Part shown: piece after piece, positions 1 through 29,993 of the stretch
Layout of the letters: every line of letters starts with the position of its first letter
How positions within the stretch are numbered: position 1 is the stretch's first letter
IMG/VR virus record: IMGVR_UViG_3300014962_000021
Coordinates: 1-29,993 of that record
DNA: 29,993 nt
Direction: 5' to 3' (one strand)
Origin: a virus
The notes under the pieces: model-generated
What the model was told of the DNA's origin: nothing
The model's database searches: none
Seen by the model: the letters and a program-made list of their open reading frames with translations, nothing else
Position numbers and translations under genes: made by a program

Positions 1-1
1 A

Positions 2-1294
2 AAGGAAGCCGCTAAAAAAGCTGCCGAAGCCGCCAAAAAAAAGGCAGAAGAGGACAAAAAACGCGCCGAAATGGAGGCCCGAAACCTTCAATTTTTGCGC
101 GAGGAGTTGAAGAAAACCGAGGAGCAACTCGCCAAATACTCTAATAAATCTCTTATACCAACCGAACTTTTGCAAAAATATAAGAGCTTACAAGGGGAGA
201 TCCAAAACGTCGAGAAGACGCTCGAAGAATTGTTCAAGAAAGAGGAGCTTGTAGTGCCCGTCAACGTGGAAATAACGCCCTCTTCCCTCACCAAAATGCA
301 AGGCGATCTTGATTTGATCCACAAGATGAGCAAAAAAGCTGCGTATGAGGCGGCCAAAGCGGTCCAAGATGCAGGAAAAAAAGATCGGACAACGATCGAA
401 GAGGATAACAAGAAAAAACTTGATCAAGAAAAAGACCTTCGCGAGCAGATCAAACAAGCGTCGATCCAGTTGGCGCAAGACGCGTCCGATGTAATTTTCG
501 AGCTCGAGGCCGAGAATGCCGAGCGCCGTTTAGAAAAACGTTTGGAGGAGCTTGACACGCAGGAAAGCGCGCAGCTGGCCCTTGTGGAAGGCAACGCCAT
601 TGCCGAACAGCAGGTGCGTGAAGAGTTCGACGCACAACGCGAGCAGTTGGAACGTGAAGCGTTTGAACGGAAAAAACGCATGGATATAGCCCAAGCAGTC
701 ATGAACGGCGCCTTGGGCATTACATCAGCCTTGACACAGGTTCCCGCTGGTTTCGTTATGGCTGCATTGGTTGCCGCTCAAACGGCCATTCAAGTCGCCA
801 CCATTGCGTCCCAACAATTCGCCCGTGGCGGTCTGATCAAGGGCGAGATGACACCAAAGGCCGAGCACGGTATTTTTGTCGGCCCATCGCACGCTGGCGG
901 CGGTATCAACACCCGCTTGTCGGGGCGCCGTGTCAACGTCGAGGGCGGGGAGTATTTCGAGCGCCTCCGCAACGGCTCAACGGTTGTCATCAACAAGCGT
1001 TCCACGTCCCGCTTCCGCGATGCGCTGCTCTCTCAGGCAGGCCGCGATTACCCGGGCAAGCTCCAAACGCTTTCGGGGATCAATCAGTACGGCGGCGGCG
1101 TGCCGTTGTTCGCGATGGGCGGCCTTGTGCCGACGATGGGCAACGCGTCCGTCGATCCAAATCAAAACGTGCAGTTGCAACTGCTGGCCGCATCGATTGA
1201 CAAACTTTCCAACCGCGTGCCCGTCCTCACGGTTCAGTCGTATGACACCGTTAACACGCGTGCTAACCAAGTCAAAACTTTGCAAGGGCTATGA
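2..1294 (+). CDS. Tape measure protein, C-terminal part (5' end outside window)
   Basis: The frame is open from base 2, so the first internal ATG at 71 is not the true start and the gene begins outside the window. The visible 430 residues start with an Ala/Lys/Glu-rich coiled coil that runs through most of the first half. A hydrophobic Ala/Val-rich segment follows (around bases 690-810), then a Gly-rich tail with the pattern GPSHAGGGI...VEGGEY...VVINKRST. That tail is common at the end of Bacteroidota phage tape-measure and tail-length proteins. The role is to set tail length and line the tail tube. The stop overlaps the next start (ATGA), as expected inside a tail operon. The family call comes from composition and position, not from a catalytic motif. 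Confidence 0.75.
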   Translation, partial: KEAAKKAAEAAKKKAEEDKKRAEMEARNLQFLREELKKTEEQLAKYSNKSLIPTELLQKYKSLQGEIQNVEKTLEELFKKEELVVPVNVEITPSSLTKMQGDLDLIHKMSKKAAYEAAKAVQDAGKKDRTTIEEDNKKKLDQEKDLREQIKQASIQLAQDASDVIFELEAENAERRLEKRLEELDTQESAQLALVEGNAIAEQQVREEFDAQREQLEREAFERKKRMDIAQAVMNGALGITSALTQVPAGFVMAALVAAQTAIQVATIASQQFARGGLIKGEMTPKAEHGIFVGPSHAGGGINTRLSGRRVNVEGGEYFERLRNGSTVVINKRSTSRFRDALLSQAGRDYPGKLQTLSGINQYGGGVPLFAMGGLVPTMGNASVDPNQNVQLQLLAASIDKLSNRVPVLTVQSYDTVNTRANQVKTLQGL

Positions 1295-2568
1295 TCATTC
1301 TTGAACCCACATATCAACTGAACGCGGGCTGCGATAACCAGCCGTTTTGGTCGGAAATCGACCGTTCGACTTACCCGAACACGTACCGGGCAAAGATCGC
1401 CACCAAGATCAACGCGGTGGATTATGTGCAAAACGGACAAACGGCGCTTCTGATCGCCGACGCTCGGGAGGTTGACCCGTATACATGGGAGTTCCGTTGG
1501 GACATTTCGCCAGTGCTCAAAGAGTATTTCGCCCAAAAGCAGCGCGAGGCAGGCGATCTGCCGTTGTGCTTTCAAACAAGTCTGATTGGGTGGAACGGCA
1601 TTCAGGATATGAACGATAGCTACTGCAAAGCTGAATGCAAGGTTCTGTATTATGAAATTGACGGGCAAAACCACGAGGTACAGAGCGGGCAAATCGACAC
1701 GTCAAACGAGTTCACGTTCATTAACGCCTTCACCAAGTTCGACGAAATAACGAACCTAAACGACTTCAATCCGTCATTTGGAGCGGCACGGTTCCTCACC
1801 AACTGCCCGCAACGGACGGTAATAGATCCCGACGAGGCAGCGTTCTTGTCGTTTATGGGTTACAAGGCGTGTGTTCAAACGGCCATCCGCTACCGTGGTT
1901 TTTCGGCGAACGGCACATTGCTTTGGACGCGCTACAAGTACATCGATGCGCCTGACTTGACGTTAAACCAGATCCCGACGGGCCTCCGCCAGTTGCGCAC
2001 CATGCAGGCCGAGGGCGATTTCGACTTGTCGTTTGGCACCTTCACGACCAATGTGGACGGCTATACCGTGGACGTGGGGTGTTACGATGACGATGTTTAC
2101 TCCGCGTTCACCGAAACATACGTGTATGAAGTGCAACAAAATTGCGGCATCCGCTTGTTCTTCAAAAACATGTACGGATGTTTGGATGCCGTGACGTTCA
2201 CGGGCGTTAACCAGATCACCAACAGCCCTGTGAGCAGGCTATATGCGAAGATCATGGACAACACCGTGCCGCATACGCCCCAGATGTACGGTGCGGCCAA
2301 ATACGGGGCGGTCGATTACGACATTTACCGCTTGTCCCTTGACGATGTGAACGGCGAACAGCGCGAGTGGCTGCGTGAATTGCAGGTGTCACCGCTGGTG
2401 TGCATCGAGATCGGCGGCACGTTCGGCAAAACAGGTGGAGGTAACCAAGAGTATGTGCCCGTTCGCGTCGACGATGTGGAGGGGCTGATATACGACCGCA
2501 CGGCATCCGTCTATCCTTTGGAACTCACCATGCGCGTCGCTCAAAACAAGTACAAACACGTTATCTGA
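1291..2568 (+). CDS. Tail structural protein, distal-tail/baseplate candidate
   Basis: The 425-residue protein is soluble, has no signal peptide or membrane segment, and is rich in Tyr, Asp and beta-type sequence. It lies between the tape measure and a large baseplate-like protein, the usual place of a distal tail protein. Its start overlaps the tape-measure stop by four bases, and its stop shares one base with the next start (TGATG), so the three genes are translationally coupled. Near the C-terminus it has a Gly-rich loop (GGTFGKTGGGNQEY) and then a beta-rich segment. I do not recognise a named domain. The role is inferred from synteny and size only. Confidence 0.6.
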   Translation: MIILEPTYQLNAGCDNQPFWSEIDRSTYPNTYRAKIATKINAVDYVQNGQTALLIADAREVDPYTWEFRWDISPVLKEYFAQKQREAGDLPLCFQTSLIGWNGIQDMNDSYCKAECKVLYYEIDGQNHEVQSGQIDTSNEFTFINAFTKFDEITNLNDFNPSFGAARFLTNCPQRTVIDPDEAAFLSFMGYKACVQTAIRYRGFSANGTLLWTRYKYIDAPDLTLNQIPTGLRQLRTMQAEGDFDLSFGTFTTNVDGYTVDVGCYDDDVYSAFTETYVYEVQQNCGIRLFFKNMYGCLDAVTFTGVNQITNSPVSRLYAKIMDNTVPHTPQMYGAAKYGAVDYDIYRLSLDDVNGEQREWLRELQVSPLVCIEIGGTFGKTGGGNQEYVPVRVDDVEGLIYDRTASVYPLELTMRVAQNKYKHVI

Positions 2569-4757
2569 TGGTCCGACTGTTAGTTTACCCTGTGGGCGGT
2601 GGGTTGCCCGAAACGCTGGATTTTGAGGCAGCGGATAGCCTTTCCGATGCGCTGGTCTTGGATCTCCGCCCGACGGATGCCGAGAACGTCCTGAAAGGCG
2701 GGGCCACGGAATACAGTTTTGACGTGCCGCAAACGCCGATCAACCGCCGCGTCTTTGACGACTGGCAGAACTGGCAGCGGGACGCCGGCACGGCCACGTT
2801 ATACCGCGATGCGATCTTGGAGGTGGACGGCTTCCCCGCTCGGTTGGGCAAACTGGCTTTGATGAGCGCAACTGATGAGGTGGCCCGCCTAACCATGTTT
2901 TTCGACAGCGAAGATCCGTTTCGGGCGCTGCAAGATTTGCGCGTGAACGAGTTGGATTGGGATATTATTCCGACAACAAGCATCCCTGCCTTGGCCGTTA
3001 ATTTCCCTTTTTTTTCGGGAACGTCAAATGTTTTGGCGATACCCGCCAAATTGCGTAGTTGGCCGCTGAATGGGTTTAACCGCGTCGTGACCAACGCCGA
3101 CTTCTATCCGTGCATTCAGGTCAAGGATATATTGTACCAAGCTCTCCAACGGACGACCCCGACGGCCCCAGCTACGTTGGATTTTATCGCGCAATGGTGC
3201 GGATCGGATGTGTTTGAAAACTTGGTGCTTTTCCTCAACAAAAACCGCGATTATGACGCCGAGTATTTGCGCAGGCTTTACGGCGCTTTGGTCGGGCAAT
3301 TGAATTTTACCTTAACGGTCCCTGCCGGCATCGTAATCAATGGGGCATCTACATTTTTGAATAATGATACCACGGATGGGTTTTATGACAACAACGGCAA
3401 TTATGATACGACGCTGGCGCTTTATACTGCGCCTTATGCGGGTATTTATCGCTTTGATATAACATTCAAGACGGGCACTGCGTTTCCCGCTGGCCTTAAT
3501 CAAATGGGTATGCGCTTCATGCTCAACGCGGTTTTGTTGAGCGCGCAAACAGGCCCAGCCATGTACAACGGAACGGATTACACTTTCACTTTTACGGCTG
3601 CAAATGTTACAATGGCAGCGGGTGACACAATGGGATTTGATTGGGTGAGTGGTTCGATAGGCGGCACTTGGACTTTTGAAAGTGCAAAGCTGAAAATTCA
3701 AATGCAGTCCGACAGTTATGCAGCAGGTAATACGCCGATGCTAACGGGAGGATGGATTCCACGCGACTGGTCCGTGGCGGACGTGTTCCGCGACGTGTTC
3801 CGCATGTTCAATTTGCGGATGTTTTGGGACAATATCCGTCAGAATTTAGCCATCGCCCCCGCACGCCGTTGGTATAACCAATTGGACGGACAGAGCTATT
3901 CGGGCTTTATGACACAGCCCGAAACGGATTGGACGGACTTGGTGGTGGAACCGCCCTCCGAGGTAATCGCCGAGCGTTGGGCGTGGGACTATTGGCTTTT
4001 GCACCGCGAACCTGCCGATGGATGGTTAAAAGTACAAAGTGATTTGTCAGAAGTCCGTTCGGCTGGCGGCCGCATAAATACGGGCCGTGAAGGCGCGCAG
4101 AGAAACGAAAACGAGCTTGAATTAGGCGCCGCAATGGCACATATTTTCGACGGAACCATAAGCGACCCTGCATATACGACCGTCATGCTACCAATGCTCA
4201 TGCGTGAAAACCATGAAGCAAATCCGATCGGACAAACTTCATTTAACGAAGACGACACCTGCTTTTATCTCATGGTTGGCCGTCCGCAATTAGCGACCGA
4301 AAACGGCATGATTAGGACCTATGACATACCAAGTGCCATAGAAGCCTATTTTGCATGCTGGAGAGGCAGTCAAATACCGTACGACTTCAATAGTAATACA
4401 AACCTTTTTGACCGTCCGTCGCTGGCCTTTGGTGACGAGACGAGCATAAATGGTAATCCGATTCCCGGGCTGATTTCTAACTACCATTACGGCACCATCC
4501 AGTCGGCTAACAACGGAAAGTTAATGAAGGCGTATATCCGCCTCTCGTCCGTTGCCCTGCAGACATACACGTTTGACCGCCCCGTGCGCATAGGTCCGCG
4601 TATTTTCGAGGTGCTCCGCATTAACGGCAAACCAGTTGAGAGCGACATTTACGAAGTGACGCTGCAAACGATCGATTACCCAGACGCGGCTTCGCTGCTT
4701 TGGCTGCAAAACCCCAACACCGCCACTTATCTAACGTACGATGCCGATCCCGAGTGA
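2568..4757 (+). CDS. Large tail/baseplate protein with inserted C1q/TNF-like domain
   Basis: The 729-residue protein directly follows the distal-tail candidate. Residues 1-243 and about 381-729 look like one tail-hub type protein; the segment WSVADVFRDVFRMFNLRM opens the second part. Between them, residues about 244-380 have the pattern of a C1q/TNF-like jelly roll: an Asn/Asp-rich start, then APYAGIYRFDITFKTG, and alternating beta strands to KLKIQ. The DNA for this insert, and again at about 4020-4450, is visibly richer in A+T than its flanks, which suggests domain exchange. Such domains often bind host glycans, so a receptor-binding role is plausible but inferred. The stop lies inside the next gene, a 17-base overlap. 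Confidence 0.65.
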   Translation: MVRLLVYPVGGGLPETLDFEAADSLSDALVLDLRPTDAENVLKGGATEYSFDVPQTPINRRVFDDWQNWQRDAGTATLYRDAILEVDGFPARLGKLALMSATDEVARLTMFFDSEDPFRALQDLRVNELDWDIIPTTSIPALAVNFPFFSGTSNVLAIPAKLRSWPLNGFNRVVTNADFYPCIQVKDILYQALQRTTPTAPATLDFIAQWCGSDVFENLVLFLNKNRDYDAEYLRRLYGALVGQLNFTLTVPAGIVINGASTFLNNDTTDGFYDNNGNYDTTLALYTAPYAGIYRFDITFKTGTAFPAGLNQMGMRFMLNAVLLSAQTGPAMYNGTDYTFTFTAANVTMAAGDTMGFDWVSGSIGGTWTFESAKLKIQMQSDSYAAGNTPMLTGGWIPRDWSVADVFRDVFRMFNLRMFWDNIRQNLAIAPARRWYNQLDGQSYSGFMTQPETDWTDLVVEPPSEVIAERWAWDYWLLHREPADGWLKVQSDLSEVRSAGGRINTGREGAQRNENELELGAAMAHIFDGTISDPAYTTVMLPMLMRENHEANPIGQTSFNEDDTCFYLMVGRPQLATENGMIRTYDIPSAIEAYFACWRGSQIPYDFNSNTNLFDRPSLAFGDETSINGNPIPGLISNYHYGTIQSANNGKLMKAYIRLSSVALQTYTFDRPVRIGPRIFEVLRINGKPVESDIYEVTLQTIDYPDAASLLWLQNPNTATYLTYDADPE

Positions 4758-5007
4758 ACTATCCAAGAAGATCCGAATGGACTTCTATCGCATGTGCACG
4801 GGCGTTGAGCTTGCCGATTACGCTGAAATGCCGTGGCGCTTTCGGCACGCTCTCGAAATCATGGACGAACGGGCGATGCGGGTGGCGTGTATCCGTCACC
4901 ATTTGGCGAACAAGGCGGCGCGATCCTGCACCACCATAGCCATCCGTTACGGCGTGAGTAACGAAGCCGTGCGTCGCTTACGTGTTCGGCGTGCAGATGA
5001 ATCGTAA
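4741..5007 (+). CDS. Small basic protein with helix-turn-helix-like segment
   Basis: The 88-residue basic protein overlaps the end of the tail gene by 17 bases. Its C-terminal third (SCTTIAIRYGVSNEAVRRLR) reads as a helix-turn-helix, with a short helix, the turn YGVS and a recognition helix. The first half has Arg/Met-rich helices and several His/Arg residues. It is the last plus-strand gene before the opposing glycosyltransferase island, and its 3' end overlaps the end of that island's last gene by 30 bases, so the two transcription units converge without room for a terminator. It could be a regulator or a small virion-associated protein. Function is not known. Confidence 0.55.
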   Translation: MPIPSELSKKIRMDFYRMCTGVELADYAEMPWRFRHALEIMDERAMRVACIRHHLANKAARSCTTIAIRYGVSNEAVRRLRVRRADES

Positions 5008-5664
5008 GACGCTTATTTGGCCGTCGCGTATCGGATTTGTTTGATTGATTTCCCAGCCATCGCTGCTTATGCGGCCTCCCGTGTATGGGTCGCGGCGCAT
5101 CTTTTCCAACAGGTCGCGGTTTTTCCACAGCAAATCGCCGTCTATTTCCCGCTCGTGAGCAAGGGATACGAAGTACTGATTGTAGCGCCGGCGCATCGTT
5201 AGGCCCGATGCCTTCACCCGAACGAGCAGCGCGTCGTCCTCACCGCCCCAGCCCCAAAAATCCATCGGAAAGCCGCCTACCGAAATCATGCTTCGCGGTG
5301 TGGTGGCCACAACCCCGCCAAAGTAGTCTTGGTAAGGCATCTTGTTTTTGAACTGCGAAACGCAGGTAGCAAGGTGCACAAAATCCGCCTCGAGCTGGTG
5401 GTAATTGACTGACGGCGCGGGCAGCATGTCCACGTCGTGCAGGGCGATGGGCGTATCTCTACCTAATATGCGATCAACTTGCATAACTCCAAGGTTTAGC
5501 AGCGCCCCACGGTTGAACGGCTCTCCCTCAGCCTGCTCCATTATGAATATCCAAGGGTCGTATTTGCCGCGCGAGTGCTCCAAGATGCGCTTGGTAAATT
5601 GCGCCAAATGCGCGTCGCGGTCGCGGAATGGGATAATGAACCCTACTTTTGTTTTTGCGCCCAT
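4978..5664 (-). CDS. Galactosyltransferase-like glycosyltransferase (GT7 type)
   Basis: With the start at 5664 the protein has 228 residues. The start was chosen because VGFIIPFRDRD, the opening strand of the fold, follows at once, and because it overlaps the upstream gene's stop by 22 bases. The motifs match the beta-1,4-galactosyltransferase family: FNRGALLNLG (residues 50-59), the metal-binding DVD (77-79) and FWGWGGEDD (136-144), which holds the catalytic acidic residues. The family transfers galactose or GalNAc from a UDP donor. The length is that of a bare catalytic domain with no membrane anchor, so it should act in the cytoplasm. It is the third and last gene of the minus-strand island. 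The acceptor is unknown; virion proteins, DNA or host glycans are all possible. Confidence 0.8.
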   Translation of the reverse strand: MGAKTKVGFIIPFRDRDAHLAQFTKRILEHSRGKYDPWIFIMEQAEGEPFNRGALLNLGVMQVDRILGRDTPIALHDVDMLPAPSVNYHQLEADFVHLATCVSQFKNKMPYQDYFGGVVATTPRSMISVGGFPMDFWGWGGEDDALLVRVKASGLTMRRRYNQYFVSLAHEREIDGDLLWKNRDLLEKMRRDPYTGGRISSDGWEINQTNPIRDGQISVLRFICTPNT

Positions 5665-6248
5665 TGGAATAGGTCGTTTATGCGGGTGGTGTGGAATGGG
5701 TCGTGGCCATATTCGCGGGAATACCACGTGTGGACAAAGAAATCGGACTCCGTCGATATGCCGTCGGGCAACGTGCGGACGGGGATCGTTTGGTAAGGCA
5801 GGTTTTTGACCCTGTACAGATGATCGTACAGGCCCCAAAACGGTTCGTTGTCAGGATCGGACGGTTGCCATGCGTTTCTGATCTGCTCCTTCTTGACGTC
5901 ACGCAAGGCGATTCGAGCGCGATATGTGTCCAAGATCCAAAAGAACGGGTTGCCGATGTGGTCGGGATGGGCAAGGCGGTGCGGTATATCGCACTCGGAT
6001 ACGATGTAATCGATGTCTTCCAAAACCAGTTTGTACACCGTCACCCAGTCCCATACGAAACAGTCCAAATCGCAGATAACGATCTTGTCAAAAGGGCCGT
6101 AAATCGCCGACCAGAGAAAGTCGAAAGCGCCCTCGAAGCCATCGCAGTTGTGGATGTGGAAGCGCTCGAACCGCTGGTTTGTCGGCAGCGTGGTCTTGAA
6201 TTTGTCGAACAGCGTGCCGTTGAACGCCCGTGTGGTTATAGCGACCAT
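5643..6248 (-). CDS. Glycosyltransferase-like protein with DxD motif (GT-A fold)
   Basis: The 201-residue protein starts with a beta strand (MVAITTRAFN). After FDKIVICDLDCF it carries DLD at residues 60-62, the usual nucleotide-sugar/metal-binding DxD of GT-A enzymes. Later segments contain many Trp and His residues (NPFFWILDTY, FFVHTWYSREYGHD), as is common in acceptor pockets. It overlaps its upstream neighbour by 13 bases and its downstream neighbour by 22, so the three transferases form one operon. I cannot assign a sugar or a numbered family. The call rests on the DxD environment and on the neighbours. Confidence 0.65.
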   Translation of the reverse strand: MVAITTRAFNGTLFDKFKTTLPTNQRFERFHIHNCDGFEGAFDFLWSAIYGPFDKIVICDLDCFVWDWVTVYKLVLEDIDYIVSECDIPHRLAHPDHIGNPFFWILDTYRARIALRDVKKEQIRNAWQPSDPDNEPFWGLYDHLYRVKNLPYQTIPVRTLPDGISTESDFFVHTWYSREYGHDPFHTTRINDLFQWAQKQK

Positions 6249-6904
6249 TGATCTTCTTTGTGCCGTTCGCCGCCCGTGTGTCGGACGTAGCCCAGCGGAT
6301 TGGATGTAATCGCGGCGTAATATCCGCGCTTGAAGAATAGCTCACCGATATGCTTTTCGGCACGCCAGCCTGAGAGGCTGCGAGTATTTTCCACATAGCC
6401 GATCGTACCGCACTCTTTGAACCTTCGCAGGCCCGGGTTGAGCGAAAAGCCGCGCCACGGGCGTCTGCTGAATGGGCTGCCCGTTGCCATGATCGGCCCT
6501 TCGCGGCGCGTCTTTACTATCGCGTGGCCGTTTGTGTCGTTATGCGCTCGAATCCACACTTGTAAGCAGTGCGGATCCGCGTTGAGCCGAAAATACGACT
6601 CGGCCAAAAACGGCCCGCCGTAGAACTCCCAATCATCTTCGCAGTGAAATATCCACGGTGTCCGCACCTGCCTGTACAACCGATCGAGCGCAGCCATGTG
6701 GCCGCCTTTGCCCTCGGGATAGAGCCATTTCACGAACGGAAACAGGTCTTTGGCAGCTGAATTGTCCGTCGCTGGTTCGTCTTCGTTTATCCACACGCTA
6801 TCGAAGTCGGCCAAAGGGTGCGCTGCATTCAATGTGAGCAGCGTATGGACCAGCAGATCGGGCCGTCCGCAGGCAGTAAGTACAATTGTTGTGCGGTCGA
6901 TCAT
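6236..6904 (-). CDS. Glycosyltransferase, GT2-like
   Basis: The open frame extends upstream, but the start at 6904 (222 residues) is preferred. It places the typical GT2 opening TTIVLTACGRPDLL at residues 5-18, and a -7 promoter element on this strand ends only about 5 bases upstream. The segment TPWIFHCEDDWEFY supplies the acidic EDD (89-91) expected for metal and nucleotide-sugar binding. There is no membrane segment. It is the first gene of the three-gene island and overlaps the next gene by 13 bases. The donor and acceptor are unknown. The island's orientation against the late operon suggests acquired cargo. Confidence 0.7.
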   Translation of the reverse strand: MIDRTTIVLTACGRPDLLVHTLLTLNAAHPLADFDSVWINEDEPATDNSAAKDLFPFVKWLYPEGKGGHMAALDRLYRQVRTPWIFHCEDDWEFYGGPFLAESYFRLNADPHCLQVWIRAHNDTNGHAIVKTRREGPIMATGSPFSRRPWRGFSLNPGLRRFKECGTIGYVENTRSLSGWRAEKHIGELFFKRGYYAAITSNPLGYVRHTGGERHKEDQWSL

Positions 6905-6908
6905 AGCA

Positions 6909-6916
6909 CAAAAGTA
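6909..6916 (-). promoter_or_regulatory. Candidate -7 promoter element for the glycosyltransferase island
   Basis: The minus strand reads TACTTTTG, a perfect match to the Bacteroidota -7 consensus TAnnTTTG. Transcription would start at about base 6904, which is the A of the chosen ATG, so the mRNA would be leaderless. No clear -33 TTTG is present at the expected distance. Confidence 0.45.
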
Positions 6917-6947
6917 ATTATTTCCAAGTTTCGGTAACGATATCGCG

Positions 6948-6955
6948 TATTTTTG
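6948..6955 (+). promoter_or_regulatory. Candidate -7 promoter element for the head operon
   Basis: TATTTTTG matches TAnnTTTG and lies 25 bases before the ATG of the protease/scaffold gene. It is divergent from the minus-strand element about 35 bases away. The -33 element is poor (only TTTC near 6929). Confidence 0.45.
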
Positions 6956-6980
6956 GCATAAACCCTTGTTTTTTTGGGGT

Positions 6981-8081
6981 ATGGAACGCAGAAAACACCC
7001 CCAACCGCTGGACATCAAAGGCCGTTCGATTACCTTAATGGGCGAAATCGGATGGGATTTCAGCGCCCAACAGTTCATCGAGCTGCTCCAAACGATGGGC
7101 AAGGACGAGCCTATCGAGCTTATCATAATGTCGGAGGGCGGCACGGTCGTCGAGGCGAACGCGATCTATGATTTCGTGCGCGTCGAGGGCTACAACGTCA
7201 ACACCACGGTTTACGGTTACGCGGCATCCGCTGCTACCGTGTTGGCCCTTTGTGGAAAGCGCGTGCGCATGGGCAGTTCGTCCGTTTGGATGGTCCACAG
7301 CCCGTATTACATGGAATATGTGGAGCCTGCGATTTTACCCATGCCCGAGGAGGAGGAAGAGAACGGCCCGAGCGAAGTGGAAGACGCATGCGGCCCGGGC
7401 AAACGCAAAGTTCGCGGCAACGGTGAGGAGGGCGGCACGTGGGTTAAACGCATCGAGCCCACCTTGCAAGCCATTGTCGCCGACATTTACGCCCGCAAAA
7501 CGGGCGGCACGCGTGAAGAAATGATCGGATTGATGGAACTTGGCGACCGCACGGGCAAGCTGTACAACGCTGAGGAAACGCTGGCGCTTGGCTTTATTGA
7601 CGAAGTACTCACGGACGCCACTTCACAGGCGGCCGCATTCATAAACCAATTTCAAAACCAAACCAATATCATGACACTCTTGTCCCGTATGGCCGCCCTG
7701 TTCGGCCGTAAGGAGGCGGAAACCACGGAGGATGTGGTAATCGCCGACCTGCAAAACAAAATTGGCGAAATCGCCGAAATCAAAGCCTCTCTTGCCGCTG
7801 TAGTAGCCAAGTTGAATGAGTCGAACGACCCGGGCGACACGCAACCCGAACCCGAGCCGACCGCGCCAGCTGCCGACAACGCCGAACTGTTGGCCGTCAA
7901 GGCGCAAATCGCCGAACTGGCCGCCGCCAATCAGATGCTGGCCGGCGAACTGGCTTCCATCAAGGCCAAAGGCCCCGTTTCGGAGCCGAAAGCCAACGGT
8001 GTCGACCTGAAAGGCGAAACGCCGCAAATGACCCAACAGGAGCGCATCGCCGCACTGTGGGCGCAATCTCAGAAAAACTGA
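6981..8081 (+). CDS. ClpP-like prohead protease fused to scaffold domain
   Basis: The ATG at 6981 is chosen over an upstream TTG because the sequence before it is the promoter leader. In the 366-residue product, residues 12-210 have the ClpP/S14 fold: the strand IELIIMSEGG, catalytic Ser83 in GYAASAATVLAL, His106 in WMVHSPYY and Asp189 in the GDRTGKLYNAEETLALGFIDEV block. An acidic then basic insertion (about 120-150) sits between His and Asp. Residues about 240-340 form a Glu/Ala coiled coil with a Pro-rich linker, typical of a scaffold. Such fusions cleave themselves and the capsid protein during head maturation. The capsid gene follows 25 bases downstream. Confidence 0.85.
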   Translation: MERRKHPQPLDIKGRSITLMGEIGWDFSAQQFIELLQTMGKDEPIELIIMSEGGTVVEANAIYDFVRVEGYNVNTTVYGYAASAATVLALCGKRVRMGSSSVWMVHSPYYMEYVEPAILPMPEEEEENGPSEVEDACGPGKRKVRGNGEEGGTWVKRIEPTLQAIVADIYARKTGGTREEMIGLMELGDRTGKLYNAEETLALGFIDEVLTDATSQAAAFINQFQNQTNIMTLLSRMAALFGRKEAETTEDVVIADLQNKIGEIAEIKASLAAVVAKLNESNDPGDTQPEPEPTAPAADNAELLAVKAQIAELAAANQMLAGELASIKAKGPVSEPKANGVDLKGETPQMTQQERIAALWAQSQKN

Positions 8082-8106
8082 TTTTCCAACCATAACCCCC
8101 AACAAG

Positions 8107-9396
8107 ATGACCAGATACGGTATTCCGTCGGGCCCCGTAAACGTCCCCGCGCCCAGCGTGACGGCCGAAAACGGAGGTTTCAACATCCAAATCGCGCCGA
8201 ATGTCGCGCAAAACATCGGGATCAACCTCCAGCTGGAGGTGGCCCAAGACCTCGTCCGTGCGTTCGATACGTACATGTTCATGACCTTTCCCGAGGGTGT
8301 GAGCACCATCCGCACCATTGCGATGGGCGGCGACCCCACGATCATGCTCCGCGCGAAAGGCGCTGGCTGCGATTGGGACCCGCGTTCCAATGTCACCAAC
8401 TCCCGCGTCATGCAGATCTCGGCCTGCCGCGTGGAAATGCAATTGGAGCAATGCGTCGGAGCGATTTCCGAACTGTACAACCAAATGGTGACCAACGCCT
8501 TGGTATTCGAGTCCGCCTCTGGCATCGCCTACCTGCAAAACATTGCTGCCATCGCCATCCGCGCTATGCAAGACGGCCTTGTGTTGGTGGCCATCGCCAA
8601 CAACTCTTTGGGCGACATTTCTGGCGGTGCATATTCGGCCAATGCGCCGTACTTCCAAGCCGACTGGCTGGCCTACCTGCAAGAGCAGTACGCCCTTTGC
8701 GACGGCAAATCGCTGATCCAACAGCTGCAAGAAGGTGCCTCCGAGTATCCGTGGCTCGACCTCGACACTGACGGCAGCACCGCCCCTGTGTTTTCCAACC
8801 CCGACTACACCTATCTGAACGGTGTGTTGGACTACAATTACCTCGTGCCCGCGTTCCAAACGCTGTTCGCCAACTGTCCCCCGCCTTTGACGGACGCCGT
8901 TTCGCAGGGCCTCCGCGACGGTGACGGCACTTTCCTCCGCCCCGTGTTGTTAGTGAGCCGCGCCGTCCGCCAAGCTGCCTACAACTACTGGCACTACCAA
9001 GAAGCTGGCCCGGGATCTGTTCCGCGTTTCTTCGTGGAGCGTTCGCTCAACCTCGGCGGCATTCCGATCTATTACCTCGCCTACACTGGTCAAGGTTCGG
9101 AAATCCCCGTTCTGCAAGAGCCTGCATTCGACAAGTTTGCCGACCGCATCCTTGTTAACGGCCAGCGCATTGTCCCGCAATGGGCTGTGTTGACGGTCGC
9201 CCGCAACTTGACCATCGCCTTTGGCTATCGCACGGTTGAGGAGACTGTGAACAGCGCGTTCATTATCCGCCGCTATGGTGCCGACATGCCTTCCAAGGCG
9301 GGTATTACCGAGGCGCGCGCCGCTGCCCTTGTTGGCGCCGGCATCCGCGACAAATACCTCGTGACGGCCGCTTGCACCCATTACGTCACCCTCTAA
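8107..9396 (+). CDS. Probable major capsid protein
   Basis: The 429-residue protein follows the protease/scaffold immediately. It has no signal peptide, membrane segment or enzyme motif. The composition is that of a shell protein: a flexible N-terminal arm, long amphipathic helices (around DLVRAFDTYMFM and ISELYNQMVTNALVF), many aromatic residues, and a C-terminal beta/loop region. Codon choice is strongly biased to C-ending codons (ATC, AAC, TTC), more than in most neighbours, as expected for an abundant product. A strong terminator follows one gene later. No HK97-fold signature can be proven by eye, so the assignment rests on synteny and codon bias. Confidence 0.7.
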   Translation: MTRYGIPSGPVNVPAPSVTAENGGFNIQIAPNVAQNIGINLQLEVAQDLVRAFDTYMFMTFPEGVSTIRTIAMGGDPTIMLRAKGAGCDWDPRSNVTNSRVMQISACRVEMQLEQCVGAISELYNQMVTNALVFESASGIAYLQNIAAIAIRAMQDGLVLVAIANNSLGDISGGAYSANAPYFQADWLAYLQEQYALCDGKSLIQQLQEGASEYPWLDLDTDGSTAPVFSNPDYTYLNGVLDYNYLVPAFQTLFANCPPPLTDAVSQGLRDGDGTFLRPVLLVSRAVRQAAYNYWHYQEAGPGSVPRFFVERSLNLGGIPIYYLAYTGQGSEIPVLQEPAFDKFADRILVNGQRIVPQWAVLTVARNLTIAFGYRTVEETVNSAFIIRRYGADMPSKAGITEARAAALVGAGIRDKYLVTAACTHYVTL

Positions 9397-9409
9397 TACG
9401 ACCTGACCA

Positions 9410-9967
9410 ATGGCCTGCGTCCTTTCCGATCTCCAATCCCAATGCCAGCAGTTCGGCGCGATCGTTCGCGTCTATGTGGCGCCCGTCGAAAATATCAATA
9501 CGATCACGTTCGACGCCAACAATCAGGTCACTGCCCTGACGCTCCTGTATTACAACGTCTTCGCGGTGTTGACCCCCGAGAGCCTTGACGCCACCACGCA
9601 GACGTTGAACGTCTTGACGCGTGACGACCGTTCGGCCCCTGCACGTTGGACCCACACGATCGACACCATGTTTCTCGGCACTACCGTGGCGATGCGCCAA
9701 GCCATTGAGGACTTGGTGGACTGCTGCGACAAGCTGTTCGCGATCGTCGAAACTGCCAACGGCGACCGCTTTGTGGTCGGCCTTGACAAAGACACGACCA
9801 CGGCCAACGACGTGCGTCCGTCCATCGTTCCGCTCACCATCGCGTCCCCCAACGGTGTCAACTTTGGCACCACCACTGGCGCGGGTGTCATCACTTCCCT
9901 GCAATTGACGGCCACCACCGTTTCGCAGGCTTTCATGGTGGACTCCTCGGTTATCCTCACGGTGTAA
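9410..9967 (+). CDS. Small virion protein (decoration or tail-tube candidate)
   Basis: The 185-residue protein is encoded 13 bases after the capsid gene and has the same highly biased codon use. It is rich in Thr, Val and Asp and looks mostly beta-stranded, with the helix AMRQAIEDLVDCCDKLF near the middle. A paired Cys-Cys occurs there and other Cys residues near the N-terminus. No domain is recognised. Its position between capsid and terminator means it is made with the capsid protein, so a decoration or tail-tube protein is likely. I cannot choose between these. Confidence 0.55.
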   Translation: MACVLSDLQSQCQQFGAIVRVYVAPVENINTITFDANNQVTALTLLYYNVFAVLTPESLDATTQTLNVLTRDDRSAPARWTHTIDTMFLGTTVAMRQAIEDLVDCCDKLFAIVETANGDRFVVGLDKDTTTANDVRPSIVPLTIASPNGVNFGTTTGAGVITSLQLTATTVSQAFMVDSSVILTV

Positions 9968-9988
9968 CCTCCGACCTTCCTTTTCGAC

Positions 9989-10020
9989 GGCCCGCTCGGT
10001 TTCGGGCGGGCCTTTTTTTT
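9989..10020 (+). terminator. Intrinsic terminator after capsid operon
   Basis: GGCCCGC (9989-9995) pairs perfectly with GCGGGCC (10006-10012) around a 10-base loop and runs straight into eight T residues. It separates the capsid pair from the portal gene. A weak -7-like TAATTTCG (10023-10030) just before the portal ATG could restart transcription. Confidence 0.9.
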
Positions 10021-10034
10021 AGTAATTTCGCCTC

Positions 10035-11417
10035 ATGTTCGCACCTGATTTTTCCGCATATTCCTATTTCGGGGCCACTCCTCGGACGGATGCGCAATTC
10101 TCCCAACAGTTCCAACTGGCTACCTCGCAGCCCAACCCAGTCCCGGGGATGGTCCGCGACACCAAGGAACTGCAAACGATGTTCGATTATTTGGGCATCG
10201 TGCCGCCGTGGAAAGACGGGGATTTCTACGCGTTCAATATGATGAGGTACTTCGAGCGCCTCGGCGAAAACTCCGAAAGCCATTCCAGCGCCATCAAAGG
10301 CATAGCCATGGCGGCATTTGGCGACCGTGCCATGATTGGAGTCTCCAACTATGCGGGCTTTGGCGATGAAGTGCGCGAGGCGACGCCACAGGAAACACAG
10401 GCAACGGGGCAGTGGCTGTTCGATCTCGGCATCAACGCAACGACCGTGGCCGACCTTAATCGTATCATTTGGCGGTCCATCAAAGAAAGCGGAAACGCCT
10501 ATGTCAAGTGCCGCATCGCCAACGTAAACGGCGTGCGCAGGGCATACATGACCGTTCTGCCGTATACAAATTGCGCCTATTCCCGCGATCTGTTCTACGG
10601 CGGCGAACCGATGCTTTACTACTCGGACATTTGGAGCATATCTTACTGGGCTTTCAATCCGCCCAAACTGTACGCCGTGACGCGGGGGGAGGTGCCCAAC
10701 TTTCAGGAGTTCGAAGACGGGACAATGGAAACCGTATTTCACTTTACCGAAAAGACGCCAAAAACCAATTGGTATGGGGCCCCCGACACGCTCGGCGCAA
10801 CGGCATGGATGTTTTACGAAACCCAACAGTCCGATGCGCTGGTTCGGCAAGCGGCCAACCGGTACGTCGGTTCGATGCTATTTGTCACGCAGGCGCCGGA
10901 TCCGATGCATACATCAGAAATGACGGAGGCCGAACAGGTGGCGATGCTTTCACGTGTGCAGAATACCCTCACCAACTCTTTGACCATGCAGGGCCAAAAC
11001 CGTGCAGGCATCGGCGTAATCCAATATCCGCACGGGGTAAACAAGCCCGAGGCGATCAGATTGGAGCCGATGCTGGACCACGCCTACATCAAAGAAACGG
11101 GCCTTATGGCACGCGAGAAAATATACGGCGCTCACGGCTATACACCAGTGCTTAACGGCGAAATCCAAGCACGTACAGTACTCGGCGGCAACCTGCTGAT
11201 CGACCAGTTGCGGGTGACGGATATTTTGACGCTCAAACCCGCACAGGACAAAATGCAAAGGATTTGGCAGAGCCTGTTCGATGGGCTGGCCGTTGCCTCC
11301 GACCGCCCCGATCAAGCCAACAGGACACTGTTTTTCCGCTCCCCAGTGCAAACTCTTATCGATCAAATTTTGCCTCAACAGACCAATGCCCCAACAAACG
11401 TTGCTATCATCGAGTGA
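10035..11417 (+). CDS. Portal protein
   Basis: The 460-residue product has portal-type features. The N-terminal segment PPWKDGDFYAFNMMRYFERLGENSESHSSAIKG resembles the region where portal proteins count paired helices before the wing. NRIIWRSIKESGNAYVK is typical of the wing (the SGNAY element is common in portals). A long central clip/stem region (SDIWSISYWAF, TDTLG-like loops) and a C-terminal helix with the hydrophilic tail QTLIDQILPQQTN follow. The portal is the dodecameric DNA channel at the head vertex. Here it lies downstream of the capsid gene, not upstream as in most siphoviruses, and behind a terminator. It overlaps the next gene by 32 bases. Confidence 0.75.
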   Translation: MFAPDFSAYSYFGATPRTDAQFSQQFQLATSQPNPVPGMVRDTKELQTMFDYLGIVPPWKDGDFYAFNMMRYFERLGENSESHSSAIKGIAMAAFGDRAMIGVSNYAGFGDEVREATPQETQATGQWLFDLGINATTVADLNRIIWRSIKESGNAYVKCRIANVNGVRRAYMTVLPYTNCAYSRDLFYGGEPMLYYSDIWSISYWAFNPPKLYAVTRGEVPNFQEFEDGTMETVFHFTEKTPKTNWYGAPDTLGATAWMFYETQQSDALVRQAANRYVGSMLFVTQAPDPMHTSEMTEAEQVAMLSRVQNTLTNSLTMQGQNRAGIGVIQYPHGVNKPEAIRLEPMLDHAYIKETGLMAREKIYGAHGYTPVLNGEIQARTVLGGNLLIDQLRVTDILTLKPAQDKMQRIWQSLFDGLAVASDRPDQANRTLFFRSPVQTLIDQILPQQTNAPTNVAIIE

Positions 11418-12102
11418 GGTGTTGTATTACGCCTCCCACCATTACAGCCTTTCCGCGTCCGATGTTCAAAAGCAGATCTACCTGCAAGAGCGAAAAGCGG
11501 CGGCGGGTTCCATCGGTCGGGACTTTTTCGCCCTGTTGTTGGCCGACGTGCACGATTATTCGGGTGCGATCGACTGGTCACCGGGCACGTATTTTCAAGG
11601 TGGCATTGTTCGCCGTTTGGGCCTGATCTACGAGGTGGTCGATTTGGCCACGTCAACCGACCCGAACGGCGGTGTCGGCTGGGCGCTGGCGCCAAAGTTC
11701 GATACGGCCTGCTATAATCTGCTTTGGGACGAGGGGCTGGCTGCGTTTCTCTCAAACATAATCATGGCTGCAAGTTGCAACTCGATAGCCTACAAAGTAG
11801 CGCCAGGGGGCATTGTGCAGATCAACGCACAGGACGCCCAACAGGCCGCTACCGACCGCGCGCAAGCTGTGGCCGAAAAGTTCCGAACGGATGCCGAAGA
11901 ATGGTGGAAGCTGGCCGTGCAGTTTGCGCGCGAAAACAACGCCGTTGGCGAGGGTTGCGAAGGCATTTTTGCTGAGTTCTTGCCCGTCAAACAGTGGACG
12001 GAATGCACCGAAGCGGAGCGCCGCAACATGCTCGGACGTGCGCGCCAAACCTACCTGATCGTGGGGAATAATTACATCCATCCCAACGATCTGCCATGGT
12101 AA
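11386..12102 (+). CDS. Head-tail connector or neck protein candidate
   Basis: The open frame begins further upstream inside the portal gene, but the ATG at 11386 (MPQQTLLSSSEV) gives a 238-residue protein with a normal short overlap. The sequence is mixed alpha/beta. The C-terminal half holds a long Ala/Gln-rich helix (NAQDAQQAATDRAQAVAEKF) followed by WWKLAVQFARENN. Proteins of this size directly after the portal in Bacteroidota phages are usually connector or head-completion proteins. No motif proves it. The stop overlaps the next ATG (ATGGTAA). Confidence 0.5.
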   Translation: MPQQTLLSSSEVLYYASHHYSLSASDVQKQIYLQERKAAAGSIGRDFFALLLADVHDYSGAIDWSPGTYFQGGIVRRLGLIYEVVDLATSTDPNGGVGWALAPKFDTACYNLLWDEGLAAFLSNIIMAASCNSIAYKVAPGGIVQINAQDAQQAATDRAQAVAEKFRTDAEEWWKLAVQFARENNAVGEGCEGIFAEFLPVKQWTECTEAERRNMLGRARQTYLIVGNNYIHPNDLPW

Positions 12103-12332
12103 AGAAGATGCTTGCCGACTTCATTCGTTTGGGCGGCAAAATGGCCCCCGAACACATCTTTGCGGAACGGCTGGCGATCTGCCAAACGTGCCCGAAAAAG
12201 GGCGTGGTGAAGGTTGTCGGCGTAGAATTTGACGGCTGTACTGAGTGCGGCTGCCCTTTTGTAACCAAACTTCGCTCCGAGTGGCACGCCCTCGACGGCG
12301 GCAAAGTTGAATGCCCCGACGGAAAATGGTGA
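12096..12332 (+). CDS. Small Cys-rich, probable zinc-binding protein
   Basis: The 78-residue protein has six Cys: C29xxC32, then C48xxC51xC53 and C73 in VECPDGKW. The layout C-x2-C ... C-x2-C-G-C-P ... K ... C-P-x-G-x-W recurs in small phage proteins and fits a zinc ribbon. It overlaps the neck candidate upstream (ATGGTAA) and the GT25-type gene downstream (ATGGTGA), so it is translated together with the transferase. A role as partner or cofactor carrier for that transferase is only inferred from the coupling. Confidence 0.65.
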   Translation: MVKKMLADFIRLGGKMAPEHIFAERLAICQTCPKKGVVKVVGVEFDGCTECGCPFVTKLRSEWHALDGGKVECPDGKW

Positions 12333-12973
12333 CGTCTTACGTAATCAACCGCGTCAAGGATGTGGAGCGGCGCCAGTGGGCCGAGGCGCAGATGGACGCG
12401 CTCTGCCTCGAATACCGATTTTTCCCCGCGATTTGCCCCGATGGTGTCAAGTGGGGAGCCCTGAACAGCCGCGTGCGGGGCATGCGCAGGCAAACCGCCT
12501 TCGGCTGCTATCTCTCCCACATGCATGTGCTGAAAGACGCATTGCTCAACGGCACGGGCGCTTTGATCTTTGAGGACGATTTCCTTCCCATGCCTGGATT
12601 TCGTTTTGATTTTGACACGCTGCCCGCTGGTTACGACGCTTACTTCTTCGGATGGATAACGTGGGGCGACGTGCCCACCACGACGCCCATAAATGACCAG
12701 TGGCACGAGCGCAGCGGCTTCGCGGGAACACAGTGCTACTACGTGCCGAAAAACCGCGTGGCGGCCATTGTGCGCGCTCTGGACGCCGATAGCATGACCC
12801 TGCAATACGATCACGCGCTCACTATTTTGATGCGCGAGAAGAAACTCCGCTTTGCATTCAAATCAGGCCCGCGCGTCCTGCAACAAACAGACTTCCCCAG
12901 CACGATCGGAAATGCTCCACATCGTGACGACATAGACTTCAAAAACCAATTCTTCACCCCCAAACAGTTTTAG
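12326..12973 (+). CDS. GT25-type glycosyltransferase
   Basis: The start at 12326 is preferred to an ATG five codons upstream because it gives the ATGGTGA overlap with the previous stop. That arrangement mirrors the previous gene pair. The 215-residue product matches the LPS-type GT25 family: SYVINRVKDVERRQW at the start, AFGCYLSHMHVLKDAL (58-73) and ALIFEDDFLP (79-88) with the acidic EDD. Residues 130-175 (SGFAGTQCYYVPKNRV) form the usual second half. The enzyme should transfer a hexose from a UDP donor in the cytoplasm. It is the fourth transferase of this phage and, unlike the other three, lies in the late operon. Confidence 0.8.
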   Translation: MVTSYVINRVKDVERRQWAEAQMDALCLEYRFFPAICPDGVKWGALNSRVRGMRRQTAFGCYLSHMHVLKDALLNGTGALIFEDDFLPMPGFRFDFDTLPAGYDAYFFGWITWGDVPTTTPINDQWHERSGFAGTQCYYVPKNRVAAIVRALDADSMTLQYDHALTILMREKKLRFAFKSGPRVLQQTDFPSTIGNAPHRDDIDFKNQFFTPKQF

Positions 12974-12974
12974 T

Positions 12975-13376
12975 ATGTACAAGACGATCGTGGATCTTTC
13001 CACAACCCCCGTTGATGCCTCTTTGCCTTTGAACCGCGACGGCTTCAACAACGCGCAGACCAATTACAGCTGCGTTCTCGACATCGACAGCCTCAGCGGC
13101 ACGGCCGAAATCACTTCGATCACGATCGACGGTGACGCCATCGCCATCCCTGCCGGCACGGACATTCAAGATGAGGGCGCCGTTCAACAGGTCATCGTGA
13201 CCGCTGGCAACAGCCTCAATTACATCCAGTCCGACGTGCGCGTGAAATTCACCGCTGCCGCTGGTTCGGATCCGTCCAACTTCCTGTTGACGATCTTCGG
13301 CGAGGCCAACGTGACCAGCGTCACGATCGGCGGCACTCCTCGTGCGTTGACCGTGACCACTCTGCCCGCGCAGTAA
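12975..13376 (+). CDS. Putative virion surface/decoration protein
   Basis: The 133-residue protein is almost all beta-type sequence rich in Thr, Ser, Ile and Val, with no Cys apart from one. It has the same C-ending codon bias as the capsid gene, which suggests high expression. The ATG follows the GT25 stop by one base. Repeated short strands (AEITSITIDGDAIAIPAG, VTSVTIGG) suggest a small Ig-like or jelly-roll domain. A head decoration or fibre-tip protein is likely. As a Ser/Thr-rich product next to a glycosyltransferase it could also be that enzyme's acceptor. Both are inferences. Confidence 0.55.
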   Translation: MYKTIVDLSTTPVDASLPLNRDGFNNAQTNYSCVLDIDSLSGTAEITSITIDGDAIAIPAGTDIQDEGAVQQVIVTAGNSLNYIQSDVRVKFTAAAGSDPSNFLLTIFGEANVTSVTIGGTPRALTVTTLPAQ

Positions 13377-13407
13377 TCGCTAATTAGGTGTGTGTATCTC
13401 GAAGAGA

Positions 13408-13429
13408 GGGGCGGCTTTCGGGTCGCCCC
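13408..13429 (+). other. GC-rich hairpin without U-tract
   Basis: GGGGCGGC (13408-13415) pairs with GTCGCCCC (13422-13429) with one G.U pair and a 6-base loop. No T-run follows. It lies between the virion protein and the lysis-type genes and could be an mRNA-stabilising or processing structure. Confidence 0.5.
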
Positions 13430-13451
13430 AACACGCCGAAAAAACCGAACG

Positions 13452-13676
13452 ATGAAAGACCTTTTGCAATCGCTGATCTGTTTGGCCATTTACATCGTTA
13501 TCAACACCCCCGCGACCGTTGATGGAACAAATAATCATTCTGCTGATCGATATTTTGGACCGGCACGCGAATTGGGCGCTGAGCCTTTACGCGATCCTTT
13601 CGATCGTCCGAATGGCACTTCGCAGCCGCCGCCGATTCAGGCTGTCGTGGGTTCCGAACGGTGGTTTCTCGATTGA
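13452..13676 (+). CDS. Small single-TM protein (lysis-associated candidate)
   Basis: This 74-residue reading frame starts with MKDLLQSLICLAIYIVINTP, one membrane segment, followed by a polar Pro-rich tail. An A-rich leader (CGAAAAAACCGAACG) precedes the ATG, as for other genes here. From 13522 it shares DNA with another frame that has better codon use, so its second half may be non-functional or truly overlapping. Its position ahead of the endolysin fits a holin or spanin-type role, but there is no lipobox and no family match. Confidence 0.4.
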   Translation: MKDLLQSLICLAIYIVINTPATVDGTNNHSADRYFGPARELGAEPLRDPFDRPNGTSQPPPIQAVVGSERWFLD

Positions 13677-13842
13677 ATTTTTTGACGCTCCAAACCCAAA
13701 CGAAAATGGAACAGATACAACAATTCCCGCACGTGGATCCCAAAGCGAAAGCATGGATAGGCCAGCTGGTGGTCTGCTTGGATCCGAGCACGGGCGAGCC
13801 GATACAAGGGACGGTGACGGAAATCGTGGAAGGCACGGTTAA
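13522..13842 (+). CDS. Small membrane protein, holin candidate
   Basis: The ATG at 13522 opens a 106-residue frame: MEQIIILLIDILDRH, then the hydrophobic WALSLYAILSIVRMAL, then an Arg-rich stretch SRRRFR. This is the usual charge layout of a small holin-like protein. The first 60 codons look like normal coding sequence. The last 45 overlap the next gene in another frame and look composition-driven, with a Gly/Asp/Arg-rich tail. It lies two genes upstream of the endolysin. The holin call is from size, position and topology. Confidence 0.5.
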   Translation: MEQIIILLIDILDRHANWALSLYAILSIVRMALRSRRRFRLSWVPNGGFSIEFFDAPNPNENGTDTTIPARGSQSESMDRPAGGLLGSEHGRADTRDGDGNRGRHG

Positions 13843-14005
13843 CGTCATCAAGACGATCAAAGTTATGCGGTCCGACGGCCGTATCGATCTGGTCGAAGTG
13901 GCCGAGCTGGTGGTCCGTGCGGCTTCTCTTTTGGGTCCGCTGCAAAAGCTCGGCAGGTGGATAGCCAACCTGTTCCGCCGCAAAGACAAACGGAGGCCGC
14001 TATGA
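13706..14005 (+). CDS. Small protein of unknown function in lysis block
   Basis: The ATG at 13706 has a good A-rich leader (CCCAAACGAAA) and gives 99 residues. The first half is beta-like (WIGQLVVCLDPSTGEP, GTVTEIVEGTVNVIKTI). The second half is an amphipathic helix (VEVAELVVRAASLLGPLQKLGRWIANLF) ending in a strongly basic tail RRKDKRRPL. The amphipathic helix plus basic tail could bind membranes, so a pinholin-like or lysis-regulating role is possible. The stop overlaps the endolysin ATG (ATGA), so the two are coupled. Confidence 0.6.
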   Translation: MEQIQQFPHVDPKAKAWIGQLVVCLDPSTGEPIQGTVTEIVEGTVNVIKTIKVMRSDGRIDLVEVAELVVRAASLLGPLQKLGRWIANLFRRKDKRRPL

Positions 14006-14421
14006 AGCCGTCGCGCTATTTCAAGTCGTCCGAGTTCGACGATCGGACCGCCCCGGGCAGCGGCGAAAACATGCAATGTTCGACCGTGGGCATGCTCGAT
14101 GAGGCCCGACATCGGTTGGGCCGCCCTATTAAAATAACCAGTGCTTTCCGCACGCCGGAGCGGAACAAGGCCGTGGGCGGAGTGCAAAACAGTGCTCACC
14201 TTGGCGGATGGGCGGTGGACATCCACGCGCCGACCTTGCAAGAAAAACGCGACATTTTGCGTGTGCTATATCAGGTCGGTTTTCGGCGGTTCGGTATTAT
14301 GGCAACGGCGATCCACGCCGACAACGATCCTGAAAAGCCGCAGGCCGTTTGGAGCTATCCGAACACGCAGGCCGACCATTGGGCAGCGTTCGGCGGATTA
14401 GACCGCATCGCCGCTCTCTAA
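14002..14421 (+). CDS. M15-family peptidase, endolysin
   Basis: The 139-residue protein matches the M15A (D-Ala-D-Ala carboxypeptidase-like) fold. It has ITSAFRTPERNKAVGGVQNSAH (45-66), zinc ligands His66 and Asp73 in SAHLGGWAVDIH, and a second ligand block at His105 and Asp107 in AIHADND. No signal peptide or cell-wall-binding domain is present, so it would need a holin to reach the periplasm. The start at 14002 overlaps the upstream stop (ATGA). The predicted activity is cleavage of peptidoglycan stem peptides. It is the last gene of the late operon, and a bidirectional terminator follows. Confidence 0.85.
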   Translation: MKPSRYFKSSEFDDRTAPGSGENMQCSTVGMLDEARHRLGRPIKITSAFRTPERNKAVGGVQNSAHLGGWAVDIHAPTLQEKRDILRVLYQVGFRRFGIMATAIHADNDPEKPQAVWSYPNTQADHWAAFGGLDRIAAL

Positions 14422-14458
14422 GATCATGTGAGTTATTTAGGGTTGAAAACTGTAGTAA

Positions 14459-14486
14459 AAAAGGGCTGCCGAACGGTAGCCCTTTT
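14459..14486. terminator. Bidirectional terminator between endolysin and thyX
   Basis: AAAAGGGCTGCC (14459-14470) pairs with GGTAGCCCTTTT (14475-14486) around GAAC, with a G.U pair near the loop. The A-run on one side and T-run on the other let it work for both converging operons. Confidence 0.85.
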
Positions 14487-14491
14487 GCGTT

Positions 14492-15112
14492 TCAAAATCC
14501 GAATGCTCGCAGCGTATGCTCGAATGGACTGTCGGGTATGCGCTTAACCAGTATAAGCATCCAGTTTGCAAGGTCACGCACCTCCTTTTGGGCGTTTGGA
14601 GCTGATCGAAGGCGCTGAAAATGCACAAAAGATCGAAAATTAAACATAATATCGAGCGTCAACTGACTGTTCATGGTCTTGAAAAATCGTGCGCTTTCCT
14701 TCGCCCGCGCACGGCCGAGCAGCGGGGTGAGTTCGGCCAGCGCTTGGTGGTAAAGCGCATCGGCCCGACCATTATGCAAAACCAGTTTTTCAATCAATTC
14801 GTCCGGCCAGTCCATCGGAAGGTAATTTTGATCTTCTTTCAGCTCTTTGTACCGTGCGCTTTCCGCGTTCACGCTTACCCCAATGCGATGTTTAAGCAGG
14901 TGGATGTGCGTTGCCTGATCAACCGTCACCAAAAAGTGCAGACTTGACTTCTCAAACGGCGTTTCGTGGCCCTTTTCGGCCAGCATTTTGAGCAGTTCGG
15001 GGATCCGTTCCCGCTTTTCGGGCGTCAAGTCGCGCGATGTGGACGTCCATGCGCTTTGGGCATGGGTAATATCGCCACCATAGTGTCCGATAAGTTCGAT
15101 TTTGTTTGTCAT
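14492..15112 (-). CDS. thyX: Flavin-dependent thymidylate synthase ThyX
   Basis: The 206-residue protein has the ThyX signature region HLLKHRIGVSVNAESARYK (71-89) and the dUMP/FAD-site environment TPFEKSSLHFLV (51-62). Later SQLTLDIMFNFRSFVHFQRLR closes the fold. Compared with the textbook RHR-x7-S motif, the first Arg is Lys74 and there is one extra residue before the Ser. I believe this variant occurs in phage-borne ThyX. The enzyme makes dTMP from dUMP using methylene-tetrahydrofolate, FAD and NADPH, and so supplies phage DNA synthesis. The start at 15112 overlaps the upstream stop (ATGA). It is the last gene of the minus-strand operon. Confidence 0.9.
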   Translation of the reverse strand: MTNKIELIGHYGGDITHAQSAWTSTSRDLTPEKRERIPELLKMLAEKGHETPFEKSSLHFLVTVDQATHIHLLKHRIGVSVNAESARYKELKEDQNYLPMDWPDELIEKLVLHNGRADALYHQALAELTPLLGRARAKESARFFKTMNSQLTLDIMFNFRSFVHFQRLRSAPNAQKEVRDLANWMLILVKRIPDSPFEHTLRAFGF

Positions 15113-15414
15113 TTGGGGTATTGTTTGGATTTTTTTTCGATCAGTCGGGCCTCCACCAAGTCGGCGGCTTTTCGCAGGCTGGTGGTCGTGGCGTGGTACA
15201 GCGTCGAATACGCGTCCATCGCGGTAATCTTGGGCATGGGCGCCCCGATCGGTTTGGCGATGCTGATAAAGCGGAGCGTGTCGGGGCTTTGAAGCACCTT
15301 GCACTCCACTTTGTATCGACCTTCGATCCACTCGATAGCCTCCGTTGCCGTTGCTATTTTTGGCGGCATGCCGAGCTTGTACAGTCGGTTGAGCAGTGCG
15401 GGATGAACTTTCAT
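15109..15414 (-). CDS. Hypothetical protein upstream of thyX
   Basis: The start at 15414 (MKVHPALLNRLYKLGMPPK) gives 101 residues; longer upstream extensions lie in the neighbouring gene and are out of character. The protein is basic, ends in a long helix (SLRKAADLVEARLIEKKSKQY) and contains ATATEAIEWIEGRY. No catalytic motif is seen. Its stop overlaps the thyX start, so it is translated with thyX. I do not recognise the family. Confidence 0.6.
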   Translation of the reverse strand: MKVHPALLNRLYKLGMPPKIATATEAIEWIEGRYKVECKVLQSPDTLRFISIAKPIGAPMPKITAMDAYSTLYHATTTSLRKAADLVEARLIEKKSKQYPK

Positions 15415-15485
15415 TTTGCGGGCTTTTTTTGTGTTGGGTGGGTGAATGCCCGACCGCTGGGCGATCGTGGCGGAAATGGGCGTTT

Positions 15486-16937
15486 TTATGCCTTCTGCAG
15501 CCGTTTTTTGCTCTCCGATGGGATGCCCGCCGCGTGCAGCACCGCCTCCATGCGCTCGATGTTCTTCACGACGGTCGCGATATTGCGCCGTGACGGCTGC
15601 CCGCTGTTGTGCTTTTCGAGGTCGGACCAGTAGGTACGCAGTTGCTTTTTGAATGCTCCGATATTGTACATCTCGGCAGTGTCGCCCTCGGCCGTGTTGA
15701 CCACATACATAACCTTCGATGGGTCGGCCTGTGGTATGTACGCTTTGGAGATCCCAAGTGTTGCGATCGGCAAGAGACGTGGCGTTGTTGCGCGCGCTTC
15801 TTGACCTTCCCACACCACCTCCGTCGGTGCGACCGTGGCCGCAACAGTAGCGGCAGAGATGCTCGGCTGTTGCTCAGCGACCGCAACAGGGCGCGGCGGT
15901 GTTGCCGTTACGGGCCGTGTTGCGTTCTCGATGTTGCGGCGATCGAAACCCTGCACGTTGACTGTTGCGTTGGGGGCGATGGGGCGGCGCCGTTCGGCGT
16001 TGAGGGCCTGCGCACGGGCGGCCTGCTGCTCCTGCATTTGGGCCGCTTTGGTTTCGGCAGCGGTAAATACGGGTCGTGTGAACATCCCGAAAGGGGAGCG
16101 GTGAACGCCACGGTACACTTCTTTGTCGGGCGTTTGCGCTTGGCCCTTGGCATACACCTCCTCCAATGCGTACATCAAAGAAGATAAGATCAGCAGGCAC
16201 GTAGCCGCCAGCGATAACCACAACTGCAAACCGTTAAGCGTGGCCGTGCTGGTTTCGTACCGCTCAAAGTCCGTGTTGTACTTGTCGGCCTTCAGACGCC
16301 CAGCCCGCCCCGTTGCCTCGGCTTGTGCCTGCAAGTTAGCCGCGATGCCCGCTTCGATAGTGCCCCGCTGCGCGGCGTATTTGTCGGTAATCGCTTTGCG
16401 CTTCTTGTTCACCTCCGTGGCTGCCCAGTTGTTCCCGTCCTTGGCCATCTGTTCAAGCTGGGGATTGACCACGGCGGCGGCCAGCTCTTTGCGCTCGGCG
16501 GACTTTAACCGTTCAATCTGCGCCCGCTGCTCGGCCACCAGTTCGCTAAATTTGTTCGCCTCGGATAGATCGGCCTGTTCGATTTTTGGAGGGCTGGTAA
16601 CGGCATCCGTCACGTAGTGCCGCCCATAGATCGTGAGGCCCATTGTGCCGCCGACCTGGAGCAGCAGAAAGATGAAAGACCAAGACATGATCAGCCGCTT
16701 GTGCGTGCCCGTCACGCCGTCGTAATAACGGCCGAAAAAGGTTTGCAGGCCGACCATCAATCCGTAATCGATAGCCATTCCGATCAGGGCCACGGCGGCG
16801 ATACCAAGCCCAGCGGCGAACTGCCAAGGCACAAACTGAATGAACGTGCCATAAACGGCACAAAAGACGACAAAGGCGCTATCAACGGCGCCGTACATGG
16901 AACAGCCGTAGGCCGTCACTCGGTAATACTTTTTCAT
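15486..16937 (-). CDS. Four-TM membrane protein with coiled coil and long cytoplasmic tail
   Basis: The 483-residue protein has membrane segments at about residues 18-36, 39-63, 83-104 and 237-257. Between the third and fourth lies a 130-residue Ala/Lys/Glu-rich coiled coil (SELVAEQRAQIERLKSAERK onward) that would face the periplasm if the N-terminus is inside. After the last TM comes a long Pro/Ala/Gln-rich linker (about 280-390), then a compact C-terminal region (YIPQADPSKVMYVVNTAEGD to the end) that could be a small alpha/beta domain with two helices. The family is not recognised. A role in host membrane takeover, superinfection exclusion or anchoring replication is possible; none is proven. 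It is the largest gene of the minus operon. Confidence 0.75.
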   Translation of the reverse strand: MKKYYRVTAYGCSMYGAVDSAFVVFCAVYGTFIQFVPWQFAAGLGIAAVALIGMAIDYGLMVGLQTFFGRYYDGVTGTHKRLIMSWSFIFLLLQVGGTMGLTIYGRHYVTDAVTSPPKIEQADLSEANKFSELVAEQRAQIERLKSAERKELAAAVVNPQLEQMAKDGNNWAATEVNKKRKAITDKYAAQRGTIEAGIAANLQAQAEATGRAGRLKADKYNTDFERYETSTATLNGLQLWLSLAATCLLILSSLMYALEEVYAKGQAQTPDKEVYRGVHRSPFGMFTRPVFTAAETKAAQMQEQQAARAQALNAERRRPIAPNATVNVQGFDRRNIENATRPVTATPPRPVAVAEQQPSISAATVAATVAPTEVVWEGQEARATTPRLLPIATLGISKAYIPQADPSKVMYVVNTAEGDTAEMYNIGAFKKQLRTYWSDLEKHNSGQPSRRNIATVVKNIERMEAVLHAAGIPSESKKRLQKA

Positions 16938-17233
16938 GCGGTGGGGATTTGGGTGTTGAGGTGTTGTTCAAGAATGGCGCGGGCCTCGGGGGAGATCATG
17001 GCCAAAACGGTTTTTGTATAATGCGCTTCGCAGGCGGATTTGGCTTCCTTTACTGTTCGATACTCGCCGATCTCGCAAACCGTCCAGCCGTTTTCGTCAT
17101 ACAGCGTTGCTGAATGACATGTGTCATACATTCGACTAATGAAATAAAGACTTCCAAAATCATTTACTGGCGTTTTGTAAGTCAGCGCCAAATGATTAAA
17201 TGCCCATTCCAAGGGTTTGATCAAATTTTTCAT
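16934..17233 (-). CDS. Hypothetical small protein
   Basis: The start at 17233 (MKNLIKPLEWAFNHLALTYK) gives 99 residues and overlaps the upstream small gene's stop (ATGA). Its own stop overlaps the next gene's start by four bases. The middle (CHSATLYDENGWTVCEIGEY) looks like two beta strands. TVKEAKSACEAHYTKTVLAMI is a helix resembling the end of small phage proteins that modify or sense nucleic acid, but there is no firm match. Its DNA is somewhat more A+T-rich than its neighbours. Confidence 0.6.
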   Translation of the reverse strand: MKNLIKPLEWAFNHLALTYKTPVNDFGSLYFISRMYDTCHSATLYDENGWTVCEIGEYRTVKEAKSACEAHYTKTVLAMISPEARAILEQHLNTQIPTA

Positions 17234-17394
17234 GTGTTCGGGGTTTGGGGGTTGAGATAAAAAACGTTGTCTTCTTCGATCCGATAGGGCGGTGTCGGCA
17301 GCCGTCGGCGGCGGCGCGGGGCCGTGGTGACGATCTGCCAGCAGTTCCAAAAGACCCACGGCAGAACGATCAGCAGCGACCAGTACGGCTCCAT
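17230..17394 (-). CDS. 54-residue single-TM microprotein
   Basis: Reading the minus strand from the ATG at 17392-17394 gives MEPYWSLLIVLPWVFWNCWQ, a membrane segment, then TTAPRRRRRLP, a basic stretch, and a polar tail ending NPQTPNT. The start overlaps the upstream stop (TAATG) and the stop overlaps the downstream start (ATGA). This double coupling, plus the TM/positive-charge layout, makes it a real gene despite its size. It may work with the four-TM protein two genes downstream. Confidence 0.65.
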   Translation of the reverse strand: MEPYWSLLIVLPWVFWNCWQIVTTAPRRRRRLPTPPYRIEEDNVFYLNPQTPNT

Positions 17395-17597
17395 TAGTTT
17401 ACGCTCTGATTGACGATCGCCAATTCTTTGCCGACCGTGCGGAGCAGGTCGTTCAAGATCGTCACTTGTTTCGGCAGCCTTTTCCGGTAGGTCCTCACCG
17501 TCGCGTGGGACACGTTGATCTTGTACGCCGTGGCGTGAAGGTTCGGCAGCCGTTCGATGATCTCGGCGACGGCTTCTTGGAGTTGTTCGGTTGTCAT
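17394..17597 (-). CDS. Small HTH-like DNA-binding protein
   Basis: The start at 17597 gives 67 residues: MTTEQLQEAVAEIIERLPNL, then HATAYKINVSHATVRTYRKR, which fits a helix-turn-helix (YKINVS as the turn, HATVRTYRKRL as the recognition helix). It is the first gene of the minus-strand operon and lies 100-160 bases from the divergent early promoter P1. It is therefore a candidate regulator of this divergent control region, though that is inferred from position. Confidence 0.6.
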   Translation of the reverse strand: MTTEQLQEAVAEIIERLPNLHATAYKINVSHATVRTYRKRLPKQVTILNDLLRTVGKELAIVNQSVN

Positions 17598-17626
17598 GTG
17601 GTTAGGGGTTTTGGTTAACGATGCCA

Positions 17627-17634
17627 CAAAGGTA
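17627..17634 (-). promoter_or_regulatory. Candidate -7 element for the minus-strand thyX operon
   Basis: The minus strand reads TACCTTTG, a perfect TAnnTTTG. It lies 30 bases before the ATG at 17597. A TTTG exists further upstream (17650-17653), but the spacing of 15 is short. Confidence 0.5.
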
Positions 17635-17669
17635 TGCAAAAAACTTTTTCAAAAAAACTTTAAAAAAAT

Positions 17670-17702
17670 TTTGGAAGTGTGCGAACAGTTAAATTATCTT
17701 TG
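17670..17702 (+). promoter_or_regulatory. Early promoter P1 (-33 TTTG, -7 TATCTTTG)
   Basis: TTTG (17670-17673) and TATCTTTG (17695-17702) are 21 bases apart. The spacer contains GAAGTGTGCGAACAGTTA, which recurs exactly in P2 and partly in P3. A-tracts lie directly upstream. It drives the helicase/IbrAB block starting at 17750. Confidence 0.85.
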
Positions 17703-17749
17703 TGTCACCTTAGTTACCAAACGATTTTTCAACCTCAATTTTACCTATT

Positions 17750-18160
17750 ATGAATCGCTCGCAAATTTTCCGCAATGCTTGGACCTCCGCTCGCGCCCTC
17801 GCCACCGTCAAAGGCGGCAATGTTCGCCAGTACATTTCCGAAGCCCTCCGCAAGGCTTGGCAGGGCATCGTGGTAACGATCGAATCGCTTACCGCCGCCC
17901 CCGCTGCCGAGCAGATCCAAAAGCTGGCCGACGCCTTGGTGTTTGCGTACAACCAGTACTACATGACGCCCAAAAAACAAGAAGCAATCGCATTGGTGCG
18001 GCAGGCATCCGAAAATTTGCAAGGCTTTGCGAAAACGGTTGCCGAGTCGGTGTACATGTACAAAAAGTGTTCGGCCAAACAAGCCTACTGCATCGCTCGC
18101 GGCATACACGAAAATTGCGGCAACACTGGCCGTTACGCTGACTTTATCTACCAAGCATAA
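17750..18160 (+). CDS. Hypothetical early protein
   Basis: The ATG at 17750 lies 47 bases after the P1 -7 element, with the leader TTTTACCTATT. The 136-residue product is helical and opens with NRSQIFRNAWTSARALATVKGGNVRQYISEALRKAW. This 'repeat-of-helix then ISEALRKAW' opening recurs in small proteins of many phages and plasmids, where the function is unsettled. Cys residues (CSAKQAYCIARGIHENCG) near the C-terminus could bind metal. It is the first gene of its block, so it is made earliest. Confidence 0.65.
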   Translation: MNRSQIFRNAWTSARALATVKGGNVRQYISEALRKAWQGIVVTIESLTAAPAAEQIQKLADALVFAYNQYYMTPKKQEAIALVRQASENLQGFAKTVAESVYMYKKCSAKQAYCIARGIHENCGNTGRYADFIYQA

Positions 18161-18171
18161 TCCACATTCTC

Positions 18172-18489
18172 ATGAAAGACAAAACAAAATGCCTTCTCGT
18201 CAAGGCCCGCGAAATCATCCGCATTTCCGAAAAGTGTTTCAAGCTCAAGGGCTGGAACGGCGTCGAAACACTGGTCCCCGCCAGTGCCTGTCACGAAGAC
18301 ACCGACACGAGCATTTGGGTAGCGTGCTGGTTCATTCAAAAGCAGGAAGGAATGCAGTATCAACAAACCCCGGTGGGCTGGTACACGGAAAAAACGGGGC
18401 GTGTTGAGCGGGAAACGACCTATCAGCGCCACGTCCCCAAGCAACTTTCACCCGAAAAAACCGATCCCGATGCAGACCTTCTTCGATAA
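18172..18489 (+). CDS. Hypothetical protein
   Basis: The 105-residue protein starts 11 bases after the previous stop. It contains KCFKLKGWNGVETLVPASAC and a Trp/Gln-rich middle. No motif is seen. Its end overlaps the helicase start by 20 bases. It is probably an accessory product of the helicase block, but nothing in the sequence shows the role. Confidence 0.55.
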   Translation: MKDKTKCLLVKAREIIRISEKCFKLKGWNGVETLVPASACHEDTDTSIWVACWFIQKQEGMQYQQTPVGWYTEKTGRVERETTYQRHVPKQLSPEKTDPDADLLR

Positions 18490-19663
18490 CCAACTGTCAG
18501 CAATTGAAAAGCTCCAACGCTATCGCGTTGGGGCCCTTTTTATGGAGCCTGGCACGGGAAAGACCCGCACGGCTATTGAGCTGGTCAAGTCCACCGATGC
18601 CGACTTGGCGTTATGGTTGACGCCATGCCGCACGGCCAACAATTTAGCGGCCGAAATCCAAAAATGGGGAGGACTTGCAAACCTGCATATTTTGGGCATC
18701 GAAACGGTATCTATGTCTACCCGTCGCTATCTTGACGCCCGGGCATTGCTTAGCGGCGCCGAACGTGCTTTTGTTTTGGTTGACGAAAGCCTCAAAATCA
18801 AAAATTGGCAGGCCCTGCGCACGCGCCGTATTTTGTCGCTCGGCCAGTTGGCATCCTATCGGCTTATACTTAACGGCACCCCTTTGTCGCGGAACATCCT
18901 TGACCTGTGGGCGCAGATGGAGTTCTTGTCGCCCAAAATCCTATCGATGTCGCTGCCTCAGTTCAAAAACACCTACTGCGAATGGGTGCGCAAAACCAAG
19001 TATGTCGGCGGTCGATCGATCCAACAGGAGTGGATAACCAAACACCACAACGTTGACCACCTGTACAGCAAGATAGGTCACTATGTATATGAATGCGATT
19101 TGGATTTGTCCAGTCGCCGTCAATACATCGAACTGGAATATACGGTTGACCACGAAGCTCGCGACCGCTACAAAGAACTCAAAGACTACTGGCTGTCAAA
19201 AGACACAATGGATGCTGCGGGCAATAACGTCTTTTTGTCCATGGTGCAGACAATGCAGCAGTCTTACTGTGTTACCGAAGAAAAGTTCACTCGGTTGGCA
19301 GAAGTGCTGAAAGTGAACGATCCGACAAAAGTGTTGGTGTTCACGAAGTACGTCGCCAGCCGTGACGCTATTGCCGAGCGCTATCCGAACCTCACTGTGT
19401 TGAGCTATGGTATGCACGCCTTTGGACTAAACCTGCAAGACCACAACGTAACGGTCTTTTGGGACAAAACGTGGGACTTTGCCCAACGCGAACAGGCCGA
19501 GCGCCGGACCTGGCGAGCAGGTCAACAAATGGACTGCGTTTATTACGATTTTACCGCTCGGATGCCCCTCGACGGCTTGATCAATAGGAACGTGGAAGCA
19601 AAAACCAGCCTGCTGGAGTACGTCAAACGCATCTCCAAGGCACAACTGCAAAAAGAATTATGA
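18470..19663 (+). CDS. SNF2-like superfamily 2 helicase/ATPase
   Basis: The start at 18470 (MQTFFDNQLSAIEKLQ) is preferred over one further upstream because it gives the Q-motif region at the N-terminus and a short overlap. The 397-residue protein has Walker A EPGTGKT (26-32), Walker B LVDES (103-107), motif III LNGTP (134-138), and motifs V/VI in HAFGLNLQ...QREQAERRTWRAGQ. The second RecA lobe is compact: little lies between LVFTKYVASR and GLNLQ. SNF2 enzymes move along DNA without strand unwinding and often remodel DNA-bound proteins. It is coupled to the next gene (ATGA). In a phage it could serve replication, recombination or the adjoining IbrAB-like pair. Confidence 0.85.
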   Translation: MQTFFDNQLSAIEKLQRYRVGALFMEPGTGKTRTAIELVKSTDADLALWLTPCRTANNLAAEIQKWGGLANLHILGIETVSMSTRRYLDARALLSGAERAFVLVDESLKIKNWQALRTRRILSLGQLASYRLILNGTPLSRNILDLWAQMEFLSPKILSMSLPQFKNTYCEWVRKTKYVGGRSIQQEWITKHHNVDHLYSKIGHYVYECDLDLSSRRQYIELEYTVDHEARDRYKELKDYWLSKDTMDAAGNNVFLSMVQTMQQSYCVTEEKFTRLAEVLKVNDPTKVLVFTKYVASRDAIAERYPNLTVLSYGMHAFGLNLQDHNVTVFWDKTWDFAQREQAERRTWRAGQQMDCVYYDFTARMPLDGLINRNVEAKTSLLEYVKRISKAQLQKEL

Positions 19664-20403
19664 TCCAGTTCCTACAAAACACGGCCAATGCCGCAATACC
19701 TGAGGAGTTTTTGGCCGGTCAAACCTTGATTATTTACCGCGATGGGTACGCGCTGCCATCGGTCCCAGGTGCTACGTTCGTTGACTTTGAGCGATACAAA
19801 GTCAGCTACATCGATTATCAGCCAACCCATATCATTATGGTGGGCACCAACCGCATTTTTGTGCCGTCCATACGCACGGAAATGGTATTCGAGTACCTGC
19901 AAACGATGACTTCCCACATTCGCAAGATGAGCATCGACACGGCCCCTTTCGTCGGCGAACCGTGGCGGTTGTGGTTCCATTATTCGCTCGCGTTCGGCGA
20001 ATGGCTGGGAGTTAACTACTCCTATGCCGTGGAAACCGACTGGCAGCATTGGTTTCTTCGCAACAAGGCCGAGAGCATAATCGACCCGAACGGCGTGCTG
20101 GCCAACAAAAGGCACACGGTTTCCGACCTCGTTCCGCTCAACACCTCGTTCGAATTTAAGGAGCCCGACACGCAACTGGCCGACCTCTACAATCGGGTCA
20201 AAGACTTTGCTTTCGAAAAGCATGACACGCCAAAGTTGATTGTGGCCACGATGCTCCGCGAGCTGAACAAGGCCATTGGCATTCAAATAGGCTTTGACAC
20301 CTACCTATCCAGCGCTCACATTGCCCTGCCCGATTTTGGGATTTACCGCTTTGTCGCCGAGGAATGCCAGCGGCGGCAGGCCATTTACAACGCCGCCCTA
20401 TGA
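19660..20403 (+). CDS. Unknown 247-residue protein between helicase and IbrA-like gene
   Basis: The protein is soluble, mixed alpha/beta and rich in aromatic residues (EPWRLWFHYSLAFGEWLG, TDWQHWFLRNKAES). It is locked between the helicase and the PAPS-reductase-like gene by ATGA overlaps on both sides. Strict coupling suggests a functional partner of these genes. I do not recognise any motif or family. It is the least understood member of the cassette. Confidence 0.7.
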   Translation: MIQFLQNTANAAIPEEFLAGQTLIIYRDGYALPSVPGATFVDFERYKVSYIDYQPTHIIMVGTNRIFVPSIRTEMVFEYLQTMTSHIRKMSIDTAPFVGEPWRLWFHYSLAFGEWLGVNYSYAVETDWQHWFLRNKAESIIDPNGVLANKRHTVSDLVPLNTSFEFKEPDTQLADLYNRVKDFAFEKHDTPKLIVATMLRELNKAIGIQIGFDTYLSSAHIALPDFGIYRFVAEECQRRQAIYNAAL

Positions 20404-21476
20404 AGCGCACATACCTTGAAAAATCCGTGCTTGACGCCGCCCGCGAGCGAATGGCTTACATCTTTGACAACTTCGAGGAAATCAACGTCAGCATCTCCGG
20501 AGGCAAAGACAGCACCGTAATGCTTGCACTGGCCGTGCAGGAGGCCGAGCGCCGCAACCGAAAAATCAACGTGTTTTTCCTTGACCAAGAAGCCGAATAC
20601 CAAGCAACGGTCGACTTGGTGCGTGAGCAGATGCGCCACCCGCTGATCGTGCCCAAATGGTACCAAGTTCCCATCTATATGACCAACGCTACGAGTTACT
20701 CGGACTACTTTTTGCACGCGTGGGGCGAGGGCCAAGACTGGATGAGACCTAAGGCTAGCGTGGCCATTAAGAAAATCGAAGGGGAATACCCGGATCGTTT
20801 CTACGATTTTTTCCCATATATCGAAAAGCAGAACCCGAACGCGGCTTACTTGGTCGGCCTGCGGGCCGAGGAGAGCATTACTCGATACCGGGCCGTCACC
20901 AAACACGCCGGCTACGGTGGCCTGCGCTGGTCCACGGTCGGACCTTCGGGTGCTGCTCGCTTCTATCCGATCTACGACTGGACTTGGAATAGCGTTTGGC
21001 GGTTTATTTATGACTACAACCTGCCGTACAACAAGCTCTATGACCTCATGTTTTGGTCGGGCTATTCCGTGTACAAAATGCGGGTCTCAAACTTGATCCA
21101 CGAGAAAGCATACAAGTGCCTGATCGACCTGCCGAAATTTGAGCCCGAGACGTACGACCGCTTGTGCCAGCGCATATCCGGCATTGCCACTGCCAGCCGA
21201 TACGCCAGCGAAAAGCTGATATTCAGCAACAAAACGCTGCCCAAGCACTACGCCAGCTGGCGGGAGTTTCGCGACTTCCTGCTCGAAAATATCCCGTCAC
21301 CCGATCATCGCGAGGCTTTCGCCCGACGCTTCGCCAAACAGGACACCGACGAACGCACGTGCAAAGCGCAAGTTGGGCAGCTGCTGGTCAACGACTGGGA
21401 AAATTCTAAATCATTCGACACCAAAAAATCCGAAAAAACCCTTCAAATCAAAGCCAAATGGATGCAAATTTTGTGA
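20400..21476 (+). CDS. ibrA: PAPS-reductase-like ATP pyrophosphatase (IbrA-like)
   Basis: The start at 20400 overlaps the previous stop (ATGA) and gives 358 residues. Residues 28-39 (INVSISGGKDST) hold the PP-loop SGGKDS that binds ATP in PAPS reductases and tRNA thiolases. FFLDQEAEYQATVDLV matches the usual second strand. The C-terminal half contains YPIYDWTWNSVWRFIYDYNLPYNKLYDLMFWSGYSVYKMRV, as in the IbrA/DUF3440 branch, not in true assimilatory PAPS reductases. The ParB-like gene follows with a 19-base overlap, the standard IbrA-IbrB order. Biochemical function of the pair is unsettled. Confidence 0.8.
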   Translation: MKRTYLEKSVLDAARERMAYIFDNFEEINVSISGGKDSTVMLALAVQEAERRNRKINVFFLDQEAEYQATVDLVREQMRHPLIVPKWYQVPIYMTNATSYSDYFLHAWGEGQDWMRPKASVAIKKIEGEYPDRFYDFFPYIEKQNPNAAYLVGLRAEESITRYRAVTKHAGYGGLRWSTVGPSGAARFYPIYDWTWNSVWRFIYDYNLPYNKLYDLMFWSGYSVYKMRVSNLIHEKAYKCLIDLPKFEPETYDRLCQRISGIATASRYASEKLIFSNKTLPKHYASWREFRDFLLENIPSPDHREAFARRFAKQDTDERTCKAQVGQLLVNDWENSKSFDTKKSEKTLQIKAKWMQIL

Positions 21477-21955
21477 ATTTCCGCACCCCTAAGGTGGTGC
21501 CCATCGAACAATTGTTCGCCAACGATTACAACCCCAACCGTATGCCCCGCGAGGAGATGCGCCTGCTTGAAGACTGCATCCGAAAGTACGGGTTTTTGTT
21601 CCCCATTATCGTCACGTGGGATGCCGATCGGGAAAAGTACAGGATCATCGACGGCTACCACCGCTACGAAACGCTGAAACGCATCGGCAGTTCGGAGGCA
21701 TCCGTTATTGACCTCCAGCTGCCATACCACGACGCAATCCAGTTGACCGTACTGATGAATAGGATCAAGGGCCTGCACCAGGTCGAAAAAATGTCTGACT
21801 TGGTGGTAAAATTGGAAGGTTTGGGCCTTACCGATAGCGAAATCGCCAATAATTTGGGGATGGAAGCGGAGGAATTGATCCGCCTAAAACAGCAACTCGG
21901 CATCGCAAATGCCTTTAAAAACGTCGATTACGCCAACGCCTGGGAATTCGGATAA
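21458..21955 (+). CDS. ibrB: ParB-like protein (IbrB-like)
   Basis: The 165-residue protein has a ParB N-terminal (Srx-like) domain: VPIEQLFANDYNPN, then a strand/loop, then IIDGYHRYETLKRI with the G-x-H-R nucleotide-binding element. A short helix-turn-helix (GLTDSEIANNLGMEAEELIRLK) follows near the C-terminus. The size and the fused location behind the IbrA-like gene fit IbrB. ParB-type domains bind or hydrolyse CTP or cut DNA in different families; which applies here cannot be told. It is the last gene of the P1 block. Confidence 0.8.
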   Translation: MDANFVNFRTPKVVPIEQLFANDYNPNRMPREEMRLLEDCIRKYGFLFPIIVTWDADREKYRIIDGYHRYETLKRIGSSEASVIDLQLPYHDAIQLTVLMNRIKGLHQVEKMSDLVVKLEGLGLTDSEIANNLGMEAEELIRLKQQLGIANAFKNVDYANAWEFG

Positions 21956-21972
21956 ATTTTTTTTACAAAAAA

Positions 21973-22005
21973 TTTGGAAGTGTGCGAACAGTTATTTTAT
22001 CTTTG
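21973..22005 (+). promoter_or_regulatory. Early promoter P2 (-33 TTTG, -7 TATCTTTG)
   Basis: TTTG (21973-21976) and TATCTTTG (21998-22005) are 21 bases apart, and the spacer shares GAAGTGTGCGAACAGTTA exactly with P1. It starts the block of small genes at 22047. Confidence 0.85.
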
Positions 22006-22046
22006 CGTCACTTTAATGCCTAATTGTTCATCTCAACCCTTTTACC

Positions 22047-22373
22047 ATGCAAGTTTCAGACTACCAATTTTTCCGCATTTTCGCCACGTGCGACAAGCTA
22101 ATCAAAGATATTTTGCCTATGCTTGCCGACGTGCGCACATCCAACCGCATTGCTTACACGGCCTATGTACTTGACGTAAAAGCCTATCAAAATGTGTCCA
22201 TTGTTGTCGGTATTTCAAACGACAGTTACCAAACAATTGCATCTCACATGGCTTATATCGGATATGTGATGTGTCGCTATAATATGGTGCCCGAACACGT
22301 TGAGGCATTCACGCCGCCCGCCGACGTTGACTTGACCTCCACGTCCTGCTTTATGGATGATTTGCCTTTTTGA
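22047..22373 (+). CDS. Hypothetical early protein with SSB-like C-terminal tip
   Basis: The 108-residue protein starts about 40 bases after the P2 -7 element. It is mostly helical (DKLIKDILPMLADVRTSNRI), and then a short beta segment (NVSIVVGISNDSYQ). It ends in the acidic tip FMDDLPF, almost the SSB tip DDIPF that binds helicases, primases and exonucleases. This suggests interaction with SSB-partner proteins, or competition with SSB for them. No other motif is recognised. Confidence 0.65.
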   Translation: MQVSDYQFFRIFATCDKLIKDILPMLADVRTSNRIAYTAYVLDVKAYQNVSIVVGISNDSYQTIASHMAYIGYVMCRYNMVPEHVEAFTPPADVDLTSTSCFMDDLPF

Positions 22374-22375
22374 CT

Positions 22376-22597
22376 ATGACCACTTACACAACCTCGGAGG
22401 CGGCCCGGCTATGGAACGTGTCGCCTCGGGTGCTACAAAAAGCCGCTGCCAGTGGCCGTATTCCCGCCTACTTTTGGGCATGGGCGCCGCAGTACGGCAA
22501 ACGTGGCCGCAAAGTTCGGGTGTTCTACCCGGGCGCCCGCAATTACCTCTACAAATCCGCTGGCCGTCCGTGGCCGGCACAAACCACCAACCCATGA
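22376..22597 (+). CDS. Small MerR/excisionase-like HTH protein
   Basis: The 73-residue protein starts two bases after the previous stop. YTTSEAARLWNVSPRVLQKAAASGRIPAYF is the usual HTH_17/excisionase pattern (turn at WNVS), followed by Lys/Arg-rich RKVRVFYPGARNYLY that resembles the wing. It could regulate the phage's own promoters, or act as an excisionase if this is a temperate phage. No integrase is visible in the window. Confidence 0.65.
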   Translation: MTTYTTSEAARLWNVSPRVLQKAAASGRIPAYFWAWAPQYGKRGRKVRVFYPGARNYLYKSAGRPWPAQTTNP

Positions 22598-22866
22598 TCA
22601 ACGCTAAAATCTTCAAAGGCTTGTCTTTCAAAGACGGCTTTGCCCAAACGCACTTCGGCAACTACAACGTGTACTTCTGCCGCCGCCAAATGGAGTATGT
22701 CGGCGAGTTCATCAACGAGTTCGGCCTCCGCACAACCGTGCACACGGCCGCGCAATTGGACGGCCAAAACGCCGCAATGCAGGCGTGCCAAGATCATTAC
22801 GAACGTGTATTGTTCCACATGCTGACCCCGTCGGCGCAAACCGCTCTGCAATGTCTCAAATCGTAA
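22594..22866 (+). CDS. Hypothetical protein
   Basis: The start at 22594 overlaps the previous stop (ATGA) and gives 90 residues. The pattern KIFKGLSFKDGFAQTHFGNYNVYFCRRQME suggests beta strands, then helices with His and Cys (ACQDHYERVLFHML). It overlaps the next microprotein by 16 bases. No family is recognised. Confidence 0.6.
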   Translation: MINAKIFKGLSFKDGFAQTHFGNYNVYFCRRQMEYVGEFINEFGLRTTVHTAAQLDGQNAAMQACQDHYERVLFHMLTPSAQTALQCLKS

Positions 22867-22940
22867 CCCTTATCGCCCTGCTCGGCCTCGTGTTGGCCAT
22901 TTCCGCATGGATTTCAGAACCAAAAGACCCGATCGAATGA
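22851..22940 (+). CDS. 29-residue single-TM microprotein
   Basis: The frame starting at 22851 reads MSQIVTLIALLGLVLAISAW then a short acidic/basic tail (ISEPKDPIE). It is one clean membrane segment. The stop overlaps the next ATG (ATGA), as with other real gene pairs here. It may act with the lipoproteins that follow. Its size makes chance possible. Confidence 0.5.
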   Translation: MSQIVTLIALLGLVLAISAWISEPKDPIE

Positions 22941-23185
22941 AGCGCCTAATTTGCCCTCTGCTGCTTTGTTTTTTCGGCGCCTGCTCTATGTCCCGCCAAA
23001 TGCCCGAGCGGACCGTGTACGTGCCCTGCATCTTCATAAAATGGCAAAATGACACGGCTATCTGCATGTGCCGAGACTGGGCCTATCATAACCCCGAGGA
23101 CACGGCGGGTTTTTACGACGAGTATTTTGAACAATGCAAGCGTCAGCGCCGGGCCGTATGGCTGCCCAAAATCGTAACCGATTGA
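22937..23185 (+). CDS. Small lipoprotein A
   Basis: The start at 22937 gives 82 residues with a lipoprotein signal MKRLICPLLLCFFGAC (lipobox FGAC, lipid on Cys16). The mature part has PC...ICMC and DTAGFYDEYFEQCKRQRRAVW. It is similar in layout to the next lipoprotein (xxxPC ... CxC ... DTAxF ... K.Q.RAxW). Translation is coupled to the microprotein upstream. Phage lipoproteins often block superinfection by other phages at the cell surface, but this is an inference here. Confidence 0.75.
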   Translation: MKRLICPLLLCFFGACSMSRQMPERTVYVPCIFIKWQNDTAICMCRDWAYHNPEDTAGFYDEYFEQCKRQRRAVWLPKIVTD

Positions 23186-23211
23186 TTTTTTCACCCCTAA
23201 TTTTTACTCAC

Positions 23212-23463
23212 ATGAAAAAAGTACTTTTCGCCCTCACCATTGCGGCTACTGCTGCTCTCACCTCCTGCGGAAATGGAAAACCGCCCACCATGTTTATTCC
23301 GTGCGTTACGACGGGAGAAGATCCGCGCGACCGCTCGGAATGCGATTGCAAGACCTCAATCCGCATTCACCAGTCCGACACCGCCACCTTTGACCATCGG
23401 TTTTTCCGCGAAAACAAGAAACAGGGCCGTGCTTTTTGGGCTGGCTATGTGTACATTCTTTGA
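23212..23463 (+). CDS. Small lipoprotein B, paralogue of A
   Basis: The start at 23212 gives 83 residues with the signal MKKVLFALTIAATAALTSC (lipobox LTSC, lipid on Cys19). The mature part keeps the pattern of lipoprotein A: MFIPC, a CDCKTS pair and DTATFDHRFFRENKKQGRAFW. Tandem paralogues suggest duplication and divergence, possibly for different surface targets. A strong terminator 28 bases downstream ends this operon. Confidence 0.75.
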   Translation: MKKVLFALTIAATAALTSCGNGKPPTMFIPCVTTGEDPRDRSECDCKTSIRIHQSDTATFDHRFFRENKKQGRAFWAGYVYIL

Positions 23464-23490
23464 GGCTTCTTGACAAATAAAGCACTGAAC

Positions 23491-23521
23491 AAAAGGCCGT
23501 CCACATTGGGCGGCCTTTTTT
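23491..23521 (+). terminator. Intrinsic terminator after lipoprotein B
   Basis: AAAAGGCCGTCC (23491-23502) pairs with GGGCGGCCTTTT (23508-23519) around a 5-base loop, with a T-run. The A-run in the stem may also let it work in reverse. Confidence 0.9.
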
Positions 23522-23545
23522 GTGCAAAAAAAATTTGTAAAAAAA

Positions 23546-23578
23546 TTTGTAACTGTGCGAACGATTATATTACATTTG
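23546..23578 (+). promoter_or_regulatory. Early promoter P3 (-33 TTTG, -7 TACATTTG)
   Basis: TTTG (23546-23549) and TACATTTG (23571-23578) are 21 bases apart. The spacer keeps TGTGCGAAC at the same place as P1 and P2, but the flanks differ. It starts the recombination block at 23629. Confidence 0.8.
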
Positions 23579-23628
23579 TGTTCTAATAACGAAGCAACCA
23601 TTTTACCTCACATTTTACCCTTACACTT

Positions 23629-23958
23629 ATGGACATTTCCAAGTACATTGGCCCCGACGGCCAACCCAGCCACATCTGCTTTTCCTTTCACATTCTGGCC
23701 AACAACAAGACCAATTGGGCCGAACGGTTGGAGGAAGCAATCATTCGCAGCGACATCCGCCGAGTAGCCGCCGTGGAAATCATCAAAGGGCGGATGGTGG
23801 TCGGCCGAAACATGATCGTGGCTTACGTGCTTTTCCCAAAGCAAGATCACAGCCTTTCCACCGCCGTGTTCCATTCGATCTCGTTCGCCAACGTTCTCGG
23901 CGTTCACGATTTCGCCGCCAGCGGTGCCCCCTGCGATCTTAATTTTGTCAACCCTTAA
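23629..23958 (+). CDS. Hypothetical protein at head of recombination operon
   Basis: The 109-residue protein opens with MDISKYIGPDGQPSHICFSF and continues as alternating strands and helices (ERLEEAIIRSDIRRVAAVEII). It ends with LNFVNP. There is no signal peptide or known motif. The leader TTTTACCCTTACACTT resembles those of the first genes after P1 and P2. It lies 16 bases before the annealing protein and may work with it. Confidence 0.6.
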   Translation: MDISKYIGPDGQPSHICFSFHILANNKTNWAERLEEAIIRSDIRRVAAVEIIKGRMVVGRNMIVAYVLFPKQDHSLSTAVFHSISFANVLGVHDFAASGAPCDLNFVNP

Positions 23959-23974
23959 TCAATCCATTTTCACC

Positions 23975-24721
23975 ATGAGCAACATTGTAACAGCCGAGGC
24001 AAACCGCCTCACCACGGCCGAAATAGCGGAGCTGGCCGCCGCTGGCATCATTCCTGCCGACTGCCCGCCCGCACAAGTGGCGATCTTCGCCGGCGTTTGC
24101 CGCTCGATCGGCTTGGATCCGCGCCTCAAAGAAATCGAATTGATTCCGCTGGGCGGCGGCAAATACGCCCCGTACGTGCGCAAAGACGGCCTGCGCAAGA
24201 TCGCGTCCCGGACTGGCGACTTTGCTGGGTTCGACCCGATCAAGTTCGACCTTATGCCCGACGGCAGCCACAAGACGGCCGCCTGTTTTGCCCGTGGAAC
24301 CATGCCCATCACGGCCACGGCGACCGTGTATCGCTTGGTCAAAGGCAACCGCTGCCCGTTCACGGTGACGGTCGTCACGGCCGAGTTCAACAAAGGTCGC
24401 GGCCAATGGTCGGCCATGCCCATGCAGATGATTTCCAAGGTGGCTGAGGCCCACGCCCTGCGCATGGCATTCCCCGAAGTGACCAATGGCATAATCGATG
24501 AGGCTGAAATCGAGATCGCCCGCGAAATAGCCACGGGCATTCCTGCCGCACCGGGCAAGCCTGTTTTGCAAGTCGGCACCGAGAAGTTCGCCCAGGTCGT
24601 CAAAGCGCTGGCCAAAAACCAAGCTACTTTGGAGCAAGCCCGCTCCAAGTTCGATATATCTGAAGACGTGCAGCTGGCGATCATTGACGCCGTGAACGCG
24701 TATCAGGAGCACGTTCCGTAA
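23975..24721 (+). CDS. bet: Single-strand annealing protein, Bet/RecT type
   Basis: The ATG at 23975 (MSNIVTAEANRL) is chosen over the upstream extension because of the usual CACC leader and family start. In the 248-residue protein, residues about 40-130 have the Bet-type core: AIFAGVCRSIGLDPRLKEIELIPLGGGKYAPYVRKDGLRKIA. The hallmark RGQWSAMPMQMISKVAEAHALRMAFPE follows at about 150-177. Such proteins coat ssDNA and anneal complementary strands together with an exonuclease. The YqaJ-type exonuclease is the next gene, 52 bases downstream. Confidence 0.9.
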   Translation: MSNIVTAEANRLTTAEIAELAAAGIIPADCPPAQVAIFAGVCRSIGLDPRLKEIELIPLGGGKYAPYVRKDGLRKIASRTGDFAGFDPIKFDLMPDGSHKTAACFARGTMPITATATVYRLVKGNRCPFTVTVVTAEFNKGRGQWSAMPMQMISKVAEAHALRMAFPEVTNGIIDEAEIEIAREIATGIPAAPGKPVLQVGTEKFAQVVKALAKNQATLEQARSKFDISEDVQLAIIDAVNAYQEHVP

Positions 24722-24773
24722 CCATTCGATCCAAACATCAATCCAAATTTTCAACCTCCTAATTTCAACTCCC

Positions 24774-25472
24774 ATGATCCCAACTTTCAAAATTCGCTGC
24801 TCCGCTATTGGCCAAATCATGACCGAACCGCGTTCCAAGTCCGAATCGCTCTCGGCCACCGCCAAAACCTACCTCCGTGAGTGGACGCTGGAGCAACTGT
24901 TCGGCCGCTCCAAACAATTCCAAACTGCTGCCATGCGCAAAGGCTCCGAAGTTGAGCAGGCCGCAATCGACTTTGCGCAGTCCCAACTTGACCCCGAGGG
25001 CCTTTGGTTCAAAAACGAAACGCACTTTTTTAACGACCACATTAGCGGCACGCCCGACGTCATCAAGGCCGAAAAGGTCTATGACATCAAGTCGCCATGG
25101 TCGTTCGCGTCCTTCCCGCTGCTCGAAACCGAGTTGCCCGAGAAAGCGTATTGGTGGCAATTGCAGGGCTATATGGCCCTCACCGAGTGCACGTCGGCGG
25201 CTGTGGTGTACTGCCTCATGGACGCGCCCGAGGCGATTATTGCGGATGAAGCCCGAAAACTATCCTACCAAGTGACCGCTGGTTCGGATTGGTGCATCGA
25301 AGCCGTCCGCCGCCAGTTGACTTACCCGGACGTCCCTGAGTATATGCGCCTCAAAGTTTTTGAAGTGCAGCGCGACGATGTGGCGATCGCTTCGATCTAC
25401 GACCGTGTTCAGCGCCTCGACGAGCTCGCACAAGAGTGGTTGGCCCCGTACGCCGACCGCTTCATAGATTAG
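24774..25472 (+). CDS. YqaJ/lambda-type exonuclease
   Basis: The 232-residue protein has the PD-(D/E)XK nuclease core: RKGSEVEQAAIDFA (Glu59/Glu61), SGTPDVI (Asp95) and VYDIKSPW (Asp104, Lys106). AYWWQLQGYMALT, the Gln-rich helix of the YqaJ family, follows. The enzyme should degrade one strand of dsDNA to give ssDNA for the annealing protein. It is the last gene of the block, followed by terminator A. The leader has a poly-C/T composition like its neighbours. Confidence 0.9.
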   Translation: MIPTFKIRCSAIGQIMTEPRSKSESLSATAKTYLREWTLEQLFGRSKQFQTAAMRKGSEVEQAAIDFAQSQLDPEGLWFKNETHFFNDHISGTPDVIKAEKVYDIKSPWSFASFPLLETELPEKAYWWQLQGYMALTECTSAAVVYCLMDAPEAIIADEARKLSYQVTAGSDWCIEAVRRQLTYPDVPEYMRLKVFEVQRDDVAIASIYDRVQRLDELAQEWLAPYADRFID

Positions 25473-25495
25473 GTGAAATGAGTATGCAAATCGGA

Positions 25496-25528
25496 CCTCG
25501 GTTGCCGCATGGTAGCTGAGGTTTTTTT
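25496..25528 (+). terminator. Terminator A, after exonuclease
   Basis: CCTCGGTTGCC (25496-25506) pairs with GGTAGCTGAGG (25511-25521) around GCAT, with three G.U pairs, then seven T. The T-run leads straight into a -7 element. Confidence 0.85.
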
Positions 25529-25529
25529 A

Positions 25530-25537
25530 TACCTTTG
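25530..25537 (+). promoter_or_regulatory. -7 element directly behind terminator A
   Basis: TACCTTTG is a perfect TAnnTTTG starting one base after the terminator's T-run. No good -33 TTTG is seen. It could start a short RNA of about 85 nt ending at terminator B. Confidence 0.5.
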
Positions 25538-25540
25538 CGC

Positions 25541-25627
25541 CGCTTCACAAGTGAAAAGGTAATTTAGGGTTTGATGTAGTATCAGGTAAAAGTCGCGAAC
25601 GGTCGCCGAACGGTGGCCGTTTTTTTT
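25541..25627 (+). ncRNA. Candidate small RNA 1
   Basis: Bounded by the -7 element at 25530 and terminator B, the transcript would be about 85 nt. It holds no credible reading frame. Internal GTAATTTAGGGTTTGATG is unstructured by eye, and the 3' end is the terminator hairpin. Boundaries are predicted from motifs only. Confidence 0.4.
25599..25627 (+). terminator. Terminator B
   Basis: ACGGTCGCC (25599-25607) pairs with GGTGGCCGT (25612-25620) around GAAC, with two G.U pairs, then seven T. The last T is also the first base of the next -7 element. Confidence 0.88.
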
Positions 25628-25634
25628 ATCTTTG
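25627..25634 (+). promoter_or_regulatory. -7 element fused to terminator B
   Basis: TATCTTTG matches the -7 elements of P1, P2 and P4 exactly and shares its first base with the terminator T-run. No -33 TTTG is visible in the usual place, because the terminator stem occupies it. Confidence 0.5.
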
Positions 25635-25637
25635 CCC

Positions 25638-25717
25638 GACGCATAACAAGCAAGGTTTTAGAGACATGCTTTTGATTTTCTTTTTCAGGAACGCTGGCCG
25701 CACGGTCGGCGTTTTTT
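25638..25717 (+). ncRNA. Candidate small RNA 2 with CRISPR-repeat-like stretch
   Basis: The transcript between the -7 element at 25627 and terminator C would be about 80 nt. Bases 25655-25670 read GTTTTAGAGACATGCT, 14 of 16 identical to the start of the well-known type II-A repeat (GTTTTAGAGCTATGCT). A TTTGATTT-type continuation follows, but no inverted second half. Only one copy is present, with no spacers and no cas genes. Confidence 0.4.
25691..25717 (+). terminator. Terminator C
   Basis: ACGCTGGCC (25691-25699) pairs with GGTCGGCGT (25704-25712) around GCAC, with two G.U pairs, then a T-run. Its stem/loop design (9-bp stem, 4-base loop) is the same as terminator B's. Confidence 0.88.
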
Positions 25718-25726
25718 GTTGGTGGT

Positions 25727-25865
25727 GGTACGCCCAAAAGGGGCAAAGCGGTATGCCCAAAAGGTGCGGACCGTATGTCCAAATGGTGCTGACCGCTACG
25801 CCCAAAAGGTGCAGAGCGGTCGGCCCAAATGGTGCGGAGCGGTACGCCCAAAAGGTGCTGACCCA
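25727..25865 (+). repeat. Six iteron-like direct repeats, 23-bp spacing
   Basis: The core CCCAAAAGG or CCAAATGG starts at 25733, 25756, 25778, 25801, 25824 and 25847, spaced 23 bases (once 22). A fuller unit is GCGGTACGCCCAAAAGGT. Two variants occur, with AAAA or AAAT in the middle. No stable hairpin is formed. The array lies just upstream of the replisome-organizer gene, as expected for origin-bound iterons. Confidence 0.85.
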
Positions 25866-25869
25866 ATAC

Positions 25870-25930
25870 AATACAGAATAGAGAAATACAGAATAGATAT
25901 TACAGAATAGAGAAATACAGAAGTGAAATA
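25870..25930 (+). repeat. AT-rich tandem repeats, about 15-bp unit
   Basis: AATACAGAATAGAGA-like units start at about 25870, 25885, 25899 and 25914, followed by a degraded copy ending AAATACAT. The stretch is much richer in A+T than the iterons, so it could be the DNA-unwinding part of an origin. Confidence 0.75.
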
Positions 25931-26002
25931 CATATCGCGTGCACGCGAAGATTTTTGGGAAAAAAATTTTGCTCTTGTGAACCAAAATCGAAAAGGTCGG
26001 TT

Positions 26003-26010
26003 TATCTTTG
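26003..26010 (+). promoter_or_regulatory. Promoter P4 (-7 TATCTTTG)
   Basis: TATCTTTG is identical to the P1 and P2 -7 elements. A-tract plus TTTG is found at 25968-25971, giving a spacer of 31, ten bases longer than in P1-P3. CTTGTGAACC stands where P1-P3 have GTGCGAAC. It should drive the replication operon starting at 26111. Confidence 0.6.
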
Positions 26011-26024
26011 TGTCATTCAAACGG

Positions 26025-26052
26025 CGTGCGATTGCCTGCTACCTATCGCACG
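26025..26052 (+). promoter_or_regulatory. Leader hairpin or operator
   Basis: CGTGCGAT (26025-26032) and ATCGCACG (26045-26052) are perfect inverted repeats with a 12-base gap, starting about 15 bases after the P4 -7 element. It could be an operator for a dimeric repressor or an RNA hairpin. Confidence 0.55.
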
Positions 26053-26071
26053 TTTTGGTTTCCCCAAGACC

Positions 26072-26110
26072 CGGGGCCTTCGTGTAGCAGCGTTGGCCCC
26101 GTTCTTTTTT
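26072..26110 (+). terminator. Terminator-like hairpin abutting start codon (attenuator candidate)
   Basis: CGGGGCC (26072-26078) pairs perfectly with GGCCCCG (26095-26101), followed by TTCTTTTTT and then at once the ATG at 26111. The upstream CCCC at 26062-26065 could pair with the GGGG of the stem instead. This would be a simple on/off switch for the replisome organizer. Confidence 0.6.
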
Positions 26111-27193
26111 ATGTACCCCGAGGAACTTACCGCTGGAAACTGGGGCCCGCTGAACTTTACGGTTCAACGGACGTTCGGCTGCGATGCTGCGGTGTTGTTT
26201 GCTCACCTGTCCCAAATCGCAAAACGCTACTCGGCCAAAAAAACCGACGGCTGGTTTTACATCGGCCAACCCAAATTGATCGAAGTTACGGGCATGACTC
26301 GAAAACCATTGGAGCGGAGCATCGATGTTTTGGCAAACGCTGGCTTGCTAATGATTGATAAGCGCGGTCAAAACAACACCCGCCACTATCAACTCGTGCA
26401 ATCGATCGAGCAATTAGAGGCCATCTGCGCCGCGTTTGCAGCCCAGCCCGCCCAAACACCCGCTGCGCCAAAGAAAACCGCGCCACGGGCAAATAAAGCG
26501 GCAAATACGGCCAAAAACCATACCGAGCAGCCCCTCGAAATGGCCGAACCCGTCGGAAAAACCGACCAGTTGCCCGCCGAAAAACCGAAAACCGACAAGG
26601 CCGCCGCCAAAAAAGCCGAGATTGAAGCCGCCGCCGTGCGGTTGATCGAACACCTTAACGCCGTGGCGGGTCGAAATTTTCGCCCGGTGGCCGCCAACAT
26701 CAACAACATCGCCCGCGTGCTCCGCTCGAAAGAAGGCACTGAGGACGACATTCGCTTGGTAATCGACTACAAAACGTCCCGATGGGCAAACGATCCGCAC
26801 ATGAGGGACAGTCTTAACCCCGAAACCTTATGTCGGCCCAGCAAATTTTCGCGCTATTTGGACGAGGCAAATAGTGCTAAAAATCAGCAAAATACGCCGC
26901 GTGCAAATACGACTGCTTTGGCCGCCGAAGATAACACAATGCGTCTTATTATGCCAAACGGCCAGCATTTTGGCGATTATTTTGACCGCAAAGACGAGCG
27001 AAAATTGAACATGATATACGAACAGCTTAACGCCCACCCAGGTATCGAAAAGTTTTTACCGCCTCAACTTGCTTCTAAATATTACCTTGCATCCCTTAGC
27101 GATTCAGAGTTGCAAAACCATTTGAAAGAAGCTCGACGTGAATGGCGATATGCGAATTACACACCACCAGATCCTAACCAATTACCATTTTAA
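26111..27193 (+). CDS. DnaD-like replisome organizer with phage C-terminal domain
   Basis: The frame is open further upstream, but the promoter at 26003 rules that out. The ATG at 26111 (MYPEELTAGNWGPLNF) gives 360 residues. Residues about 1-100 are a winged-helix region (AVLFAHLSQIAKRYSAKK, GMTRKPLERSIDVLANAGLL). A Pro/Ala/Lys-rich linker follows. Residues about 172-252 match the conserved phage replisome-organizer C-terminal domain: LIEHLNAVAGRNFRPV, VIDYKTSRWANDPHM and LNPETLCRPSKFSRYLDEAN. The end is DPNQLPF, an SSB-like tip. It should bind the nearby iterons and recruit the host helicase loader. No helicase is seen in the window. Confidence 0.8.
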   Translation: MYPEELTAGNWGPLNFTVQRTFGCDAAVLFAHLSQIAKRYSAKKTDGWFYIGQPKLIEVTGMTRKPLERSIDVLANAGLLMIDKRGQNNTRHYQLVQSIEQLEAICAAFAAQPAQTPAAPKKTAPRANKAANTAKNHTEQPLEMAEPVGKTDQLPAEKPKTDKAAAKKAEIEAAAVRLIEHLNAVAGRNFRPVAANINNIARVLRSKEGTEDDIRLVIDYKTSRWANDPHMRDSLNPETLCRPSKFSRYLDEANSAKNQQNTPRANTTALAAEDNTMRLIMPNGQHFGDYFDRKDERKLNMIYEQLNAHPGIEKFLPPQLASKYYLASLSDSELQNHLKEARREWRYANYTPPDPNQLPF

Positions 27194-27195
27194 CC

Positions 27196-28008
27196 ATGCC
27201 GAACCTCGTAAATTACAACGATGAAAACCGCATCCACGCGGCTAAAATCGCCCAGCGTGCGGGCCAGTCCGTCGAACTTGCACTCGCGTACATCGAAAGC
27301 ACGTTTCAGGACAAACGTTGCCGCGCGATGGACCAAGCCGCACGCGACAAAATGTGCAAGTGGATGCACGAAACGTATTTTCCGCACAACCAGATGAGCA
27401 ACGCGATGCAAGCGGGCATTATTTCGGTTGTCTGCGAAGCTCACGGCAAACTTTCCAAGTCCGAGGTCGTAAAAGCGATCGAGCAGGCCGCCAGCGGGCG
27501 ATTGACGGACGTTTCTTTGGATGCCCCGTTGACGCCCCAGCTAATCGGAAAGATTTTGTCGGCGTACGAAACGCAAAAGCGGGGCGACTTGATCAGCGCC
27601 TACATCGCGATCGAAAATCAAAAGAAGAAGGCCGAAAACCAACGTGGCTATGTTATCCTCACCGAGGCCGACATGGAAGCCTGTCGCGAGGGCATCCGCA
27701 ACTATGCGCGGAACTTCAACAAGAAGCCGAACAAGAAGTGGTATTACATGGACTACATTCAACCGCACTTGCAGGCTGGGGCGATCAAAGACATTTCGGA
27801 TGAGGCAAAAGATAGCCTCCGCAAAAAGGCAGAAAGCCAAGCCCGTGTTGAGGAGTACCAATACCGCCAGCAACGCGGTCGGCAGGGCTTTGTATCGATC
27901 GGGAGTGCTATGGACTTCAACGCAACGGACTATGAGCGGGCATTTCAGGCGGAATATGCCCACGAATTGATAGCTTTGAACCTCGATTATTTCCTTAATC
28001 AATTTTGA
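27196..28008 (+). CDS. Unknown protein coupled to replisome organizer
   Basis: The 270-residue helical protein starts 2 bases after the organizer stop with the leader TTTTAACC. It has CRAMDQAARDKMCKWMHETYFP in the first third and a Tyr/Lys-rich RGYVILTEADMEACREGI in the middle. A basic Arg/Gln-rich stretch (YQYRQQRGRQGF) precedes the C-terminus. No ATPase motif is present. Its position suggests a replication partner such as a loader-like or primer-related factor, but I recognise no family. Confidence 0.65.
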   Translation: MPNLVNYNDENRIHAAKIAQRAGQSVELALAYIESTFQDKRCRAMDQAARDKMCKWMHETYFPHNQMSNAMQAGIISVVCEAHGKLSKSEVVKAIEQAASGRLTDVSLDAPLTPQLIGKILSAYETQKRGDLISAYIAIENQKKKAENQRGYVILTEADMEACREGIRNYARNFNKKPNKKWYYMDYIQPHLQAGAIKDISDEAKDSLRKKAESQARVEEYQYRQQRGRQGFVSIGSAMDFNATDYERAFQAEYAHELIALNLDYFLNQF

Positions 28009-28011
28009 CCT

Positions 28012-28092
28012 ATGAGCTACCGCCTACCAAACATTGCGGCCTTTCCAAGCCTTTTGGAGCTTATGAACAAAAAGGCTTTTGACGATCTTTAA
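28012..28092 (+). CDS. 26-residue micro-ORF
   Basis: The frame from 28012 reads MSYRLPNIAAFPSLLELMNK then KAFDDL and a stop. It starts 3 bases after the previous stop. The product would be amphipathic. It may be a real microprotein or a remnant. No other evidence supports it. Confidence 0.3.
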   Translation: MSYRLPNIAAFPSLLELMNKKAFDDL

Positions 28093-28137
28093 AATCATGA
28101 TTTCAAAAAATATTTTGTACCCATAAAATTTATTTGT

Positions 28138-28365
28138 ATGAACAGGTCTGAACTTAAAAAACCTTTAAAATCGTATATCGGTTGTTGGATAAAACTTAAC
28201 AACAATACTTATGAAAAAATAACAAATGCGACAACGGCTACACTTATTACAGAGAACGGTCGTAAGCTTAGAGTTGTTTGGGGTGGTAAAACTTCTTATA
28301 TACCATCTCTTGACGTTAAAGCTATTTATACACCACAAGAGTTTGAAGAAATCCGCTATCAGTAG
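28138..28365 (+). CDS. AT-rich hypothetical protein
   Basis: The 75-residue protein (MNRSELKKPLKSYIGCWIKL at the start) looks like a small beta-barrel: WIKLNNNTYEKI, TATLITENGRKLRVVW, TSYIPSLDVKAIY. Its codons are AT-rich (AAA, AAT, TTA, ATA) while neighbours use C-ending codons. Flanking spacers are also AT-rich. It looks like a recent acquisition from a low-GC source. Function unknown. Confidence 0.65.
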   Translation: MNRSELKKPLKSYIGCWIKLNNNTYEKITNATTATLITENGRKLRVVWGGKTSYIPSLDVKAIYTPQEFEEIRYQ

Positions 28366-28417
28366 ATTTTTATGTGCAAGAATTAAATTTTCTTAACCCA
28401 ATTTTAAACCCCAACAC

Positions 28418-28795
28418 ATGAACCTCACAGAAATGTCCCTGCGCATCCACGCCGGCAACGTCGAACGCGGATTTTACGAACACCCCGCCACCTTTCCCGA
28501 CCGGTGCATGTTGATCGTCTCCGAAATCGCCGAGGCCGTGGAGGCCCACCGAGAAGGGCGGACGACCGCACACGGTGACGTGGACCAAGCCTGCCGCATG
28601 TCGGCCATGGAAATGGCCCCGTTTGTCGGCTTTTTCAAAAACAAAGTGAAGGACACGGTGGAGGACGAAATCGCCGACGCGATCATTCGCCTGCTCGATC
28701 TGTCTGGCTATCTGAACATCGACATCGATGCCCACGTGACGGCAAAACTGGCGTACAATTCCACACGGCCCATCCGCCACGGCAAAGCATATTGA
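28418..28795 (+). CDS. MazG-like nucleotide pyrophosphohydrolase
   Basis: The 125-residue protein has the all-alpha NTP pyrophosphohydrolase pattern: MLIVSEIAEAVEAHREG (31-47, Glu36 and Glu39) and VEDEIADAIIRLLDLSGYLNID (81-102, Glu84 and Asp87) as the metal-binding helices. This superfamily hydrolyses dNTPs or ppGpp-like nucleotides to monophosphates. In phages it may adjust nucleotide pools or blunt stringent signalling. It lies before ssb in the replication operon, about 34 bases upstream. Confidence 0.75.
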   Translation: MNLTEMSLRIHAGNVERGFYEHPATFPDRCMLIVSEIAEAVEAHREGRTTAHGDVDQACRMSAMEMAPFVGFFKNKVKDTVEDEIADAIIRLLDLSGYLNIDIDAHVTAKLAYNSTRPIRHGKAY

Positions 28796-28829
28796 ACCGA
28801 ATTTTTCAACCCAATTTTATCCACATTTT

Positions 28830-29276
28830 ATGAACACTTGCACTTTTTTCGGCCGCCTCGGCGCTGATCCCGAAGTAAAAACCCTGCCAACGGGCTCCAC
28901 CGTTGCCCGCTTTTCGCTGGCCGTGAGCATGCCGTACACCGACAAGTCGGGACAAAAGCAGGAGGGAACCCAGTGGGTCACCTGTATCGCATGGGACAAA
29001 CAAGCCGAGTTTACCCAGAAGCACCTCGGCAAAGGGCAACGCGTCCTGATTACAGCGCGCTATGAAAGCCGCTCGTACGAAGTCAACGGCGAAAAGCGCT
29101 GGGCCCACGAGTTCCGCGTAAACCAGATCGATGTCGTGGATTGGCCCGAAAAAATGACCGTTACGCCCGTGCCAACGCCACCCGATTCCGCGCTGGTGCC
29201 TCCCACGCCCAAAGCATCCACGACCGTCACCAAGCACGCCGCCGCACCTCTTGACCCCGATGAACTGCCTTTCTGA
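28830..29276 (+). CDS. ssb: Single-stranded DNA-binding protein
   Basis: The 148-residue protein has the SSB OB fold at residues 1-107: NTCTFFGRLGADPEVKTL, TVARFSLAV, TQWVTCIAWDKQAE, KGQRVLITARYES, FRVNQIDVVDW. A Pro/Thr-rich linker follows. The acidic tip is LDPDELPF, the usual partner-binding end. It protects ssDNA in replication and recombination. Its stop shares one base with the next start (TGATG). Confidence 0.95.
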   Translation: MNTCTFFGRLGADPEVKTLPTGSTVARFSLAVSMPYTDKSGQKQEGTQWVTCIAWDKQAEFTQKHLGKGQRVLITARYESRSYEVNGEKRWAHEFRVNQIDVVDWPEKMTVTPVPTPPDSALVPPTPKASTTVTKHAAAPLDPDELPF

Positions 29277-29536
29277 TGACTGACCGTGAACGATACCTGC
29301 GCGAACGCATCGAACAGCTGCGCAACCAACCCGAACCGCCCACGCCGACGGCCGAGGAGCTCGAATACCACGCCGCGCACATGGGATGCGATATTTCCCG
29401 CGCAACGGACTTGTACCGCGAGGCTCGAAAAGCCGCCCGCGAACGAACAAACCGCATTATTGCGATGCTCGAGCGCGACTTGGAGGAGATGACCAAGCCG
29501 TATGTTCCACCATTGCCTAAACCCCGCCGCAAATGA
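29276..29536 (+). CDS. Small coiled-coil protein C1
   Basis: The 86-residue protein is Glu/Arg-rich: ERYLRERIEQLRNQPEPPTP, then EYHAAHMGCDISRATDLYREARKAARERT and IIAMLERDLEEM. It ends in PKPRRK. The stop overlaps the next ATG (ATGA). Its layout is shared with the following gene, so the two are paralogues. A DNA-binding helper role next to ssb is possible but not shown. Confidence 0.6.
   Translation: MTDRERYLRERIEQLRNQPEPPTPTAEELEYHAAHMGCDISRATDLYREARKAARERTNRIIAMLERDLEEMTKPYVPPLPKPRRK
29519..29536 (+). repeat. 18-bp direct repeat, copy 1
   Basis: AAACCCCGCCGCAAATGA encodes the C-terminus KPRRK-stop of C1 and contains the ATG of the next gene. An identical copy is at 29760-29777. Confidence 0.9.
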
Positions 29537-29754
29537 CCGAACAGATAACCCGAGAGTGCATTGATCACCTCCGCCAGCTGAATAATGTGCCAGATCCAAC
29601 TGACTTTTCAGAGCGCGCAAAACGGATGAGGTGCACTATTAAAGAGGCTAAAAGCGCTTATTTTGCCGAGAAAGAATATGACCAAAAGCGCCGCGAACAA
29701 TTGATACTGCGCTTGGAAAAGTATCTCGAAAAAATTGGCGCCAACATTTATTAA
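29533..29754 (+). CDS. Small coiled-coil protein C2, paralogue of C1
   Basis: The 73-residue protein has the same plan as C1: a short N-terminal helix (ECIDHLRQLNNVPDP), then RAKRMRCTIKEAKSAYFAEKEYDQKR and LEKYLEKIGANIY. It is shorter than C1 because it stops before the second 18-bp repeat, whose KPRRK-coding frame is now out of frame. Codons are more AT-rich than C1's. Function unknown. Confidence 0.6.
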   Translation: MTEQITRECIDHLRQLNNVPDPTDFSERAKRMRCTIKEAKSAYFAEKEYDQKRREQLILRLEKYLEKIGANIY

Positions 29755-29759
29755 CCGTC

Positions 29760-29777
29760 AAACCCCGCCGCAAATGA
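29760..29777 (+). repeat. 18-bp direct repeat, copy 2
   Basis: Identical to the copy at 29519-29536. It lies just after the C2 stop and contains the ATG of the next gene. It marks the end of a tandem duplication. Confidence 0.9.
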
Positions 29778-29993
29778 TCTTGATCGGACTTGACCCCGCA
29801 TTCCGCGAAAACGGATTTGCCGCCGCGATATTCGACCCGTCGGATGCCGACGAGCCGTTGCGGTTTATCGTGTTCCATGACACCGTGTCGTTCATTGGAT
29901 GGGCGCAAAACGACGCCCCCGAGCGCGCCTTCGTGTTTGTCGAAAATTCGAACTTGGACGCTGCCGTTTACCACCTGACCCCGCGAATGAACG
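29774..29993 (+). CDS. Possible RuvC/RNase H-like nuclease, N-terminal part (3' end outside window)
   Basis: The visible 73 residues start MILIGLDPAFRENGFAAAIFD, the first strand of an RNase H-like fold with the key Asp (LDP). FVFVENSNLDAAVY follows, which could be the second acidic strand (VEN). This pattern fits phage Holliday-junction resolvases of the RuvC type, but only the N-terminus is visible. The gene starts inside the second 18-bp repeat. Confidence 0.5.
   Translation, partial: MILIGLDPAFRENGFAAAIFDPSDADEPLRFIVFHDTVSFIGWAQNDAPERAFVFVENSNLDAAVYHLTPRMN

Follow-up and report, generated by a model that had tools for sequence, protein, structure and literature searches.

A phage gene cassette joining IbrA and IbrB to a compact SNF2 helicase and a predicted inactive SNF2 paralog

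Gene content and layout of the cassette

The window, the whole stretch of viral DNA analyzed here (29,993 nucleotides, positions 1 to 29,993 of IMG/VR record IMGVR_UViG_3300014962_000021), carries a run of coupled genes on the plus strand. These encode a compact SNF2 helicase/translocase of 397 amino acids, assigned by Pfam and conserved motifs (18470–19663), a protein of 247 amino acids (19660–20403), the PP-loop ATP-pyrophosphatase IbrA of 358 amino acids, with PAPS_reduct and DUF3440 domains (20400–21476), and the ParB/Srx-fold protein IbrB of 165 amino acids (21458–21955). All four reading frames are open, and the overlaps of 4 to 19 bases described in an earlier note on this DNA were seen: 4 nt (ATGA) between the SNF2 gene and the 247-residue gene, 4 nt (ATGA) between the latter and ibrA, and 19 nt between ibrA and ibrB. 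The cassette lies in the early DNA-metabolism region, and the host of the virus is probably a member of the Bacteroidota.

The earlier note had confined the cassette to these four genes. All four belong to it, but the set is incomplete, as a fifth conserved member was overlooked. This gene (18172–18489, plus strand) lies directly upstream of the SNF2 gene, overlaps its start by 20 nt, and encodes an all-beta protein of 105 amino acids in the phrog_5809 family; a protein of about 105 amino acids is present 5' of the helicase in 85 out of 102 helicase loci. Since a Foldseek search with this protein gave no match below E 0.001, just weak OB-like ones, we keep its fold class at small beta protein.

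A Bacteroidota-type promoter (TTTG at −33 and TATCTTTG at −7) occurs at 17670–17708 on the plus strand, and a near-identical copy is found at 21973–22011 on the same strand, 18 bases past the ibrB stop. The expectation by chance for the pattern TTTG ... TATCTTTG is 0.17 matches per window. The early promoter claimed for the cassette is thus present upstream, but it does not immediately precede the helicase; the gene at 17750–18160 (plus strand), encoding a 136-amino-acid protein with weak likeness to PF07410 and phrog_29806, comes first. The copy at 21973 marks the downstream edge of the transcription unit, and the placement of the two promoters suggests a unit of six genes, of which the 136-amino-acid gene is the first. 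For that gene, unlike the gene at 18172–18489, membership in the conserved module is not established.

The SNF2 helicase and its 247-residue neighbor

The SNF2 protein is a member of the SF2 SNF2/SWI2 helicases, with Pfam matches to SNF2-rel_dom (PF00176, 2.5e-11) and Helicase_C (5.9e-5). Its Walker A motif GTGKTR (residues 28–33, positions 18551–18568, plus strand) and motif II DES (residues 105–107, positions 18782–18790, plus strand) are nearly invariant among 84 relatives, and GTGKT, DES and the motif VI residues R346, R349 and G351 are all conserved in the family. Judged from these residues, the protein is apparently active as an ATPase.

The 247-residue protein had been described as belonging to no recognized family, and it has no family match in Pfam, PHROGs, NCBIfam or PADLOC. 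When two members of the family were compared by tblastn with a set of 50,697 phage records, nothing matched, and the family profiles retrieved no convincing match from PDB sequences. Structure prediction and remote-homology comparison, the checks proposed in the earlier note, nevertheless made it recognizable. Its AF2 model (pLDDT 95.7) has SF2/SNF2 helicases as its best Foldseek matches. In hhalign comparisons, long variants of the family aligned with SNF2 (96.9%, E 1.4e-10, 303 columns) and with the short variants (98.8%, E 1.1e-16), but the direct match of the short family to SNF2 was weak and covered 22 columns only, so the claim of homology rests on the long variants together with the fold. 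An iterated helicase HMM drifted onto the 247-residue family; this first looked like contamination but turned out to be the clue to homology, which was examined again by means of profiles built without iteration. Reciprocal HMM matches between the two families reached 1.3e-18, with none in shuffled sequence.

While this protein shares ancestry and fold with the SNF2/SWI2 helicases, it differs in having no Walker A, no DExx and no motif VI arginines, and is thus not expected to be a motor of the usual type. Walker A is found in 80 out of 87 SNF2 proteins and in none of 42 proteins of the 247-residue family, and neither Walker A nor motif VI occurs in any of 30 short or 12 long variants; we therefore file the family as pseudo-SNF2 rather than as helicases. 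By collinearity with the helicase, a degenerate motif II can be placed by eye at VGTNR (19840–19854, plus strand; VDESx in the helicase), and an inferred alignment sets a motif III-like IDTAPF (19933–19950, plus strand) against LNGTPL. On profile, reciprocal-HMM and fold comparison, we identify the protein as a predicted catalytically dead SNF2 paralog, which assigns an orphan family, one that neither Pfam nor PHROGs contains, to the putative pseudo-helicases.

Conservation of the cassette in other phages

A neighborhood survey bore out the linkage that the earlier note had suggested; the lack of linkage in other phages that the note had set as a refutation was not observed. Among the 80 IMG/VR helicases most closely related to the SNF2 protein of the window, 78 adjoin IbrA and 76 adjoin IbrB as well; for the two without IbrA, the contigs end less than 800 bp beyond the helicase. 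The gene directly 5' of IbrA, joined by an overlap or a short gap as is typical of coupled genes, was SNF2 in 46 distinct loci, pseudo-SNF2 in 37, IbrB in 18 and methyltransferase-like in six. The order and coupling of the cassette genes are repeated across tens of contigs with no relation to one another and are therefore far beyond chance, and these observations support the cassette as a conserved functional unit. Two observations count against the modification reading given below: both the helicase and the pseudo-helicase are missing from one group of IbrAB loci, and second IbrA copies in three loci (L008, L009 and L018) indicate that gene content can be shuffled.

Helicase-positive records among isolates fell mostly in genera that also have IbrA, namely Flavobacterium, with 90 records in the helicase and the IbrA search alike, Streptococcus and Lactobacillus. 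Gene order was read in isolates FCL-2, 6H, FPSV-D15, Pika, CR28 and phiFN37. The 'helicase' beside IbrA in Mycobacterium phage Gaia (gp102) gave no match to the SNF2 profile and was left out of the counts. The phages that carry the cassette are otherwise unrelated and include ones regarded as lytic.

Such a scattered distribution would fit a defense or counter-defense system, encoded by a phage or prophage, that works without modifying phage DNA, for example an SNF2 sensor with a nucleotide-modifying effector. The SNF2 protein matches the ZorD, DpdE and DrmD profiles, and inactive SNF2-type P-loop domains are known in DndH and BREX PglZ (PMC12839542). However, it is a short stand-alone ATPase that matches just the generic motor part of those defense profiles, the module has no detected nuclease or toxin domain, and its early DNA-metabolism position and presence in phages regarded as lytic also speak against this reading, which we consider fairly unlikely.

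IbrA–IbrB and a putative role in DNA modification

Both remaining proteins are clear members of their families. IbrA matches PAPS_reduct (PF01507, 1.9e-18), DUF3440 (PF11922, 2e-8) and, over its whole length, phrog_2302 (2.8e-94). Its PP-loop SISGGKDST (20490–20516, plus strand) is intact, with SGGKDS conserved in at least 99% of homologs, and its catalytic residues are nearly invariant. IbrB, encoded beside it, matches ParB_N (PF02195, 1.5e-7) and carries the nucleotide motif DGYHR (21650–21664, plus strand) in a form common to SbnI and SerK; D65, G66, H68 and R69 are invariant in 136 sequences, and alignments of the DGxHR region extend to the free serine kinases SbnI (E 1.4e-4) and SerK (E 0.013) as well as to ParB CTPases.

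IbrA-like genes are widespread: searches of 50,697 phage and 72,556 plasmid records gave matches in 215 and 586 of them, respectively. They are commonly labeled PAPS reductase or sulfur metabolism. The common phage annotation would make IbrA an auxiliary metabolic gene for sulfate assimilation, as viral PAPS reductases are read in PMC7785012 and PMC10434257, and the Pfam match to PAPS_reduct agrees with it. However, an alignment of 153 IbrA homologs has no conserved cysteine column, and so IbrA fits neither a CysH PAPS reductase, whose catalytic cysteine in the C-terminal motif is not conserved here, nor DndC. Its partners (SNF2, pseudo-SNF2, ParB-fold and DNA-methylase-like proteins) are also all foreign to sulfate assimilation, and we consider this role highly improbable.

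The same alignment bears on the analogy with DNA sulfur modification drawn in the earlier note. As a phosphorothioate-type system, the cassette would have IbrA as DndC, IbrB as DndB and SNF2 as a DndH-like protein. The cassette resembles the Dnd system (DndABCDE/FGH) in pairing a PP-loop enzyme with a ParB-superfamily protein, to which DndB also belongs (PMC11662687), and DndH has an inactive SNF2-type P-loop (PMC12839542). IbrA also matches DndC profiles weakly (TIGR03183, 1.6e-7; PADLOC DndC, 6e-9). The cassette differs in an IbrA that conserves no cysteine, while C280 of DndC is indispensable for the [4Fe-4S] cluster and for modification (PMC11662687), and in an apparently active stand-alone SNF2 with a pseudo-SNF2. 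No Aminotran_5 protein (the cysteine desulfurase class) was found in the 37.6-kb record, although host IscS could substitute, and no DndE was seen in a search that had no working positive control. Since conserved cysteines are missing from IbrA, we reject Dnd-type sulfur transfer along with sulfate assimilation, and regard a phosphorothioate-type system as distinctly improbable.

A modification role as such, the other half of that analogy, gained support from DNA-methyltransferase-like neighbors. PF01555-like DPPW proteins lie directly 5' of IbrA or pseudo-SNF2 in related loci, often as a pair of one active and one degenerate copy. As DNA methyltransferases are common in phages, part of this neighborhood could be due to chance. 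No recognized DNA methyltransferase was found in the window's own contig, so any modification there would need to act on an unmodified base. The IbrAB–helicase locus of phiFN37 lies next to genes for a ParB, a TGT-family protein and a transporter of queuosine precursors; TGT and the transporter were rejected as general neighbors, being confined to phiFN37 and absent from all 180 surveyed loci.

Taken together, we see about an even chance that the cassette is a module for the ATP-dependent modification of phage nucleic acid, most likely DNA, built on the IbrA–IbrB pair and served by interchangeable partners that engage DNA, with a chemistry that we infer. If so, it most likely modifies phage DNA and probably not with sulfur. 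A device for transcription control or host takeover could instead draw on the DNA binding of ParB-fold and SNF2 proteins and on the early location flanked by two copies of one promoter, and IbrAB has historically been annotated as co-activators of prophage gene expression (PMC4490671). Near-invariant catalytic residues in IbrA point rather to an enzyme, and methyltransferase-like partners also weigh against this reading, which we judge unlikely; DNA modification may itself alter transcription, so the two readings are compatible.

Under the modification reading, the SNF2 protein would move along or remodel phage DNA and, with pseudo-SNF2 as a non-hydrolyzing scaffold or DNA-binding subunit next to IbrA, would present that DNA to IbrA. 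IbrB would bind a nucleotide, with a role as switch, clamp or kinase-like subunit. Using ATP, IbrA would adenylate a group carried by a base, or by a small molecule meant for attachment, and the adenylated group would then be substituted by a nucleophile other than protein-bound sulfur. The end product may shield early phage DNA against host nucleases. In other phages, amino-methyltransferase-like pairs may replace or join the SNF2-type partner.

More tentatively, and with rather less confidence, IbrAB could be the core of an undescribed class of DNA hypermodification, in which a cysteine-free PP-loop enzyme would adenylate DNA, or a group meant for attachment, and would be loaded by interchangeable DNA-engaging partners: an SNF2 motor, a dead SNF2 paralog, or an active/dead amino-methyltransferase pair. 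If this were true, an active enzyme with a dead paralog would be a recurring design principle here, and many viral genes now taken for 'PAPS reductase' metabolic genes would in fact encode enzymes of DNA modification. One large IbrA branch is tied to the SNF2 motor and its predicted dead paralog, and the lack of a conserved cysteine in IbrA argues against the metabolic label, to which DNA modification offers a concrete, testable alternative.

Compared with known systems, the window's IbrA and IbrB are clear members of the IbrA–IbrB/YbdN–YbdM pair, adjacent and coupled, but are embedded with SNF2, pseudo-SNF2 and the small beta protein. The IbrAB-like pair of E. coli is not known to keep these partners, which counts against our preferred explanation. 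In E. coli the pair makes up an operon, ybdNM, under the control of YbdO/CitR (PMC9068703). Phages FCL-2 and 6H (Flavobacterium), Pika (Streptococcus) and CR28 (Lactobacillus) have an SNF2 of the window's compact family directly beside IbrA and IbrB, but lack pseudo-SNF2. The order in FCL-2 and 6H is helicase–IbrB–IbrA, and the Flavobacterium phage loci share with the window a phrog_5809-like protein upstream. The helicase–IbrAB loci of these four phages are annotated but not described as a system. A precedent for the modification reading is CmoY, which presumably belongs, as IbrA does, to the PP-loop superfamily. CmoY is a phage DNA ligase homologous to asparagine synthetase, proposed to adenylate its substrate, and is encoded with CmoX, often together with a ParBc protein, in the system by which Synechococcus phage S-B43 hypermodifies its DNA (PMC12783734). 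CmoX is a C5-cytosine enzyme, CmoY an asparagine synthetase homolog, and SNF2 is absent. In outline, the proposed working of the cassette is like that of CmoX–CmoY–ParBc, with an ATP-dependent enzyme that forms AMP and acts on DNA, a ParBc-domain protein nearby and sometimes a SAM-dependent DNA enzyme.

Gene layout and conservation of the cassette

The window covers bases 1–29,993 of a 37,638-base IMG/VR virus record. On its plus strand, genes for a SNF2-like helicase (18470–19663), a 247-residue protein (19660–20403), IbrA (20400–21476), and IbrB (21458–21955) overlap by 4, 4, and 19 bases, and the coordinates that an earlier note had assigned to these four open reading frames were exact. Downstream are a Bet/RecT-like annealing protein (23924–24721) and an exonuclease (24774–25472), and an apparent terminase pair, read by eye, lies in the last part of the record. 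Two strong copies of the promoter repeat TTTG-N21-TATCTTTG (17670–17708 and 21973–22011) flank a six-gene unit (17750–21955), with a weaker copy at 23546–23581. We take this repeat to be a Bacteroidota promoter type, and because of these copies a Bacteroidota host is probable. The copies are 36–39 bases long and near-identical, and their spacer is conserved too (nearly identical in the two strong copies), which suggests that one phage regulator may be common to them.

The earlier note had proposed that the four genes form a coupled cassette. We surveyed neighborhoods by scanning IMG/VR with an IbrA alignment, which gave 80 IbrA loci, and with a helicase alignment, which gave the 80 closest relatives of the window's helicase. 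Within the fetched stretches, IbrA was near the helicase in 78 of the 80 helicase loci, and IbrA and IbrB both were in 76; the two loci without IbrA/IbrB are on contigs that stop less than 800 bases past the helicase match. Among known phages, nearly all helicase matches came from IbrA-carrying genera (90 in Flavobacterium, 18 in Streptococcus, and 3 in Lactobacillus, plus 2 in Listeria and 1 in Fusobacterium), and neighborhoods were read directly in phages FCL-2, 6H, FPSV-D15, Pika, CR28, and phiFN37. Genes directly 5' of IbrA, tallied for about 150 distinct IbrA genes, included SNF2 (46), the 247-residue family (37), IbrB (18), and a methyltransferase-like gene (6), and the gaps were mostly short or negative. 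Given these counts, both the helicase and the 247-residue protein are linked to IbrA elsewhere, and the cassette is a conserved unit that the earlier note described correctly but understated. No description of this module was present in the literature searched; in the FCL-2 paper, two ORFs that precede IbrAB are described as shared with the host genome, and no helicase is named (PMC4541368).

Clustering of all neighboring genes added a fifth member, a protein of about 105 residues that often adjoins the helicase. Its profile matches an ORF at 18172–18489 in the window (E 1.7e-24), and the protein is present in 85 of 102 helicase loci, in most of them no more than 450 bases upstream. It corresponds to phrog_5809, a family of unknown function, and is predicted to be all-beta (pLDDT 86.6), with no convincing match in a fold search. 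At locus L002, a 930-residue DnaB-like helicase ORF with an apparent intein-like insertion adjoins the module (12246–15038).

A degenerate SNF2 paralog

The 247-residue protein had no significant match in Pfam, PHROGs, NCBIfam, or PADLOC, and none by tblastn against annotated phage records. Iterated searching of fetched loci recovered family members at about 50 loci, almost all of them immediately 5' of IbrA; members also occur in a bacterial MAG contig and on a haloarchaeal plasmid. On that plasmid, from Actinarchaeum halophilum (L194, 1934–6074), the order is ParB, 247-residue family, IbrA, with a second PAPS-reductase-like gene upstream; judged by this gene content, the module crosses into archaea.

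By hhalign, longer homologs (280–366 residues) matched SNF2 helicases across 303 columns (probability 96.9%, E 1.4e-10) and also matched the short forms (probability 98.8%, E 1.1e-16). A profile built from them picked up SNF2 helicases, with E values as low as 1.3e-18, but nothing among shuffled helicases. The AlphaFold2 model (27 sequences; mean pLDDT 95.7, pTM 0.90) had SF2/SNF2 helicases as its best Foldseek matches, including a vaccinia RNA-polymerase-complex chain (9fq6_Y, E 2e-3), XPB, Snf2h, and RadD in the PDB, and DEXDc and SNF2-like helicases in BFVD (best E 1.8e-5, with an unnamed phage protein; a named DEXDc protein scored 2.5e-4). Walker A was found in 80 of 87 helicases but in none of 42 family members, as was motif VI (84 of 87 versus 0 of 42), and VGxNR stands at the place of helicase VDES (collinearity by eye). 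From the long-form profiles, the fold matches, and the missing motifs, we conclude that the protein is a degenerate SNF2 paralog, "pseudo-SNF2", whose short form in the window would retain the first lobe together with the C-terminal end.

In a tree of 105 IbrA sequences, the window pairs with locus L003 (support 97) within a clade of 44 (support 98). Since all 44 members have SNF2, pseudo-SNF2, or both, and the two occur together in 12 loci, pseudo-SNF2 often occupies the position held by SNF2 in other loci, for which the simplest reading is that they may have a common scaffold role. All five genes are present in four loci, the window included. Individual loci varied: L003 carries a small GNAT-like acetyltransferase between SNF2 and pseudo-SNF2 (4149–4550; Pfam match below the curated cut-off); L008, L009, and L018 each have two IbrA genes of different clades on one contig, with two IbrB genes in L008 and L018; Flavobacterium phage 6H has its IbrA broken into two ORFs (L091, 4501–5639), but FPSV-D15 has an intact one; and in Streptococcus phage 94 (L094, 4233–4499) the helicase is reduced to a C-terminal remnant before IbrA.

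Predicted biochemistry and comparison with known systems

Across 153 IbrA sequences, PP-loop residues S33, G35, K36, D37, and S38, together with D62, E64, R155, E158, R162, D193, R228, and R258, were at or near 100%; IbrA is a predicted user of ATP. IbrB has invariant N22, N25, P26, N27, D65-G66-x-H68-R69, N101, G105, H107, E139, and R142. Alignments match its DGxHR stretch to SbnI and SerK, and its domain to ParB CTPases as well; nucleotide binding is likely.

A recurrent neighbor (31–36 of the surveyed loci) is a protein of about 200 residues of the amino-DNA-methyltransferase type, with DPPW ahead of a glycine-rich motif and PF01555 matches, one of them above the Pfam cut-off. It lies directly 5' of IbrA in 6 loci and of pseudo-SNF2 in 7. 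The genes are often paired, with DPPW kept in one copy only. Such tandems in L055 (4794–5998), L075 (4822–5998), L081 (4730–5989), and L017 (3975–5245) directly precede IbrA or pseudo-SNF2, and by motif content they are a second putative active/degenerate pair, parallel to SNF2/pseudo-SNF2. The window's own contig contained none of the three methyltransferase families searched. In Fusobacterium phage phiFN37 (L195, 1822–8878), IbrA, IbrB, the small protein, and the helicase adjoin ParB, a TGT-family gene, and a queuosine-precursor transporter, a set known from 7-deazaguanine DNA modification.

The earlier note had likened the cassette to DNA sulfur-modification systems. PAPS reductases require a catalytic cysteine. 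No cysteine is conserved in IbrA (n = 153; the best columns hold one in about a third of sequences), whereas DndC requires cysteine ligands (C280) for its iron-sulfur cluster (PMC11662687). Because of this difference, IbrA probably carries out neither PAPS reduction nor DndC-like sulfur transfer, and the sulfur part of the proposal is unsupported. Its broader idea, DNA modification, is plausible: the methyltransferase-like neighbors, the phiFN37 gene set, and an analogy with CmoX/CmoY lead us to favor a role for the module in nucleic-acid modification. In that published phage pathway, an AMP-forming ligase acts on DNA and a ParBc protein is found near by (PMC12783734).
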